Program-made: the position numbers and the translations under genes
The notes under the pieces: model-generated
Database searches by the model: none
What the model saw: the letters and a program-made list of their open reading frames with translations, nothing else
Told to the model about the DNA's origin: nothing
Shown: positions 1-64,000 of the stretch, piece after piece
Position numbering within the stretch: the first letter of the stretch is position 1
Layout of the letters: each line of letters opens with the position of its first letter
Assembly (NCBI RefSeq): GCF_000195315.1
Contig: NC_015389.1
Coordinates: 1,116,001 to 1,180,000 of the forward strand
Direction of reading: 5' to 3'
From: Coriobacterium glomerans PW2
Lineage (GTDB): Bacteria; Actinomycetota; Coriobacteriia; Coriobacteriales; Coriobacteriaceae
DNA length: 64,000 nucleotides

Positions 1-10
1 CTATCCGGGA

Positions 11-955
11 TCAAGCGGCATGACAATCGATGTAACGGTATGCGCTCACCGCGGCGATCGCTCCATCGGAGATCGCGGTCACAACCTGACGAAGATCCTT
101 CTCGCGCATGTCGCCGGCGCAGAACAGCCCCGGCGTTCTCGTCGCCATGGCCTCGTCGGTGATCACGCCGCCATCGGTTCCCAGATCGACGTAGGGCTTG
201 ACGAGACAGACGCTCGGGTCATTGCCGACGAATACAAAGACGCCGAACGACCCCTCATCGTGGGTCTCCTCATACGTCTCCATGGTCGCATTATCCTGAA
301 AAACGATGCGCGAAAGCATCGAAGACCCCTCCACGCCGAGAACTGAGGTACCGAATCGAACAGAAATCGCCTTGTTGGCAAGGACCTTCTTGATCAGGCT
401 CTTGGGTGCGCGAAACTGGTTGCGCCTGACGACCATGATGACCTCGCGTGCGAACCTCGTCAGAAACATAGCCTCCTGACAGGCGGTGACTCCGCCTCCG
501 ATGACGAAAACGAGTCTCCCCTTGAAAAATGCGCCGTCGCAGGTGCCGCAGTACGAGATGCCGCGTCCACGATAGGTGTCCTCGCCTTTGAAACCGACGG
601 TGCGAGGGGCCGAACCCGTGGCCGCGATCACAGTCGGAGCAGCGTGGATCGCATCGGTCGTCTTGACATGGAACATGCCGTCTTCGGAGCGAGACAGCGA
701 CTCGACCATGGCGAACTCGACCAGAGCCCCTGCGTCCTCAGCGTGCCTGTGAAGCTTCTCGCCGAGTTCGGTTCCGGACATGCGCTGGATACCGGGATAG
801 TTGTCTATGAAATCCGTGGATGCGATCTGTCCACCGGGCATGCCCTGCTCGAGAACGAGAACGTTGAGTCCGGCGCGGGCAGCGTATATGGCCGCTGAAA
901 ACCCTGCCGGTCCACCGCCGATGACGATTACGTCGCAACGCGTGATCTGATCCAT
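11..955 (-). CDS. trxB: Thioredoxin reductase (NADPH)
   Basis: A complete 314-residue FAD/NADPH pyridine nucleotide-disulfide oxidoreductase. It has an N-terminal FAD Rossmann motif GGGPAG at residues 13-18, the redox pair in CGTCDG at about 136-141 and a second dinucleotide motif, VIGGG, at about 151. The family's usual active site is CATC, so Gly-Thr between the cysteines is a mild variant. Family members move electrons from NADPH to thioredoxin in the cytosol; no trxA is adjacent. The ATG at 955 is preceded by an AAAGGA ribosome site. It diverges from the glycosyltransferase gene at 1085. An alkyl-hydroperoxide-reductase-type or ferredoxin-dependent partner cannot be excluded from sequence alone. 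Confidence 0.9.
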   Translation of the reverse strand: MDQITRCDVIVIGGGPAGFSAAIYAARAGLNVLVLEQGMPGGQIASTDFIDNYPGIQRMSGTELGEKLHRHAEDAGALVEFAMVESLSRSEDGMFHVKTTDAIHAAPTVIAATGSAPRTVGFKGEDTYRGRGISYCGTCDGAFFKGRLVFVIGGGVTACQEAMFLTRFAREVIMVVRRNQFRAPKSLIKKVLANKAISVRFGTSVLGVEGSSMLSRIVFQDNATMETYEETHDEGSFGVFVFVGNDPSVCLVKPYVDLGTDGGVITDEAMATRTPGLFCAGDMREKDLRQVVTAISDGAIAAVSAYRYIDCHAA

Positions 956-1084
956 GTTGTTCCTTTCAGCTTCCCCACAGGATCGAGATTTATCCGATCT
1001 CTCTGGTCATACCCAATTCTAAACCCGCGCGGGGCCTCTTAGCGTAAAATATACGCAGACCGAACGTGACCTCAAGGAGCGTGA
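956..1084. promoter_or_regulatory. Divergent intergenic region trxB / glycosyltransferase
   Basis: This 129-bp spacer must carry both promoters. On the plus strand a TAAAAT hexamer (about 1044-1049) lies some 35 bp before the ATG at 1085, but I see no convincing -35. A GC-rich palindrome (CCCGCGCGGG, about 1024-1033) sits just upstream. No defined operator is recognised. Confidence 0.35.
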
Positions 1085-2401
1085 ATGCCTTCAGATGATA
1101 CCGTTGTCCCGTCGCCTGCGCACAGGACAGCGCTCGGATCAGATGATATCTGCACAGGATCCTTCGAAATCCGTCCGGGAAGCCCGAGGCCCGTTGTGAT
1201 CGTCATTCACGCATCGGTCGGTTCCGGGCACAGAGCGGCGGCCCGCGCGATCGCCCAGAGCATCGATGATCTGCGAGGCAGATACCGTATTCCCGAGAAT
1301 ATCGAAATCGAAGTTGTCGATGTGCTCGATTTCGGTCGCATCAAGTTTGATGGCAACAAGACCGCAGCGTCCTTCACGGGGGCTACGCGTCCCATCTACG
1401 ATATCACGTGGCGATACTCGCTCACCGGTCGCCTGCTGTGGGGCGGTGGAACGGCATGGTCGCATATCATGTTTCCGAAGTTCACCGAGCATGTGCGTCA
1501 GCGCCGACCTCTCGCCATCATCGCAACCCATATCGTCGGCGCCAATGTCGCGGTGGGAGCTCGCTCCATTACAGGGATGGATTATCCTGTGGTCTGCGTG
1601 CCCACTGACTATGAGATCGAGGGCTGGTGGCCCCATCGACAAACCGATTTGTTCTGCGTCGCAACCGAGTACATGGCGGAGACCCTGCGAGCGCGAGGGG
1701 TCATCGATGAGCGCATCACCATCACCGGGATCCCCGTTCGCAACGGCTTCGAGCGCCCTGCGGATCCCGTCGCGGACCGAGCGCTCTTCGGCCTCCCTCA
1801 GGACAAGCTCATCGTTTTGATCATGGCGGGGGCGACGCTTCCTCAGCCCTATGTTCGGTTTCGATGCGCCATAGAGCAGACCGTTCCCTATCTGCGCGCT
1901 CTGGAGGGAATGCACTTCGTGTTTCTTCCCGGTCGGGATCAGGAGTATTCGGGAAAGCTCTCGGCGCTCTTCGCGGGGATGGGTCTCGGCAATGTATCCG
2001 TGCTGCCCTTCGTAGATGATATGGCCGCTCTCATGCATGGTTCCGACCTTGCGATCATGAAATCAGGCGGCCTCACGGTGACCGAGTGTCTATGCGCCCA
2101 GCTTCCCATGGTCCTGCTCGGAAAATCATACGGTCAGGAAAAGGCGAACACGACGATGCTCACATCGATGGGTGCCGGCATGCACGTCACAACCGCCCGG
2201 GAACTCGTGCTGACGCTCAAGCACCTGCACGACAATCCCGCCGCGCTCAAAGCTCTGATCATCAATGCGGGCGCGCTGCGCAGACCCCACGCGGCAAGCG
2301 ATATCGTTAAGGCCACCATGAGCCATGTCGGAGTTCCCATCGACCGGGAACGTCATTTCATCTCGTTCTATTGGGGCGCGAAGCCCGCGCACACGCGGTA
2401 A
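1085..2401 (+). CDS. UgtP / MGDG-synthase-like glycolipid glycosyltransferase
   Basis: This 438-residue protein belongs to the diacylglycerol glycosyltransferase family (MGDG-synthase N-terminal domain plus GT28 C-terminal domain). The N-terminal half has the family motif ASVGSGHRAAARA near residue 43-55. The C-terminal half carries the donor-nucleotide signature KSGGLTVTE near residue 325. Relatives transfer glucose or galactose from the UDP-sugar to diacylglycerol at the inner face of the membrane, making glycolipids and lipoteichoic-acid anchors. About 35 variable residues precede the domain. The ATG at 1085 has AAGGAG five bases upstream. It is a single gene, convergent with the purine permease, and the sugar cannot be assigned. 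Confidence 0.82.
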   Translation: MPSDDTVVPSPAHRTALGSDDICTGSFEIRPGSPRPVVIVIHASVGSGHRAAARAIAQSIDDLRGRYRIPENIEIEVVDVLDFGRIKFDGNKTAASFTGATRPIYDITWRYSLTGRLLWGGGTAWSHIMFPKFTEHVRQRRPLAIIATHIVGANVAVGARSITGMDYPVVCVPTDYEIEGWWPHRQTDLFCVATEYMAETLRARGVIDERITITGIPVRNGFERPADPVADRALFGLPQDKLIVLIMAGATLPQPYVRFRCAIEQTVPYLRALEGMHFVFLPGRDQEYSGKLSALFAGMGLGNVSVLPFVDDMAALMHGSDLAIMKSGGLTVTECLCAQLPMVLLGKSYGQEKANTTMLTSMGAGMHVTTARELVLTLKHLHDNPAALKALIINAGALRRPHAASDIVKATMSHVGVPIDRERHFISFYWGAKPAHTR

Positions 2402-2435
2402 GCGAACGAGATTTCACAAGGTGCGCAACCGAGCC

Positions 2436-3755
2436 TCACGCGACGAGAAATGAGATGATAAAGGCGATATCGACGATCCAGGTGAGCGGCTTGATCTTTT
2501 TCATGTGACCGGTGCAAACCGCGATCAGGGAATACACGATGAAGCCGAGACCGATCCCCGTTGAAATCGAATAGGTCAACGGAATCCCGATGATGGTGAC
2601 AAAGGCGGAGATACCATCTAAAGGCTTATCAAAATCGATATCGGCAACGACGCTCATCATCAGATATCCGACCAGAACAAGGGCACCGCAGGTCGCAGCT
2701 GAAGATACAACAGCGATGACCGGGGAGAAGAACGCTGCGACCAAAAACAAACAACCACAGACAACGGAGGTCAGTCCTGTGCGCCCGCCGTCTGCGGCAC
2801 CTGAGGCCGACTCCATAAAAGTCGTGCATGAAGAGGAACCCACGAACCCGCCGAGCGCCGCAGCGATCGAATCGATCAGAAGAATACTGCGGATATCCTC
2901 CACATTTCCGTCTCGGTCGAGAAAGTCCCCTTGTTTTGCCACGGCGACAACCGTTCCCATCGTGTCAAAGAAATCGGAGAGCATGATGGAGAAAACGAAT
3001 ACGAGCAGCGTCGGGCTCACGAACACCTTGAGGATCGCCATCCCCGATCCGTCCTGTGCGGTTTGAAACGGTGCGCCGAATGTCGTGAAGTTCGGCAGCT
3101 GCAAGATTCCCTGCGGGATCGCGGTGACGCCGAGCGGTATGCCGGCGAGTGAGGCGATGAGAATGCCGATCAGAAGGGCGCCGCGAACGTGAAATACAAA
3201 TAGAACGAACGTCACGAGAACCGAGAGAGCCCCGACCATGAACTGAGGTGAGTACACCGAGCCGAAACCGATCAGCGTGGACTCGTTGTTCACGACGATG
3301 CCACCGTTGATCAGACCGAGCAAGGCGATGAAGATGCCGAGTCCAACCGCTATCGCGCGTCGAAGCGAGATGGGAACCGCATCCATGATGGCCTCGCGCA
3401 GACCGCACAGGACAAGACCGGTGATGATGATCCCCTCGAGGAAAATGACGCCCATAGCGACTCGCCAGTCACCGCCGCTCGCCGCAGTGAGCGAGAAGGC
3501 GACGACCGCGTTGATCCCCATGCCCGATGCGCACGCGAGCGGGCGATTCGTGCAGACCCCCATGAGAATCGTCATGACACCGGCCGCAAAGCATGTCGAG
3601 GTCACAGCGGCCTCTGCAGAAACACCTGCCGCAGCCAGCAGAGATGGATTCACTGCGATGATGTAGGACATGGCCAAAAACGTTGTCACACCTGCACGCA
3701 CCTCGGTACCCGAACTCGAATTGCGTTGCGTGTATCTGAAGAATCTCTCAAGCAT
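2436..3755 (-). CDS. NCS2/AzgA-type purine permease (PbuG-like)
   Basis: A polytopic membrane protein of about 439 residues. It opens with the AzgA/PbuG family signature (RYTQRNSSSGTEVRAG, then TTFLAMSYI) and has a dozen or so hydrophobic segments. Family members import adenine, guanine or hypoxanthine by proton symport. I chose the ATG at 3755 over the longest frame: it has GAGG eight bases upstream, and the residues before it have no counterpart in the family. It lies only 37 bp downstream of dut, so it is probably cotranscribed in a nucleotide-metabolism group, and there is no room for a purine riboswitch of its own. It ends 34 bp from the convergent glycosyltransferase gene. Confidence 0.85.
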   Translation of the reverse strand: MLERFFRYTQRNSSSGTEVRAGVTTFLAMSYIIAVNPSLLAAAGVSAEAAVTSTCFAAGVMTILMGVCTNRPLACASGMGINAVVAFSLTAASGGDWRVAMGVIFLEGIIITGLVLCGLREAIMDAVPISLRRAIAVGLGIFIALLGLINGGIVVNNESTLIGFGSVYSPQFMVGALSVLVTFVLFVFHVRGALLIGILIASLAGIPLGVTAIPQGILQLPNFTTFGAPFQTAQDGSGMAILKVFVSPTLLVFVFSIMLSDFFDTMGTVVAVAKQGDFLDRDGNVEDIRSILLIDSIAAALGGFVGSSSCTTFMESASGAADGGRTGLTSVVCGCLFLVAAFFSPVIAVVSSAATCGALVLVGYLMMSVVADIDFDKPLDGISAFVTIIGIPLTYSISTGIGLGFIVYSLIAVCTGHMKKIKPLTWIVDIAFIISFLVA

Positions 3756-3792
3756 GTGGTTATCCTCGGTTTCGTTTTTCGATCGCATCGAG

Positions 3793-4236
3793 CTACATCG
3801 TGCCGCTCGACCCGAACCCACCTGTACCGCGTTGCGTTTCATCAAGGGTTTCAACTTCGATGAGCCGTATCGCGGGCACCTCCTGAATCACAAGCTGCGC
3901 GATGCGCTCTCCGCGCTCGATGCAAATGGACTCGCGCGGATCGAGGTTCACGGCGATGACCTTGATCTCTCCGCGGTAATGAGCATCGATGAGACCAGGC
4001 GAGTTCGCGATGGAGAGCCCCCGTTTGAGCGCCATGCCGCTCCTGGGCTGAACAAAGCCCGCATAGCCCTCAGGCAAAGCGATCGCGAGACCGGTGGAGA
4101 CGAGCGATCGCTCGTGCGGACCGAGCTCGATCGTTTCGCTGGCGCGAAGGTCGAGCCCCGCATCGCCGGCGTAGGCGTAGGACGGAAGCTCGACCGACGG
4201 ATCGAGACGCTTGATAGAGACCGATACGCATGCCAT
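3793..4236 (-). CDS. dut: Deoxyuridine 5'-triphosphate nucleotidohydrolase
   Basis: A complete 147-residue trimeric dUTPase. The conserved motifs are present: PRSGMALKRG, SPGLIDAHYRGEI and the C-terminal GTGGFGSSG arm that closes the active site. It hydrolyses dUTP to dUMP and pyrophosphate, which limits uracil in DNA and feeds dTMP synthesis. It follows nrdR with four bases between them, pairing a dNTP-pool enzyme with the ribonucleotide-reductase repressor. The length is normal for the family. Confidence 0.95.
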   Translation of the reverse strand: MACVSVSIKRLDPSVELPSYAYAGDAGLDLRASETIELGPHERSLVSTGLAIALPEGYAGFVQPRSGMALKRGLSIANSPGLIDAHYRGEIKVIAVNLDPRESICIERGERIAQLVIQEVPAIRLIEVETLDETQRGTGGFGSSGTM

Positions 4237-4240
4237 ATTC

Positions 4241-4684
4241 TCACCTTAACTTGTCAAGTTCCTGAAGGAACTCATCGATATCCTGAAAATCACGATACAC
4301 CGAGGCAAACCGCACATAGGCGACCTTATCAAGCCGCTCGAGCCGCTTGAGGACCATATCGCCGATCTCGCGCGAGTGTATGGAGGCGAACGTTCCAGCC
4401 CGCAACTCGCGCTCGATATCATCAATGAGAGAATTCAGCGATTCAAGGCTGATCGAGCGCTTCACCGTGGCACGCGTGAGACCGACGAGCAGTTTGTTGC
4501 GATCAAACGGTTGTCTCAACCCATTGCTTTTGATTACCTCGATTGGATCTTCGCAGCGTTCATAGGTTGTGAAGCGATATCCGCAATCTAGACATTTTCG
4601 ACGACGCTTTATCGCGTTGGTCGTCTCATGCATCCGCGAGTCCACGACGTGGGTTTCCTCGCTGCCGCATTTGGGACAGCGCAT
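4241..4684 (-). CDS. nrdR: Transcriptional repressor NrdR
   Basis: A 147-residue protein with an N-terminal zinc ribbon (Cys3, Cys6, Cys31, Cys34) and an ATP-cone domain from about residue 45 onward. Family members sense ATP/dATP and repress ribonucleotide reductase operons at NrdR boxes. No nrd gene lies in the window, so it acts in trans. It sits between the SOS-controlled LysM gene and dut. The LysM-nrdR order beside lexA is also found in mycobacteria (established knowledge). Confidence 0.96.
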   Translation of the reverse strand: MRCPKCGSEETHVVDSRMHETTNAIKRRRKCLDCGYRFTTYERCEDPIEVIKSNGLRQPFDRNKLLVGLTRATVKRSISLESLNSLIDDIERELRAGTFASIHSREIGDMVLKRLERLDKVAYVRFASVYRDFQDIDEFLQELDKLR

Positions 4685-4772
4685 CCAGACCTCCTCAAAA
4701 TCGGAAACGAGGTAAGAATACCACGACTCCCCCCAGATAGATCACAAAAAGGTTTTGATTCGAGGGTTGAGA

Positions 4773-5249
4773 TCATATATCGGGAGACGCACGGACATCA
4801 TGGAAGTCATGTGGTCCCGCGGGAACGACGAGCCGTGCACCCGGCTGTATCGTCGCGGAACCCAAGTCGTTCCAGCTGCGAATGATCTCGCAGACATCAG
4901 CCGTCCCGAGGCCCTCGATGGGATGCTCGCAAGCGAGCGACCACAAGCTGTCCCCTTGAACGATTTGGGTCGCGCTCCGCGACGCGTGATCGCGCGCTGA
5001 CTCGTAGCGGCCGCGCGCACCACCGATAACACCCAAGCCGGCAGCGAATACCGCGCCCGCGAGCAAGCTGACGAACAAGACCGTGATAACCTCGCGCGCG
5101 ATATGCTTGCCAGTCACGCGCAGCGACGCGACAGGTGAGCAAGCTGAAGGATGAGAGAGACCGCCGGAAAGCACCTTGAAGGTCGGGCGCGGCTCGCTTG
5201 ATCCAAGTGATGGGAAACGATCTTGGACGGCGACGTAAGATTCAATCAT
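4773..5249 (-). CDS. SOS-linked membrane LysM protein (YneA/ChiZ-like)
   Basis: With the ATG at 5249 (GAAGGGA ribosome site just upstream) the protein has 158 residues. It has a cytoplasmic N-terminus of about 50 residues, one membrane segment (VITVLFVSLLAGAVFAAGL) and a C-terminal LysM domain that begins GDSLWSLAC and ends near PGARLVVPAG. The layout and divergence from lexA match the SOS division inhibitors YneA (Bacillus) and Rv2719c/ChiZ (Mycobacterium), which delay septation after DNA damage. Its promoter contains an SOS box in the spacer and another just downstream. Sequence similarity outside LysM is too low to name it firmly. The longer frame beginning at 5336 is rejected because it would start inside the promoter. 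Confidence 0.85.
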   Translation of the reverse strand: MIESYVAVQDRFPSLGSSEPRPTFKVLSGGLSHPSACSPVASLRVTGKHIAREVITVLFVSLLAGAVFAAGLGVIGGARGRYESARDHASRSATQIVQGDSLWSLACEHPIEGLGTADVCEIIRSWNDLGSATIQPGARLVVPAGPHDFHDVRASPDI

Positions 5250-5316
5250 CAAAGTTCCCTTCAAATGCTGAATTGAGATCGCTCTATCGCATTGGTAAGA
5301 CAAAGTGCTGGCATAG

Positions 5317-5328
5317 GAACGAATGTTC
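5317..5328. promoter_or_regulatory. SOS (LexA) box 1
   Basis: The 12-mer is GAAC-GAAT-GTTC and fits the Gram-positive LexA consensus GAAC-N4-GTTC. It lies just downstream of the -10 of the LysM-gene promoter. Confidence 0.85.
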
Positions 5329-5335
5329 GTATACA

Positions 5336-5363
5336 ATTATCTTCGAACAGTTGTTCTTGTCAA
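5336..5363 (-). promoter_or_regulatory. Promoter of the LysM gene, SOS-controlled
   Basis: On the minus strand TTGACA (plus 5358-5363) and GATAAT (plus 5336-5341) are separated by 16 bp, close to the sigma-A consensus. SOS box 2 fills the spacer and box 1 overlaps the expected start, so LexA bound there should block transcription directly. Confidence 0.75.
5345..5356. promoter_or_regulatory. SOS (LexA) box 2
   Basis: GAAC-AGTT-GTTC, a full match to the GAAC-N4-GTTC palindrome, lies between the divergent LysM gene and lexA, inside the LysM-gene promoter spacer. Confidence 0.88.
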
Positions 5364-5372
5364 GCATAAATA

Positions 5373-5384
5373 GAACATATGTTT
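5373..5384. promoter_or_regulatory. SOS (LexA) box 3, one mismatch
   Basis: GAAC-ATAT-GTTT differs from the palindrome in its last base. It lies nearest to lexA, 28 bp from box 2, and that box is 28 bp from box 1. All three are therefore evenly spaced, and this one is placed to autoregulate lexA. Confidence 0.7.
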
Positions 5385-5412
5385 GTTTTTCGACGTGAGA
5401 AAGGTGAACATC

Positions 5413-6048
5413 GTGCGCAAGATCACAAAGAGACAGCAGCAGATCTATGATTTCATTCGCTCATATCAGCTTGAGAAGGGCTATCCGCCGAGTGTTCGCG
5501 AGATGGCCGCCGCCGTGGGGCTCTCCTCTCCCTCCACGGTCCACGCCCATCTGAGTGCACTCGAAGACCATGGATTCATAAAACGAGATGCGACAAAGCC
5601 ACGGGCCTTGGAGCTTTTCAACGAGGACGGAAGCTCAGCCAAGCTCGCCGAGGTCATAGAGAAACCCGACCGCGGAAGCATCTCGCTGCCACTCGTCGGA
5701 CGTGTTGCGGCGGGCATGCCCATTCTTGCCGAGCAAAACGTTGAGGACACCTTCACGCTGCCGACCGAAATCGCCACCGACTCCAGTTCCTTCATCTTGG
5801 AGGTGCACGGCGATTCGATGATCGATGCGGGAATTCTCAATGGCGACTATATCGTGGTGCGCGAGCAGAGCAGTGCCATGAATGGTGAGATCATCGTTGC
5901 GATGATCGACAGCGAGGCGACAGTCAAAACATTTTACAAGGAGCCCGGACGCGTTCGCCTTCAGCCGGCCAATGATGCCATGGAGCCGATCTATGTCACC
6001 GATCCCGTTATTCTGGGAAAGGTCGTTGCTTTGATGCGACGCTTTTGA
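5413..6048 (+). CDS. lexA: SOS repressor LexA
   Basis: A complete LexA. It has a winged-helix DNA-binding domain (TKRQQQIYDFI onward), a hinge, the self-cleavage Ala-Gly (about residues 100-101), the catalytic serine in GDSM (about 135) and the lysine in TVKTF (about 172). It represses damage-inducible genes until RecA filaments trigger its cleavage. I prefer the GTG at 5413, giving 211 residues: AAGGTGA lies five bases upstream, and the protein then starts directly at the conserved domain. The frame is open from TTG 5383, but that start would overlap SOS box 3. Its stop overlaps the start of the next gene (TGATG). Confidence 0.96.
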   Translation: MRKITKRQQQIYDFIRSYQLEKGYPPSVREMAAAVGLSSPSTVHAHLSALEDHGFIKRDATKPRALELFNEDGSSAKLAEVIEKPDRGSISLPLVGRVAAGMPILAEQNVEDTFTLPTEIATDSSSFILEVHGDSMIDAGILNGDYIVVREQSSAMNGEIIVAMIDSEATVKTFYKEPGRVRLQPANDAMEPIYVTDPVILGKVVALMRRF

Positions 6049-6782
6049 TGTTTCGCGGCGAGAGTCGAGGGGCCCCTCATCATCGCCAACGAGTGCGCGC
6101 GCTCGACGTGCTACGAGGTGCAGCAGTCGTCTCGATGATCATCTATCATGCATGCTATGACGCTGTGGTGCTTTTCGACGCGAATACGATCTGGTTTACG
6201 AACACGATCGTGCGCAGCGTATGGTCGGCGTCGATCAGCTGGACCTTTCTGATAGTCTCCGGATGGATGACGGTCTTCTCTCGAAGCAATGCAAGGAGAG
6301 CTCTGCTATACGGTGCCTGCGCCCTCGGCGTGTCGGCTGCAACATGGGTCGCAGAGGTGGACACGCCTATAAGCTATGGCATTCTATTTTGCATGGCTGC
6401 CAGTACTCTGATGTACTCGTTGAGCCGCCCGATCTTCGAGCTGGTCTCACCATGGTTGGGGCTGTTTCTCTGTTGCGCCCTGTTCATGCTCACGTGGGCT
6501 GTTCCCACCAGGACATATCCGGTGGAGCATCTCGCTTGGCTTGGCCTGCGTTCGAGCGCATTCAGTTCGGGCGATTACTATCCCCTGCTCCCCTATTCCT
6601 TTCTCTATCTCGCAGGCGCGTTTCTAGGCCGTGTGATGCGGCCCACGCACCCCCGAGGCTATCCCGCATGGATGCTCCGCGACCGCTGCAAGGTGCTCTC
6701 CGCGATCGGCAGGGCGAGTCTTCCGATCTACCTTGTGCACCAACCAGTGTTACTGCTTTTTTTCCATCTCTGGCTCAGATAG
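6048..6782 (+). CDS. Membrane acyltransferase of the heparan-alpha-glucosaminide N-acetyltransferase (DUF1624) family
   Basis: This 244-residue, largely hydrophobic protein opens with the family signature RALDVLRGAAVV followed by MIIYHACYD, where the histidine is the proposed catalytic residue. About seven membrane segments follow, ending with LPIYLVHQPV. Relatives are predicted to move acetyl groups across the membrane onto a sugar; no bacterial substrate is known to me. The ATG at 6048 overlaps the lexA stop by one base, so the gene is translationally coupled to an SOS gene and should be induced with it. Its last 33 bp overlap the 3' end of hflX on the other strand. Confidence 0.75.
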   Translation: MFRGESRGAPHHRQRVRALDVLRGAAVVSMIIYHACYDAVVLFDANTIWFTNTIVRSVWSASISWTFLIVSGWMTVFSRSNARRALLYGACALGVSAATWVAEVDTPISYGILFCMAASTLMYSLSRPIFELVSPWLGLFLCCALFMLTWAVPTRTYPVEHLAWLGLRSSAFSSGDYYPLLPYSFLYLAGAFLGRVMRPTHPRGYPAWMLRDRCKVLSAIGRASLPIYLVHQPVLLLFFHLWLR

Positions 6783-8081
6783 CTGGTCGGTGGACGCATC
6801 CCGGTAGCGTATCAAGCGTTCGGCGACGCGCGGCGGGATATCGGCCACCAGCCTTACCGCATCCTCGTCAAACACCTCTTGAAGCACATGCCCCTGTTCA
6901 TGTACCAGCGAAATCAGCGCAGCCTCGCGATACGGGATGCGCAAGCTGATGACGCTGTCGAGAGTTGAGGCCTCGCAGCTCAGACGCTCAAGCAACCGCT
7001 CGATTCCCAAACCGTTCACAGATGAGACGAGCTCTGCATCCGGATGACGTCTTTCGAGATCGGCCCGATCGAGAGGATCGATAAGATCGATCTTGTTGAG
7101 CACCGTGACTCGCCGCTGCTCCGAAGCACCGATTTCATCGAGCACGACGTCCACGGCCGACATCTGGCGTAGATAGTTCTCGTCTGAGGCATCGACGACC
7201 TCGAGAATGATATCGGAATCTCGAGCCTCGGCGAGCGTCGACTTGAAAGCATCTACAAGACCATGGGGAAGCTTCTGAATGAAGCCGACGGTATCGGTCA
7301 AGGTGCACAGACGGCCGCCGGGAAGCTTGAACGCGCGCGTCGTCGGATCGAGCGTCGCGAACAGCTTGTCGGCTGACATGATATCCGATCCCGTCAAACG
7401 ATTCATCAATGTGGACTTCCCGGCATTCGTGTAGCCGGCCAGAGCTATGCGAAAAGCAGGAGACTCCCTGCGCGCTCTCGACTGGACATCACGGCGCGTC
7501 TCAATCTGTAGAAGCGATCGCTTCAGTGCGGATATCCGTTTGCGGATCAGGCGACGATCGACCTCAAGCTGACTCTCCCCTTGTCCGAAGCGGCTGCCGA
7601 TTCCACCTCTCGTCTGCTCCTTTGCAAGATGGGTCCACATCCCGCGGAGCCGAGGCAGCAGATACTCAAGTTGCGCGAGCTGGACTTGAATGCTTCCCTC
7701 GCGCGTCTGCGCCCGCATGCCGAATATATCCAAGATCAACGCTGTTCGATCGATTATCTTGACAGACGCTCCGATGGCGCGCTCGATATTGTTCTGCTGC
7801 GAAGGGGTTAGATCTTCATCGAAGATCACCACATCGACATCAAGGCGAGACACTGTCGACTTGAGCTCTTCGAGCTTCCCCGATCCGATCATGGACCTCG
7901 GATTTGGCCGTGCCATGCGCTGCACCATGCGGCCGACCGGATTCGCGCCAGCGCTCTCGACGAGCCGCGCGAGCTCATCCAGGGAGCTCTCGGTCGGCCA
8001 GCCGCCATCGTGCAGGTCAACACCGACTAAAAGCGCTCGCTCAGGAATGAGCTCTGTGGATACCGGACGAAAATGAGTCAT
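6750..8081 (-). CDS. hflX: GTPase HflX
   Basis: 443 residues in the HflX order: an N-terminal ribosome-binding domain with the glycine-rich RGGIGSRFGQGE loop, a coiled segment, then the GTPase domain with GYTNAGKST (G1), DTVGF (G3) and NKID (G4). HflX binds the 50S subunit and can split stalled ribosomes under stress. The ATG at 8081 lies inside miaA (41-nt overlap) and has a strong GGGAGG four bases upstream. The miaA-hflX order is common in bacteria, and this gene closes the long minus-strand run. Confidence 0.95.
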   Translation of the reverse strand: MTHFRPVSTELIPERALLVGVDLHDGGWPTESSLDELARLVESAGANPVGRMVQRMARPNPRSMIGSGKLEELKSTVSRLDVDVVIFDEDLTPSQQNNIERAIGASVKIIDRTALILDIFGMRAQTREGSIQVQLAQLEYLLPRLRGMWTHLAKEQTRGGIGSRFGQGESQLEVDRRLIRKRISALKRSLLQIETRRDVQSRARRESPAFRIALAGYTNAGKSTLMNRLTGSDIMSADKLFATLDPTTRAFKLPGGRLCTLTDTVGFIQKLPHGLVDAFKSTLAEARDSDIILEVVDASDENYLRQMSAVDVVLDEIGASEQRRVTVLNKIDLIDPLDRADLERRHPDAELVSSVNGLGIERLLERLSCEASTLDSVISLRIPYREAALISLVHEQGHVLQEVFDEDAVRLVADIPPRVAERLIRYRDASTDQLSEPEMEKKQ

Positions 8082-9027
8082 ACGACCTCCCCATCTTCTC
8101 GACGATCATGTGGGCTGCCTCTTCAACTCGTAGCTCATCCATGTGAATCCACTCGATCCGCTGATCGCGTCCGAACCAAGACATCTGCCGTTTGGCATAT
8201 CTGCGTGTTCGCATCTTGATCGCCGCGATCGAGGCCTCCATCGTCTGCTCGCCCATGAGGTACTGAATGATCTCATTGTACCCGATCGCCTGACGAGAGG
8301 TGAGCGCGTCAGCGACGCCCTCGTTCACAAGCTGCTGCACCTCTGCGATGAGTCCAGCCGCGATCATCGCATCCACACGGCTCTCAATGCGTCTGTACAG
8401 AGCACTTCGCTCCATAGCGAGTCCGAAATATACGGTATCGTAGACCGGCTCGATCTTGGTGAGGTGCGATCGTCGCTCGGCATAGGACACCCCTTGGTCC
8501 AGCATCTCCAATGCGCGTATGACGCGCCGGACGTTATGAGGGTGAATGGCGAGCGCGCTGTCCGGATCGCGCCGCGCGAGCAGATCGTAGACAGCCTGAT
8601 CGCCCTTTCGCGCGGCAAGCGCCTCATAGCGACGTCGGCGCCGATCCCCCTTCTCTCCGGGGGGAAAGACGCAATCATCCAATGCGGCGCGCACGTAGAG
8701 ACCCGTGCCTCCGCAAACTACAGGTACCGAGCCGTCTGCAAGCAGTCTCTCGATGTGCTGGCGTGCATCTTTTTGATAGAGCGCCGCCGAATAGGACTCA
8801 GTGGGATCGACGATATCGATGAGACGCAACGGTGCGCGGCGCTGAGCGGCGGGCATCTTCGCGGTGCCGATATCCATACCGCGATAGACCTGCATCGCAT
8901 CGGCTGAGATCACCTCGCTGCGCATCGCAGCGGCAACCAGATCGGCTACATGGCTTTTGCCCACACCGGTAGGTCCGACGATCGCGATCACCGGGATGCT
9001 CACGGACGCGGCACGTGTCTTGATCAA
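8041..9027 (-). CDS. miaA: tRNA dimethylallyltransferase
   Basis: A 328-residue MiaA with the P-loop GPTGVGKS near residue 18, the SADAMQVYRG substrate loop and the RQAIGYNEI segment. It transfers dimethylallyl to N6 of A37 in tRNAs reading UNN codons, and MiaB then methylthiolates the base. The start is a TTG at 9027 that overlaps the miaB stop as TTGA, a junction also seen at recX and the AroB-like gene. The length is normal. Confidence 0.95.
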   Translation of the reverse strand: MIKTRAASVSIPVIAIVGPTGVGKSHVADLVAAAMRSEVISADAMQVYRGMDIGTAKMPAAQRRAPLRLIDIVDPTESYSAALYQKDARQHIERLLADGSVPVVCGGTGLYVRAALDDCVFPPGEKGDRRRRRYEALAARKGDQAVYDLLARRDPDSALAIHPHNVRRVIRALEMLDQGVSYAERRSHLTKIEPVYDTVYFGLAMERSALYRRIESRVDAMIAAGLIAEVQQLVNEGVADALTSRQAIGYNEIIQYLMGEQTMEASIAAIKMRTRRYAKRQMSWFGRDQRIEWIHMDELRVEEAAHMIVEKMGRSYDSFSSGIHRAHS

Positions 9028-10394
9028 TGCGGCTCACCGACGACCGATCCGGTAAGATACCACGTTCGCGCGCGCTTGATTGTTACATCGAGAATCGATC
9101 CCACGAACCGTCTTGCGTCAGCCGTGTCGGGCACCGGCGCGTGAACCGTCTGATTTTTGGGACTCTTGCCCTGCAGCATGTCGGGATTCTTCTTCGATGA
9201 GCCCTCTATGAGAACGGGCACCGTCCTACCCAGATCTCGCTCATTGTTTTCAAGGGCGCCTTGCTCCACGACGCGAAGAAGACGATTGTAGCGATCAAGC
9301 ACGACATCGCGGGGCGTGGAATCCTCGATCTGCGCAGCAGGCGTGCCCTGACGTCTGGAGTAGATGAACGTGAACGCCTGCGAGAAGCGCACCGATCGAA
9401 CCAGAGAGAGCGTCTCCTCGAAATCGTCCTCGGACTCGCCGGGGAAACCCACGATTATATCGGTCGACAAGGCGATCTCGGGCATGCGCTGACGCACGCG
9501 ATCGATGAGCTCGAGATAGGATTCCCTCGAATAGCGCCGATTCATAAGCGATAGGATGCGCGAGGAACCCGATTGCACGGCAAGATGAAGCTGCGGCATA
9601 ACCGCCGGGAGATCGGCCATGGCCTCGATCGTTTCGGGAAGCAGATCCTTGGGATGTGAGGAGGTGAAACGAATGCGCTCGATACCGGTGTCGGCGACCT
9701 CGCGCAAAAGCTTGGCGAAACGGGGGCGTCCCGCTGAATCCCTTCCGTATGAGTTGACATTCTGACCGAGCAAGGTGACCTCGCGCACCCCGCTTCGGGC
9801 AAGTCCGACCACCTCATCGATCACTTCGTCAGCAGGCCGGCTCCGTTCGCGTCCACGGACATACGGGACGATGCAGTAGCTGCAGAAATTGTTGCACCCG
9901 GTCATGATCGGCACCCATGCGTGATAGGTGCGCCTCCGACTCCACGGCATGTCGGTCGCGGCCCGTTTCTCCTGGTCGCGTGTTCTGACGTGCGGCGACT
10001 CATCTTCAAACGCCGCTGCGAGCAGCTGTGCGACATGCGCGATGGAATGGGTTCCGAAAACGACATCAACATTGTCCAGGTTGCAGAGCAGATCGCGCCC
10101 GTCCCGCTGGGCGATGCAGCCCCCCACAGCCACGATGCGTCTGCCCCCCGGTGGCGAAGAGAGACTCTTCAGCGACGAGCACTGGCCATACAGGCGCACA
10201 TCGGCTGCCTCGCGAACGCAACAGGTCATGAAAACAACGATATCGGCCTCTTGAGGGGTCTCGACCTCAAGGCACCCGCAGGAGTCCAGCAAGCCGGCAA
10301 CCCGCTCGGAGTCATGTAGGTTCATCTGGCATCCGAAGGTGCGAACGAAATATGTCTTTCCCTCGAGCTGAGAAAGCGTATCGTGATCAGTCAT
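9024..10394 (-). CDS. miaB: tRNA-2-methylthio-N6-dimethylallyladenosine synthase
   Basis: 456 residues from the ATG at 10394. The UPF0004 domain carries three cluster cysteines (FGCQMN, CCVREAA and the GGC loop). The radical-SAM motif is CNNFCSYC followed by the PYVRGRERSR segment, and a C-terminal TRAM domain ends the protein. It inserts sulfur and a methyl group at C2 of the MiaA-modified A37. It starts seven bases after the spoVS stop. I reject the 24-residue upstream extension because it runs through spoVS and is not family-like. Confidence 0.96.
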   Translation of the reverse strand: MTDHDTLSQLEGKTYFVRTFGCQMNLHDSERVAGLLDSCGCLEVETPQEADIVVFMTCCVREAADVRLYGQCSSLKSLSSPPGGRRIVAVGGCIAQRDGRDLLCNLDNVDVVFGTHSIAHVAQLLAAAFEDESPHVRTRDQEKRAATDMPWSRRRTYHAWVPIMTGCNNFCSYCIVPYVRGRERSRPADEVIDEVVGLARSGVREVTLLGQNVNSYGRDSAGRPRFAKLLREVADTGIERIRFTSSHPKDLLPETIEAMADLPAVMPQLHLAVQSGSSRILSLMNRRYSRESYLELIDRVRQRMPEIALSTDIIVGFPGESEDDFEETLSLVRSVRFSQAFTFIYSRRQGTPAAQIEDSTPRDVVLDRYNRLLRVVEQGALENNERDLGRTVPVLIEGSSKKNPDMLQGKSPKNQTVHAPVPDTADARRFVGSILDVTIKRARTWYLTGSVVGEPH

Positions 10395-10401
10395 GAAAGC
10401 T

Positions 10402-10722
10402 CTACGCCAATGCGGATCGGTCGGAAAGATACTCGGGCAGCTGCTCTGTCGCCTGCGACAGAGCATGGACGTTCACGGTGAGACGAATGGCCGTCCTCAT
10501 CTGCCCCTCGATATAGATATCCGAGAACAATGGTGAACATGAAATATCAAACCCCACAGGGATCAAAAAACCACGGGCAATCGCTATCGCCTTGATCGCT
10601 TGATTTACGGCGCCCGCGCCGACACATTGCATCGTCACCGGAAGCCCGTCCTTGACCATACCGGCAACGGCACCCGCGACGGAGGCAGGTGAGGATTTAC
10701 TCGATACCTTTAGATAATCCAT
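10402..10722 (-). CDS. spoVS: Stage V sporulation protein S family protein (Alba-like)
   Basis: This 106-residue protein matches SpoVS closely from MDYLKVSSKSSP through GAGAVNQAIKAIAIARGFL. SpoVS is a small Alba-fold nucleic-acid-binding protein needed for sporulation in Bacillus, but it is widespread in non-sporulating bacteria. Its neighbours here (rny two genes upstream) fit a nucleic-acid role. The ATG at 10722 has AGGAG eight bases upstream. A GHKL ATPase precedes it and miaB follows. Confidence 0.93.
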   Translation of the reverse strand: MDYLKVSSKSSPASVAGAVAGMVKDGLPVTMQCVGAGAVNQAIKAIAIARGFLIPVGFDISCSPLFSDIYIEGQMRTAIRLTVNVHALSQATEQLPEYLSDRSALA

Positions 10723-10814
10723 CAAACGATCTCCTGCGGCATGGTGTGTTTGATTTGCAATTCTGTAAGCTTCTTCTTGACTTTAGCGCATCATGAAGCC
10801 AAGGGCAATAGACC

Positions 10815-11897
10815 TTATTCCTCTTTGTCGACATCGAATGTCACGATCAGCCGATTGCGGTAGACGCGAATTCTCGGCATGCGCGCAAGGTTCACATAGT
10901 ATCGAGACGAGAGATAGGAGAACTCGCGCTCCATGGCGCGAGAGAAGTGATCGAGATCCTCTTTTGCAATGATGAGCCCCCTGCGATCACGAGAGAGATC
11001 CACAGGTCGCGATGAAACCGCGCTGTCGCGCTCCCGCAACAGGCGGGCGGTGACGCTCTTCAGAGGATCGATGGATCCTGCGAGGATCCTGTGAGCGGTG
11101 CGCTCGGAGATGACGATGCCGAGCGCTGCGGCGATCCGCATGAGATCTGCCGCATCCGCGGCGCATCCCAACCGCTCGCAGACCGGCAGATCGCCTTCAT
11201 CGTCTGTGAACAGGAGTCGCGATGCGTCCAGTCGCGCTGAGGCGTGGAGGAACAACGTTGCGGCGATCTCGGTCGGTGTTCCGAGGAAGACGTCGCAGTT
11301 GTTGAGTTCCTCCAGACCGAATTCGCATGCGGCCCGCACGATGTTGTGCGGGCCGCGAAGCTGCGTGTAGGCGCCGTCCTCATCCCTGACTGCCTGCGGC
11401 CAGCTCGATTGATCGGCGCGCTCGCTCAGACATGATGTATCGACGCGAACGAGCAGCGCCGTGCCCTGACTCGGTTGAGATGCGATAACGCGCGCCTCGC
11501 GCGTGTTCTCCCGAATGGAGAACAGCGCCATACCGCGACCGTGGACGCCCCACCGATCCATCTTCATGTTCTCGAGCTTCGAGGTGACACGAGCGTCAAA
11601 GATTCGCTCCTGCATGTCAGCCGGGATGCCGCCGCCGTTGTCGATGAACACGAGCGTGCGAATGTCCTCGTCTTTACCTGTCGCGACGTAGATCTCGGTG
11701 GCACCGGCATCTCGCGCGTTGCGCAGCATCTCGATGACGATATCCTCGACGCAGCGAATGTCATGCTTTGCCTGACGTCGCTCCGCCTCTGAGATGCGAA
11801 GCCGAACATAGCCGTCGCCAAGGTTCTCCTCGACGCGCAGACTTCCCTCACCTGACATCGAAGCGACGAACGAAATGAGATCGTGCGATTCGTCCAT
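10815..11897 (-). CDS. Free-standing GHKL-type ATP-binding protein
   Basis: About 360 residues. Residues roughly 40-165 form a complete Bergerat ATP fold: N-box EMLRNARDAGA, G1 box DNGGGIP, and G2 box WGVHGRGMAL. The remaining 200 residues show no domain I recognise. No dimerisation/phosphoacceptor histidine domain, membrane segment or receiver is present, so it is not an ordinary sensor kinase; MutL, Hsp90 and anti-sigma kinases share the fold. The ATG at 11897 lies one base after the rny stop without its own ribosome site, suggesting coupled translation. An in-frame GTG at 11930 inside rny is the alternative. The position between rny and spoVS suggests a role in RNA or DNA maintenance (inference). 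Confidence 0.8.
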   Translation of the reverse strand: MDESHDLISFVASMSGEGSLRVEENLGDGYVRLRISEAERRQAKHDIRCVEDIVIEMLRNARDAGATEIYVATGKDEDIRTLVFIDNGGGIPADMQERIFDARVTSKLENMKMDRWGVHGRGMALFSIRENTREARVIASQPSQGTALLVRVDTSCLSERADQSSWPQAVRDEDGAYTQLRGPHNIVRAACEFGLEELNNCDVFLGTPTEIAATLFLHASARLDASRLLFTDDEGDLPVCERLGCAADAADLMRIAAALGIVISERTAHRILAGSIDPLKSVTARLLRERDSAVSSRPVDLSRDRRGLIIAKEDLDHFSRAMEREFSYLSSRYYVNLARMPRIRVYRNRLIVTFDVDKEE

Positions 11898-11898
11898 G

Positions 11899-13455
11899 CT
11901 ATTTTGCGATGTCGACAGCACGGCTCTCACGGATCACGACGACGCGAACCTGTCCCGGATACTCCATCTCCTCCTCGATCTGCTGCGCGATATCATGTGC
12001 GAGCACGGCGGAATCCGCATCCGAGATCTTCTCAGGTTGAACCATGACGTGGACCTCGCGGCCCGCCTGCATAGCATAGGTTCGCTCGACCCCGGCATGA
12101 GCATTGGCGATGCGCTCGAGCTTCTCCAAGCGCTTGATGTAGTTCTCCGCTGATTCACGCCGCGCACCGGGTCGAGACGCCGAGATGGCATCTCCTGCCA
12201 TGACGAGCACAGCGAGAACGCTGCTCGGGTCGACGTCCCCATGATGCGCTTCGATGGCGTGCACGATCTCGGGCTTCTCGCCGTAGCGACGCGCGAGATC
12301 GGCGCCGATGACAGCATGCGGCCCCTCGACCTCGTGGTCGATCGCCTTTCCCAGATCATGAAGCAATCCGGCACGGCGAGCTGCGACATCGTCGACACCC
12401 AGCTCGGTCGCCATGATACCGCATAGATCAGCGACCTCGAGCGAGTGCTCGAGAACATTTTGTCCGAAAGAGGTGCGATACTTGAGGGCGCCGAGGGTCT
12501 TTACGAGCTCTGGATGAAGATCATGGATGCCCGTATCGAAGGCCGCCTGCTCGCCGGTCTCCTCGACACGCTGCTGCACGAGATCAAACGCCTTTTGATA
12601 CATCTCCTCGATCCGGGCGGGGTGAATTCGACCGTCAGCGACCAGGTTCTCGAGGGCGACGCGCGCGGTCTCGCGACGGACCGGATCGAAGCTCGACAGA
12701 ACCACGGTTTCCGGCGTATCGTCGATCACGAGGTTCACACCGGAAATCTGCTCGAACGTTCGAATGTTCCTCCCCTCGCGGCCGATGATCCGGCCCTTGA
12801 GATCATCTGAGGGGATGTGAACCGATGTGACCGTGATCTCGGCGGTGTGATCTGCGGCACATCGTTGTATCGCTGTGGAGATGACCTCTTGCGCGCGCTT
12901 GCGGCTCTCCGCTTTCACACGCTGGTCGGACTCGCGAATGATCGCCGCCGCCTTATGGGTGACCTCCGCTCTCACCTTGTCAAGCAATTCGGCATGAGCA
13001 TCTTCGCGTGACAGCGACGAGATGCGCTCCAGCTCGTCGGTCTGCCGGCGATACAGCTCATTGAGCTCGCTGCTCTGCTTCTCGATTTGACCAGCGAGAC
13101 TCGACAGCTGGTGCTCGCGCTTGTCGAGGACGTCATTTCTCCTGTCGAGTGACTCCTCGCGCTGCATCACGCGATTCTCGAGCACACGAAGTTCCTTCTT
13201 GCGCTGTCGCTCCTCGGCCTCAGACTGCTGCCGGCTCTGGATGATCTGCTCTTTAGCCTCGAGCAGGGCCTCCTTTTTAAGTGTCTCGGCCTGACGCCGC
13301 GCATCGCCGACTACCCGCTCAGCCTTCGCATGTGCCGACTCGACCTTCGAATCGGCGTCACGTAGGCTGCTATTCTTGGCGGTGCGCATGATGGCCGCGG
13401 TTCCGGCTGCGCCGATTGCGAGAAAGACGAGGCCGATCACGATTTCCATGCCCAC
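11899..13455 (-). CDS. rny: Ribonuclease Y
   Basis: 518 residues in the RNase Y layout: one N-terminal membrane segment (IVIGLVFLAIGAAG), a long coiled coil (about 30-200), a KH domain (RIIGREGRNIRTFE) and an HD domain (LLHDLGKAID). It is the membrane-bound endonuclease that starts mRNA decay. A GTG start at 13455 is chosen because AAGGAG sits nine bases upstream, whereas the ATG two codons later would be too far. A promoter is visible at 13610-13638, leaving a leader of about 150 nt. Confidence 0.96.
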   Translation of the reverse strand: MGMEIVIGLVFLAIGAAGTAAIMRTAKNSSLRDADSKVESAHAKAERVVGDARRQAETLKKEALLEAKEQIIQSRQQSEAEERQRKKELRVLENRVMQREESLDRRNDVLDKREHQLSSLAGQIEKQSSELNELYRRQTDELERISSLSREDAHAELLDKVRAEVTHKAAAIIRESDQRVKAESRKRAQEVISTAIQRCAADHTAEITVTSVHIPSDDLKGRIIGREGRNIRTFEQISGVNLVIDDTPETVVLSSFDPVRRETARVALENLVADGRIHPARIEEMYQKAFDLVQQRVEETGEQAAFDTGIHDLHPELVKTLGALKYRTSFGQNVLEHSLEVADLCGIMATELGVDDVAARRAGLLHDLGKAIDHEVEGPHAVIGADLARRYGEKPEIVHAIEAHHGDVDPSSVLAVLVMAGDAISASRPGARRESAENYIKRLEKLERIANAHAGVERTYAMQAGREVHVMVQPEKISDADSAVLAHDIAQQIEEEMEYPGQVRVVVIRESRAVDIAK

Positions 13456-13609
13456 GGTTTTCAACTCCTTGTCAAAAATCTGCTGCAACTTTGACGGTGC
13501 CCTTGCGAGGCATCGGACATTTGCGCAACATGATCACGCGTCGATATGTCTAACGTATCTTTCGCCATCACCTGAAGTGAGGGCGTATCATATGGCAAAT
13601 GACACGTTC

Positions 13610-13638
13610 ATGCTACGTTGAAGCGAGGTTTCTGTCAA
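13610..13638 (-). promoter_or_regulatory. rny: Probable rny promoter
   Basis: On the minus strand TTGACA (plus 13633-13638) and TAGCAT (plus 13610-13615) are separated by exactly 17 bp. This falls in the only sizeable gap between recX and rny. Confidence 0.55.
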
Positions 13639-13709
13639 TTGAGAGGACCTGTTTGCCGCAGGCTTCACCGATGGACTACAGGCGCGGCACCGGCCGCGCG
13701 CGGCCGCGC

Positions 13710-14426
13710 TTACCCGCGCATCGAATCTGCCTGCTCGGCAAGGCGGCTCAATCGATCTCTCGTTGCACGTCGGGCGATCTCGAGGGCATATCCCCTGCCG
13801 ACGAGATAGCGCGCAAGTTTTTCAAACGCCCTCACCGCAGGCACGGGTCGGCGCTCAAGCTGAGCGCTCGCACGTGCGAGCTCGTCTTCGAGCGACCCGG
13901 ACATCTCAAGGGCTCGATCGATCTCTTCCGCGCAAAACCCACGCGCACGCAGCTTCCTTCCGACCATGGCGCGACCCCAGCCCTTTTGCATGAGACGCTC
14001 GGCATAGGTGCGCGCGATGCGACCGTCATCGATCATCCGAAGCTCGCGGGCGCGCTCGAGAACTCGATCAACCGAGTCCTCGGCGAACCCGTAAGCGATC
14101 AGCTTCTCACGTGACTCGGCGGAACCGTGATCGCGGCGAGCGAGCATCTTGACAAGCTGCTGCATGCAGCAGGTGCGATCAGTGGCATCGAGGAAGCTGG
14201 AGATCGCATCGAGATCCCGAGGCAGCGACGGCTGCTTTCTTTGACAGGCATGCGCCACACATGTCGCGACGAGACGGGTCCGGCGCTCTTTGTCCTCGAG
14301 CACAAGAATGATCTCGGCCGGCGGGCGATGCGCGCGTCCGCCGAACGATGAATATGATTTCTCGGGATATGCGAAGGCGATCTCGATGACGCGCGGCTGC
14401 GATTGCCCCGGAACCTCTGATCTCAA
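13710..14426 (-). CDS. recX: Regulatory protein RecX
   Basis: A 238-residue RecX: about 85 residues of poorly conserved N-terminus followed by the three-helix repeats of the family, including [16 protein letters not shown] and a [16 protein letters not shown] segment. RecX caps RecA filaments and restrains recombination. The start is a TTG at 14426 sharing bases with the recA stop (TTGA), with GGAGG seven bases upstream, so it is cotranscribed and coupled to recA. The pairing with recA makes the call secure despite low conservation. Confidence 0.9.
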
Positions 14427-15502
14427 GCGGAGACCTCCACGGCATCGCCTGTGCTTTCATCGGAGAAGTCCAGACCGCATGCGACGCGAACCTTCCCCTC
14501 GATCTCCTCTGCGAGCTCGGGGTGGACGCGCAGAAACTCCTTAGCGGCCTCGCGGCCCTGCCCGAGTCGCTCCGACTCATAGGTGTACCAGGCACCGGAT
14601 TTGTTGACGATCTCGAACTCCACTCCCATATCCAAGATGGAGCCCTCCTTCGAGATTCCGGTGCCGTACATGATGTCGAACTCCGCCGAGCGGAACGGTG
14701 CCGCCACCTTGTTCTTGACGACCTTGGCGCGCACGCGGTTGCCCACGACTTCCTGACCGTTCTTGATGCTGTCTATACGCCGAATGTCGATCCGAACCGA
14801 GGAGAAGAACTTGAGCGCGCGGCCACCTGGAGTCGTCTCCGGGTTGCCGAACATCACGCCGATCTTCTCGCGCAGCTGGTTGATGAAGATGCACATGGTC
14901 TTCGATTTGGAAAGCGATCCCGCCAGCTTTCTCAGCGCCTGACTCATAAGACGAGCCTGCAGGCCCACCGTGGTGTCCCCCATCTCGCCCTCGATCTCAG
15001 CACGCGGTACGAGCGCGGCGACCGAATCGATGACGACCGCGTCGATGGCACCCGAGCGAATCAGCATGTCGCAGATCTCAAGAGCCTGCTCCCCGGTATC
15101 CGGCTGCGAGATGAGCACCTCGTCGATATCGACCCCGATGCGAGCAGCGTAGGCGGGATCCAGGGCGTGCTCGGCATCGATGAACGCGACGACGCCCCCC
15201 GCCGCCTGCGCCTCCGCGAGAATCTCCAGGGACAGGGTCGTTTTGCCCGATGACTCCGGTCCGTAAATCTCGATGATGCGACCACGGGGGACCCCGCCGA
15301 TGCCCAGAGCCGCATCGAGCGCCAAGGCGCCCGTCGAGATCGCTTCGACCTCGAGCTGTGGCCCCCCGTCGCCGAAGCGCATGATGGAGCCCGTGCCGAA
15401 CTTCTTCTCGATCTCCGCTCTGGTGATGTCGATCATCTTATCGCGCTCGGCACCGGTGGTGCGCTCGTGCACCTGACGGACGGGACCTGAATTCTTTGCC
15501 AT
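14423..15502 (-). CDS. recA: Recombinase RecA
   Basis: A full-length 359-residue RecA with Walker [10 protein letters not shown], the L1/L2 DNA-binding loops and the GRALKFFSS segment. There is no intein, unlike some mycobacterial copies. It forms filaments on single-stranded DNA for strand exchange and activates LexA self-cleavage. The ribosome site AAGGAGG is seven bases before the ATG. The promoter is near consensus with an SOS box in its spacer. Confidence 0.98.
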
Positions 15503-15533
15503 GCGGTATCCTCCTTGATACGTTCACGGGTTG

Positions 15534-15562
15534 ATCATATTCGAACAGCTGTTCGCTGTCAA
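15534..15562 (-). promoter_or_regulatory. recA: recA promoter
   Basis: A consensus -35 TTGACA (plus 15557-15562) and -10 TATGAT (plus 15534-15539) are separated by exactly 17 bp on the minus strand. The start point would lie about 25 nt before the ribosome site. The SOS palindrome occupies the spacer. Confidence 0.9.
15543..15554. promoter_or_regulatory. recA SOS (LexA) box
   Basis: GAAC-AGCT-GTTC is a perfect palindrome, extended to C...G on the flanks. It sits centrally in the -35/-10 spacer of recA, so LexA and RNA polymerase must compete. Confidence 0.93.
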
Positions 15563-15800
15563 CATGAAACGACTCCATGGTAGAGATTCCATCTGACCCG
15601 AAAGACGAAATATCTTGCGCCTGTCTGACAGAATTCGAAACGCATCTGACTCGTGATCCTACGACGGTGCCACCTGCGGGAACAAATGTATCTCCGCGCT
15701 AGCATAAGCGCACCTCAAAGCCGCTGCAGACGTCTGCGTCTCGGCCGCGGGCCTGCATCGTCACCGCTGTCAGATCGATGTGGGCAACAGGCCGTGGCGC
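15563..15800. other. Non-coding spacer recA promoter / cinA 3' end
   Basis: About 240 bp upstream of the recA promoter. I see short palindromes (CAGACGTCTG and GCGC-ttatgcta-GCGC) but no U-tailed terminator, no RNA gene and no ORF with a ribosome site. Confidence 0.4.
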
Positions 15801-16304
15801 TCAATCACATGGAATCTTCGCAAGGTGCTCAAGCAAGAGCTCGAGCGCGCGTCTCGCGCAGAGCAGGCGGATCTCATTGCGATCGCCGACGAAGGCGTCG
15901 CGCTCGCAGCATGTGCCATAGTTATCGCTGACGGCCAGATAGACGGTCCCGACCGGATCTATCGGCGTACCGCCGCCGGGACCGGCATAGCCCGTCAAAC
16001 TGACGGAGATGTCAGCGCCGAACAGCCGTCTGGCTCCCTGTGCCATCTCGCATGCGGTCTCGCGCGAGACGGCGGAGCGAAGCGAAATCGTTCTCTTTGA
16101 AACACCGAGCAACCGCTGCTTGACGGTATCGGTATAGGTGACGGCGGAACCCAGAAGAACTCGCGATGCCCCAGGGATCGCCGCGATGGCCGATGCCACG
16201 AGCCCCGCGGTCAGCGACTCGGCGAGCGCCACCGAAGCGCCATGCGCGCAGGCGCACTCCACCACATCGAAGGCGATATCGTCGAGGCGAGACAAATCGG
16301 CCAT
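15801..16304 (-). CDS. cinA: CinA-family nicotinamide-nucleotide amidohydrolase (PncC-type)
   Basis: 167 residues, only the C-terminal CinA domain, with the AESLTAG motif near the start and TGYAGPGGGT near residue 115. This domain deamidates nicotinamide mononucleotide; the N-terminal molybdopterin-binding-like domain of full-length CinA is absent. I chose the ATG at 16304 because the upstream 48 residues are an out-of-frame shadow of pgsA. It lies 14 bp downstream of pgsA and upstream of recA, a classic cinA-recA order. Confidence 0.9.
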   Translation of the reverse strand: MADLSRLDDIAFDVVECACAHGASVALAESLTAGLVASAIAAIPGASRVLLGSAVTYTDTVKQRLLGVSKRTISLRSAVSRETACEMAQGARRLFGADISVSLTGYAGPGGGTPIDPVGTVYLAVSDNYGTCCERDAFVGDRNEIRLLCARRALELLLEHLAKIPCD

Positions 16305-16318
16305 GCTCACGCGATCAC

Positions 16319-16957
16319 CTACACCCGAAAAACGATCATGCGGCAGCTCCAGAAATACTGAATCCCCGACGCGATCGTGAGCGCCACGGCAAGCGTCATC
16401 AGAATGTCCGCGATGAAGGTGACCGATGCAGTCCATGGAAGCATCCAAGCGGCCAGCATCTCAGCAAGCAGATATGCGCAGATGGCGACCATGGTGATCG
16501 CAGTCTTCCACTTGCCGAGCACATCCGCCGCGATAACGATTCCCTCCGCGCTCGCAACCATGCGCAGAGCGCTCACGAGAAACTCGCGAAGCAGGATCAC
16601 GAAAACGATCCAAGCGCTCAGGGTGCCCTGTTCGATGAAGATGAGCAAGGCGGCGAAGACCAGCAACTTGTCAGCGATGGGATCGAGAAACTTTCCGAAA
16701 TCGGTGATCTCATCTCGAGAGCGCGCGAGATGTCCATCGAGTTTGTCAGTCAGGCTCAGGGCGGCATACAGTATGAACGCGCCGGTCCTCTCGATGCTGA
16801 GCGGAACGCCCACGGCCGCGGGGCCGCCGAGCGCAAAGATCATGAACAGCGGTATCGCCGCGATGCGAACGCATGTGACCACATTGGCCGGCGTCCAAAC
16901 GCTGCTCAAACCGCGATCGGGCCCGCTGGGACCGTTGTATCTGCTCGTTGTCTCCAT
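16319..16957 (-). CDS. pgsA: CDP-diacylglycerol--glycerol-3-phosphate 3-phosphatidyltransferase
   Basis: A 212-residue CDP-alcohol phosphatidyltransferase. The diagnostic motif is present as DGHLAR, then G and two aspartates in GKFLDPIAD. About five membrane segments follow a short polar N-terminus. It makes phosphatidylglycerol phosphate at the inner membrane, the first step to phosphatidylglycerol and cardiolipin. It lies nine bases after rimO and before cinA, the usual order. Confidence 0.92.
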   Translation of the reverse strand: METTSRYNGPSGPDRGLSSVWTPANVVTCVRIAAIPLFMIFALGGPAAVGVPLSIERTGAFILYAALSLTDKLDGHLARSRDEITDFGKFLDPIADKLLVFAALLIFIEQGTLSAWIVFVILLREFLVSALRMVASAEGIVIAADVLGKWKTAITMVAICAYLLAEMLAAWMLPWTASVTFIADILMTLAVALTIASGIQYFWSCRMIVFRV

Positions 16958-16966
16958 GGGTCTCCG

Positions 16967-18313
16967 TTACGCTATGACGCTTCCGACGAGCTCGTAGCAG
17001 AAGCTATCGGTGAATCTGACCTTCAGGATATCACCAACCGAGGCATCCGTGGCGTCGAGATGAACCGCGCCGTCCAGATCGGGGGCCTGAAACCAAGCGT
17101 GACCGATGAGCTCGAGCTCGCCGTCCTCATCCTCCACACCGTCGACGATGACATCTGCGGTCTCGCCCACATGCGCGGCGGTGGCAGCGAAACCGAGCTC
17201 CTCAGCGAGATCGACTGCGGCCTGCTGCCTCTCGAGTTTGACTTGCTCATCGATCTGTTCGGTAAGGCGCGCGGCCACCGTGCCCTCCTCGGCGGAATAC
17301 GCGAACACGCTCGTGTAGTCGAAGCCGACGCTGGCCATGAATTCAAGAAGCTCTGCGGCTTCCTCGTCGGACTCGCCGGGGAAGCCCACCATCGCTGTCG
17401 ATCTGATCACCATATGCGGTATCGTGCGACGCAGGCGCTCGAACAGGGCCTCGAGCTCCTCGCGGGACCCGGTGCGACGCATCGCCGCGAGCAGGCGAGC
17501 GCTCACATGCTGAATCGGGATGTCTATGTAGGGAAGCACCTCGGGCGTATCCCGAATCGCAGCGATGAGTTCGTCGGTCATACCCTCTGGCTGCAGATAT
17601 AGGACTCGTATCCAGACGTGAGCCGGCCGGAGCGCCGCGGCGAGAGCCACGAGGAGCTGAGCGAGATTCGCAGGACCGCCCGTCCCGGCAGCCGCAGGCA
17701 GATCGCCGCCCCATACGCCGGTATCCTGGCCTATGAGAACGATCTCGCGAACGCCGCCCGAAACCAGCTCGACCGCTTCGGCGATGATGTCTGCCGCCGG
17801 GCGAGAGTGATAGCGACCGCGAATGAAGGGGATGACGCAGAAACTGCAGAGACGATCGCAACCATCCGAGATCTTTACATAGGCCACCGCCCCCTCCACG
17901 GTCCGTTTGATCCGAGGAATGAATGCAGGGGTCTCGCGCTGCACGCCCAGAAGATCGTCGAGGACCGAAACGATCCGATCCTCCTCGTCGGTGCGCACGA
18001 ACGCAGCGACCTCGGGCAGCTCGGCAGGCAGATCGTCGCCGTAGCGAGACGGCACGCATCCGCACATCACGAGGGGGACATCGCGAATTCCCGCCGTGGT
18101 CTGCTCTGCCAGGGCCAGCGTGCACTCGATGCTCTCAGAGGTGGCCGAGGTGAGAAATGAGCACGTGTTGACGATGACGACGTTTGCGTCATCGCTTGAG
18201 GCGGCCTCTTGGTAACCGTTCGACAGAAGCAGGGCGCGCATGCGGTCGGTATCGACCTCGTTTTTCGCGCAGCCGAGCGTGACGAACAAAACAGAACCAC
18301 AGGAGTTGTGCAC
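16967..18313 (-). CDS. rimO: Ribosomal protein S12 methylthiotransferase RimO
   Basis: A 448-residue methylthiotransferase related to MiaB. It has cluster cysteines in LGCAKNEVD, NTCSF and CGC, the radical-SAM motif CDRLCSFC with PFIRGRYHSR, and a C-terminal TRAM domain. The SDGCDR context and the downstream pgsA distinguish it from MiaB. It modifies an aspartate of ribosomal protein S12. I place the start at a GTG at 18313, downstream of a clear AAAGGGAGA. The ATG at 18355 is possible but lacks a ribosome site. Confidence 0.93.
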   Translation of the reverse strand: MHNSCGSVLFVTLGCAKNEVDTDRMRALLLSNGYQEAASSDDANVVIVNTCSFLTSATSESIECTLALAEQTTAGIRDVPLVMCGCVPSRYGDDLPAELPEVAAFVRTDEEDRIVSVLDDLLGVQRETPAFIPRIKRTVEGAVAYVKISDGCDRLCSFCVIPFIRGRYHSRPAADIIAEAVELVSGGVREIVLIGQDTGVWGGDLPAAAGTGGPANLAQLLVALAAALRPAHVWIRVLYLQPEGMTDELIAAIRDTPEVLPYIDIPIQHVSARLLAAMRRTGSREELEALFERLRRTIPHMVIRSTAMVGFPGESDEEAAELLEFMASVGFDYTSVFAYSAEEGTVAARLTEQIDEQVKLERQQAAVDLAEELGFAATAAHVGETADVIVDGVEDEDGELELIGHAWFQAPDLDGAVHLDATDASVGDILKVRFTDSFCYELVGSVIA

Positions 18314-18356
18314 AGAAGGTCGTCTCCCTTTCGAAGTCGGTCTCAACGGTCGCATC

Positions 18357-18854
18357 TCATCGATAGTTCACGAACTGAAGGGGCTGGCCGTAATCGTTGT
18401 CGCGCAGCATTTGAATAACCTGCTGAAGAACATCCCGAGAAGCGGAGAACACGCGAAGCTGATCGGTTTCGATGGTAACTCTGACCTTGAGCTTCATCGC
18501 CTTGATGTCTTTGCTGATCCGTTTGGCGGTCTGCTGGTCGATGCCCTCGATGATGTGACCGACCACGCGCGTTGTCCCACCTGACGCCGGCTGCGGGGAA
18601 TCCCAGCGCATCGCACGAGGATCAAGGCTGCGCTTCACGAACTTTGCCATGAGAACATCGATGATCTGGCGTGCCACGAAATCCGCCGGCGCGCTCACCG
18701 TCACGGTAGCGCTCTGCTTGGAGAACTCGACGGTCGAGCCGGAGTCTTTGAGATCATAGCGCTGCGCGATCTCGCGCGTCGTCTGCTGATAGGCGTTATC
18801 CACCTCCTGCATGTCGATCTGGGAGACGATATCGAAGCTCGATTCCTTTGCCAT
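18357..18854 (-). CDS. YajQ family nucleotide-binding protein
   Basis: A complete 165-residue UPF0234/YajQ protein, starting MAKESSFDIVSQ and containing the duplicated ferredoxin-like halves (KQSATVTVSAP, then VRVTIETDQLRVFS). Relatives bind tRNA or cyclic-di-GMP; the role here is unknown. AAAAGGATG precedes the ATG. It lies between the RodZ-like gene and rimO. Confidence 0.93.
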   Translation of the reverse strand: MAKESSFDIVSQIDMQEVDNAYQQTTREIAQRYDLKDSGSTVEFSKQSATVTVSAPADFVARQIIDVLMAKFVKRSLDPRAMRWDSPQPASGGTTRVVGHIIEGIDQQTAKRISKDIKAMKLKVRVTIETDQLRVFSASRDVLQQVIQMLRDNDYGQPLQFVNYR

Positions 18855-18875
18855 GTCTGCATCCTTTTCTGTTGT

Positions 18876-20177
18876 CTACCGAGTCGCCTGCGCGCCGCCG
18901 GTCTGCGGCGATCCGTCCGGTGACGCCGCCGATGTCGGAGCAGGCGCGGTGATGGTCATCCGCGCCACCCCGGCCATCTTATCGCTCCACTTGACCTCGG
19001 TGCCGTTCTTCGTGACCTTGACGCTGTCCGGAGTGTTCACCGTGATCTCCAAGGTACTCGTCACCGTGTAGCTCTGATCGAACGGCCCGATGACGTTGTC
19101 GGACTTGACGTATTTTCCATCGAGCTTCACCTCGATCCAAGAGGTCGCACCCTGATCGACGTGCACGTTGACAATCGGCTGCTGGGGTTCTTCGATCGCA
19201 CCGGATGACGCGGGGGTGGAGCTCGAGTCAGGCGAGGCGGACCCTCCGCTCGAAGCGGAAGACGCCGCGGACTGGGAACTCGCCGCCGCTCCGCGCGCGG
19301 AGCCCGATCTGTTCGCTGCGCGATGAGCGCAGCCTTGCATCAGCAGAAGCACCAGAGCGATAAGGATGACGAGGAGCAGCGCGGCACCTCCGATCGCGAC
19401 GCGTCGATCGGACAGCAATCCGGCCTTGCGCTCCGCAGCGCGCCCGACCGGCCCGCGATGCGGAGCGGCGGGCGCCCCTCGTCCCATCCCCCGACATCCG
19501 GCGGCGGACGCGCGGCCGCTCGGCTGGATCGCCCCGGAGCTCCCGCCCCGTGGGCGGCCGGGTCTCAGGCCCCTGTCCTGTCCTGCTCGATTGCTTCCGC
19601 GTCGAACTCCGGAGACCCGCTGCATATCGCCGCCGGACGTGCGCTCACCACGTGCGCGGCCCGAGCGCAGCGCTTGCGTGCTCCGCTCATGCGTTCGATT
19701 CGCATAGGGAGGGACCGGCTGATCGCGTCGGGATGCGAGCTCATTTGACAGACGAATCGACTCGTGATCCGAAACCGACTCGGGCACATAGCCCGCCTGC
19801 GGGGGCCGCTGCGCGAAACGCGATCGAGACCGATCGCCCTCGGGAATATCGCGCCGCCGAACATCGCATCCGGAACGCGATCTCACAAGCCCCGCAGCGC
19901 CTTCAAGACGCCCTCCCCGCCGTCTGCCCAGTCGTTCGTACTCATAGAGCTCGTCGAAGTACACCTCAACGATCTGTCGCGAATTGAGACCGAGATACCG
20001 AGCGTAACTTGAGATCATCCCCTGAGCATAGCCCCTGGGAGGCATTGCGGCGAAATTGCCCGCCTCGAAGTACTCTATGATCTGAGGCCTGATCTTGATG
20101 ACATTGGCGACCTGTTGGATGGATAGACCCATCTGGCGTCGTCTGTTCAGCAGCATCTCTCCGAAGCGCGCGGCCAT
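18876..20177 (-). CDS. RodZ-like helix-turn-helix membrane protein
   Basis: 433 residues. A Cro/RodZ-type helix-turn-helix occupies about 1-80. A long Arg/Gly-rich disordered linker follows (about 85-255), then one membrane segment (about 260-280), a Ser/Ala-rich extracellular stalk and a C-terminal DUF4115 beta domain (about 335-420). RodZ links MreB to the elongation machinery in rods; no mreB is in the window, so the cell-shape role is inferred. The ATG overlaps the ftsK stop as ATGA, so the two are coupled. The basic linker is much longer than in enterobacterial RodZ. Confidence 0.8.
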   Translation of the reverse strand: MAARFGEMLLNRRRQMGLSIQQVANVIKIRPQIIEYFEAGNFAAMPPRGYAQGMISSYARYLGLNSRQIVEVYFDELYEYERLGRRRGGRLEGAAGLVRSRSGCDVRRRDIPEGDRSRSRFAQRPPQAGYVPESVSDHESIRLSNELASRRDQPVPPYANRTHERSTQALRSGRARGERTSGGDMQRVSGVRRGSNRAGQDRGLRPGRPRGGSSGAIQPSGRASAAGCRGMGRGAPAAPHRGPVGRAAERKAGLLSDRRVAIGGAALLLVILIALVLLLMQGCAHRAANRSGSARGAAASSQSAASSASSGGSASPDSSSTPASSGAIEEPQQPIVNVHVDQGATSWIEVKLDGKYVKSDNVIGPFDQSYTVTSTLEITVNTPDSVKVTKNGTEVKWSDKMAGVARMTITAPAPTSAASPDGSPQTGGAQATR

Positions 20178-22750
20178 CAGAACCCTCCAAGCTCACCGTC
20201 GTCGGCCATGCGAGCCTCGACGGAGCGGAGCTCCTCAAGATCCTTGGCATCAAGCAGAACCTCGCGGGGTTTCGAACCGTCAGGAGGGCCGACGATCCCC
20301 TTTTCTTCGAGCATATCCATGATGCGACCCGCGCGAGCATAGCCGACCTTGAGCCTACGCTGCAAGCCCGAAGTCGAACCCATCTGGGAATCGACCACGA
20401 TCTTGGCGGCCTCCCAGACGAGCGGATCGTCCTCTGAGAGCTCATGGCCCCCCATTCCCCCGATTGAGGCGGGAGCGACTTCGGAGAGGATCTCCTCATG
20501 ATATTCCGGATCGCCCTGATCTTTCACGAATGCGACGGCTTGATTGATCTCGTCATCTGAGACGAAGCACCCCTGAATTCGCTTGGGCTTGCCCCAATCG
20601 ACCTTCGAGAAGAGCATGTCACCGCAACCGGTGAGCTTCTCGGCGCCCACTTGGTCGATTATGACGCGCGAATCGATGCCCGTAGCGACATTGAAGGCGA
20701 TCCGATTTGTGATGTTCGCCTTGATGAGACCGGTCACGACGTTAGAGCTGGGGCGTTGCGTGGCGACGATCAGGTGGATGCCGGCAGCGCGACCGAGCTG
20801 CGCGATGCGCACGATGGAGGCCTCGACATCTTTGCCCGCAACCATCATAAGGTCGGACAGCTCATCGATGATAATGACGAGATAGGGCATTCTCTGAGGA
20901 GGATTATCATATTTTTTGAATGCGCCGGCTCTCTGCTTCTTGTTGAATGTGGAGATCTTGCGAACTGAGAGACGCTCAAAGACCTTGAGACGGCGCTCCA
21001 TCTCCGATACGGCCCAGTGCAGCGCACTGGCAGCCTGTTTGGGCTCGGTGACGACCGGAACGTAGAGATGTGGCAGCCCGTTGTAACCGGCGAGCTCGAC
21101 GCGCTTGGGATCGACCATGATCAGCCGCACGTCCTCGGGGACGGTGCGCATGAGAAGAGCCATGACGATCGAGTTGATCATGACCGACTTTCCCGAGCCA
21201 GTCGTTCCCGCGATGAGAAGATGGGGCATCTTGGCGAGATCGGCGACGATCGGCTCGCCCTCGGCGTCGCGACCGATCGCGAACTCGAGCGGGCCGCCCT
21301 TCACATACGGCAAGACATCGCCCAGATTCACATTCTGACGCTTGCGATTCGGGATCTCGATACCGACGAGGGAAGTGCCCGGAATCGGGGCGAAGATCCG
21401 AACGGACTGCGCGGCGAGCGACAAGGCGATATCGTCCTCGAGATTGGAGATCCGGCTCACCCGCTCCCCTTCCCCGGGTTGAACCTTGAATGTCGTGACC
21501 GTGGGTCCGGAGATCCATCCGACCACGAGCGCATGGAGGTTGAATTCGTTGAGTGTCGACTGCAGACCCTCGGACGTCTGGCGAAGCTCCTTATCGGAAG
21601 ACGCTGCCGTGGCGGAGCGCGGATTATGCCGCAGAATCGAGACGGGCGGAAGCTTGCGGCCCGCCAAGTTTTCCGATGTCTCATCCGTCGCATCGGTGCG
21701 TCGAGACCGAGAGGTGCCGGCAGCCCTCTTCGCTTTGCGAGCGGCGCGCGTGGGATTGAGGAGGAACGCCGGCACCTGGCTTTGCCGATCCTCGCCATCG
21801 GCGAGCACCTTCGCCTGCTCGCTCTGATCACCTCGAATCGCCTCAGGGCTTTCGGCAGATGCCGAGGCCGCATCGGTGTAGGTCTCCGCAATCGGAATAA
21901 GCGTCGTCCGCGCGTGCTCTTCAGCAAGTTGATCTGACACATCTACGAACGGTTCATCTTCGTAGGAACCCAAAGCGACAGCCCCTTGAGCAGACCGCCC
22001 GCTCAGAAGCATCGTCGGCGCTGCGTCACCGGCGCGATCCACAGCAGAGCCTCCATCGACGTCATCACCGGCGCTCAAGCTCGAATCCCCCCAGGGGCTC
22101 TCATTCACCTCGATATTCCGTCGGCTGACCAGCTCGCGGAAACGACCGGCCGCGAGTACCAGGAAATCGCGTACCGAGAAACCGATCAGCAACAATCCCA
22201 TGATCGCCGCTCCCGCCACGACGACGAACGATATGAACTTTCCGAGCGCACCCTGCAGGATCGAGGCCAGAAACGCACCGATCAAGCCACCCGATGTCGA
22301 AAGCGAGCTCGGCTCGAACATGGCGGCTGTCGAGACCTGCGTGTCGGGAACGAGCAGCGACAGGAGCGCGCTCAGGAACAGATAGATCAAGCAGATACCC
22401 GCCAAGCTGCGCCCGCTGAACGAGAAACTCTGCCGTCGAAAGACTATAAGAGCCACAAACAGCAACCCGACCGGCAGAACGTAGGCGCCCACCCCGAAGC
22501 CCATGTGGTAGATGTTCGAGATCGCATGGGCGATCGGCTCGTTCGCCGGCGAGACGACGGCGATAAACGATATCGCCGCGAACATCGCGATCACGACGCC
22601 GACGATCTCACGGCTCAATGAGCTGCGATCCTCCGGCTCTGGTGAGGCAGCAGCCGGGCTCTTTCCCTTGTTGGCGCGCAGCCCCGCTGCGGCCGGCTTC
22701 GTGCTGCCGGTTCGCTTCTTCGTCGCTGCAGTGGTACGACGCTCCGCCAC
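20177..22750 (-). CDS. ftsK: DNA translocase FtsK/SpoIIIE
   Basis: About 857 residues: four or so N-terminal membrane segments (roughly 45-205), a variable acidic linker, the motor with Walker A GTTGSGKS near residue 515, and a C-terminal winged-helix gamma domain that would read KOPS/SRS sequences. It pumps DNA across the closing septum and aids dimer resolution. The GTG at 22750 has GGAGG six bases upstream and lies one base after the rnj stop, so it is preferred over an upstream TTG. Confidence 0.95.
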   Translation of the reverse strand: MAERRTTAATKKRTGSTKPAAAGLRANKGKSPAAASPEPEDRSSLSREIVGVVIAMFAAISFIAVVSPANEPIAHAISNIYHMGFGVGAYVLPVGLLFVALIVFRRQSFSFSGRSLAGICLIYLFLSALLSLLVPDTQVSTAAMFEPSSLSTSGGLIGAFLASILQGALGKFISFVVVAGAAIMGLLLIGFSVRDFLVLAAGRFRELVSRRNIEVNESPWGDSSLSAGDDVDGGSAVDRAGDAAPTMLLSGRSAQGAVALGSYEDEPFVDVSDQLAEEHARTTLIPIAETYTDAASASAESPEAIRGDQSEQAKVLADGEDRQSQVPAFLLNPTRAARKAKRAAGTSRSRRTDATDETSENLAGRKLPPVSILRHNPRSATAASSDKELRQTSEGLQSTLNEFNLHALVVGWISGPTVTTFKVQPGEGERVSRISNLEDDIALSLAAQSVRIFAPIPGTSLVGIEIPNRKRQNVNLGDVLPYVKGGPLEFAIGRDAEGEPIVADLAKMPHLLIAGTTGSGKSVMINSIVMALLMRTVPEDVRLIMVDPKRVELAGYNGLPHLYVPVVTEPKQAASALHWAVSEMERRLKVFERLSVRKISTFNKKQRAGAFKKYDNPPQRMPYLVIIIDELSDLMMVAGKDVEASIVRIAQLGRAAGIHLIVATQRPSSNVVTGLIKANITNRIAFNVATGIDSRVIIDQVGAEKLTGCGDMLFSKVDWGKPKRIQGCFVSDDEINQAVAFVKDQGDPEYHEEILSEVAPASIGGMGGHELSEDDPLVWEAAKIVVDSQMGSTSGLQRRLKVGYARAGRIMDMLEEKGIVGPPDGSKPREVLLDAKDLEELRSVEARMADDGELGGF

Positions 22751-22751
22751 G

Positions 22752-24419
22752 CTAGACCTCCATGACAACCGGGATGATCATCGGCCTCGTGTGCGTACGG
22801 CTCCAGATGAAGTTGGACAGCACATCGCGCACCGCCTTGCGCAGCGCGTCGGTGCCGCTGTTGGTGTAGTTGAACGACCCCTTCTCGATCGAGCGCATGA
22901 TCGAGGCGGACGCATCGGCCGAGAACGAGTCATCGATCGTGAAGGAGACCCCTCGACCTGAGAACTCGACGGCATCGATGCGCTTGCTTCTGAGCGATAC
23001 GATCGCGACAACTGTGACGGTGCCGTCATTCGCGAGCTTCTGACGATCCCTCAGCACGATCGGGTCGGTGTCGCCGATGCGAAGACCGTCGACATAGACC
23101 ACGCCCGATTCGACCGAGGGGCCGACGCGCACCGAGCCGTCGCGCATCTCGAGAGAGTCACCGTTGTCGAGGAGAAATATCCGCTCATCTGGGATCCCGA
23201 GCCTGCGCGCGAGATCGGCGTGCGCGCGCAGATGCACCGTCTCGCCGTGAACGGGCATGAAATGCGTCGGATGCGCCATGGCCAGCATGAGCTTCAGCTC
23301 CTCTTGGCTGCCATGCCCGGAGACATGCACGAGCTTCTGCGATTTGTCGTAAACCTCGCAGCCGAGCTTGGCCAAACTGTTGATGACCTGCTGCACCGCC
23401 TTCTCGTTGCCCGGCACCGGCGTCGCGGAAATGATCACGGTGTCGGTCTCGCGGATCGAGAGGGTCTTGTGCTCGCCGTTTGCCATGCGCGAGAGCGCGG
23501 AGAGCGGCTCGCCTTGAGATCCGGTGCACAACACGACGATCTTGCTGTCCGGAATGCCCGAGACGTCGTATGCGTCCAAGATGTCCCGCGCGTCGATCTT
23601 GAGGTATCCCAGCTCTCGTGCGACACGAGTGTTCGTGAGCATGGAGCGGCCCGTGACGACGATCTTCCTGCCGCAGGACCGCGCGGCATCGCAGACCTGC
23701 TGCAGGCGATGGATATGCGAGGCGAACGAAGCGACGAAGACGCGACCCTGAGCCTCTTTGATGACCTCGTAGAGCGCCTCGCCGACCGCTGCCTCAGATT
23801 TCGTGAACCCGGGCATGTTCGCATTCGTGGAATCGGAGAGCAGAAGATCGATTCCCTCCCCGGCGAAGCGATTGATGAGATCGAAAGCGGGTCGGACGCC
23901 GTCGATCGGCGTCTGGTCGAGCTTGAAGTCGCCCGTGTGCATGACGTTGCCCTGAGAGGTCTGGATGAAGACGCCGAAGCCACCGGGTATGGAGTGCGTC
24001 ATGGAGAAGAAGCTGACCGATATCCCCCCGAGCTCGATCTTGTCGCCGCTGACGACCGGGCGAAATCTCGGTGATTTGATCTTGAACTCAGCGAGCTTGC
24101 CCTCTATCAGACCGAGCGTGAGCTTACTGGAGTAGATGGGCACTTTGTTATTCAGATCCTGGAGCAGATAGGGAAGTGCTCCGATGTGATCCTCATGTCC
24201 GTGGGTTATCACGATGCCGCGAAGCTTGCTCTCATTCTCGAGAACGTAGGTGTAGTCCGGAAGGACGAGATCTATTCCGGGCTGAGAATCATCGGGAAAC
24301 ATGAGTCCCGCGTCCAGAAGGACCATATCCGGCCCGCATTCAAGGACCGTCATGTTCTTGCCGATGCCATCGAGTCCGCCCAAGGGAATGATCCTCAAAG
24401 GTTGGTTCTTTTTTGCCAT
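22752..24419 (-). CDS. rnj: Ribonuclease J
   Basis: A 555-residue metallo-beta-lactamase/beta-CASP ribonuclease with the zinc motif HGHEDHIGALPYLL, DGD-type ligands and the C-terminal RNase J domain. It starts MAKKNQPLRIIPLGGLDG, typical of the family. It has 5'-exonuclease and endonuclease activities in mRNA decay and rRNA maturation. Together with rny 9 kb away, both Gram-positive-type RNases are present. A TATAAT lies at plus 24512-24517 in the 150-bp spacer upstream. Confidence 0.95.
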   Translation of the reverse strand: MAKKNQPLRIIPLGGLDGIGKNMTVLECGPDMVLLDAGLMFPDDSQPGIDLVLPDYTYVLENESKLRGIVITHGHEDHIGALPYLLQDLNNKVPIYSSKLTLGLIEGKLAEFKIKSPRFRPVVSGDKIELGGISVSFFSMTHSIPGGFGVFIQTSQGNVMHTGDFKLDQTPIDGVRPAFDLINRFAGEGIDLLLSDSTNANMPGFTKSEAAVGEALYEVIKEAQGRVFVASFASHIHRLQQVCDAARSCGRKIVVTGRSMLTNTRVARELGYLKIDARDILDAYDVSGIPDSKIVVLCTGSQGEPLSALSRMANGEHKTLSIRETDTVIISATPVPGNEKAVQQVINSLAKLGCEVYDKSQKLVHVSGHGSQEELKLMLAMAHPTHFMPVHGETVHLRAHADLARRLGIPDERIFLLDNGDSLEMRDGSVRVGPSVESGVVYVDGLRIGDTDPIVLRDRQKLANDGTVTVVAIVSLRSKRIDAVEFSGRGVSFTIDDSFSADASASIMRSIEKGSFNYTNSGTDALRKAVRDVLSNFIWSRTHTRPMIIPVVMEV

Positions 24420-24569
24420 AACGTGCGTACGGCTCCTCTCGCATAGATTGGTATTGCTTTACACGCAGCACAGCTGCGGAAACGTACCGTAGGAAAACAC
24501 AGTTGTATGAAATTATAGACGATGAGGTAGCGAATGGGCTCTCGCGGGCCCAGTACCCACAGGAACACC
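24420..24569 (-). promoter_or_regulatory. rnj leader with a probable -10
   Basis: This 150-bp gap follows recN. A perfect TATAAT (plus 24512-24517, minus orientation) lies about 90 nt before rnj, but its -35 is poor. A short GC hairpin just after recN lacks a U-run, so transcription may also read through. Confidence 0.45.
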
Positions 24570-26222
24570 TCAGCACGCGCTTGGCGACCCCTGCGAGCGC
24601 TGCGCATCATGAAGCATCTGACGCGCATGGGAAAGCGAGGCGTCGGTGGCGTCGCCAGACAGCATCCGAGCGATCTCGCGCACCCTCGTCTCACCTGTCA
24701 CCTGCGTGAGAACGGTCACGGGCTCATCGGTGCCTTGGCGCTCCACGACGTAGTGAACCTCGGCGAGCACGGCGACCTGAGCGACATGAGTGACAACGAT
24801 CACTTGGTGGGTGCGGGCGAGATCCGCCAGAACCTGTGCGAGCGAGCGGGCGACGGCCCCTCCGACACCCGCATCGACCTCATCGAAGACGAACGTGCCC
24901 GCTTTGTTCGCGTCGCCGAGAACGACTTTGCAGGCGAGCAGGACACGCGACAGCTCTCCGCCTGAGGCGATCTTCCTGAGAGGCCTGGGCGTGAGGCCGG
25001 GTCCGGTCCGATAGAGCAGCTCGCAGGCGGCGGGACCGGACTTCGTCCACCGCTCGCGCGGCAGCTCGCGGGTCTCCCAGACCAACTCGGATGAGCCCAT
25101 CTCGAGGCGGGCCATCTGCTTTGCGACCTCGCGGCAGAAACGCGGGGCGAGCTCGGCTCTTCGGCGCATGAGAGAGCGCGCTGCCGCTGTGAGCGAGGCC
25201 TCTGCCTGATCGCGCGTCTCGCGCGCCCGCGCGATCTGCGCCGCACCGTCGTCGACCAGACCGATCAGCTCGAGCGCCTCGTCACGACGAGCGAGGACGT
25301 CGCTCATACGCGGACCGAACCGCCGCAACAGACCCTTGAGCTCAGAGAAGCGAGCCTGGCTGCGTTCGAGCTCACGTGGATCGAACTCGATCTCATCGCG
25401 ATATCTTCGAAGATCGGATGAAACATCCTCAAGTGTGATGGCGGCCTCTGCGAGCGCGTCGGCGTGGGTTCCGAGCGTCGGATCGACCTGGCGCATCCTT
25501 TCCAGCTCGGCGATGGCTGAGTTGAGCCCATCGAGCGCCCCCTGCTCGTCGGAGAGCATCGCCTGCGCCTGGTGCGCGCATCCTGCCAGGGTCTCCGCGT
25601 GTTCGATTCGCGGCAGCGACTCCTCAAGCGTCTCGAGCTCGTCGGCTCCCGGATCCACCTCGTTTATGCGCTCGAGCGTGAAGCGCGCCTCATCCAGACG
25701 CGATCCGCGCGTCCTGATCGCGGCCTCGATCCGATCGAGCTCGCAACGAGCTGATCGAGCCTGCTCGAGCGCGGCGACGTAGGCGCTTCTCAGCGGCTCG
25801 ATCTCACGGGAGGCCCACGCGTCGACCATCTCGACATGGGTCGCCGCATCGAGCAGCCGTTGATGCTCGTGCTGTCCGCACAAATCGATATGCGAAGCAA
25901 CGCGCTGCGTGAGCGCGCGGACGCTTGAGATCTCGCCATCGAGTCTGACGCGGCTGCGACCGTCAGATCCGATGCGCCGACAGACCGAGACGCCCTCGAT
26001 GTCGTGCGGATTCAAAAACAGACGCCCCTCGACCGATGCGCTGCGCTCCCCTTCTCGCACCATGGAAACGTCGGCGCGCTCGCCCATGAGCAGCTTGAGT
26101 GCTGAGAGCAAAGCGGTCTTGCCGGCACCGGTCTCGCCGGTCAGCACCGTCAGCCCGGTGCCCGGAACGAGTACGGCGTCGCGGATGAGAGCAAGATTCT
26201 CCACGTGAAGCTCATCGAGCAT
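24570..26222 (-). CDS. recN: DNA repair protein RecN
   Basis: A 550-residue SMC-like ATPase. Walker A is GETGAGKT near residue 30, long coiled-coil arms span about 150-370, and a C-terminal ABC-type signature/Walker B region contains GELSRVLLACK and VFDEVDAGVGG. It acts early in double-strand-break repair by holding ends. It overlaps nadK by 11 nt, and the nadK-recN order is common. RecN is often an SOS gene, but I found no LexA box nearby because it lies inside an operon. Confidence 0.95.
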   Translation of the reverse strand: MLDELHVENLALIRDAVLVPGTGLTVLTGETGAGKTALLSALKLLMGERADVSMVREGERSASVEGRLFLNPHDIEGVSVCRRIGSDGRSRVRLDGEISSVRALTQRVASHIDLCGQHEHQRLLDAATHVEMVDAWASREIEPLRSAYVAALEQARSARCELDRIEAAIRTRGSRLDEARFTLERINEVDPGADELETLEESLPRIEHAETLAGCAHQAQAMLSDEQGALDGLNSAIAELERMRQVDPTLGTHADALAEAAITLEDVSSDLRRYRDEIEFDPRELERSQARFSELKGLLRRFGPRMSDVLARRDEALELIGLVDDGAAQIARARETRDQAEASLTAAARSLMRRRAELAPRFCREVAKQMARLEMGSSELVWETRELPRERWTKSGPAACELLYRTGPGLTPRPLRKIASGGELSRVLLACKVVLGDANKAGTFVFDEVDAGVGGAVARSLAQVLADLARTHQVIVVTHVAQVAVLAEVHYVVERQGTDEPVTVLTQVTGETRVREIARMLSGDATDASLSHARQMLHDAQRSQGSPSAC

Positions 26223-27072
26223 TGTTCACTCCGAAGAACACGCGTGAGACCGAGTTATAGAAGCTCTCCGGGCCGTAGTCGAGCAAAAGAATGTCACCTG
26301 GACCGCGACGCACCGAGACATGATCGACCGTGCCATCGGCGGTGACGAACTGACCGTCGATCGCGATGGCGGGAACGGTCGGCCGCTCCTTTGACATGGC
26401 GATCTCCACGATATCAGATGGTGATGTCAAAAAGGCGCGAGCCTGAATGGTGTGCGGCGCGATGGGAACGCAGACCATACCCGTGTAATCCGGGCTCACG
26501 ATCGGCCCGCCTGCAGATAGCGCGTAGCCCGTGCTCCCCGTCGCCGTCGAGATGACGACCCCGTCGCCGCGCAGCCGGTCGATGTGATGTCCCGAGACGG
26601 TTATGGCGAACTCGACCATGTCCGACAGCGGGCCCCGCGCCAAGGCGAGGTCGTTCAGTGCGAACGTGTGGACCGTGTCGATCCCCCCGTCATCGCGCAC
26701 GGACACGACATCGCATGCCAGCGTCGCCCGGCGGCTCACATGAAGCTCTCCGGCGAGAGCGTCTTCGACCACGGCCAGCACATCGCGATCCTTCGGGCTC
26801 GCGGCCGTGAGAAAGCCGACATGTCCGTAGGAGAGTCCCAGAATGGGAATCTCGCGGTAGTTCACGATGCGCGCCGCTCGCAGCAGCGTCCCGTCCCCGC
26901 CCAGAGAGATGACGAGATCGCAACCTTCGACGTCGGCGGGAGCGAACGCCGCATCGCGCTGATCGGGAACCCAGCTGACCTCATAGCCCTGCCTATTGAG
27001 CCACAGCTCGAGCGCCAGACCGCTCCGCGTGGCCTCGTCATTGAAATAGTTGGGAACAAGCAGTATCTTCAT
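26212..27072 (-). CDS. nadK: NAD kinase
   Basis: 286 residues from the ATG at 27072, which overlaps the tlyA stop as ATGA. The diagnostic GGDGTLLRAAR motif (about residue 60) and the NAD-binding ATGSTGYALSAGGP loop are both present. It phosphorylates NAD to NADP. The longer frame of 331 residues is rejected because its extra N-terminus is a shadow of tlyA. Confidence 0.95.
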   Translation of the reverse strand: MKILLVPNYFNDEATRSGLALELWLNRQGYEVSWVPDQRDAAFAPADVEGCDLVISLGGDGTLLRAARIVNYREIPILGLSYGHVGFLTAASPKDRDVLAVVEDALAGELHVSRRATLACDVVSVRDDGGIDTVHTFALNDLALARGPLSDMVEFAITVSGHHIDRLRGDGVVISTATGSTGYALSAGGPIVSPDYTGMVCVPIAPHTIQARAFLTSPSDIVEIAMSKERPTVPAIAIDGQFVTADGTVDHVSVRRGPGDILLLDYGPESFYNSVSRVFFGVNNAR

Positions 27073-27872
27073 ATCTCGCCGATCTTTTGATGGAGCTCGT
27101 TCAGTCGGCGCTCCACAGCATGCGGATCGCCCATCGTTAGCATAGCGCGATCCCCGAGCAAAAAGAACTCCCGGTTCCCCTTCGCGCCCTTGATCGGAGA
27201 TGCGCACACCTTGATCGGCAAGAGCCCATGCTCGACAAAGAGCGTCGCGGTGGCATGAAGGACGCGACGGTGCACATCGGCGCGGGTCACGACGCCTCCT
27301 CGGCCCACATCACGAGAGACGGCCTCGAACTGGGGCTTCACGAGGGCGAGAAACCGACCCCGGTCAACGAGCAGCTCCACGGCGGCATCGATGATGTTTC
27401 GAACGCTTGTAAAGGAGACGTCGCACACAGCGAGATCACAGCTCGAGCGATATCCCAGCTCGGGCACGTCGATGACATTGGTTCGCTCGAGGAGCTGAAC
27501 GCGCGGATCGCCTCTGAGCGACCAGTCGAACTGCGCGCGTCCGACGTCGATGGCGATGACGCGCCTCGCGGCGCGCTTGAGCAGACAATCGGTGAATCCG
27601 CCGGTGGATGCTCCGATGTCGGCGCATGTCAACCCCCTGGGAGAGACGCCGAACTCGTCGAGGGCGCCGGCGAGCTTGATGCCGCCGCGGCCGACATAGG
27701 GCGCTCGCCGCCTCACATGAAGCTCGATGCCGGGTCGAACCATGCGCCCCGCTGAGACCAAGCGCTCACCTCTGCTTGAGACGATGCCGGCCATGAGCAT
27801 GCGCAGGGCGCTGTCCCTGTCGGGGCAGAGCCCCCGGGCGACCATCTCGTCATCGAGGCGCACCCGCTTCAT
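27069..27872 (-). CDS. tlyA: TlyA family rRNA (cytidine-2'-O)-methyltransferase
   Basis: 267 residues: an S4 RNA-binding domain (RLDDEMVARGL onward, about 1-65) joined to an FtsJ-like methyltransferase domain with the SAM motif DIGASTGGFTDCLL. Family members methylate 16S/23S rRNA cytidines, and their loss gives capreomycin resistance in mycobacteria. It sits between xseB and nadK, a conserved arrangement. Confidence 0.93.
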   Translation of the reverse strand: MKRVRLDDEMVARGLCPDRDSALRMLMAGIVSSRGERLVSAGRMVRPGIELHVRRRAPYVGRGGIKLAGALDEFGVSPRGLTCADIGASTGGFTDCLLKRAARRVIAIDVGRAQFDWSLRGDPRVQLLERTNVIDVPELGYRSSCDLAVCDVSFTSVRNIIDAAVELLVDRGRFLALVKPQFEAVSRDVGRGGVVTRADVHRRVLHATATLFVEHGLLPIKVCASPIKGAKGNREFFLLGDRAMLTMGDPHAVERRLNELHQKIGEI

Positions 27873-27881
27873 CGTCGGGCG

Positions 27882-28169
27882 CTAGCTTCGAGGTGCATCG
27901 GCCGCCGTCGCCTCGGGCGGCTCAACGGAAGCGCGCTTCCGATCGGTGTCTTCGCAAGACCGAGCGGCGTCCGCGGTGAGATCGGCGACCTCGCGATCGC
28001 TCAGCTTGGAGGTATCGACCATCTCGACCGCTTTGGAGCCCAGCGCGATCGCCTCGTCGAATAAGTCGAGGCTGCGCTCAAGCGAGGTGTCCTTCGAACG
28101 CACCTGGCCTATGATCTCGTCGAGCCGAGCCGTGATGTCATCAAATGAATGCGTCGGAGTCTGCGCCAT
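27882..28169 (-). CDS. xseB: Exodeoxyribonuclease VII small subunit
   Basis: 95 residues. The XseB helix-pair signature runs from FDDITARLDEIIGQV through LERSLDLFDEAIAL, followed by a short charged tail. XseB packs around the large subunit XseA in exonuclease VII. No xseA is adjacent, although the two are normally side by side. The ATG at 28169 lies inside nusB (29-nt overlap); an in-frame GTG four codons upstream is possible. Confidence 0.87.
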   Translation of the reverse strand: MAQTPTHSFDDITARLDEIIGQVRSKDTSLERSLDLFDEAIALGSKAVEMVDTSKLSDREVADLTADAARSCEDTDRKRASVEPPEATAADAPRS

Positions 28170-28737
28170 GTTGTCCGTCACCGCCCTCGTCGGGATCGCA
28201 CCCGACCGCGCCTTCGGGGTCCTCGCCGCAGGAGCTCCCGTCATCTGTCTGATCGGCTGCGTCTGCGGCCCCCTCAGAGGTTTCGGAAGACGACGCGCGC
28301 GTCAACCTATCGGCGTCGGGCAGCTCCTCGGCACGCGAGATCTCTCCGAGAACGCCATTGACAAACCCAGCGGACTCGTCGGTCCCATATGCCTTCGCGA
28401 TCTCAACCGCTTCGTTGATGACGACAGCATCCTCGATGGGCTCGTCCGCCAAGCGCATCTCATAGATGGCGAGTCGCAAGAGATTGCGATCAGAGCCGGG
28501 CATGCGGGACAGCTCCCAGTTCTGGGAGACGGCGCACAGCGCCGAATCGATGCGATCGAGATGCGCGTAGCATCCGCGGACCAGCTCCAGCGCGTACGGC
28601 TCGAGAGGCCCCTGCGATAGGAGGTAATCGCCCTCGAGGACCTCATCGAGCGAACACATCAGCGCCTCAGCCTGAAACAGCAGCTGGAGCGCTTGGCTGC
28701 GAGCAAGCGTGCGCCCGCGGTTCACCTTTATGCTCAC
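28141..28737 (-). CDS. nusB: Transcription antitermination protein NusB with acidic tail
   Basis: 198 residues. Residues 1-145 are a normal helical NusB (RSQALQLLFQAEA at the start, DRNLLRLAIYEM in the middle, KAYGTDESAGFVNGVLGEI at the end). A further 50 or so residues are strongly acidic and low-complexity, with repeats of D, E, S and G. NusB binds boxA with NusE and supports rRNA antitermination. The GTG at 28737 has AAGGAG six bases upstream. The tail region coincides with the start of xseB in another frame. Confidence 0.92.
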   Translation of the reverse strand: MSIKVNRGRTLARSQALQLLFQAEALMCSLDEVLEGDYLLSQGPLEPYALELVRGCYAHLDRIDSALCAVSQNWELSRMPGSDRNLLRLAIYEMRLADEPIEDAVVINEAVEIAKAYGTDESAGFVNGVLGEISRAEELPDADRLTRASSSETSEGAADAADQTDDGSSCGEDPEGAVGCDPDEGGDGQHGADSDAFI

Positions 28738-28740
28738 GCG

Positions 28741-29097
28741 CTACTCCTTGGGAAAGACAAGGCCGTCGATAAAGACATCGACCCGAGAGACCTCGACGCC
28801 GACCTGTGCGTCGATGACGCGCACCGCTGCCTCGCGGACAGCGGCAGCCAGATCCATGAAAGGGTATCCGAAGAACACGACGATGCGCACGATCAAAACA
28901 AGCCGCTCGCCCTCGACGACGGCCTCGACAGGCGGCATCGACGCAGGAGCCTTCGTGAACATCGATACCAGGTTCGTGGCAAGGTCTCTCACCCCCACCG
29001 AGGCGACGCCCTCGACCTCCTCGACCGCACGCGTGACGATCGTCTCCAGCACCTCTGGCGCGATACCTATACCCGCGATACAGATCTCCTCAGACAT
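28741..29097 (-). CDS. Asp23/Gls24 family envelope stress protein
   Basis: A 118-residue Asp23 protein (DUF322), with an internal VEGVASVGVRDL segment and a C-terminal GVEVSRVDVFIDGL. Relatives anchor at the membrane or act in alkaline and cell-wall stress; the function here is unknown. It lies between efp and nusB, the usual context of the YqhY branch in Gram-positive bacteria, linked there to lipid synthesis control. The ATG at 29097 follows AGGAG. Confidence 0.9.
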   Translation of the reverse strand: MSEEICIAGIGIAPEVLETIVTRAVEEVEGVASVGVRDLATNLVSMFTKAPASMPPVEAVVEGERLVLIVRIVVFFGYPFMDLAAAVREAAVRVIDAQVGVEVSRVDVFIDGLVFPKE

Positions 29098-29112
29098 CGA
29101 TCTCCTCACCTC

Positions 29113-29676
29113 TCAGACGCGTGAGACGAACTTGCCGTCGCGCGTATCGACTTTGATAACATCGCCCTGGTTGAGATACATCGGCACTTGAATGAGCGCC
29201 CCCGTATCGATTGTGGCCGGCTTCGTCGAGCCCTGAACGGTGTCCCCCTTGAACCCCGGATCGGTCTCGGTGATCTCCGCCTCGATGAACATGGGAGGAT
29301 TCACGCCCATGAGATCGTCATCGGCGAAGAGCAGCTGCGCGGTATCGTTCTCACGCAGCCATCTGGCGTTGTCTCCCACGAACTCCGCGGAAACCGGGAC
29401 CTGCTCGAAGGTCTCGTTATCCATGAAGATATAGTCGCCCGCATCGTGATAGAGGTACTGCATCTCCTTGGTGATGAGCTGTACGCTTTCGAACTTCGTG
29501 CCCGCGTTGCAGGTCTGCTCGACCACGCGGCCCGTGCGAATGTCCTTCGTCTTGTAGCGGACGAACGCGCCGCCTTTGCCAGGCTTGACATGCTGGAACT
29601 CGACGATCGTGCATATCTTGTCCTTTATGCGCAAACCGATGCCGTTTTTGAAATCGGCGGTGGAGATGCTTGCCAT
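29113..29676 (-). CDS. efp: Elongation factor P
   Basis: A complete 187-residue EF-P with KOW, OB and S1-like domains. The tip loop reads KPGKGGAF, with Lys34 at the position that is modified or contacts the tRNA acceptor. It rescues ribosomes stalled on polyproline. No epmA/earP/ymfI modification gene is seen nearby, so the modification state is unknown. The efp-asp23-nusB order is typical. Confidence 0.97.
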   Translation of the reverse strand: MASISTADFKNGIGLRIKDKICTIVEFQHVKPGKGGAFVRYKTKDIRTGRVVEQTCNAGTKFESVQLITKEMQYLYHDAGDYIFMDNETFEQVPVSAEFVGDNARWLRENDTAQLLFADDDLMGVNPPMFIEAEITETDPGFKGDTVQGSTKPATIDTGALIQVPMYLNQGDVIKVDTRDGKFVSRV

Positions 29677-29769
29677 GTAATACCCTTCTGACGAGCGAGC
29701 GAAACCTTGATCAACATCGACAGCAGTATACTCTTTCAGACTGCACCGCAGGACAGCTCCGTCAAATCT

Positions 29770-30900
29770 CTAGCAGTCGATGATCTGGAGCTCATGCGGT
29801 GAGGCCGTGAAGGGACGATACCCTTCTTGGGTGACGACGCCGAAATCCTCCAAGCGCACGCCGCCGCGATCCGGCAGATACACGCCCGGCTCGACCGTGA
29901 TGACCGCGCCAGCCTCCACGAGGTTGCTCGAGCGACCGAATACGGGTAGCTCATGGACCTCGATGCCGACACCATGGCCCAAGCTGTGAGCGTAATAGGC
30001 ACCGTAGCCCGCCTCGTCGATGATCCTGCGAGAGAGCTCGTAGATATCCCGACCGTCGACGCCGGCGCGTATCGCGCTCGCACAGCTCTCATGGGCGAAG
30101 CGCACCAGATCGTAGATCGCTCGCTGCTCATCGCTGGGCTCTCCCAGACAGATCGTGCGCGTCATATCCGAGCAGTAGTCACGATAGGTCGCACCGTAAT
30201 CCATGAGAACGAGATCGCCCTTGCAGACCACGCGATCGGTGGGAATGGCATGCGGATTCGCCGTGTTGGGACCAGAGGCGACGATCGAGGCGAACGCGAG
30301 GCCGTCGGCGCCATTGCTGAACATGTTGCTGTCGAGCTCGATGCGAATCTGTTTCTCGGTGAGACCGGGCTTGATGAATTCGAGCATATGTTCGAAGGCG
30401 GCATCGGTGATGGATTGGGCGCGGGCCATGAGCTCAAGCTCACTTGGATCCTTCACGGCGCGCATGAGACGCAGATCCGCATGAAGGAGGGGCAGCTGAA
30501 TCGCCAGCGACGCATCATCGATAGCGCGCAGCAGCGCGCCGTGAAACGACAGCTCCATCGAGTCCTCGATGGCCACGGTGCGGCAGCGCCCGCTCGCCGC
30601 GCGACGCTGCGCCCAGACCGAGGCGGGAACCGCGTCCATGTCGATCTGCCAGGGACTGGACTTCGGCATGTGCTCCATGAAGCTGTTGAAATAGCGCGAA
30701 TCCGTGTGAAGGTAAGCTTTCTCGCGGGTTATGAGGGCGACGTGGGGAAGCTCCCCGGTGAAGTCGAACACGTCTGTCGCACCTGTGAGCCAGCGCAGAT
30801 TCGCCTCATCGCGAATGAGGATTCCATCGTAGGCGCGCTCATCGAGCATGGCGCGCACGCGCGCAAGGCGCTGCTCGGGACCATATTCTTTCTCTGACAT
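29770..30900 (-). CDS. pepQ: M24 metallopeptidase, Xaa-Pro aminopeptidase type
   Basis: 376 residues with a creatinase-like N-terminal domain (about 1-140) and a pita-bread catalytic domain. The five metal ligands are visible in DYGATY, SDMTRT, GHGVGIEVHE, VEPGVY and LEDFG. Such enzymes cleave dipeptides or N-termini before proline. Its place immediately upstream of efp is widely conserved. Whether it is a prolidase or an aminopeptidase P cannot be decided from sequence. Confidence 0.88.
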   Translation of the reverse strand: MSEKEYGPEQRLARVRAMLDERAYDGILIRDEANLRWLTGATDVFDFTGELPHVALITREKAYLHTDSRYFNSFMEHMPKSSPWQIDMDAVPASVWAQRRAASGRCRTVAIEDSMELSFHGALLRAIDDASLAIQLPLLHADLRLMRAVKDPSELELMARAQSITDAAFEHMLEFIKPGLTEKQIRIELDSNMFSNGADGLAFASIVASGPNTANPHAIPTDRVVCKGDLVLMDYGATYRDYCSDMTRTICLGEPSDEQRAIYDLVRFAHESCASAIRAGVDGRDIYELSRRIIDEAGYGAYYAHSLGHGVGIEVHELPVFGRSSNLVEAGAVITVEPGVYLPDRGGVRLEDFGVVTQEGYRPFTASPHELQIIDC

Positions 30901-30939
30901 GCCATCTCCTTATTTCATATCGCTGTTCTCGATGCGAGA

Positions 30940-32046
30940 TCAACCTTTAACCGAACCAGACGAGCGCGATTTCAGAAACGCTCGAACATGACGCTCGAGA
31001 ACATCCGTATCGACCGCAGTCAAACGAATTGTACCCGGGTTGCGAGGCAAAGCGAAAAGAAATCTGTTCGAATGAGCAGCGCTCGTCTCGGTGAGCGCCT
31101 CTAGAAACATCGCCTCATCGAAATCGATGCGCAACTCCGCAACACCCAGTTCCTCGAGATAATCATCCTGCGCGAACACATCGTCGATATCGAATTGGGT
31201 CACCTCGTGAGCGAGGCGCGCTTCAAATCGCATGCCCTCGGCGAGCAGCGCATAGTCCGCGACGTCGCCACCTAGACATCGTCTGAGAGCGCGTGCGCAG
31301 GTCAAACCGTATGATCGCGCGTGACGCGCAGAGGGGTTCGAAGCCTTGGCCACCGCCAGCCGAGACGACTGGGCTGAGATCAGCTCATCGGCGATCGCGA
31401 TCTCGTCGCGATTCAGAATGGGGCGAATCTGCTGACCGAAACGCTCCCAAGACAATCGGCTGCCGAAGATCGCCGAGCGAAGCAGCGCCACATAGCCGGC
31501 TCGCACGGATTCAGCGGGCGCCCCCACAACATAAGCGAGATCGCTCAAGACCAAGGCCGGCGAGGGCTGCAAGAAGACCATCTCCCGCGCATGAGCCGTA
31601 TCGAGCGCGCGCATGGAGGTCGCAGCGGTGACCATCGCATCGAGCGTCGTAGGAATGAGCAGCGCCTGCGTGCCTCCGCACCAGAGCGCGGCGCAAAACG
31701 AAACGATCGAGCACAGATCCGCATCGCCGTAACCGATGATCGCGTCATCCACGTTGATCTTGGCCTTCGCCAAGGACTCGAACACGGAGCTGGCCTCAGC
31801 GACCGTGGGGATGCGCTCGCCTTCGCTCAGCTTGATCGACACGGGCTCGATACCGAGATCTCGAAGCTCCTCGCATACCGAGGCGAGCGAATCATCCGAG
31901 ATGTCGGGATCATAAAGGATCAGGGCTCGCCGCATCTTGCCCATGACAGAGCGAACCATGCGGTTGATCTGCTGGAGCGCCCCGATCCCGACACGGTAGT
32001 CCACGGTGATCGAGTCACTCGTGAGCAGCTGACGTCTGATGCTCAA
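30940..32046 (-). CDS. AroB-like protein lacking catalytic residues
   Basis: About 368 residues with the overall 3-dehydroquinate synthase fold: SEGERIPT matches the SGE segment, and IPTTLDAMV matches the PTTLLA loop. The active site is gone. The NAD loop GGGV.GDLAGF is GYGDADLCSIVSF, and the SSVGGK lysine motif is TAATSMR. The zinc glutamate (AEVIKHG) is replaced in GYVALLRSA, and both zinc histidines (FGHT.GHA, HGEAVAIG) are lost (ARSYGLTCARA, LLAEGM). It is therefore probably not a dehydroquinate synthase. The TTG start at 32046 overlaps the aroK stop (TTGA); an ATG at 32079 is possible. Confidence 0.75.
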   Translation of the reverse strand: MSIRRQLLTSDSITVDYRVGIGALQQINRMVRSVMGKMRRALILYDPDISDDSLASVCEELRDLGIEPVSIKLSEGERIPTVAEASSVFESLAKAKINVDDAIIGYGDADLCSIVSFCAALWCGGTQALLIPTTLDAMVTAATSMRALDTAHAREMVFLQPSPALVLSDLAYVVGAPAESVRAGYVALLRSAIFGSRLSWERFGQQIRPILNRDEIAIADELISAQSSRLAVAKASNPSARHARSYGLTCARALRRCLGGDVADYALLAEGMRFEARLAHEVTQFDIDDVFAQDDYLEELGVAELRIDFDEAMFLEALTETSAAHSNRFLFALPRNPGTIRLTAVDTDVLERHVRAFLKSRSSGSVKG

Positions 32047-32576
32047 ATGAGACCACACTCCAAAAGTTGATTTGCGCATTCAAAACTGACCTGCTGAAAT
32101 GTTCGTCCGCGAATGTCGACGCTGAGATCGGCGGCGGCCTCGTAGAGCGGTCTGCGGTGCTCGAACAGATGCGCCGCATGGGAGCATGAGCGAAAATCCG
32201 GTCTCGATCTGCGCGATTTGATCTGGCGAAGCGAGTCCTTGAAGTCTCCATCAAGAAAGACGCAGTATCCCATCTCGTGCATGAGCTCGATATTTTTCGG
32301 CGTCTCGACGATACCGCCGCCGCAGGACACAAGCAGGCTCCGCTCGCGCTCGAGCGATCTGAGCACGTCGGTCTCCAAGATCCGGAAGGCTCGCTCCCCC
32401 TTCGTCTGAAAGATCTTCGCGACGCTTCTTCCCGCCCGCTTCTCCGCGAGCCGATCCGTGTCGACGAAGCGACGGCCGAACATGCGTCCCAGATTCCTCG
32501 CAAGCGTGGACTTGCCGGAACCGAGAAAGCCGATGAAGAAGATATGATCGCACCCGCGCTTGGGGAACTGAGGCAT
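32043..32576 (-). CDS. aroK: Shikimate kinase
   Basis: 177 residues. It has P-loop GFLGSGKST, the DTD motif (FVDTDRLAE), the shikimate-contacting arginine in AFRILE, the GGG motif (SCGGGIV) and a lid arginine in SRPDF. It phosphorylates shikimate at O3. The motifs look intact, in contrast to the degenerate AroB directly downstream, so either a full pathway uses another dehydroquinate synthase or the kinase has another substrate. The ATG at 32576 follows GAGGTG, seven bases after yqeG. Confidence 0.85.
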   Translation of the reverse strand: MPQFPKRGCDHIFFIGFLGSGKSTLARNLGRMFGRRFVDTDRLAEKRAGRSVAKIFQTKGERAFRILETDVLRSLERERSLLVSCGGGIVETPKNIELMHEMGYCVFLDGDFKDSLRQIKSRRSRPDFRSCSHAAHLFEHRRPLYEAAADLSVDIRGRTFQQVSFECANQLLECGLI

Positions 32577-32583
32577 AGCGCAG

Positions 32584-33084
32584 CTACACCTCGCACACTC
32601 GGTTTTTGAGGATGCGCTTCTCGAGGAGACGAAATATCCTCGTGTACCACAGATCGATCTTCGTCTGCGGCTTGACGAGAATGGTGTCGACCCCGGCGAT
32701 GTTTCCGGCCCACACATCGGTGCATATCTGGTCGCCGATCATGACCGCCTCGCGCGCGCTCACGTGGAGCCGGGCGAGGGCGCGCATCAAAGCGATCGGA
32801 GCGGGCTTCATCGCGCACGGAATCGCCTCGAGGCCCAGCTCGCATGCCGAGATCATGACGGCGGAGCGATGCCAGTTATTCGAGATCACGCACACCCTGA
32901 AACCGAGGTCGCGTGCCTTGTCGAGCCATTCGACAACGGAATTCGGGGCGCAGGTGGCACCGAACGGAACGAGGGTGTTGTCGCGATCGAGCAGAAGCGC
33001 TCGCTTGCCCTCGGCCCGCAGGGCCATGAGATCCACTCGATCGACGGAAGACACATAGCGCGCAGGCGACAGGACGCCGTTCAT
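32584..33084 (-). CDS. yqeG: YqeG family HAD IIIA-type phosphatase
   Basis: 166 residues with HAD motifs I (DRDNTLVPF), II (ISNNW), III (the lysine in MKPAP) and IV (IGDQICTDV). The YqeG subgroup is related to the phosphatidylglycerophosphate phosphatase GEP4, so a lipid-phosphate substrate is possible; pgsA lies elsewhere in the same run. It overlaps mltG by four bases (ATGA). Confidence 0.88.
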   Translation of the reverse strand: MNGVLSPARYVSSVDRVDLMALRAEGKRALLLDRDNTLVPFGATCAPNSVVEWLDKARDLGFRVCVISNNWHRSAVMISACELGLEAIPCAMKPAPIALMRALARLHVSAREAVMIGDQICTDVWAGNIAGVDTILVKPQTKIDLWYTRIFRLLEKRILKNRVCEV

Positions 33085-34319
33085 GGACGTGAATCCTGAT
33101 ACTCTTGAGCGAACTGAGCGAATTCGGAGTCATCCGAGGTGAAGCGATGCGTTTTGGCACCCCAGCTCGAAAGCACGTAGTACAGGTAGTCCGTCTTGGC
33201 CGGCCTCAGCGCCGCGCGGATGGAAGAGATCGACGGCGAACAGATCGGTCCGGGGGGCAGCCCATCGTGTTTGTAGAGGTTGTAGGGAGATTCGATGCCA
33301 AGATCTTCGCTTGAGACCGCTTGGTTTCCTCCGCCGCGCGCATAGACGATCGCGGCATCGATCTTGAGTCTCATCGGTTTCGCAAGTCGATTGTAGATGA
33401 CGCTGGCGACCTTGGGCCGTTCGGTATCCTCGGCGGTCTCTCGCTCGACCAGCGATGCCATGGTGACGATCTGTCGCGCGTCAAGCCCGTTGGCGCCCTT
33501 GTCGAGATCAAGATCCGCGGTCTCCGCTTTGAACTGATCGAGTAGCGCTCGGATGATCTGATCTGCCGTGGGCTTCTCGGTGAACGAATAGGTCTTTGGA
33601 TACAGATATCCCTCCAGGGAATCGTCATAGGCATTCGCGAGGAAGGAGTAGTCGCCGACATAGTTGGATGCCCTCGCCTGAGCGAGAAAATCGCTTCGGG
33701 CGATTCCGAAGGTCTCCTCGACCTTGGCAGCGGTCTCCTTCACGGTCAGGCCCTCTTGGATGACAAGCTTCACACCTTCCACGTTGGATCCGTGCGCGAG
33801 CGTCTCTACGACCGATTTCAGATCCTGTCCGGTGACGAAGCTGTACTTGCCGGGTTTAAGCTGGGTCTCGACCATCTGGCGCTTCACCTCCGCCTCGAAA
33901 TCCGTCGCGCTTTCAATCACATGATCCTGCTTGAGCAGGGATGCGATCTCTGTGCCGGCCGAACCCTGCGGGATGGTGATCTCCACGGGCTGTCCGGAGG
34001 CGACCGATGACTCGGGTGCCACCCAACCGAGGTTCGCGAGTCGCGGAAGGATCAGCAGCGCACCCGCGGCGATCACGCCGACGATCGCAACGATGGCGAC
34101 GATGGACGGCACGGGCGAGACCCGCCTGCGCCTCCTGTCGGGATACCGGGCGCCGCTCGCGCCGCGACCCGGATTTCGCCGGCCGTCCCTTACCTTGTAT
34201 GAAAAAGGTTGCGAAACTCTGCTCTGCTTCTGCGCGGGAGCTCGGTGCTGCGCCGGACTTGCACCCGATCTGTCGCAGCGATTCTGCCTACCCGATCCAT
34301 GACCGGTCTCATCGATCAC
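33081..34319 (-). CDS. mltG: Endolytic transglycosylase MltG
   Basis: About 412 residues. A basic, disordered cytoplasmic N-terminus of about 75 residues leads to one membrane segment (SIVAIVAIVGVIAAGALLIL), a LysM-like domain and the YceG catalytic domain, with the glutamate in SLVERET and the YNRL motif. It cuts nascent glycan strands and sets their length. I prefer a GTG at 34319, which has GAGGGGGG just upstream, over an ATG at 34367. The ruvX-mltG link is common. Confidence 0.92.
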   Translation of the reverse strand: MIDETGHGSGRQNRCDRSGASPAQHRAPAQKQSRVSQPFSYKVRDGRRNPGRGASGARYPDRRRRRVSPVPSIVAIVAIVGVIAAGALLILPRLANLGWVAPESSVASGQPVEITIPQGSAGTEIASLLKQDHVIESATDFEAEVKRQMVETQLKPGKYSFVTGQDLKSVVETLAHGSNVEGVKLVIQEGLTVKETAAKVEETFGIARSDFLAQARASNYVGDYSFLANAYDDSLEGYLYPKTYSFTEKPTADQIIRALLDQFKAETADLDLDKGANGLDARQIVTMASLVERETAEDTERPKVASVIYNRLAKPMRLKIDAAIVYARGGGNQAVSSEDLGIESPYNLYKHDGLPPGPICSPSISSIRAALRPAKTDYLYYVLSSWGAKTHRFTSDDSEFAQFAQEYQDSRP

Positions 34320-34442
34320 AATGCCCCCCTCTGATGCAGAAAACACAGCAATTGTATCGTATCGCATACCAGCAGCTCAACCGAGCAGTGTTCGTTTCAT
34401 GCAGACGTGCAGCAGCAATGCTCGCATTCTGAGTCGAGGCGC

Positions 34443-34865
34443 TCATCGTCCGGTCCGGTTCCTCCTGTCAAGCCACGTCTGGAGAAACAGGCTCGCTGCG
34501 ATCATATCGAGCTTGCCGCGCATCTCGCGCTCCGTGCACCCTCGCTCCCGAAGAATCCGCTTCGCCTCGCGCGAACTCATCCTCTCATCAACGAACGCGA
34601 CAGGCAGATCGGCCGCCGAACCGATCGCCTCCGCCTCAGCTCGAATTCGCTCGGCCTGTGGTCCGAGCTCTCCCGCCAGGGTCAGCGGGCTTCCGCAGAC
34701 GAGCATCTCGGGCTCATATTCGGCTAGGACATCGCGAAAGCTCCGCGCGAGCGAGACCACCTCGATAGCTGGCAGCACCTTCACGGGCAAGGCGACGCGC
34801 CCGGTGGCATCGGATACGGCGATGCCGCATCTGACCTCGCCGATATCGATCGCGAGGGCGATCAT
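34443..34865 (-). CDS. ruvX: RuvX/YqgF family putative Holliday-junction resolvase
   Basis: A 140-residue RNase H-fold protein: LAIDIGEVRCGIAVSD carries the first acidic residue, LVCGSPLTL follows, and FVDERMSS holds the last. Relatives process 16S rRNA 5' ends and may cleave junctions. The ATG at 34865 overlaps the alaS stop as ATGA. The alaS-ruvX-mltG order is conserved across Gram-positive bacteria. Confidence 0.93.
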   Translation of the reverse strand: MIALAIDIGEVRCGIAVSDATGRVALPVKVLPAIEVVSLARSFRDVLAEYEPEMLVCGSPLTLAGELGPQAERIRAEAEAIGSAADLPVAFVDERMSSREAKRILRERGCTEREMRGKLDMIAASLFLQTWLDRRNRTGR

Positions 34866-37519
34866 CGACGTTCAAGCAGCTCGGTGCGGGCCATCGAGAG
34901 AGCGGCATCTATGCCCCCGGTCTCTTTTCCACCCGCCTGCGCCATTGCGGGCCGGCCGCCGCCGCCGCCGGCGATCTTCGGCGCGATCCGCTTGATGAGA
35001 GCTGCACCGTCGAATCCAGCATGAACGGCATCTTCGTCTCCGGCTGCGATCAGCACAGGGGTCCTTTTGGATGTCGCTCCTGCTAGAACAGCGGCGACCG
35101 GACCGTCGCTTCTCTTGCGAATCGTATCCCAGGCACCCCGAAGATCCTGCGGATCCAGTCCGTCTATGCGCGCGACAACGAGCGCGTAGCCTCCCGCGTC
35201 GACAGCCTCTCCGATCGCACGGTCGATCGCATCGGAGGTGTCTCCCACGAGAGCGCGACGCAGCTTGTCGGAGGTCTCGCGAAGACTTCTTTCGAGCGCG
35301 GAGACCCTGGCGGGGACATCCTCGGGGCGCACGCGCAGCTTCTCGGCCGTCTCATCGAGCAACGCCAGTCGTCTTCTGAAGAAGGAACGTGCGCCCGCCG
35401 AGCTCACCGCCTCGATGCGGCGGGTGTTCGTTCCGACGGAGGATTCCGACAGAATCTTAAAGATTCCCAGCTGGGATGTGGTATGAGCATGCGTTCCGCC
35501 GCAGAGCTCGCGTGATGCCGTGCCGCAGGAGACCACCCGGACCCGAGATGAGTACTTCTCGGAGAACAGCGCGAGAGCACCTGAGGACTTCGCCTCCTCA
35601 AGATCCATGACATCGGTTGCGACCGGCAGATCTTCGAAGATCCAATCATTCACCCGATCCTCGACCGCAGCGAGCTGATCAGCCGTGCAAGCCGAGAAAT
35701 GAGTGAAATCGAATCGCAGCCGCTCGTCGTCGACGAATGAGCCCTCTTGGGCCACGTGCTCGCCGAGAACGCCGCGAAGCGCTGCATGAAGCAGATGCGT
35801 CGCCGTGTGATTGCGTCGAATGCGCTCGCGACGAGCGACATCGATCTGCGCGATCACCGTGTCTCCGACAGAGAGGCGCTCCGCGCCGACGCGACCCACA
35901 TGGGAGCACAGGATCCGCTCGCGCCATTCCGTGCGCTCCACGACGAAAGCCGTCCCGCCGTCGGGTCGCAGAAGCGTTCCCGTATCGCCGATCTGTCCGC
36001 CGCGCTCCCCGAAGAAGGGCGTGCGATCGAGGACGATCTCGGCAACCTGATCCGCTTCGACGGCATCGACGGATCGATCCTCGAGTATGATCGCGACGAT
36101 GCGGGCCTCGGCCTCATAATTGTCATAGCCCACGAAGGCCGTGGGCGAAATCGTATCGGCAAGACCGATCCAGACGCTGTCGAAGCTCGACCAGGCGACA
36201 TCTCGCACTTGAGCGCGAGCGCGCTCGCGCTGTTCGGTCATAGCGTTATCGAATCCCTCCTCATCGATGCTGATGCCGCGATCGCGTGCGATCTCGATCG
36301 TCAGATCGATCGGAAAACCGAACGTATCATGCAAGGTGAATGCGACTCGGCCATCGAGTGTGTCTCCGCGCGCGAGTCCGGCGAGCGCATCCTCGAGAAA
36401 GGCGCTGCCGTTGTCGATCGTTGCGAAGAAGCGCTCCTCCTCGCTCGCCAGAAACGACACCACCAGATCGCGGTGCTCGATGAGCTCGCTATAGTGGGGC
36501 CCCATGGTCTCGATGACGCTTCGCGCGAATCGACTCAGAAACGCGCCTTCGATACCGAGCAGACGGCCGTGCATGACGGCACGGCGAATGAGACGCCGAA
36601 GCACGTAGCCGCGTCCTTCGTTGGAGGGTCGAATTCCATCGGCGAGCATGAACGTCGCCGCGCGAGAGTGATCGGCGATGATGCGCAGTGAGCGGGAATC
36701 GCCCTGATAGGACAGCGGATCGTAGGCGCGACCGGATATCTCGACACCGAGCGCGATGAGCCCTGAGAGCACATCGCCTTCATAGTTTGAACTCGCGTGC
36801 TGCACGATGGCGGCGACGCGCTCTATACCCATGCCCGTGTCGAGATTGCGATGCGGCAGCTCGGGCATCGATCCATCGGCCTGCCGGTCATAGCGCGTGA
36901 AAACAAGATTCCAAAACTCGAGGTAGCGGTCGCACTCGCACCCGGGGGCGCACGTCGGGCTGCCGCAGCCGAAAGCCTCCCCCTGGTCATAGTAGATCTC
37001 CGAGCACGGGCCGCACGGGCCGGTCGGCCCCGCAGCCCAGAAATTGTCTTCGGCACCCAACCGGGAGATATGATCCTCGCTCACTCCGAGCGCGCGCCAG
37101 ATCTCATGAGCCTCTTCATCCTCGTCAAAGATCGTGAAATGCAGTCGATGCGGCGCAAGCTTGAGAACCTCTGTGCTGAACTCGTACGCCCACGCGCAGG
37201 CCTGCTCCTTGGTGACCCCACCGAATGAGAAGTTGCCCAGCATCTCGAAGAATGACAGATGGCGACCGTCCGATCCGATGATATCGATATCGGTTGTTCT
37301 TATGCACTTCTGGCACGAAGCCGCACCGATCTCGCGCATGGTCTTCTTTCCGAGGTAATACTGCTTGAACTGATTCATTCCGGCATTTGCCAGCAAAAGA
37401 GATGGGTCTTCGGGAAGCAGCGAGGATGAAGGTACGACCTTGCAGCCCCGCCGCTCGAAGAAATCCAGAAACGACGCGCGAATCTCAGAGGTGCTCTTGG
37501 GCGGAGTAGGTGCAGCCAC
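34862..37519 (-). CDS. alaS: Alanine--tRNA ligase
   Basis: A full-length 885-residue AlaRS: class II catalytic core (FEMLGNFSFGG), editing domain with HTATHLLH and the CGGTHAHTT zinc/editing motif, and a C-terminal DHHA1 domain with glycine-rich GGGGGRPAMAQAGG. It charges tRNA-Ala and edits Ser/Gly. The start is a GTG at 37519 with GGGAAGGA upstream. The 146-bp leader is too short for, and shows no sign of, a T-box; a TATACT hexamer lies about 80 nt before the start. Confidence 0.97.
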   Translation of the reverse strand: MAAPTPPKSTSEIRASFLDFFERRGCKVVPSSSLLPEDPSLLLANAGMNQFKQYYLGKKTMREIGAASCQKCIRTTDIDIIGSDGRHLSFFEMLGNFSFGGVTKEQACAWAYEFSTEVLKLAPHRLHFTIFDEDEEAHEIWRALGVSEDHISRLGAEDNFWAAGPTGPCGPCSEIYYDQGEAFGCGSPTCAPGCECDRYLEFWNLVFTRYDRQADGSMPELPHRNLDTGMGIERVAAIVQHASSNYEGDVLSGLIALGVEISGRAYDPLSYQGDSRSLRIIADHSRAATFMLADGIRPSNEGRGYVLRRLIRRAVMHGRLLGIEGAFLSRFARSVIETMGPHYSELIEHRDLVVSFLASEEERFFATIDNGSAFLEDALAGLARGDTLDGRVAFTLHDTFGFPIDLTIEIARDRGISIDEEGFDNAMTEQRERARAQVRDVAWSSFDSVWIGLADTISPTAFVGYDNYEAEARIVAIILEDRSVDAVEADQVAEIVLDRTPFFGERGGQIGDTGTLLRPDGGTAFVVERTEWRERILCSHVGRVGAERLSVGDTVIAQIDVARRERIRRNHTATHLLHAALRGVLGEHVAQEGSFVDDERLRFDFTHFSACTADQLAAVEDRVNDWIFEDLPVATDVMDLEEAKSSGALALFSEKYSSRVRVVSCGTASRELCGGTHAHTTSQLGIFKILSESSVGTNTRRIEAVSSAGARSFFRRRLALLDETAEKLRVRPEDVPARVSALERSLRETSDKLRRALVGDTSDAIDRAIGEAVDAGGYALVVARIDGLDPQDLRGAWDTIRKRSDGPVAAVLAGATSKRTPVLIAAGDEDAVHAGFDGAALIKRIAPKIAGGGGGRPAMAQAGGKETGGIDAALSMARTELLERR

Positions 37520-37665
37520 GATTATGATCCTTCCCTGATGAGGATTTCGAATACGAGACGAATACGGGCGAGCTGGATACCCACCAAGCAGAAAGAGTAT
37601 ACACTAACCGCCGAAACGAACCGAACCTGTGTTGCGATGGGTTCGCGCGCAGATCAATGTCGGGA

Positions 37666-39042
37666 TCAATGACGATCCGGGTCCTTTCGATCCGGCGTCG
37701 CCTCAGCGCCGGGTGACGATGCGACATCCGCCGGTAAGGACGAACAGCCGCTGCCATCCTCACCGCGCTTCGGCGATCCGCTCCGCGATGCAGCGCGCTT
37801 CTCAGCCAGAAACTCCATCTCATCAATAAAGCTATCGTCTCCGAGGGCATCGTAGGCGGCAACCGGCTGGCCATCGGCGTCTCGAAAGGGACGCCCCTTG
37901 AAGATCGCACCATCAGGTGAGATGAGCGCTCGTTTCGTCGATCCCTCGAAATAGAAAATGAACAAGCCCTTCAGAGCGGCGCACAGCGGGATCGCGATGA
38001 CCATTCCGAGTGCGCCCATGAGGGCGGAACCGGCCACGATGGCTGTCAGGCTCATCGCAGGATGGACCTGAACGGCGGATTGCATGATCTTGGGCGAGAT
38101 GACGTTGTCGGTGATGTTTTGCGACACGACCGCGACAACGAGAGTCCACGCAGCGAGGGCCGGACTGTAGAAGACCGCGATCAGCGTCGCGATCGAGCAG
38201 GAAACCCAGGGCCCGACGACGGGCACCAGATGAAACAGGGCCGCAAGCACCGCCATGAGCGCGGCATAGGGATGGCCGATGATCAAAAAGCCCGCATAGG
38301 CTAGCACGCCATTGATGAGCGAGGTGATGACCATGCCGCGCATGTAGCCACCCACAGATCGCGCGATGATCGCGATCATGAAATGGTAATTCAGCTCGTG
38401 ACGCTCACCGACGAGTATGCCGATCTCCCGGTGAATTCGAGGATAGTCGCGTGCGAGCCAGTAGGCCAGCACGAGCCCCAAAAAGAAGATGAACAGCTGC
38501 CAGGCGAACGCCGAGATAAACGGAAACACACCTTCGCCCACATCGCTGGCAACCTGTCGCATATACGACGACGCCACATCGGCGAGCGAACTCAGCGCCA
38601 TATCGAGCTGCGAGGCCCATGCGGACTGCGAAAGCGACCTGAACTCCTGAGATACGCTCACGACCCATTCCCCGAGCGATCTCAGCTGCTCGGGAAGCCT
38701 CGTCAATATCTCTAACGACTGCTGGGCGAAGACGGGCACGAGAACGACCCCGATGCAGATGACCACCGCGGCGATGACGAGCAGGCCGATGAGGGCGCCG
38801 ATGCCGCGGGGGACCCCCTTTCGCTCGAGCGCGCGCACCATGGGCGAAGCGATGAACGCAACAAGCGAGCCGACAGCCAGAAACTCCACGACGGCGGCGA
38901 GAACCCCGAGGACGCGCATGACCGCGACAGCGATAACGATCGCACCAACCGCGATCCACACGCGCAGAGCGATTCTGCGCTCAAAGGGCAGATCTCCCCT
39001 CGGGGTTCTCGCCGCACATGAACGCAGCCCATCGCTTATCAC
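37666..39042 (-). CDS. AI-2E family transporter (PerM-like permease)
   Basis: 458 residues with about eight membrane segments, a large soluble loop near the middle and the family segment HLVPVVGPW. Members are a mixed group: quorum-signal exporters, Na/H antiporters and uncharacterised permeases, so the substrate is not inferred. The start is a GTG that overlaps the sigma-factor stop (GTGA). The polar C-terminal 70 residues are low-complexity. The link to the sigma operon may make it stress-regulated. Confidence 0.85.
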   Translation of the reverse strand: MISDGLRSCAARTPRGDLPFERRIALRVWIAVGAIVIAVAVMRVLGVLAAVVEFLAVGSLVAFIASPMVRALERKGVPRGIGALIGLLVIAAVVICIGVVLVPVFAQQSLEILTRLPEQLRSLGEWVVSVSQEFRSLSQSAWASQLDMALSSLADVASSYMRQVASDVGEGVFPFISAFAWQLFIFFLGLVLAYWLARDYPRIHREIGILVGERHELNYHFMIAIIARSVGGYMRGMVITSLINGVLAYAGFLIIGHPYAALMAVLAALFHLVPVVGPWVSCSIATLIAVFYSPALAAWTLVVAVVSQNITDNVISPKIMQSAVQVHPAMSLTAIVAGSALMGALGMVIAIPLCAALKGLFIFYFEGSTKRALISPDGAIFKGRPFRDADGQPVAAYDALGDDSFIDEMEFLAEKRAASRSGSPKRGEDGSGCSSLPADVASSPGAEATPDRKDPDRH

Positions 39043-39827
39043 TGACTCATGACCCCTTCCGGATCGATGCGATCTTGGATCTTCTTCAACGTGCGTCTGA
39101 GCAGGCGAGAGACCTGGACTTGAGATATACCGAGCTGCTCGGCGATCTCGATCTGCGTCATGCCCTTCAGAAACCGCAGGTTCACCACTTCGCGCTCGCG
39201 AGGTGAAAACGATTCGAGAGCATCCTCGATGATGAGACGGTCATCGGTGAACGACAAGACGTTGTCATCTATGGCGTAGCGGTCGATGATGGAGGGCGCG
39301 TCATCATTCTCCGAGCTGCCGGTGCCTTCGAGTGGCACGGAGCTGTATGCCGAGGAGGACTCCATCGCTTCAAGGACCTCATCGACGGTCGCATCGAGGT
39401 ACTCTGCGATCTCCTCGACCTTGGGCGAGCGCTGCAGCTCGGTCGTGAGCAGATCGGTCGCCTGATTCACCTTTGCGGACAGCTCCTGCAGGCGACGCGG
39501 AACCCGCACGCTCCAACCCTTGTCGCGGAAGTGCCGCTTGATCTCACCCAGAATCGTCGGCGTCGCATAGGTCGTGAACTCGAGTCCGCGTGCCGGTTCG
39601 AAGCGATCGATCGCCTTGAGCAGCCCGAGATAGCCGACTTGCATCAGATCATCGAGCGGCTCGCCGCGATTTTTGAACTTGTTGGCGAGGAAACGGACCA
39701 GATTCATATGCGACATGACCAGCTTCTCGCGGGCGTCATCGTCGCCGTCCTCCTTGTACCTGCGAAAAAGCTCATGGGTCTTCTCTTTATCCCAAGCTGT
39801 TTTGCCCCTCGCGGCTCTCTCGGACAT
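39039..39827 (-). CDS. RNA polymerase sigma factor, SigB/SigF/SigG subfamily
   Basis: About 262 residues. Sigma regions 2 (DLMQVGYLGLLKAIDRFEP, with TTYATPTILGEIKRHFRD), 3 and 4 (SPREREVVNLRFLKGMTQIEIAEQLGISQ) are complete. This subgroup governs general stress or sporulation and is normally held by an RsbW/SpoIIAB anti-sigma kinase, and such a gene lies immediately upstream. The ATG at 39827 is preferred because AAGGCGG ends nine bases before it; the ATG at 39836 abuts that site. Confidence 0.93.
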   Translation of the reverse strand: MSERAARGKTAWDKEKTHELFRRYKEDGDDDAREKLVMSHMNLVRFLANKFKNRGEPLDDLMQVGYLGLLKAIDRFEPARGLEFTTYATPTILGEIKRHFRDKGWSVRVPRRLQELSAKVNQATDLLTTELQRSPKVEEIAEYLDATVDEVLEAMESSSAYSSVPLEGTGSSENDDAPSIIDRYAIDDNVLSFTDDRLIIEDALESFSPREREVVNLRFLKGMTQIEIAEQLGISQVQVSRLLRRTLKKIQDRIDPEGVMSQ

Positions 39828-39828
39828 A

Positions 39829-40215
39829 TCAGACATCCGCCTTGAGTTCGAGCTGAAGAGCAGCCGGATACTCACGTTTGACGTAGGAATCCGGCACCGC
39901 CGTCAGGATGAGATCCGTATAGACCGCCGTGGGTCCATGCGCATCCAACGAGGAGAGATGCACGTCACCGAGTTCGAACGTCATGCGAACCCGGCTCTGA
40001 TCGACCTCGAACTCAATGATGAGGCGCGCACCGGGCTCACAGGAACAGGCATAGATGAACGCCTCCTCCGCCACCATGCGGATATCCTCGATGCGATCAA
40101 CCGACATCGACGACAGCATCGCCACGTTCGCCGCTGTCATCCGAACGAGTCTGGCGAAGCGCGGGTCGGCGTGAACTTCAAGTGATATCGGCATATTCGG
40201 ACAATCACAGCTCAT
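39829..40215 (-). CDS. RsbW-like anti-sigma factor with degenerate ATP site
   Basis: A 128-residue protein aligning with RsbW/SpoIIAB through the segment IEDIRMVAEEAF. The N-box asparagine (EA..N in active kinases) is a tyrosine at residue 55 (EEAFIYACS), and the G1 box DxGxG and the G2 glycines are not recognisable. It therefore probably cannot bind or use ATP like RsbW. It directly precedes its likely target sigma gene, with a TGA stop two bases from the chosen sigma start. AAGGAG precedes the ATG at 40215, which overlaps the DUF948 gene by 11 nt. No RsbV gene is present. Confidence 0.75.
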   Translation of the reverse strand: MSCDCPNMPISLEVHADPRFARLVRMTAANVAMLSSMSVDRIEDIRMVAEEAFIYACSCEPGARLIIEFEVDQSRVRMTFELGDVHLSSLDAHGPTAVYTDLILTAVPDSYVKREYPAALQLELKADV

Positions 40216-40813
40216 ATGAGTTCTCCTTGTCATGTCCCACGGAGATCTCCTCGAAATATGGGAAGTCCGGATGGGCGGCTTCACGATATGTATAGTAGCG
40301 GCGCTGCGCCATGTGCTTCGGTGTCGTCGAGCTCGAGCGCATCGAGCTGTCACAGCAGTGCTTCAAGGCTCGCCCATCATGCAAGCAGGCGGAACCAGAG
40401 CGGCCCTTCGAGGATCCCGACCTCCGATCGAAGAACCTGTGCACCGCATCGGATGCAGAGACGGTGATACCGCTCACCGCGCTGCTCGCGTTCGCCGCGG
40501 CCCCGCTCACAGCCGACACATCGCGCACGATCGCCTCGACTTCGATCAGATCCGCCGAAAGCGCCTCGGTCGCCATGTTCGCGGATCTGATCAGCGGCTC
40601 GATCTGGCCGAGAGCAGGCTGCAACGCCTCGACCGTGGTGTCGAGGCGTCGCATGAGCGGATGGACCTCCTCGATGACGTCGGTGATCTCCTCGACCGTC
40701 CGATCGATCGACGAAATCGTCGCGCGCGCGCGACGGATGGTGAGCGCGACCTCAGAAACCGCCCAAATACCTGCGCAGACGAGCACAATGAGGACTATCT
40801 GTATGGGACCCAT
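40205..40813 (-). CDS. DUF948 membrane protein
   Basis: About 202 residues: one N-terminal membrane segment (IQIVLIVLVCAGIWAVSEVAL), then an amphipathic helical domain of DUF948 type (TISSIDRTVEEITDVIEEVHP onward), then a polar tail with several cysteines and a basic Tyr-rich patch. DUF948 proteins are linked to general stress (YtxG) in Bacillus; the biochemical role is unknown. The ATG at 40813 follows GGGAGG. It begins the sigma operon, so it may transmit envelope signals to the anti-sigma protein (inference). Confidence 0.8.
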   Translation of the reverse strand: MGPIQIVLIVLVCAGIWAVSEVALTIRRARATISSIDRTVEEITDVIEEVHPLMRRLDTTVEALQPALGQIEPLIRSANMATEALSADLIEVEAIVRDVSAVSGAAANASSAVSGITVSASDAVHRFFDRRSGSSKGRSGSACLHDGRALKHCCDSSMRSSSTTPKHMAQRRYYTYREAAHPDFPYFEEISVGHDKENSYEL

Positions 40814-40914
40814 TTCGCCTCCCAGCATGACGCGGCACGACGAATCCCTGTGCCGCTGCAACCATATGACGATTCTAATAGTACCCGAAGCGGGCGGGAT
40901 AATGCGGCGAAGCC

Positions 40915-42312
40915 TCAAGAGGTCTCAATCACGTCGTTTTCCTCGGGGGTGTCTGAATTCGCCGACGCATGGGAGCTCCGGCCACCTGAAAGCTCGACGC
41001 GCCACTCCTCCCATCCGCGCCCGGCAGATCTGAAGAACGTCCCCCTCTCGAGACCCTCGGGGAGATAGCGCTGATCGACATAGCCCTCCGGGTAGCTGTG
41101 CGGATACAGATAGCAACCGTAGTTCTGCGATCCCGGTCGATGCCGGTCGCGCAGGTGGCTCGGACACGGGCGCCGTCCGCCGGAGCGGATGTCAGCCAGC
41201 GCCGCATCGATCGAGGCGAGAGCGGTGTTCGACTTCGGAGCAAGCGCGATGTAGAGCGCGGCCTGAGCGAGGTTGATCCGGCATTCCGGGTACCCGATCG
41301 CCTCGGCGGCCTTGAATGCCGCATGCGCCACGAGCAGGGCCTGCGGGTCAGCGTTGCCAACGTCTTCAGAGGCGGCGATCATGATGCGCCGCGCGATGAA
41401 TTTCGGATCCTCGCCGGCGTCGATCATGCGAGCGAGCCAATAGATTGCTGCATCCGGATCGCTGCCGCGCATGGATTTTATGAACGCGGAGATGACGTCG
41501 TAGTGCGCGTCCCCGTCTTTGTCATAGGACAGACCCGGGCGCGGATTCACCATATCCACGTCATCTCGGCCGATCTCGATGACGCCCGCGTTCGTATCAC
41601 CGTCTTGTCCTTGACCCTCTGAATGCGTCAGAGCGATCTCGCTGGCCAGCTCGAGCGTGGTGAGTGCGGCGCGAGCGTCGCCTGCGGCCATCAACGCGAT
41701 CGCGTCGACGGTCTGCTCGTCCGCAGCAAAGCGACCCGCCAGCCCCCTGGGAGAGCCGAGGGCGCGTCTGATCAGCGCGCCGATCTCCTCATCTTGAAGG
41801 GGTTTGAGTTCGACGATGCGTGAACGCGAGAGCAGCGCGGAGTTGACCTCGAAGAATGGATTCTCAGTCGTGGCGCCGACCATGACCACCACTCGATCCT
41901 CGACCGCGTGAAGCAAGGTGTCCTGCTGCGATTTTGAGAAGCGGTGTATCTCATCGATGAACAGGATCGTTCGACGATCAAGCGACAGCAGGCGGCGCTT
42001 GGCGTCCTCGATCGCGCGACGCAGATCCTTCACGGTTCCAGACACGGCCGAGACCTCGATGAACTCGCTTCTCGTGTTCATCGCGATGATGCGAGCGAGC
42101 GTCGTCTTGCCGACACCGGCGGGTCCGAACAAGATCACACTCGACAGGCGATCGAGCTCGATCGCCTGTCGAAGCCAAGAACCCGGGCCGACTGCCTCGC
42201 TTTGGCCGACGAAATCTGCGAGCGACGATGGTCGCATGCGAACAGCAAGTGGCGCGTCTCGTCGCGTCTCATCCGACTCGACTGCTGTGAAGAGCGTATC
42301 CATGTCCACCAT
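40915..42312 (-). CDS. rarA: Replication-associated recombination AAA+ ATPase RarA/MgsA
   Basis: About 465 residues: Walker A GPAGVGKTT, Walker B LFIDEIHRF, and the C-terminal tetramerisation domain with YDVISAFIKSMRGSDPDAAIYWLARM. RarA works at stalled forks and interacts with SSB. The start is uncertain: ATGs at 42324, 42312 and 42303 are all in frame and none has a good ribosome site. It is followed 100 bp later by the DUF948 gene. Confidence 0.92.
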   Translation of the reverse strand: MVDMDTLFTAVESDETRRDAPLAVRMRPSSLADFVGQSEAVGPGSWLRQAIELDRLSSVILFGPAGVGKTTLARIIAMNTRSEFIEVSAVSGTVKDLRRAIEDAKRRLLSLDRRTILFIDEIHRFSKSQQDTLLHAVEDRVVVMVGATTENPFFEVNSALLSRSRIVELKPLQDEEIGALIRRALGSPRGLAGRFAADEQTVDAIALMAAGDARAALTTLELASEIALTHSEGQGQDGDTNAGVIEIGRDDVDMVNPRPGLSYDKDGDAHYDVISAFIKSMRGSDPDAAIYWLARMIDAGEDPKFIARRIMIAASEDVGNADPQALLVAHAAFKAAEAIGYPECRINLAQAALYIALAPKSNTALASIDAALADIRSGGRRPCPSHLRDRHRPGSQNYGCYLYPHSYPEGYVDQRYLPEGLERGTFFRSAGRGWEEWRVELSGGRSSHASANSDTPEENDVIETS

Positions 42313-42512
42313 TGTACCAGTCATCAACGAGAGGCCGCGGAGCTCGCGCGCTGCACCGGAAGAAGACACATCCGGAGCTCAAGTTGGCTCGACCGCGCTC
42401 GAGAGCACCGACTTCACGGTGAGCCGCCCTCATGGCGGGAGCGTTCACGCACCTCGATGGCGCTGTTGCACAAAGCAGATGCGCGCTGCGATAACCACGG
42501 ACGCGCCGACGC
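42313..42512. other. Spacer dgt / rarA
   Basis: About 200 bp between the dgt stop and the rarA start. A GC-rich inverted repeat (CCGCC-ctcat-GGCGG, about 42425-42440) could form a hairpin but lacks a U-run. No RNA gene or convincing promoter was found. Confidence 0.35.
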
Positions 42513-43763
42513 TCACAGATCGCGGATGTAGGTTCGGCGCGGGAAGCACAGATCGGGAAACAGCTTTGTCGCCAACTCGGTGAAATAGCCGTCGGTCATG
42601 CTCGCGATATAGTCGACCACGGTCTGATCCGGATCTCTTCGCCAGTCATAGTGGCGACCGTAATGAGACAGCGCGCTCTCAAGACGGTTGATATGATGAC
42701 GAAAGATGTAGCTGGACTCGTTCTCGTCGAGCAGATCGGCGAGAAATTTTTCGTACATGAGCTGAAACGCTCGAGACAGAACTTCAGAGCACTTGCCCTC
42801 GACCCCGCTCGCGCGATAGATCTTCTCGTAGTTCTCGGCCTTCGCGCGGCGGATCTCACAGAACAGCGCCTCGCTCATCTCGATGCGATCCCTGCCGTAG
42901 CTGTGCTCGATGATGTCAGCCGAGGCGTGCGAGAGAATCCACGAGTTGTACGCGCCCCCCAGCCCGTCCTCGAATGCATCCTCTTCGAGCAGACCGGCGG
43001 CGATGGCGTCCTGACGATCGCGACCCACATACGCGATGATGTCCGAGATCCTGACGACGCAGGCCTCCAGCGTCATGGGCCGGAGCCGAGAGAGGGCGGC
43101 CTCCCCCGTGGTGCGGCAGGCCTCCACCGCGCGATCGAGTCCCTCGAAGTCAGAACGCTCCGACAGCTCGAACACCCGCTGCTCGTACTCTCCGTTGTGA
43201 CACAGAGCCCCGTCGAGCGTCTGCAGGGTGAGATTGCGCCCGTAGAGCACATCGAGCACGCGAACGGATTGCACGTTGTGCAAGAACCATCGACCGCAGT
43301 GGGGCCGGTACACCTCGTTCAGACATCTCTCGCCGGCATGACCGAACGGCGTGTGCCCCAGATCGTGTCCCAGGCCGATCGCTTCGATGAGATCGGTGTT
43401 GAGTCCCAGGGCGTATCCGATGTCGCGCGCGATACGTGCCACGAGCTGCACATGCAGGCCGCGTCGCGACAGGTCGTCGTTGCTCCTGAATGAAAAGACC
43501 TGAGTTTTGCCCGCATACCGGTTGTACGCGGGGATATGCATGATCTTTTCGACGTCGCGAACATAGGAGGGCCTCCACGCGCTCATCGTATCGCGGTCGC
43601 GCCGGTGGCGGCGCCGCGCGTCGACATCACGAGAGCACAGGGGGTTGCGCCAGCCCTGAGCTCTATCGCTCAGCATGCGCTTTACCAAGCCGTCGGACAG
43701 GGAGTCCGGAATCGTCGCCATGCGTCGACGCACTGCCGATCGATTGCTCGCTTTATAGCTCAT
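42513..43763 (-). CDS. dgt: dGTP triphosphohydrolase-like HD protein
   Basis: 416 residues of the dNTPase family. HD motifs are FSFRSNDDLSRRG..HVQLV and GHDLGHTPFGHAGE, with the later aspartate in ISDIIAYVGRD. Members hydrolyse dNTPs to deoxynucleosides and triphosphate, shaping nucleotide pools. GAGGAGG precedes the ATG. The first 60 residues are basic and variable. Confidence 0.9.
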   Translation of the reverse strand: MSYKASNRSAVRRRMATIPDSLSDGLVKRMLSDRAQGWRNPLCSRDVDARRRHRRDRDTMSAWRPSYVRDVEKIMHIPAYNRYAGKTQVFSFRSNDDLSRRGLHVQLVARIARDIGYALGLNTDLIEAIGLGHDLGHTPFGHAGERCLNEVYRPHCGRWFLHNVQSVRVLDVLYGRNLTLQTLDGALCHNGEYEQRVFELSERSDFEGLDRAVEACRTTGEAALSRLRPMTLEACVVRISDIIAYVGRDRQDAIAAGLLEEDAFEDGLGGAYNSWILSHASADIIEHSYGRDRIEMSEALFCEIRRAKAENYEKIYRASGVEGKCSEVLSRAFQLMYEKFLADLLDENESSYIFRHHINRLESALSHYGRHYDWRRDPDQTVVDYIASMTDGYFTELATKLFPDLCFPRRTYIRDL

Positions 43764-43867
43764 CTCAGGCCTCCTCTTTGATGCGCTGCATGCATCATCG
43801 CACAGCGCGGGGACGAACGCGAGGCGCGATGGGATTCGCGTCAGGGCCCTCAGGGCGAACGCTCAGA

Positions 43868-44332
43868 TCAAAAGAGGCGAAGCGCCGTTTCCGTGCATAT
43901 CACAAGCAGGTAGGACAGGGCGAGAAAGGGAATAAAAGGCAAGGCACGCCGACCGAGCGCGACACCGGTGATCGCAAGCGCGACCAAACCGATCACAAAG
44001 GCGACAAATGCACTGAGCGGTCCGGCGAGCACGAGAGCGAACACGGCTTTGATGTCTCCGAAGCCGATACCGACCTCCGAGCGCCGAGAGCGCCAGAGGA
44101 GCTCGATCGCTGCGAGCAGACACAACGCGACAAGGGCGCCCCCCAGGCGCGCGAGCAGCATATCGACTCCTCCTGTTGCGAACGCATTCGCTGCTCCCGC
44201 TGCGGCAAGGGCGCAGGCGAGACCGTTGGGCAGCCGGCACCGCATCGCATCGATGCGCGCCGCGATACCCAGAAGCACCAACAGGACGACCTGCGCTGCG
44301 ACGCGCGCCGGCGCAGCGGACAAGACGGTCAC
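43868..44332 (-). CDS. Short A24-family prepilin peptidase
   Basis: 154 residues, five or so membrane segments. Both catalytic aspartates of the type IV prepilin peptidase family are visible, in ARIDAMRCRLPN and in the GFGDIK motif. Only the peptidase domain is present; the N-terminal methyltransferase/zinc domain of PilD is missing, as in FlaK/CpaA-like enzymes. No pilin, pilus ATPase or tad gene lies in the window, so its substrates are encoded elsewhere. The GTG start overlaps the upstream stop (GTGA). Confidence 0.82.
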   Translation of the reverse strand: MTVLSAAPARVAAQVVLLVLLGIAARIDAMRCRLPNGLACALAAAGAANAFATGGVDMLLARLGGALVALCLLAAIELLWRSRRSEVGIGFGDIKAVFALVLAGPLSAFVAFVIGLVALAITGVALGRRALPFIPFLALSYLLVICTETALRLF

Positions 44333-45759
44333 GATCGGGAGGAGCCCATGCCGAGGCCCTTCGCCGGACCATCGCTGACAAGGCAGCCCATGTTGAGCCT
44401 GCCGGCCGCCTCGCCGATCACAGCGTTCGTGCCGCAGCGGGTGAACACCCCCGAGAATCTCCCATCAAACAGGTACAGACCCTCCATGTTCATGTACATC
44501 TGCGGATCCGACCCGGCAGCCGAGCTGGCGCCCTCGACATTCATCGTGCTGTAGGGGCAGACGTATTCCTGGATCGTGCCGCCGGTGCGCGCCATCTCCT
44601 CGAGAACGGAGACCCACTGCTCATCGGTGCAATCAAGTCCCGCGCGAACGCCGATGCTGTTATATCCGTCACGCGGCTTGACGATCCATCTGATTCGATC
44701 GGAGAACCTGGTGAGATCGCTCTTCTGGTCGAGGAGATATGTCTCGGGAACGTGCTTTCGGACGAAATCAAGCTGCTCCTCGGTGAGGAACTCGGCGACA
44801 TAGGGGTCGCGGAGCACCGAGAAGACCGTCTTGGTGGCACACGGCCATGAGCGAAACCCGCCGACGATCGGCACATGCGGCTCACGCGAGCACGCCATGA
44901 GCGCATCTGGTCCCGAACCGGGCTTCTCGAGCATCTCGGAGAGGACGGCGCGACGCCAGACGCAGTCGATCGGCCCGATCGCATCGCGCAAGACGCCGTT
45001 CTCGTAGCTCAGATCGCGTATATCGCAGAACCGCAGAGCGGCGCCGTGGTCGGGAAAAACGCGCGACAGAACCTCGATCTCCTCGGCCGCGATGCTTTCA
45101 GCGTAGTCGACCGCCGCGATCGTCGGAAACTCGACGTTGCCGGCGGCCTCGCGATAGCATCCGATGACCGTCTCGGCGCAGGCTCCGTACACATCGAACG
45201 CCGAGAGATCATGCCGCTCGGCGAAGCGCCTGCCCGTCTCGGTCGCCATGTATGCACGGCTCACCTCCTCGGTCACGAGCATCCCCGATGAGCCGTCGGT
45301 GTTCAGCTCGCAGAACTTGAAGTCCCCGGTCTCATCGTTCAGAAAGATATCCACGCGCGCGATCGGAAGCAGGCTTTCATAGCCGCAGGACAGCATCGTG
45401 AGCGCCTCGAGATCCGGCGTGAACCCGAACATCGAACGCAGAGTCGGATCATCCAGATAGCGCCGCGTGAGCTTATCCATGATGGCGCCCATCGTCTCGG
45501 CGATCCACGCGAGGTGACCCAGATCCCGCTTTGAGAATATCCTCGGGACGAAGCTCCACTGCACCGGACCGCCATGATACAGGGCGCCCGCGGAGACAAG
45601 AAACGAGTCGCCGGCCTCATGGGATCGCGCGTCTCCGTCAAGGCCTCGAGCGATGTCCAGATACTCCTGCTGAAGTCCGCGCGCGTCCAAGGGAGCGGCC
45701 TCTCCTTGCTGAGCCGCTATCGGAAGTGAGACGTGATCGAGTGCATTGCATGTGCGCAT
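44329..45759 (-). CDS. Glutathionylspermidine synthase-like ATP-grasp protein
   Basis: 476 residues resembling the C-terminal synthetase domain of glutathionylspermidine synthase and circularly permuted ATP-grasp enzymes. Visible elements are FCELNTDGSSGM (acidic substrate loop), WIVKPRDGYNSIGV (ATP-grasp lysine and flexible loop) and IQEYVCPYSTMNVEG. Such enzymes join a carboxylate to an amine using ATP; substrates here are unknown. Actinobacteria of this class do not usually make glutathione, so a different peptide or polyamine conjugate is likely (inference). AGGAG precedes the ATG. It is coupled to the prepilin peptidase gene. Confidence 0.75.
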   Translation of the reverse strand: MRTCNALDHVSLPIAAQQGEAAPLDARGLQQEYLDIARGLDGDARSHEAGDSFLVSAGALYHGGPVQWSFVPRIFSKRDLGHLAWIAETMGAIMDKLTRRYLDDPTLRSMFGFTPDLEALTMLSCGYESLLPIARVDIFLNDETGDFKFCELNTDGSSGMLVTEEVSRAYMATETGRRFAERHDLSAFDVYGACAETVIGCYREAAGNVEFPTIAAVDYAESIAAEEIEVLSRVFPDHGAALRFCDIRDLSYENGVLRDAIGPIDCVWRRAVLSEMLEKPGSGPDALMACSREPHVPIVGGFRSWPCATKTVFSVLRDPYVAEFLTEEQLDFVRKHVPETYLLDQKSDLTRFSDRIRWIVKPRDGYNSIGVRAGLDCTDEQWVSVLEEMARTGGTIQEYVCPYSTMNVEGASSAAGSDPQMYMNMEGLYLFDGRFSGVFTRCGTNAVIGEAAGRLNMGCLVSDGPAKGLGMGSSRS

Positions 45760-46021
45760 GGTAGCTCCTGACGCGTGTTGCGAGATCGCTGATGAGAACC
45801 GATCACTCGAAGCTCATCGGTACTCGCGCCGGTGAGCTTCGAGCATGAGTTCATTGTATACCCGAGCAAGCTCTGGGGGGCGCCCTCTCAGAGCGCTGCG
45901 ATCCCGCGACGCGAACACTCATGAGCATTCACATCAATTGAATCTGACTCGTTGACCTGAGAATGGGTATGAACTCTGCTGTTGTGTTGGATATCAGAAG
46001 AAATAGAGGAGGTTATGTGTG
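45760..46021. promoter_or_regulatory. Divergent region ATP-grasp gene / PTS operon
   Basis: A 260-bp spacer. On the plus strand a TTGACC (45952-45957) is the best -35 candidate, but no good -10 follows at 17 bp. The last bases hold AGGAGG (46007-46012) for the first PTS gene. No catabolite-repression operator or antiterminator hairpin was recognised. Confidence 0.35.
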
Positions 46022-47014
46022 ATGGTCGGAATCGTCCTCGCAAGCCACGGTACCTTGGCAGACGGGATCAGACAGACCGGGTCGATGGTCTTCGGCGACC
46101 AGCAGGCCGTGGCATCGGTCTCGCTTGCCGCAAGCATGGGACCGGATGACTTTCGCAGCAAGGTCGAGGAGGCCCTCGCTTCATTTGATGATCGAAACGA
46201 GGTGTTGTTCCTCGTCGATCTGTGGGGCGGAACGCCATTCAATCAGATCAGCGCGATCTGCAAAGAGCATGAGAGCTGGGCTGTTCTCACCGGTCTCAAT
46301 CTGCCCATGCTCATCGAGGCCTACTCCGCGAGGCCCGGGGCGGCCAGCGCTCACGCGCTCGCGGCCCATGTCGTGCAGGAGGCCCGTCGAGGCGTGCGGG
46401 TGCTGCCCGAGAACCTCGATGCAGCCGATACGAGGTCAAAGGGGCCTCAGCACGCACAGAAGCCATCCGGCGCTCAGATTCCGGAGGGAACCGTGCTGGG
46501 TGACGGTCACATCAAGTTCGTACTCGTTCGCATCGATACGCGCCTGCTGCATGGCCAGGTCGCGACGACCTGGACCAAGACTTCCTGTCCTGATCGCATC
46601 ATCGTCGTATCCGACAACGTCGCCTCCGACGCGCTCAGAAAAAGCATGATCGAGCAGGCGGCGCCGCCAGGGGTGCGGGTCAACGTCGTTCCCATCGACA
46701 AGATGATCGAAGTCGCCCGCGATCCGCGCTTCGGCGACACGAAGGCGATGCTGCTGTTCGAGACACCTGAAGATCTGCTTCGAGCGGTAGAGGGAGGTCT
46801 CGATATCAAGAAGGTGAACCTCGGATCGATCGCCCACTCGCAGGGCAAGGTCGTTATCACCAACTCCGTCTCGATGGGTCGAGATGATGTCACCGCCTTT
46901 GAGGGGCTTCTCGAGCACGGCATCGAGTTCGATGCCCGCAAGGTGCCGAACGATTCAGCGGGGTCATTCAAGAACATGCTCAACAAGGCAAAATCCGAAC
47001 TGCACCTGAGTTAG
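46022..47014 (+). CDS. manX: PTS mannose-family EIIAB fusion
   Basis: 330 residues: an EIIA domain (about 1-130) with the phospho-histidine in LASHGTLAD (His9), a linker of about 30 residues, and an EIIB domain with the phospho-histidine in RIDTRLLHGQVATTW. It relays phosphate from HPr to the incoming sugar (mannose, glucose or an amino sugar). The start is the ATG at 46022, nine bases after AGGAGG; a GTG one codon earlier is equally possible. It leads an operon with IIC, IID and DUF956 genes. HPr and enzyme I are not in the window. Confidence 0.92.
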   Translation: MVGIVLASHGTLADGIRQTGSMVFGDQQAVASVSLAASMGPDDFRSKVEEALASFDDRNEVLFLVDLWGGTPFNQISAICKEHESWAVLTGLNLPMLIEAYSARPGAASAHALAAHVVQEARRGVRVLPENLDAADTRSKGPQHAQKPSGAQIPEGTVLGDGHIKFVLVRIDTRLLHGQVATTWTKTSCPDRIIVVSDNVASDALRKSMIEQAAPPGVRVNVVPIDKMIEVARDPRFGDTKAMLLFETPEDLLRAVEGGLDIKKVNLGSIAHSQGKVVITNSVSMGRDDVTAFEGLLEHGIEFDARKVPNDSAGSFKNMLNKAKSELHLS

Positions 47015-47025
47015 AAGGAGGCAGC

Positions 47026-47844
47026 ATGCCACCGATCACCATTGCACTCATCGTCATCGTCGCCCTGCTCGCAGGTATGGGCGGCGTCTTGGACCAGTTC
47101 CAGTTTCATCAGCCCCTCGTCGCATGCTCGCTCATCGGCTTGGTGAGCGGCCATCTCGTCGAAGGGGTCACCTTGGGCGGGATGCTCCAGATGATAGCTC
47201 TCGGCTGGGCGAACGTCGGTGCCGCCATGGCGCCTGACGCGGCTCTCGCGTCGGTCGCCTCAGCCATCATCATGGTCCTCGCCCTGCCATCCGGCGGAAC
47301 CTCGCCCACCGAGGTCGACCATGCCATCACCGCGGCGATAGCCATGGCGGTTCCGCTCTCTATAGCGGGTCTGTTCCTGACGATGGTCTGCCGCACCATA
47401 GCTATCCCGATAGCGCACATCATGGACGCGGCCGCGGTCAAGGGCAACTTTCGCATGATCGAGATATGGCAGGTCATCGCTATTCTCATGCAGGGAGTGC
47501 GTATCGCGATCCCCGCTGCGGCGCTTTGCTTCATCCCCTCCGCGGCCGTCGAGGGCATTCTGAGATCGATGCCGGATTGGCTCTCAGGCGGCATGGCGGT
47601 CGGCGGCGGGATGGTTGCAGCCGTCGGTTACGCCATGGTCATAAACATGATGGCATCCAAAGAGGTCTGGCCCTTCTTCGCTCTGGGATTCGCCCTCGCT
47701 GCGATCTCTCAGCTCACGCTTATCGCGCTGGGAGTCATCGGCGTCTCTCTCGCCCTGCTCTATCTCGGTCTCAAGCAAAGCGCTGAGGCCGGCGGCGGGA
47801 GCGCCACGGGAGACCCGCTCGGCGATATCTTGAACGACTACTGA
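47026..47844 (+). CDS. manY: PTS mannose-family EIIC
   Basis: 272 residues, a hydrophobic EII-Sor-type permease with the family glycine- and alanine-rich segments (GMLQMIALGWANVGAAMAPD). With IID it forms the sugar channel. AAGGAGG precedes the ATG, 12 bases after manX. The polar C-terminal 15 residues are variable. Confidence 0.93.
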   Translation: MPPITIALIVIVALLAGMGGVLDQFQFHQPLVACSLIGLVSGHLVEGVTLGGMLQMIALGWANVGAAMAPDAALASVASAIIMVLALPSGGTSPTEVDHAITAAIAMAVPLSIAGLFLTMVCRTIAIPIAHIMDAAAVKGNFRMIEIWQVIAILMQGVRIAIPAAALCFIPSAAVEGILRSMPDWLSGGMAVGGGMVAAVGYAMVINMMASKEVWPFFALGFALAAISQLTLIALGVIGVSLALLYLGLKQSAEAGGGSATGDPLGDILNDY

Positions 47845-47866
47845 GACCGCAGGAGAGTGAGATAAC

Positions 47867-48784
47867 ATGACGGACAAGACTCGGCTATCACGATCTGATC
47901 GATTCAAGATCGCCTGGCGACACCAGTTCCTCCAGGGATCTTGGAACTATGAGCGCATGCAGAACGGCGGCTGGTGCTATTCCATTATCCCTGCGATCAA
48001 AAAGCTCTACGGGGACAAAAACGACCAGATTGCCGCTCTCAAGCGTCATCTCGAGTTCTATAACACGCACCCGTACGTGTCGGCCCCGGTGATGGGCGTG
48101 ACGCTCGCACTCGAGGAGGACCGCGCCGCCGGCACCGCGATCGACGATGCAGCCATCCAGGGTGTGAAGGTCGGGATGATGGGCCCGCTCGCCGGAGTCG
48201 GCGACCCGGTGTTCTGGTACACGCTGCGGCCGCTTCTCGGTGCCCTCGGTGCCTCCTTGGCATCAGGTGGCAGCGTCATCGGACCGCTGCTGTTCTTCTT
48301 TGCCTGGAATATCATCCGCATGGGATTCATCTGGTACACCTTGGAATTCGGATATCGCGTCGGCACGACCATCGCTCAGAATCTGAGGGGCGGTCTGCTC
48401 AGCAAGGTCACGCAGGGCGCGTCGATTCTGGGCATGTTCATCATCGGCGCCCTCGTGCAACGATGGGTCTCGATCTCGTTCACACCCGTCGTCTCGACCG
48501 TCAAGCAATCCGCTGGCGCGTTCATCGACTGGGACCACCTGCGCGGCGGAGCCCAGGGCATACATGACGCGTTGACGCAGTACAGTGTACTGGGCGCGGA
48601 CGGTCTCAACGAGATGAAGCAGACGACGCTGCAGCAGAACCTGGATTCTCTCATTCCCGGTCTCGCCGCCGTTCTTCTGACGCTTCTCATATGCTGGCTG
48701 CTCAGAAAGCGCGTCTCCCCTATCGTCATCATCGTCGCGCTGTTCGCGATCGGAATCATCGGCCGCGTGCTGAACATCATGTAA
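47867..48784 (+). CDS. manZ: PTS mannose-family EIID
   Basis: 305 residues with the EIID signature: a soluble N-terminus (WRHQFLQGSWNYERMQNGGW), the FYNTHPYV motif, a glycine-rich GVGDPVFW segment and C-terminal membrane helices. It completes the channel with IIC. It lies 22 bp after manY with GGAGAG upstream. Confidence 0.94.
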   Translation: MTDKTRLSRSDRFKIAWRHQFLQGSWNYERMQNGGWCYSIIPAIKKLYGDKNDQIAALKRHLEFYNTHPYVSAPVMGVTLALEEDRAAGTAIDDAAIQGVKVGMMGPLAGVGDPVFWYTLRPLLGALGASLASGGSVIGPLLFFFAWNIIRMGFIWYTLEFGYRVGTTIAQNLRGGLLSKVTQGASILGMFIIGALVQRWVSISFTPVVSTVKQSAGAFIDWDHLRGGAQGIHDALTQYSVLGADGLNEMKQTTLQQNLDSLIPGLAAVLLTLLICWLLRKRVSPIVIIVALFAIGIIGRVLNIM

Positions 48785-48839
48785 GGAAAACAACGGGGTG
48801 CGGCGGCGACGGTAACCGAAGGGATGGAATGGACCTGCC

Positions 48840-49232
48840 ATGGTGCAATCGCTTAACAGCGTCGTAGATCTCGTGATGCCGGCGACCTCGGGTGCGTTTG
48901 CCACCCGTGGCAACATCATGATCGGCAACCGAGCCATCGAGTTCTACAACAGTCGAAACCCGGCGGATTGCATCCAGATCCCGTGGGACGAGGTTGACCG
49001 CGTCGCCGCATCGGTCATGTTCAAGGGAACGTGGATTCCCCGCTTCGCCGTCCTCACCAAGTCAAGTGGAACGTTCTCCTTCAGCGCTCGCGACAGCAAG
49101 CGAGCGCTGAGAGCGATGAAGCGCTATATATCCGATGAGCGCATGGTCCGCTCGCTGAGCTTTCTCGATGTCGTGCGGCGCGGCGCGAGCAACCTGCTGT
49201 TCAACCGAAGAGGTCCGAGCAGTCAGGTGTGA
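48840..49232 (+). CDS. manO: DUF956 protein (ManO-like)
   Basis: A 130-residue soluble protein matching DUF956, with the segments GNIMIGNRAIEFYN and IPWDEVDRVAASVMF. DUF956 genes almost always end mannose-PTS operons in Gram-positive bacteria; a regulatory or accessory role is presumed but unproven. The ribosome site is weak. Its stop is five bases from the stop of the convergent glycosyltransferase, leaving no room for a separate terminator. Confidence 0.85.
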   Translation: MVQSLNSVVDLVMPATSGAFATRGNIMIGNRAIEFYNSRNPADCIQIPWDEVDRVAASVMFKGTWIPRFAVLTKSSGTFSFSARDSKRALRAMKRYISDERMVRSLSFLDVVRRGASNLLFNRRGPSSQV

Positions 49233-49237
49233 TCAGA

Positions 49238-50545
49238 TCATGACGCCTGATGCTTCGACGCGCCGACCACCTGCTCCAGCGTGACCGATACCGCGTGCGG
49301 CGTGGGGACCCAGTCCACCTTCAGGAACAGCGCAGCGACCGTGATCGGCATATAGGTGAACATGAACAGCGGGAATGTGAACAGGTTCGAGATCACGCGC
49401 CAGCGCTTGGGACAGTGGATGTGCCTGCGCTCGAGCAACGTGGTGAGAGCGCCCATGATAAAAAATGACAGATACATGCTGACAAATGTCATCACAAGCG
49501 AGCCCAAACACATCTCGATCTCTGATTCGGTCACAAGAAAGCCTCTCGAGAGCATGGCCACGATGAGAAACGTTCCATTCGCGAGCACCGACATCAACGA
49601 TAGCAGCATCGCGGGCCCGATCACCATGAGCAGATCATAGGCGGCGAAGCGGCGGAACAGCAGCATCGATTTGAACAGATGCCTGCCGTATGTGAAGAAG
49701 ACCTGGTAGAATCCCTTCGTCCAGCGCATCCGCTGCTTCCAGGAAGCAGCGAAGGTGACTGGTTGCTCATCGTAGAACTCAGCGGGCGCGTATCCGATGC
49801 GAACGCCGTGGACCGCGCAGAACGTGGAGAACTGAATGTCCTCGGTAAGGGTGTGAAAGTCCCACCCATGCATCCCCTCGATGATGTTCGCGGCGACAAG
49901 ATATCCTGATCCGGATACCGCGCACGATGTCTTGCAGATCATGCGCGCGTTGTTGAGAAATCTCGCCTCGCGAAGAAACCATGTCGCATAGGCTGCCGAG
50001 ATCCAGGAACTTCCGAAGTTCTTAGAGTTGCGGTAGCTCGTGATGGCCATGAATCCCTGATCGAACGCATCGTTCATGACGCTCACATAACCTGACGAGA
50101 TCAGGTTGTCGGCGTCGAACACGAAAAATGCCTCATGACGGCCCGGATACTCGGTCAGGATCCGATCGAATCCGTAGTCCATGACCCAGCTCTTTCCCTT
50201 GCGCGCGAGATCGTTTCTCTCATAGACGATCGCGCCCGCTTCGCGCGCGACGCGGGCGGTTTCATCGGTGCAGGCATCTGCCACGACGAAGATGTCGATC
50301 AGCTCAGAGGGATAATCCTGCTCTTTGATGGAGGTGACGAGATTCGCGATGACAGCCTCTTCATTGTGCGCCGCGATGAAGAAGCCATACCGATGCAGCC
50401 GTTTCGCAGGGGCGATCTTCACCTCTCCGCGAACCATACCAATGAAAAAGAAGACGATCTGGTAAAAAAGGCACACCAAAAAGAACACCATCACGAAAAG
50501 ATTGAAGATCGCGATCGGTGTCAGTTCAAGAGGTATGAGCCGCAC
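49238..50545 (-). CDS. Membrane GT2-family glycosyltransferase
   Basis: About 435 residues. An N-terminal membrane segment (FNLFVMVFFLVCLFYQIVFF) precedes the GT2 domain with AAHNEEAVI, DACTDETA and the DXD-like FVFDADN, plus the acceptor motif TEDIQF and QRMRWTKG (QxxRW). At least three C-terminal membrane segments follow. This is the layout of processive polysaccharide synthases (chitin/hyaluronan/IcaA-like), so an exported polymer is plausible; the product is unknown. I prefer a GTG at 50545 with GGAG seven bases upstream, since the open frame before it has no family match. Confidence 0.83.
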   Translation of the reverse strand: MRLIPLELTPIAIFNLFVMVFFLVCLFYQIVFFFIGMVRGEVKIAPAKRLHRYGFFIAAHNEEAVIANLVTSIKEQDYPSELIDIFVVADACTDETARVAREAGAIVYERNDLARKGKSWVMDYGFDRILTEYPGRHEAFFVFDADNLISSGYVSVMNDAFDQGFMAITSYRNSKNFGSSWISAAYATWFLREARFLNNARMICKTSCAVSGSGYLVAANIIEGMHGWDFHTLTEDIQFSTFCAVHGVRIGYAPAEFYDEQPVTFAASWKQRMRWTKGFYQVFFTYGRHLFKSMLLFRRFAAYDLLMVIGPAMLLSLMSVLANGTFLIVAMLSRGFLVTESEIEMCLGSLVMTFVSMYLSFFIMGALTTLLERRHIHCPKRWRVISNLFTFPLFMFTYMPITVAALFLKVDWVPTPHAVSVTLEQVVGASKHQAS

Positions 50546-50696
50546 GAGAACACTCCATCGAGTCGAGGCCGTCAGACGCTGTAGTTGCAGACCATACCAG
50601 TGTAGTCCACAGACGATCTTTTGCACGTCGCGTACAACGAGGGGATACGGTGCTCCAGAGAAATATCTGAGAATGCACATGCGCGGCGCGGCGCGA

Positions 50697-51749
50697 TCAG
50701 GGTTCGCGCGCTCCGAGGCGCTCGATGATTTCGGTGCCCGCATCGGTTCGACCGATCGAGCGCTTCGCGAGGTCGTCGAGTGAGGCTGCAAGGTCCCAGG
50801 GCAGCGTATCGGTCACCTCGACTCGCTCCCCGCTCACCGGATGCGTGAACCGCAGACGCCAGGAATGCAAGAACTGCCTCGTGAGCCCCAGCTCCGCGCG
50901 CTTCGATTTTCTTCCGTAGAGCGGATCGCCCACGATCGGATGGGATATATAGCGCATATGGACACGGATCTGATGAGTGCGCCCCGTGTAGAGATGGCAC
51001 TCGATGAGCGTGTAGCCCTCATCACCCCGCGCGGCGTCGAATCGCTCGAGCACCCGAAACGTCGTGATCGCCTGCCGAGCCGCCGGATCGTCGGATACGG
51101 CCATCTTCAGACGGTCTCGGCTCGAACGAGCAAGGCCCGTATCGATCGTCCCGGCGTCACGGGCGATCACCCCGTGAACCAGAGCGATATAACGGCGATC
51201 GAGCGTGCGGAGCCTGATCAGGTCCTGCAGCGCGCGCTGGGTGGCATCATCCTTTGCTGCGAGCATGAGACCTGATGTGTCCCGATCAAGACGGTGGACG
51301 ATGCCGGGACGATCCTCTCCCTGCAACGTTCCGAGATGATCGATGCCACAGTGATGAACGAGGGCGTTCGCCAGCGTGCCCGAATCGTGCCCGTGTCCGG
51401 GGTGGCACACCAGACCGCGCTGCTTCGATAGGACGATGAGATACTCGTCCTCGAAGCGAATATCGAGCGGAATCGGCTCTCCGGCGACGACGGCGGCCTC
51501 CACCTGCTCAGAATAAGCGAGGTCGACGCGCTGTCCGGACAAGACGATGAAGCTCTTCGAGCATTGCATCGCACCGTCGACGCTCACAGCGCCCCGCTCG
51601 ATGAGACGGGCGCAAGCCGACCGCGTCGGACAGGCGCGCCGGCCACCGAGGTAGGCATCAAGCCGCTGACCGGCTTCGGTCGCATCCACGACATAGCTGA
51701 GCTCTCGATCGCTCACAGCAGCATCACTTCTCGTTGACCGATGAGCCAT
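50697..51749 (-). CDS. rluD: Pseudouridine synthase RluD/RluA family
   Basis: About 350 residues: an N-terminal S4 domain (about 35-100) and the RluA catalytic domain with HRLDRDTSGLML, which carries the catalytic aspartate, plus the GRTHQIRVHM motif. It makes pseudouridine in 23S rRNA. The start is unclear: the ATG at 51749 overlaps lspA by 26 nt; a GTG at 51716 is possible. The lspA-rluD pairing is widely conserved. Confidence 0.93.
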   Translation of the reverse strand: MAHRSTRSDAAVSDRELSYVVDATEAGQRLDAYLGGRRACPTRSACARLIERGAVSVDGAMQCSKSFIVLSGQRVDLAYSEQVEAAVVAGEPIPLDIRFEDEYLIVLSKQRGLVCHPGHGHDSGTLANALVHHCGIDHLGTLQGEDRPGIVHRLDRDTSGLMLAAKDDATQRALQDLIRLRTLDRRYIALVHGVIARDAGTIDTGLARSSRDRLKMAVSDDPAARQAITTFRVLERFDAARGDEGYTLIECHLYTGRTHQIRVHMRYISHPIVGDPLYGRKSKRAELGLTRQFLHSWRLRFTHPVSGERVEVTDTLPWDLAASLDDLAKRSIGRTDAGTEIIERLGAREP

Positions 51750-52302
51750 CGTCCTCGATATCCGAACGGATGTCTCGAGCCGCCTCATCTCGATCCAAGG
51801 CTCGCTGATTGGCCGGAGAGAGCTTCATGAACCCGAATAGCGCGACGAGAATCCCCAGAGTGATCCCGATATCGGCGACGTTGAAGATGGGAAAGTCCAT
51901 GATTCTCACTTGAATGAAATCGGTCACGCTCCCGTAGAGAACGCGATCGATCGCGTTGCCGATCGATCCCCCCATGAGCATGCCGAGACCGATGGGCTCC
52001 AGACGCGACACGATCGGCGCGCGAACGAGATAGACGATTCCCGCCGCGCTCACGATCGCGGTCAGCGCAATGGACACGACACCGAGACCCGCACCCAAGC
52101 TGAACGCCATCCCCGTGTTGGCGGTCAGTCGAAACGACATGATACCGGGTATCATCTCGATGCCGCCGCGGCTCGCGAGCGCCAAGACCGCGGCGTTCTT
52201 CGAGATGCGGTCTGCAGCGATCAGCGATGCGGCGAGCAGCGCCGTTACAGCGAGACGCCGCGCGAGCGGCGGCCGCCGCGCCATCGACAGAGCCGGCAGC
52301 AC
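51724..52302 (-). CDS. lspA: Lipoprotein signal peptidase (signal peptidase II)
   Basis: 192 residues, four membrane segments, with the catalytic aspartates in GNAIDR and FNVAD and the TANTGMAFSL motif. It removes signal peptides from prolipoproteins. The start is a GTG at 52302, one base after the ileS stop, with a G-rich ribosome site inside the end of ileS. The C-terminal 35 residues are acidic and variable. Confidence 0.94.
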   Translation of the reverse strand: MLPALSMARRPPLARRLAVTALLAASLIAADRISKNAAVLALASRGGIEMIPGIMSFRLTANTGMAFSLGAGLGVVSIALTAIVSAAGIVYLVRAPIVSRLEPIGLGMLMGGSIGNAIDRVLYGSVTDFIQVRIMDFPIFNVADIGITLGILVALFGFMKLSPANQRALDRDEAARDIRSDIEDDGSSVNEK

Positions 52303-52303
52303 C

Positions 52304-55108
52304 TCACACCCCCATCGCGTCCGCGCACCTGTCGCAGATGCGAGCGTGCTCTCCGTGGGGGCCGGTCGATTCGCGGTAGCGCCAGCATCGGTCGCAGCGC
52401 TCGCCTTCGGCGGCTGCGATCTCGATGGCGAGCTCCTCTCCGGCGACGAGCTCGACTTCGGCTACGATGAAGAACTCAGCCAGATCGGGAGCATCGGCTC
52501 CTGTGAGCAACTCGTGCATGGCCGCGGGCACGGTCGCGCGCACACGCACCTCCTGGCTTTTGGTGAACTCCCCGTCTGCGCGCCCGTCCTCGAGCGTCTT
52601 GGTCACAGCCGCGCGCAGCTCGAGAGCGGCTTCCAGAACCGGTGAGAGACTCTCGGCCTCGCCAAGGGAAAGCGGCGTCTCATACCATTCGAGCAGTGCA
52701 GCGTATGTCTGGTCGTCTCGGCAACCGGACGGGGCGAATGCCATGACCTCGTCTGTCGTGTATGCGAGAATCGGCTGCAGGTCCCGAAGCAGCATGGAGA
52801 GCAACTCGGACAGAACGGTCTGCGCGCTGCGGCGCGCGGGCGCGTCAGCGCGCTCGCAGTACAGGCGATCCTTGAGCGCATCGAGATAGACATTCGAGAG
52901 CTCGGTCACGACGAAGTCATAAAGCGTCCGGTAGACGCGGTTGAACTCATACGAGGCATACGCGCCCGTCACCTCCGCTTGGACCAGAGTCATCTTGGCG
53001 AGCATGAGCCTATCGAGCGGAAGCAGCTGCGCCACATCGACGGCATCCGTCTTCGGATCGAACTGGCCTTCCAGCTCAGAGAGCAAAAACCGAAAGGTGT
53101 TGCGAAAGCGGCGATAGGCGTCCGAGGTGCGCGCGAGGATGTCGCGATCACAGGCGACATCAGATGACGTATCGACCGAGGCGACCCACAGACGAACGAT
53201 ATCCGCCCCCATCTCCTCGCAGATGGCGTTCGGATCGATGACGTTGCCGAGTGACTTCGACATCTTCCTGCCCTGTCCGTCCAAGACGAAGCCCTGAGAG
53301 ACGACCCCCCGGAACGGTGCCGTGCCCTCGGCGGCCACGCTCGTGAGCAACGAGGACTGGAACCAGCCGCGATGCTGATCGGATCCCTCAAGGTAAAGAT
53401 CGGCGGGATAGCTGAGACCGGGCCGCTTTCGCAAAACGGCCTGCCAAGACACCCCGGAGTCCCACCAGACGTCCAAGATATCCTTATCCGCCTTCAAGCG
53501 ATGAGAGCCGCATGCGGGACACGCGCACGCGGCCCCCAGATAGCTCTCAGGAGTCTCGGTGAACCAGGCATCGGAGCCCCGGTCGCGAAAGAGCTCGATC
53601 ACGGCATCGAGCGTCTCGTCGGTCATGACCTTCTCGCCGCAGGCCGCGCACGTGTAACTCGGAATCGGTACGCCCCAGTTGCGCTGTCGCGAGATGCACC
53701 AGTCCGGTCGGCCCTCGATCATCGCGGACAGACGATTCGAAGCGTTGCCCGGATACCAGCGCACGCAGGTATCGATCGCCTCAAGGGCGCGGGATCGCAG
53801 ATTCGCGGCGTCCATGGATACGAACCACTGATCCGTCGCCCGAAACAGCACCGGGTTGCCGCAGCGCCAGCAATGCGGATAGCTGTGCGAGATTCGCTTC
53901 TCGCCGACGAGCGTGCCGCGCTCACGCAGATACTCGATTATCTCGGGATTGGCCTCGTCGGTATCGAGCCCGGAGAACGGCCCCCCGGTACCGAAGCTCT
54001 CGCCTGAGTAGAATCGTCCGTCATCATCCACGGGCATGCAGATCTCCATGTCCTCGGCCATGCAGGCATAGTAGTCATCGACACCATGACCGGGTGAGTT
54101 GTGGACGATTCCGGTTCCCTCGTCCAGGCCGACGTAATCGGCGAGGAGCGCGATCCCCCGCACCTGATCAAAGATCGGTTGACGATAGCGCAGATGAAAT
54201 AGGTCTTCGGCGACGACTCGATAGGGTCGGCCATCGACCTCAAGCGGCGTCAGATCCCAGCCGAGCTGCTCGCACACGCGCTCAGCGAGCTCCTCCGCCA
54301 TGAGCTCGGCCCGTCCGGCGTGCTCGATCGCGGTATAGATGGCACCGGGTTTCAACGAGACAGCCTGATCGGATGGGAGCGTCCAGGGGGTGGTCGTCCA
54401 GATGATGAAATCAACCGGTCCGGAGAAGCCCTCCAATCCCTTCGGAGTATCCGTCAGCTCGAAGCGAACGTAGACCGACGGAGATGTCTCGTCGCCGTAC
54501 TCTATCTCCGCCTCCGCGAGAGCCGTATGGCAGTGCTTGCACCAATGGACCGGTTTGTGGCCCCGGTAGATCATGCCTTGATCAAACAGGCTCTTGAAGA
54601 CCTCGATATCCGCCGCGTCGTGCTCATGATGCAACGTGAGGTAGGGATTGTCCCAGTCCGCGAGCACGCCGAGCCGCTCGAACCCGGCTTTCTGGACCTC
54701 GATGTTCTCCACGGCAAAACGGCGGCACAGCTCGCGAATCCTCTCCACCGGCGTCCGGTTGAACCTCTCGGTGCCCAGCTTCTCCTCGACTCTATGCTCG
54801 ATCGGCTGACCATGGCAGTCCCATCCCGGTACGAAGTGAACTTGTCTGCCTCGCATCATCCAGTAGCGATTGATCATGTCCTTGCCGATCTTGTTCATCG
54901 CGTGACCCATGTGGATCGGACCGTTGGCATACGGAGGACCATCATGGAGCACAAACGATTCCTGCTCGCTGCAGCGCTGCTGAGCCAGTCGATAGACGCG
55001 CGCCGACCGCCATGACTCAAGGCGCGCCGGCTCGGTCTTTGCAAGACTTCCGCGCATTGGAAAACCAGTCTTCGGAAGATTCATGGTGTGCTTGTAATCA
55101 TTGCCCAT
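52304..55108 (-). CDS. ileS: Isoleucine--tRNA ligase
   Basis: A 934-residue class I synthetase: HMGH in place of HIGH (PIHMGHAMNK), editing domain, KMSKS (GRKMSKSLGNV) and a C-terminal zinc ribbon (CDRCWRYR and CDRCADAMG). The eubacterial-type architecture is normal in length. The ATG at 55108 has AAAGGATGG upstream. Expression is governed by the T-box leader. ileS-lspA-rluD read as one operon. Confidence 0.97.
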   Translation of the reverse strand: MGNDYKHTMNLPKTGFPMRGSLAKTEPARLESWRSARVYRLAQQRCSEQESFVLHDGPPYANGPIHMGHAMNKIGKDMINRYWMMRGRQVHFVPGWDCHGQPIEHRVEEKLGTERFNRTPVERIRELCRRFAVENIEVQKAGFERLGVLADWDNPYLTLHHEHDAADIEVFKSLFDQGMIYRGHKPVHWCKHCHTALAEAEIEYGDETSPSVYVRFELTDTPKGLEGFSGPVDFIIWTTTPWTLPSDQAVSLKPGAIYTAIEHAGRAELMAEELAERVCEQLGWDLTPLEVDGRPYRVVAEDLFHLRYRQPIFDQVRGIALLADYVGLDEGTGIVHNSPGHGVDDYYACMAEDMEICMPVDDDGRFYSGESFGTGGPFSGLDTDEANPEIIEYLRERGTLVGEKRISHSYPHCWRCGNPVLFRATDQWFVSMDAANLRSRALEAIDTCVRWYPGNASNRLSAMIEGRPDWCISRQRNWGVPIPSYTCAACGEKVMTDETLDAVIELFRDRGSDAWFTETPESYLGAACACPACGSHRLKADKDILDVWWDSGVSWQAVLRKRPGLSYPADLYLEGSDQHRGWFQSSLLTSVAAEGTAPFRGVVSQGFVLDGQGRKMSKSLGNVIDPNAICEEMGADIVRLWVASVDTSSDVACDRDILARTSDAYRRFRNTFRFLLSELEGQFDPKTDAVDVAQLLPLDRLMLAKMTLVQAEVTGAYASYEFNRVYRTLYDFVVTELSNVYLDALKDRLYCERADAPARRSAQTVLSELLSMLLRDLQPILAYTTDEVMAFAPSGCRDDQTYAALLEWYETPLSLGEAESLSPVLEAALELRAAVTKTLEDGRADGEFTKSQEVRVRATVPAAMHELLTGADAPDLAEFFIVAEVELVAGEELAIEIAAAEGERCDRCWRYRESTGPHGEHARICDRCADAMGV

Positions 55109-55178
55109 GCGAGAGTTCCATCCTTTTCCAAGGGCACCGATGTGCCCGATCCCATCTGGTGCCGACGCGCGGTGACGA

Positions 55179-55215
55179 GAAAAAAACGCTCCGTCCCTCG
55201 AGCTGGGACGAAGCG
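55179..55215 (-). terminator. T-box regulatory terminator
   Basis: The minus strand reads CGCTTCGTCCC, a seven-base loop, GGGACGGAGCG and then seven T residues (plus 55180-55186). This is a strong intrinsic terminator about 70 bp before ileS, alternative to the antiterminator containing the T-box. Confidence 0.93.
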
Positions 55216-55495
55216 CCTGAACACGTGCAAGACGAGATTCGCCCGCTCGCGACTGATACCCTTCGCTTTACCACCCAGCTCAGGTGCGCCTGGCACCCGT
55301 TACTCGGCTGGTCTGTGACGACGACCATCTCGGCGGCATCTACTGCGCTCTGAGAAACCCGAGCGGTTCGAACCGCGGCTCCGGGGTGATCTTCGCTGCG
55401 CCTGCGCGTACGGACTCGCAGCACCCGTCCGCTCTCTCATCCGTGCAGGGCGCATCTACTTGTCCCCATCACTGCCTGTGGCGTCAATGATACCA
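55179..55495 (-). promoter_or_regulatory. T-box riboswitch of ileS
   Basis: Read on the minus strand, Stem I begins with the conserved GTGATGGGGAC..AAGTAGATG block (about plus 55457-55475). A TGCGCC/GGCGCA helix and a GAGAGAG/GGACGG apical region follow. The specifier is ATC (plus 55388-55390), an isoleucine codon followed by A. Downstream comes the T-box proper, GGGTGGTAAAGCG (plus 55264-55276), whose TGGT can pair with a tRNA ending ACCA, as tRNA-Ile does. A terminator hairpin with a U-run completes it. Uncharged tRNA-Ile should favour the antiterminator and so switch ileS on. The 5' end is approximate. Confidence 0.9.
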
Positions 55496-55566
55496 CGTTC
55501 TCCCTTGGTGCGCGCACCGAGCATCGAGGCATGCGACGGGTAGGCACCAATGAAGCGCCGACTTGC

Positions 55567-56499
55567 TCAATCCTGTCGAAGTCGCAGATGAATCTGACGA
55601 TGTCCCGACTCGCCGGAGGACTCGTCGAACTCGTAGGCGCCCAGCGACTTCAGAAAGGGAAGCAGTTTCTTGAAACCGTAGTTGCGGACATCGAAATCGG
55701 GCATGCGCTTGGAGAGCTGGTCTCCGAGACGTCCCAGAGAAAGCCAGCCCTCATCGTCTGAGAACTTGTCGATGACCGAGTTGATCGTCGTGCGAATCGT
55801 GCGCATGCGTCGACGCCTGTCGGCGCGACTCAGCTCATCGAAATCGGGCTCCGCGCTGTCCGGCTGCGCCGAGGCGAGCAGGGAGGGCCGTCGATCCTGC
55901 GCTCCCTGGCCGGGATGGGGTCCCGTGACGCGCTCGCGATCGCGCTCGCTGGACGCTCGTCTCCCGACACTCGAGCCCTTTCGCTGGTGCTTGCTGCGCG
56001 GTGCCTCCTCGACCTCTTGCTCTTCCTCGGCCGCCTCGTCTGCCTTCCGGGCCTCGAAGAGCAGATCAAGATACTTGAACTGGTTGCAGGCGGAGATGAA
56101 CGGCTCGGGGGTCTTCTGCTCGCCCATGCCGATGACCTGCATCCCGCTTTCTCGCAAACGGGCGACGAGACGCGTGAAATCCGAATCCGAGCTCACGATC
56201 GTGAAGCCGTCGACCGTGCCGGAATACAATATATCCATCGCGTCTATGATCATCGCTGAGTCCGTCGCGTTCTTGCCGTAGGTGTAGCTGTACTGCTGCA
56301 TCGGCAGAATCGAATTCTCGAGCAGACAGTTCTTCCACGATGCGAGCCGCGGGCTCGTCCAATCGCCGTAGATTCGCTTGTAGGTGGCGATACCGTAGTT
56401 TGCCACCTCGTCCAAAACGATCTTGATGTATTTATCGGATATGTTGTCCGCATCTATCAGGATCGCAAATTTCAGGTCGCTATCCAAATTGGCACTCAT
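55567..56499 (-). CDS. NYN-domain protein with C-terminal LOTUS/OST-HTH domain
   Basis: 310 residues. The N-terminal NYN (PIN-like ribonuclease) domain has the acidic residues in LIDADNIS, KNATDSAMIIDAMD and SSDSDFTRL. A charged, disordered linker (about 155-235) leads to an OST-HTH/LOTUS domain (about 240-308) containing RNYGFKKLLPFL. The family (LabA/DUF88) is predicted to cut RNA; LOTUS domains bind RNA, including G-quadruplexes. No bacterial role is firmly known to me. It lies alone between thiI and the ileS T-box. Confidence 0.87.
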   Translation of the reverse strand: MSANLDSDLKFAILIDADNISDKYIKIVLDEVANYGIATYKRIYGDWTSPRLASWKNCLLENSILPMQQYSYTYGKNATDSAMIIDAMDILYSGTVDGFTIVSSDSDFTRLVARLRESGMQVIGMGEQKTPEPFISACNQFKYLDLLFEARKADEAAEEEQEVEEAPRSKHQRKGSSVGRRASSERDRERVTGPHPGQGAQDRRPSLLASAQPDSAEPDFDELSRADRRRRMRTIRTTINSVIDKFSDDEGWLSLGRLGDQLSKRMPDFDVRNYGFKKLLPFLKSLGAYEFDESSGESGHRQIHLRLRQD

Positions 56500-56517
56500 G
56501 GCTGCCTCTCTCGTATC

Positions 56518-57765
56518 CTATTCCATCGAGCTGTCTGCGCCTCGTTGAGCGAGCGAGCGATGGCGCTCGCGCAGAGCACGCGGCGGGCGGTAGCTGCCGC
56601 TCGTGAAATCAACGTATTCGATGGTATCCATCAGCTGCTCGAGCATCCCCTCATGATCGATGAGGTCCCAGCTGCGACGCACCTCGCACATCTTTGCATG
56701 GGTCTCTGGCCGACGCGGCATAAACAGCGTGCAGCAATCCGAAGCGGTCTCGCAGGAGATGTCGAAGGTGCCGATCGCCTGCGCTCGATCGATGATCTCC
56801 TGCTTATCCGAGCCGATGAGGGGCCGCAGGACAGGTATCGACACGACGTCGTCCACCGCCTGAATGTTCTCGAGCGTCTGCGAGGCGACCTGGCCGAGCG
56901 ACTCGCCGGTCACGAGCGCCCGAGCCCCCTCGATGCGCGCCACGCGCTCGGCGAGCGCATACATCATGCGGCGGTACATGATCACGCGCAGGGCACTGGG
57001 ACACGCCAATGAGATCGCGCGCTGACAGTCACCGAATGCCACGACATAGAGCCGGCCTATCTGGATGGCCGGCGCATAGGCAGAGATGATGTCCTGGCAC
57101 AGATCCTCGCTCGACGCCGCCGTCTGAGGTCGACCGGAGAAGTGCACGGGAACGCAGACCGCACCGCGCCGGGAAAGCAACCAAGTCGCTACGGGCGAGT
57201 CTATCCCCGATGAGAGCAGCGTCACAACCTTTCCCGCGCTTCCGACGGGGAGGCCGCCCGCACCCCTTTCCGAACGCGCGTAGACGAACACCTCCCCTTG
57301 CACCACGAGGACGTTCACGACGGCATCGGGTTCGTGCATCCGCACTACCTTGTCGGGAAACGCCTGACACAGGGCATCTCCCACCTGAGCGTTGAGCTCG
57401 AGCGAGGACAGCGGGTAATCGGTATGCGATCGCCGCGCATGAACCTTGAACGTCTCAAATGAGCCGAACTCGGTGAGCGCGGCGATCGCGGCGCGGCAAT
57501 AGTGCTGCGGAACGCGTCTCGTGCGGAAGGCGAGAGATACCCTGGCGACACCCGGCACCCTTGCGATCACATCGAAAGCTCGCCGAGCGTCGTCAGCATC
57601 CGAGAACGTCACGAGCACGTGCCCGGATATTCGAACGACGCGGTCCACGGAAAAGGCGGCAAGAGCCGCCTTTATCGTATCGATGAGCAAAGATTCGAAA
57701 TGCGCTCGGTTCTTTCCCTTGAGTCCGACCTCATGGTAGTGGACCAAGCAGACGCGACTGGTCAT
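56518..57765 (-). CDS. thiI: tRNA 4-thiouridine synthase ThiI
   Basis: 415 residues: ferredoxin-like and THUMP domains (about 1-170), then the PP-loop ATPase domain with LLSSGIDSPVATWLL and the persulfide cysteine region ASDCCTLFMPRRPET. There is no C-terminal rhodanese domain, as in most Gram-positive ThiI. It puts sulfur on U8 of tRNA. The usual PP-loop SGGxDS is SSGIDS here, a known variation in ThiI. No dedicated cysteine desulfurase (NifZ) lies beside it. The ATG abuts the rpoZ stop. Confidence 0.92.
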   Translation of the reverse strand: MTSRVCLVHYHEVGLKGKNRAHFESLLIDTIKAALAAFSVDRVVRISGHVLVTFSDADDARRAFDVIARVPGVARVSLAFRTRRVPQHYCRAAIAALTEFGSFETFKVHARRSHTDYPLSSLELNAQVGDALCQAFPDKVVRMHEPDAVVNVLVVQGEVFVYARSERGAGGLPVGSAGKVVTLLSSGIDSPVATWLLSRRGAVCVPVHFSGRPQTAASSEDLCQDIISAYAPAIQIGRLYVVAFGDCQRAISLACPSALRVIMYRRMMYALAERVARIEGARALVTGESLGQVASQTLENIQAVDDVVSIPVLRPLIGSDKQEIIDRAQAIGTFDISCETASDCCTLFMPRRPETHAKMCEVRRSWDLIDHEGMLEQLMDTIEYVDFTSGSYRPPRALRERHRSLAQRGADSSME

Positions 57766-58053
57766 CTAGACGTCTGCGGCGCGGTGGCCGAGTGCTTCCT
57801 CGAAACGCGGAAGATCAAACGAGATGTCACCATCGGCGATCTCATCCATCGCCATCGAGATGGTGTCTTTACCGGACAAAGCTATGGTGATGTCATCGAC
57901 GTCCTGCACGGCGAGAACACGGCTGTGCTGACCGCGCAGCATGCTATTGATATCGCATGCGCGCTTGGAAGCGAGCGAGGCCAACAGGAATCGGTTTCGT
58001 TCGGTTTTGTCCAACAGCTCATCAATCGGTGGTTTGACGACTGACACGGGCAT
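57766..58053 (-). CDS. rpoZ: RNA polymerase omega subunit
   Basis: 95 residues with the omega core: IDELLDKTERNRFLLASLASKRACDINSML. It stabilises RNA polymerase assembly. The ATG at 58053 shares one base with the gmk stop (TGATG) and has AAAGGA upstream; the ATG one codon earlier is too close to it. The gmk-rpoZ order is conserved. The C-terminal half is acidic. Confidence 0.9.
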   Translation of the reverse strand: MPVSVVKPPIDELLDKTERNRFLLASLASKRACDINSMLRGQHSRVLAVQDVDDITIALSGKDTISMAMDEIADGDISFDLPRFEEALGHRAADV

Positions 58054-58622
58054 CATATCCTTTCGTTGCGTTTGATGATGCGGACGAGCTCCTCGCACGC
58101 CCGATCAAGATCATCGTTGATGACGACGGCATCGTATCGACCGACGAGCTGAAGTTCCCGCTCGGCATCGACCAGACGGCGCTCCAGCGTCGAAGCGGTC
58201 TCGCTGCCTCGGCTGACAAGCCGCCTTCTGATGACACCGAGACTCGGCGGCATGATAAAAATCAAAACAGCCTCAGGGAACTGTTGCCGAACCTGAAATG
58301 CACCCTGGGGGTCAAGCTCCATGATCAACGAGACGCCCAAGCCCAGACAGCGGTCGATCTCGCTTCTCAACGTGCCGTAGAAGTTTCCATGCACTTCCGC
58401 CCACTCTACGAATTCGCCGCCATCGATCAAGGCCGTAAACTTCTCGCGCGACAGAAAATAATACGTTTTGCCATCGACTTCACCTTCGCGGGGGGCGCGC
58501 GTGGTAGCCGAAACCGTCAGGCCCAAGCGAGGAAGCAGTGCGCGCGCATGCGCGACGAGTGTTCCCTTGCCTGCTCCTGACGGTCCTGAGATCACGAAAA
58601 GCGTTGATTCAGCGCAGTCCAC
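58053..58622 (-). CDS. gmk: Guanylate kinase
   Basis: 189 residues with the P-loop GPSGAGKGT, the GMP-binding TTRAPREGEVDGKTYYF segment and the GTLRSEID region. It converts GMP to GDP. The GTG at 58622 lies three bases after the mihF stop and lacks a clear ribosome site, pointing to translational coupling. Confidence 0.95.
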   Translation of the reverse strand: MDCAESTLFVISGPSGAGKGTLVAHARALLPRLGLTVSATTRAPREGEVDGKTYYFLSREKFTALIDGGEFVEWAEVHGNFYGTLRSEIDRCLGLGVSLIMELDPQGAFQVRQQFPEAVLIFIMPPSLGVIRRRLVSRGSETASTLERRLVDAERELQLVGRYDAVVINDDLDRACEELVRIIKRNERI

Positions 58623-58625
58623 TAC

Positions 58626-58934
58626 TTACTTGGTGAGCTGGGCGAGCAGCTGCTCGCGCTGGCGAACTCCGAGCCCCTGAACGCGCCGCGTAGCAGAGAT
58701 ACCGAGCTCATCCATGATCTTGGCAGCCTTGGCCTTGCCGTAGCCGGGAAGCGACTCGATCAGGGTGGAGACCTTCATACGAGAAGCGATGGGATCGTCT
58801 GAGTTCAGAACCGACTCAAGCGAGATCGCGCCCTTCTTGATCTTCTCGCGAAGCTCGGCACGTGCATGACGGGCGGCAGCCGCTTTCTCAAGTGCGGCCT
58901 TGCGCTGCTCGTCAGTGAGCTGAGGTAGCGCCAT
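58626..58934 (-). CDS. mihF: Actinobacterial integration host factor (mIHF)
   Basis: 102 residues, basic and helical, with an H2TH-like segment (LIESLPGYGKAKAAKIMDELGI) characteristic of mIHF. It bends and compacts DNA and is a phylum-level actinobacterial marker, adjacent to gmk as in Mycobacterium and Streptomyces. The ATG at 58934 has GGAGG five bases upstream. Confidence 0.94.
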   Translation of the reverse strand: MALPQLTDEQRKAALEKAAAARHARAELREKIKKGAISLESVLNSDDPIASRMKVSTLIESLPGYGKAKAAKIMDELGISATRRVQGLGVRQREQLLAQLTK

Positions 58935-59134
58935 TAGAACCTCCAATATCTACGTTTCTACTATCAAATCAGGTAGTCAAGCTTGGAAAACGGGCTAACC
59001 GACCTGCGAACCGCATCATAGGTTAGACGAACGGCGATCAAAGTTCAAGTGCACAGGTCTCAAGAAGTGCGGATATCAAGCTAATTCATAGAACGTTCGC
59101 TAAGTTTCAGCAGGTTAGGGGGCAACACATTATC
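58935..59134 (-). promoter_or_regulatory. mihF upstream region
   Basis: A 200-bp spacer between pyrF and mihF. The best promoter candidate is a TATGAT -10 at about 59017-59022 (minus orientation) with a weak TTTGAT 16 bp upstream; a TTGACT lies nearer the gene. No terminator for pyrF is visible. Confidence 0.3.
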
Positions 59135-59860
59135 TCAGGCGACATCGTCGACCAATTCGCCCACAATGGCATCGAATGCGGCAAGTGGATCATCCGCGCA
59201 GGTGATGGGCCTGCCGACGACAATGTGGCTCGCTCCTGCGCGCACCGCCTCAGCAGGCGTCGCGACACGGCTCTGATCCCCGCGAGCCGCCCCGCGAGGA
59301 CGTACCCCAGGCGTCACGACAAGGGCATCAGGACCGAGAAGGCTGCGCATGGAAGCTGCCTCTTGGGGCGAGCACACCACGCCATCGATCCCGCTGTCAT
59401 GCGCCAGACGCGCCAGGGCGAGCGCCTGCTCGGCGATCGGGCGCGTGACGCCCACGCGCGCAAGCTCTTCCTCATTCATACTCGTGAGCACGGTGATCGC
59501 CGCAAGAAGCGGACGCTTGCCCATGACATCGGCAGCCTCATCGGCGCCGCGGCGACACGCCCGCAGCATCTGCGCGGAACCGGCACCGTGAACGGTGATG
59601 AGATCCGCGCCGGAAAAAGATGCGCTTTTGACCGCCCGCTCGACTTGGAACGGAATGTCATGGAACTTCGCATCCAGAAAGACCTTGTAGCCGCGTCGCT
59701 TGAGCGCCATGACGAACGCAGGGCCCTCGTCGTAGATCAGCGTGATGCCGACCTTCATCCATCGCGCATGACCCTCCAGAGCTGTCGCCAAGGCGAGTGC
59801 CTGATCCGAGCGGCAATCGAGAGCAACCATCACCTTGTCCTGAGCATCACGAAGCTCCAC
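59135..59860 (-). CDS. pyrF: Orotidine 5'-phosphate decarboxylase
   Basis: 241 residues from a GTG at 59860, which has AAGGAGG five bases upstream. ALDC opens the barrel, DAKFHDIP holds the catalytic Lys/Asp set, and the phosphate loop is near VTPGVRPRG. It makes UMP from OMP. The frame is open much further upstream, but that part is a shadow of the uridine phosphorylase gene. It follows that gene and an MFS transporter, forming a pyrimidine group. Confidence 0.93.
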   Translation of the reverse strand: MELRDAQDKVMVALDCRSDQALALATALEGHARWMKVGITLIYDEGPAFVMALKRRGYKVFLDAKFHDIPFQVERAVKSASFSGADLITVHGAGSAQMLRACRRGADEAADVMGKRPLLAAITVLTSMNEEELARVGVTRPIAEQALALARLAHDSGIDGVVCSPQEAASMRSLLGPDALVVTPGVRPRGAARGDQSRVATPAEAVRAGASHIVVGRPITCADDPLAAFDAIVGELVDDVA

Positions 59861-59988
59861 CGTATCCTCCTTGCGAGCGCGTTCACGCAAAACGTCTGCG
59901 ATTCGCAGTATAGCATCGGTCGAGCTCTCAGAGAGCGATCCGGTCCGATAGCGGGCGAACTGCGAAAGAAGAACAGGAACGAGAGCGG

Positions 59989-60729
59989 CTATCGGGCGAG
60001 CACGCCGCGAAGCACCGCCGTCGCGGCGCGTTGATGCACGCGCCTGTAGTCCTCCTCGTCGGTCCACATCTCGTTTCTTCGACTGACATGAACGACCAGG
60101 GAGTTGGCCACCGGCACGCTGTAAATCGAACCAAGCAGATAGAGCGCCGCGGTCTCCATCTCGCAATTCAGGATACCGCGGTCGGTCCAGTATTTCATGA
60201 GCCCCGGATCCGGTCGCAGACGCGATTCGAATCCCTGCCGCCTGCCCTGACCCAGATAATAGGTCTCGGACGTGAGACCGACCCCGATATGGGCGGTGAT
60301 GCCGTCTGAGTCCATGGCGCAGCGGATGGCGCTCAGAAGAAGCGGATCGGCGACTGCGGGATAGGTGCTCGGCACATATGAACTCAACATGCCCTCGGAA
60401 CGAGCCATGCCCGAGTTCATGATGATCTCCCCCGGTTCGATACCGTCCTGCCATGCCCCGCATCCGCCGCAGCGCACGATCGCGCGCGCGCCGTTCTCGA
60501 TGAGCTCGGTGACGGCGATCTCGGTCGATCCGACTCCGATGCCGGTCGAGCAGATGGATACCTGCGTTCCTTCGAAGCTGCCCACCGCCAGCGAGAACTC
60601 GCGGTTTTCGCTCACCACCTCGGATTCATCCCATGTCGAGCTGATGAGGGAAACGCGACCGGGATCGCCCACGATGATCGTCGCATCACCGAGCACGCCC
60701 TCGGTCAGACCTTTCAGATGAACGCTCAT
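59989..60729 (-). CDS. udp: Uridine phosphorylase-type nucleoside phosphorylase
   Basis: 246 residues of the PNP/UDP family: the phosphate-binding GDPGRV, STGIGVGSTEIA, and the ribose-binding EMETAALY motif. It splits uridine (or another nucleoside) to base and ribose-1-phosphate. The ATG at 60729 has AGGAG upstream and overlaps the MFS stop as ATGA, so transport and cleavage are coupled. The exact substrate is not fixed by the sequence. Confidence 0.87.
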   Translation of the reverse strand: MSVHLKGLTEGVLGDATIIVGDPGRVSLISSTWDESEVVSENREFSLAVGSFEGTQVSICSTGIGVGSTEIAVTELIENGARAIVRCGGCGAWQDGIEPGEIIMNSGMARSEGMLSSYVPSTYPAVADPLLLSAIRCAMDSDGITAHIGVGLTSETYYLGQGRRQGFESRLRPDPGLMKYWTDRGILNCEMETAALYLLGSIYSVPVANSLVVHVSRRNEMWTDEEDYRRVHQRAATAVLRGVLAR

Positions 60730-61952
60730 GATAGCTCCTGTTCCGTCGATGAGCCTGTCTTCGCCTTCGTCATGTTCAGCGTGAGGACGCAAAACAGGGA
60801 GATGATGTACATGATCGCGAGAAAGGCCATGGCCGCCCTCAGCGAGAACGATTCGAGAAGAAACCCGATCACAACCGATGAGAATCCACCGACCGCCCGA
60901 CCGATGTTGAATATCGTGTTGTTCGCCGTCGCCCGAATCTCGACTGGATAGAGGTTCCCGACGATCGCACCGTAACCCGCGTTCATACCGTTGCAGAAAA
61001 AACCGACGAGCGCGCCGCCGATCAGCATGACAGCAGCGCTTCCCGCAAACGAATACGCGAATACCGCGATCGCGGATGCGATGAGAAACAGACCATAGGC
61101 GACCTTCGCGCCGAGCCTATCCATGATCTGGCCGAACACGATCATGCCGATCGACATGCCAGTGATCGTGGCGATCATCCATAGCGAGGAGCCGGAAACA
61201 CTGAGGTTGAGCCTTCCCTGGAGGATGGCCGGCAACCAATTCATGAGACCGAAGTATCCTGCGACCTGAGCAGTGGCCATGATCGTGAGCCGGATCGTCG
61301 TCGTCGCTCGGCCCCTTGAGAACAGATCTCGAATCGATGGCCGGCCCTCGGCTGTCCCAATCGCCCTCTTCCATGCGTCACCCTCTCTGAGCGCGAATCT
61401 CGCCCAGATCGCCAAGAGCACAGGGAGGGCGCCGAAGGCGAACAGTCCGCGCCAACCCAACACCGGGACTATCAGCGCAGCCGCGATGGCAGCGATGATG
61501 CTGCCGATCTGCCCGGACACCGTCACATAGGACGTGATCCTGCCGCGCTGCTCCCTCGAATAGGCATCGGCGATCATGGACATGACGACTCCGTATTCGC
61601 CTCCGGCGCCGACACCGACGAGAAAGCGGAACAGGTAGAGCATATTTACGCTGCTCGATATCGCACCGAGTCCGGTGGCGAGCGAAAACAGCGCGACCGT
61701 GGCCGCGAAGACCCGCGTCCTTCCGCAGCGATCGGCGAGCGTGCCGAAGATGATGCCGCCGATGAGCATGCCGATGTTTGTCACCGTTGAGATGAGGCCA
61801 CCGGCCGCACCGCTCAGCCCGAACTCCGCGATCAACGTCGTGAGCACATATGAGAGCAGCATGGTGCTCATGGACTGGGACCCCAATCCCAACATGGCCG
61901 CAGCGAGCGTGGTGCCGCGCCGCGCAGCGGATCGGCCCGCGTCAAAGCTCAT
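60726..61952 (-). CDS. MFS transporter, probable nucleoside/base or aromatic-acid type
   Basis: 408 residues with twelve membrane segments. The MFS signature between segments 2 and 3 is GTLADRCGRTRV, and the second-half repeat is GQIMDRLG. It resembles the AAHS/SHS sugar and acid symporter families. Coupling to uridine phosphorylase and pyrF suggests import of a nucleoside or pyrimidine (inference). AGGAGG precedes the ATG at 61952. Confidence 0.85.
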   Translation of the reverse strand: MSFDAGRSAARRGTTLAAAMLGLGSQSMSTMLLSYVLTTLIAEFGLSGAAGGLISTVTNIGMLIGGIIFGTLADRCGRTRVFAATVALFSLATGLGAISSSVNMLYLFRFLVGVGAGGEYGVVMSMIADAYSREQRGRITSYVTVSGQIGSIIAAIAAALIVPVLGWRGLFAFGALPVLLAIWARFALREGDAWKRAIGTAEGRPSIRDLFSRGRATTTIRLTIMATAQVAGYFGLMNWLPAILQGRLNLSVSGSSLWMIATITGMSIGMIVFGQIMDRLGAKVAYGLFLIASAIAVFAYSFAGSAAVMLIGGALVGFFCNGMNAGYGAIVGNLYPVEIRATANNTIFNIGRAVGGFSSVVIGFLLESFSLRAAMAFLAIMYIISLFCVLTLNMTKAKTGSSTEQELS

Positions 61953-62076
61953 GTTTCCTCCTGTCATCATCATGGGGGTTCAATCAACAAGGTTCTGCCC
62001 CTCAGGCGGGGGCAGGCATCCGAACAGTCTAGGGCAATGCCAAAACGCCGTATATGGACGGGTAACCAGAAACGGC

Positions 62077-62093
62077 ACGTACCGACTGTACGT
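62077..62093. repeat. Palindrome, 6-bp arms
   Basis: ACGTAC, a five-base spacer, GTACGT. Its symmetry suits a dimeric regulator. It lies about 125 bp before the MFS start. Confidence 0.5.
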
Positions 62094-62182
62094 TTCACCT
62101 CAGATTCTGAAAACGATGCCGCCGAGCTAGCTAATCATGAAAAAACCGCGCAGATGGAAAAGCGCTGCGTACGATGCTAAGA

Positions 62183-62218
62183 CGAACCCCCTTATGCATT
62201 ATAATACGAACCCCCTTG
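62183..62218. repeat. Tandem 12-bp direct repeats around a TATAAT
   Basis: ACGAACCCCCTT occurs at 62183-62194 and 62207-62218, 24 bp start to start (just over two helical turns). TATAAT is present between them on the plus strand (62201-62206) and on the minus strand (plus 62199-62204). This geometry fits an activator or repressor bound beside the promoter. Confidence 0.6.
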
Positions 62219-62251
62219 TAAAAGAAAGGTGACATCGCATTGCATAAGGGT
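62190..62251. repeat. 10-bp inverted repeat
   Basis: CCCTTATGCA at 62190-62199 is exactly inverted as TGCATAAGGG at 62242-62251, with 42 bp between. The first arm overlaps the first direct repeat. Confidence 0.55.
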
Positions 62252-62346
62252 TACCCTTGGTAGTCCTGCCCCGACAGAACTGCCACTAAGCAGGAAAAGA
62301 GCAACAATTGCAACTCAAGTGCAATTGCTCTGAGGAGGTATCCGAT

Positions 62347-62385
62347 TTGAGTGAACGGAATGTATCTGGGTTTTTATCAATATAG
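62347..62385 (+). CDS. Possible 12-codon leader ORF before pucR
   Basis: A TTG at 62347 lies eight bases after a perfect AGGAGG (62333-62338) and opens a frame coding for MSERNVSGFLSI, then TAG. A bulged hairpin with a 7-nt loop (62299-62330) ends just before the ribosome site. It could be a leader peptide whose translation is modulated by the hairpin. Against this, the start codon is weak and the peptide has no obvious regulatory codon run; an overlapping GTG frame is another option. Confidence 0.3.
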   Translation: MSERNVSGFLSI

Positions 62386-62558
62386 ATAGCAGATTATGTG
62401 CCATTGTTTATCCCACGGGTATGTAAAAATATGGCTAAACATCGCGCTGGGATAGCAATCCATAAAACACTGCCCTGCACTATGGGGCGATGTGATGTTT
62501 CGAGTCATTTGCTGACGCATTTCTTTATTGTGTGTGTTTTTTGGAGGAAAGGGAAATC

Positions 62559-63713
62559 ATGCTGACCTTACACAGCCTGTTACACGACATATCTGCACCC
62601 ATTGAGCCGCTGAGTGACATCTGGAACGCCTCAAAGGTGATCCGCTCCGCCACGGTTGTCGAATCTACCGAGACGACTGAATGGTTCCGCGGGGGCGCGC
62701 TGCTCATGGCAGATCAAAACGTGCTTGCCAGCATGGGGGAGACGGCGGAGTTCATCACCGATCTCTCCGAACGCCGATGTGCGGCTCTGGCTATAAGGGG
62801 AACAAGGGGGTCAGAAATAATCCAGCGCATTCTTGCCCAAGCCAATCAGGCGCAGCTGCCGTTGCTTCTCATCCCTGAGGGTGTTTCTTTTTTTGAGGTC
62901 CTGAACCCTGTCAACAGAGAGATCGGCAACGATCAACGGGGAGCCTATTTCACGCAATGCGCGATGAAGCAGCTTCTCCAAGCGGGCGATGCGCGATTGG
63001 AGAATGTGAAGGTGCTCGGTCTCGATCATCCCGACGAGCTCGGACTGATCTTGTTTCGCACGGAGTTCTGCACCGATCTCCTCATGTCACAGGATGTCGA
63101 GAGCGAGACGGTCACGCTGATCGATCGCTTCGAAGACTCGGTCACAGACGCCTGCGAGTATCTGAAGAGCACGGGCCTCGCCGCGGACTACGCGGTCGTC
63201 AACGAGCTGAATGAGATCTCGATGGCGTTGTTCGTTCAGTTCTCGATCGATTACAACCAGCTTATTTCGTCATTTGAAAAGCAGATCGACACCGATGGAA
63301 CGTTTCACTTCGGAGTGAGCGACATTCGTCCGCTCACCCAAGCCGAGGAAGCCTATGAGCAAGCTGACTTCGCATATCGCAACGGCAGCTTGCTCACGGG
63401 GCCGACGCCGATCTGCCGATATCGCGACGTTGAGTTCTACCAGCATATCAACAAGCTCAGCGAGTCACCCGAGACCGACGCGTTCTTCGCGCACACAGAC
63501 GTGCTGGCCGACCATCCTCATCTGCTCAAGACGCTCACCACATTCTTTGCAATGAATGAGCAGTTCAAACCGACGAGCAAAAAACTGTTCATTCATGTGA
63601 ACACGCTGAGATACCGCTTGGAGCAGATAAAAAAGCTGACCGGACTGGATTACACCGTGACATCGGAGAAGGTCTGGCTGTTCCTCGGCTCCCTCCATAT
63701 CAACGAGATGTAG
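62559..63713 (+). CDS. PucR family transcriptional regulator
   Basis: 384 residues. An N-terminal PucR sensor domain (about 1-125, starting MLTLHSLL) is followed by a central GGDEF-like/CdaR segment and a C-terminal helix-turn-helix of the PucR/CdaR type (HVNTLRYRLEQIKKLTGLD). Relatives activate purine catabolism or amino-acid use. It diverges from an MFS/uridine phosphorylase/pyrF operon, its likely target. The ATG at 62559 follows GGAGGAAAGGG. Confidence 0.87.
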   Translation: MLTLHSLLHDISAPIEPLSDIWNASKVIRSATVVESTETTEWFRGGALLMADQNVLASMGETAEFITDLSERRCAALAIRGTRGSEIIQRILAQANQAQLPLLLIPEGVSFFEVLNPVNREIGNDQRGAYFTQCAMKQLLQAGDARLENVKVLGLDHPDELGLILFRTEFCTDLLMSQDVESETVTLIDRFEDSVTDACEYLKSTGLAADYAVVNELNEISMALFVQFSIDYNQLISSFEKQIDTDGTFHFGVSDIRPLTQAEEAYEQADFAYRNGSLLTGPTPICRYRDVEFYQHINKLSESPETDAFFAHTDVLADHPHLLKTLTTFFAMNEQFKPTSKKLFIHVNTLRYRLEQIKKLTGLDYTVTSEKVWLFLGSLHINEM

Positions 63714-63752
63714 CCGGGCTTGTGCTCGGAGCCCACCGAGCACAAGCCCGGC
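63713..63752. terminator. Long perfect hairpin between convergent genes
   Basis: The 17-base arms at 63713-63729 and 63736-63752 are fully complementary with a 6-nt loop. The first base is the last base of the pucR stop. It has no U-run on either side. It probably ends transcription from both pucR and pyrD directions. Confidence 0.7.
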
Positions 63753-63770
63753 GCGGACGAGAGACTCGCG

Positions 63771-64000
63771 TTATGCCTCGAACGCGCCGACGAGCTCGTT
63801 GATATCGCTCACACCCTGTCTGTCCGCCCACGCCTCAAGCTCTGCGAGGATGCGCAGGGAAGCTCCGGGATCCACGAGGCTCGCCATCCCGACGGCAACT
63901 GAAGTCGCACCCGCGAGGATGAACTCGGCTGCGTCGGCACCGGTCATGATGCCTCCCACGCCGATGATCGGAATCCGAACTGCACGGAAGGCCTCCCAGA
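63771..64000 (-). CDS. pyrD: Dihydroorotate dehydrogenase, C-terminal part (cut by window edge)
   Basis: The last 75 or so residues of a PyrD type 1B protein: the frame runs through the window end with WEAFRAVRIPIIGVGGI, the FMN phosphate-binding region, then GADAAEFILAGATSVAVG. It oxidises dihydroorotate to orotate. The family's electron partner PyrK would lie beyond the window. The rest of the gene is off the right edge. Confidence 0.88.
   Translation of the reverse strand, partial: WEAFRAVRIPIIGVGGIMTGADAAEFILAGATSVAVGMASLVDPGASLRILAELEAWADRQGVSDINELVGAFEA

Follow-up and report, generated by a model that had tools for sequence, protein, structure and literature searches.

In the textbook partner switch, the anti-sigma factor itself phosphorylates its antagonist. 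A different division of labour was found by experiment in Mycobacterium smegmatis. There RsbW1 binds SigF but has no kinase activity, Ser63 of RsfB is phosphorylated by RsbW2, and RsfR removes the phosphate (PMC7693655, PMC10950880).

We propose that P0001, a small protein encoded directly before a SigB-type sigma gene, belongs with the kinase-less anti-sigma factors UsfX and RsbW1 and works within a split partner switch, a reading to which we give a probability of roughly 0.7. This is based on what was observed of its motif loss, fold, conservation and operon, and of the co-occurrence and linkage of the other parts of the switch, from which we infer the binding and phosphorylation steps.

A putative anti-sigma gene without ATP-binding motifs

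The gene for P0001 occupies positions 39829..40215 on the minus strand of the window (the whole 64-kb stretch of DNA that was analysed, 60.4% G+C, from a genome of 2,115,681 bp). Its 128-residue product is classed as an ATP-dead, RsbW/UsfX-like anti-sigma factor from its translation, Pfam, a profile match, AlphaFold, and Foldseek. In an alignment that takes SpoIIAB and full-length RsbW as references, together with UsfX verified against PDB 8ih8, residue 55 (codon at 40051..40053, minus strand; n = 90) is a Tyr and stands opposite SpoIIAB Asn50, the N-box residue that binds Mg-ATP. Neither a DxGxG nor a GxGxG motif is present in P0001, a G2 box is missing, and the ATP lid is about half as long in both the alignment and the AlphaFold model. 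At the G1 (DxGxG) site the translation reads T-F-E-L-G (39967..39981, minus strand), a possible degenerate remnant of that box. Such an x-F-x-L-G remnant is frequently visible in the class alignment of orthologues, in which a nearby Gly is often retained but the Asp and first Gly are not; 3 loci from 2 genomes read DFGLG by letters, and the Asn is missing there too. Two other positions are kept in 90 of 90 sequences, namely Glu51 (40063..40065, minus strand), which aligns with SpoIIAB Glu46, and Arg25 (40141..40143, minus strand), which aligns with SpoIIAB Arg20. Arg25 is also invariant in alignment A2; in SpoIIAB, Arg20 makes contact with both sigma and antagonist. On these motif losses, P0001 is almost certainly unable to use ATP in the way that RsbW does.

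Curated cut-offs place P0001 outside both HATPase_c_2 and the RsbW equivalogs. It scores 18.4 bits against Pfam HATPase_c_2 (cut-off 27.4), and 19.2, 19.7 and 11.9 bits against TIGR01924, NF003144 and TIGR01925 (cut-offs 155, 145 and 135). A profile built from 67 class-wide relatives nevertheless matches B. subtilis RsbW (6m36) at 6.7e-13 and UsfX (8jzt) at 0.0013. The AlphaFold model (pLDDT 90.5, pTM 0.84) shows a lidless GHKL fold with the topology strand-helix-helix-strand-strand-helix-strand-strand, and its 19 best PDB chains in Foldseek are all RsbW, UsfX or SpoIIAB. Matches to 6m36, 8ih8 and 8jzt reach a probability of 1.00 with TMq 0.61-0.73, and the solved complexes among the matches include UsfX-RsfB (8ih8) and SigF-UsfX (8jzt).

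P0001 is the middle gene of an operon on the minus strand. Upstream, the DUF948-like membrane protein P0003 (40205..40831, start uncertain; assigned from Pfam DUF948 and synteny, E 5.2e-6, 27 bits, under the 37.2 cut-off) ends in an 11-nt overlap with the start of P0001. Downstream, the SigB/SigF/SigG-type sigma factor P0002 (39039..39836; NCBIfam TIGR02980, 278 bits against a cut-off of 234) begins in an 8-nt overlap with the stop of P0001, or 1 nt after it if the next ATG is the start. To judge from these overlapping frames, P0001 is translationally coupled to the sigma gene. An AI-2E family transporter (37666..39042, minus strand; Pfam PF01594, 164.6 bits) follows as context. Autoregulation of the operon through a SigF-type promoter (GTTT-N12-18-GGGWA) was not supported, with an upstream match in 4 of 90 loci against 1.8 expected.

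An earlier reading of the DNA made from the letters alone (hereafter the sequence-only reading) had claimed that the N-box Asn is replaced by Tyr55, that no G1 or G2 box remains, and that the gene sits just before a SigB/SigF-type gene, with a DUF948 gene upstream; the alignment with SpoIIAB and the overlapping genes confirm all of this. Its further claim of a retained RsbW/SpoIIAB fold is borne out by the model and its Foldseek matches, and the structure prediction that it had suggested yields the lidless fold described above, with RsbW, UsfX and SpoIIAB as the best matches.

Conservation of the motif loss

Among 101 relatives, a P0001 orthologue is present in 72, comprising 61 of 61 genomes of the same family and, from elsewhere in the order, 11 of 40. 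The sigma orthologue is found in the same 72, the 29 others having RpoD-like matches at best. In the loci fetched from these relatives, the DUF948 and sigma genes flank the orthologue in 50 of 50 cases, and they do so too in 80 named GTDB loci, including Collinsella, Enorma, Atopobium, and Olsenella, none of which has Asn at the N-box site. Across 90 class sequences this site is Tyr in 69, Phe in 13, Leu in 5, and Cys, Trp and Gln in 1 each, with Asn in 0. The same gene order recurs in other orders of Coriobacteriia, where the site is Tyr, Phe or others and never Asn, and the sigma gene lies directly downstream of the anti-sigma gene in all fetched class loci. The sequence-only reading had called for a survey of orthologues for Tyr at this site, naming orthologues with an intact N-box and G1 box as what would count against it; we looked for such orthologues across the class and found none. 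The retention of P0001 in 72 of 101 relatives, its constant flanks (50 of 50), and the absence of Asn in both the 90 and the 80 sequences argue that its state is due neither to chance nor to decay. A lone pseudogene or a sequencing error is likewise rejected, since every orthologue shares this loss of motifs as a fixed trait and there are no stops.

How far does this pattern extend beyond the class? Of 40 loci from actinobacterial classes other than Coriobacteriia, 31 have an RsbW-like match beside the sigma gene, and 30 of these matches lack the Asn; in the remaining 9 loci no RsbW-like protein of the profile-detectable kind was found beside the sigma gene. The exception, L160, has an intact kinase as its sole RsbW-like gene, located downstream of the sigma gene. 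As the first profile was built from dead proteins, the survey was checked for bias with a second one built from intact kinases, which returned intact matches only as extra genes in two loci (L158 and L169) and as the sole gene in L160. UsfX of M. tuberculosis likewise has no DxGxG/G1 box and carries an Arg at the N-box site. In three loci of one family (L147, L148 and L170; family f40), a SigB-type gene with a DUF948-like gene upstream has no detectable RsbW-like gene adjoining it; the ORF between the DUF948-like and sigma genes of L170 has no Pfam match.

In an unrooted tree with six kinases only and long branches, one branch parts the dead proteins, UsfX included, from the kinases with a support of 100/98. 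When the motif columns were removed, so that the trait could not create its own clade, the split persisted in this unrooted, kinase-poor and long-branched tree with weaker support (95/75). This is suggestive, though no proof, of a single loss of the motifs among the dead proteins.

A candidate kinase, antagonist and phosphatase elsewhere in the genome

If P0001 is not a kinase, is there one? The sequence-only reading had held that no rsbV or PP2C gene is nearby, which is correct for the neighbourhood, as no STAS or SpoIIE-type PP2C gene lies within the 64-kb window, and incorrect for the genome, where both are present. Family searches at genome level (PF07228, PF01740, HATPase) recovered a separate intact GHKL kinase, a STAS antagonist with the DS[TS]G serine, and a PP2C phosphatase. 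The kinase, P0004, is a STAS-HATPase fusion of 277 aa at ~1.454 Mb that keeps the N, G1 and G2 boxes (EALSNAYDHA, DCGEG, RGRGIRLM). The stand-alone STAS protein of the RsbV type, P0005, lies at ~1.718 Mb and keeps the phosphorylatable serine of its DSTG motif. The GAF-SpoIIE (PP2C) phosphatase, P0006, is encoded two genes upstream of P0004, with a cation-efflux gene between them. These searches rule out, at the level of the genome, a system without any kinase, and give no support to the idea put forward in the sequence-only reading of a partner-switch variant lacking one. Most likely, the phosphorylation step has moved to another protein and has not been lost.

The distribution of these genes points the same way. 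A fusion-kinase match is found in the same 72 relatives that hold the sigma factor and the dead protein (in one, G079, the STAS part only), and a clear stand-alone STAS protein in all of those except G024 and G028. In 200 class genomes, the sigma factor and the fusion kinase each occur in 147, and stand-alone STAS in 144; 143 of them have both sigma and kinase, 4 have only the one, 4 only the other, and 49 neither, a table that overstates the number of independent events because presence and absence in Coriobacteriia largely track clades. One family (f2, probably Eggerthellaceae) is without the sigma factor, the fusion kinase, and a close STAS match. As much of it runs by clade, the co-occurrence supports a functional link and does not prove it. 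The full set in this genome, and the co-occurrence of its kinase with the sigma factor over the class, also speak against the earlier suggestion of control without phosphorylation. Many genomes of the class, among them G119, G143, G107, G152, G012 and G051, carry a PP2C gene next to that of the fusion kinase, often within ~150 nt.

Linkage in other genomes is a stronger clue than co-occurrence. In L093 (G161:C52), a locus of class Coriobacteriia, the genes for the dead protein and sigma have a STAS gene immediately before them on the same strand. In L140, L141, L142, L150 and L163 a divergent STAS gene lies just upstream of the dead protein and sigma. In L158 (2010-3659) and L169 (2008-3684), the dead protein, the sigma factor and an intact kinase (EASTNV, DHGxG) are encoded in tandem. 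Thus, these loci tie both an antagonist of the RsbV type and a separate kinase to the arrangement. As to the loci themselves, L158 and L169 come from two genomes of one actinobacterial family and unite the two halves of the split within a single operon. At L093 the DUF948 gene was not found, and the same genome carries a second anti-sigma/sigma pair (L109).

Some genomes hold these components in other proportions. The nearly complete genome G198 (same order, family f5) has the fusion kinase, stand-alone STAS and five SpoIIE-type PP2Cs with no SigB orthologue, and four other genomes of 2.1-3.7 Mb (G135, G175, G241 and G219) show an unusual expansion of SpoIIE-type phosphatase genes, of which they carry 10 to 15. 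Given G198 and the many PP2Cs of several genomes, the kinase may have other clients.

In light of these parts, how might the switch operate? In the split partner switch that we propose, P0001 would bind and silence the SigB-type sigma factor encoded directly downstream, and the stand-alone STAS protein P0005, when unphosphorylated, would draw P0001 off. Because P0001 cannot use ATP, the phosphorylation of P0005 is assigned to another protein, P0004, whose motifs are intact and whose substrate would be P0005. The phosphatase P0006 would then reverse this phosphorylation on a signal. The fusion kinase could, however, act on its own STAS domain alone.

The DUF948 protein and other explanations

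The alternative that survives best, which we nonetheless consider rather unlikely, is that the co-transcribed DUF948 membrane protein releases the anti-sigma factor without any phosphorylation. Its coiled-coil or Tyr-rich tail would respond to the condition of the envelope by binding P0001, or else the sigma factor, at the membrane. Translational coupling links the genes for the DUF948 protein, the anti-sigma factor and the sigma factor, and the three stay together over the order and in most class loci. In addition, the C-terminal tail of P0003 holds an R-Y-Y-T-Y motif (40286..40300, minus strand; motif search), and of 80 named Coriobacteriales loci 76 have the corresponding Y[YFV][TVD]Y in the DUF948 tail, against 0.2 expected from shuffled tails. 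In the remaining 4 of 80 there are close variants; the motif lies near the C-terminus, in a low-complexity tail. Against this, the DUF948 proteins that the class has outside Coriobacteriales are without the tail and motif, DUF948-like genes also stand upstream of the sigma gene where no RsbW-like protein was found (the family f40 loci above), and the full phosphorylation set is retained alongside the sigma factor. DUF948 proteins elsewhere, such as YtxG of B. subtilis, are members of stress regulons and, to our knowledge, are not known to be regulators.

The same motif allows a weaker proposal, which we hold to be quite doubtful, in which the Coriobacteriales DUF948 protein is a membrane-anchored extra partner, with a conserved C-terminal Tyr-x-x-Tyr peptide that docks on either the ATP-dead P0001 or the sigma factor. 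If true, an envelope signal and a phosphorylated-STAS signal would converge on one kinase-less hub, making this a membrane-tethered variant of the partner switch.

It is very improbable that P0001 is no sigma inhibitor at all and serves as a heterodimer partner or activator. The model for such a role is M. smegmatis RsbW3, a homologue of RsbW that lacks kinase activity and counteracts RsbW1 (PMC7693655). RsbW3, however, adjoins rsfA, and the mycobacterial gene that adjoins the sigma gene (RsbW1/UsfX) encodes the inhibitor; moreover, the genome gives a single P0001 match, hence no second close copy is seen with which it could pair.

Finally, we find it scarcely credible that a nucleotide still serves P0001 as a regulatory ligand through some unusual mode of binding. 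UsfX reportedly binds nucleotides, and P0001 keeps Glu51 and part of the G1 region, but neither the Asn nor the Asp of G1 nor the glycines of G2 are conserved, and the lid has about half its length.

Implications

Taking the class survey and the phylum sample together, the binding protein beside SigF/SigB-type genes in Actinomycetota is as a rule no kinase. The mycobacteria are therefore one case of a widespread split design and not an exception, and this design looks to be general across the phylum. In Coriobacteriia, among which Collinsella and Olsenella are common gut bacteria, our findings define a complete candidate circuit, with four proteins encoded at three loci; we found no study of stress control in this class in the literature. 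They also warn against annotating genes of the P0001 type as serine kinases.

Comparison with known systems

With RsbW of B. subtilis (6m36) and SpoIIAB (1l0o, 1th8, 1til), P0001 shares the fold, the operon position before the sigma gene, and the equivalents of Arg20 and Glu46. Those two proteins, however, are kinases with an N-box Asn, G1 box, lid and G2 box, all of which P0001 has lost.

The nearer relatives are UsfX (M. tuberculosis Rv3287c) and RsbW1 (M. smegmatis MSMEG_1803). Their genes, like that of P0001, immediately precede a SigF/SigB-type sigma gene, and the proteins adopt a GHKL fold with a short lid and neither the N-box Asn nor DxGxG, leaving the kinase activity to a separate protein. 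UsfX aligns with the class profile of P0001 relatives through the last helix. The differences are that UsfX has Arg, and not Tyr or Phe, at the N-box site, that the identity is low (16-19% in Foldseek), and that no DUF948 gene is described alongside UsfX or RsbW1.

At the level of the whole switch, a separate binding protein, kinase, STAS antagonist and PP2C phosphatase are shared with the RsbW1-RsbW2-RsfB-RsfR system of mycobacterial SigF (PMC7693655, PMC10950880). RsbW2 is a stand-alone protein adjoining rsfB (PMC7693655), whereas in Coriobacteriia the kinase is fused to STAS and usually adjoins a GAF-PP2C gene, with RsbV usually elsewhere. The P0006-P0004 pair also has the same kinds of domain as Rv1364c (PAS-PP2C-GHKL-STAS), which is a single polypeptide with another domain order, in contrast to a STAS-HATPase protein and a separate phosphatase. 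Motif loss of this kind is already known in mycobacteria, and the best reading of P0001 is that it joins the kinase-less anti-sigma factors of the UsfX/RsbW1 type.
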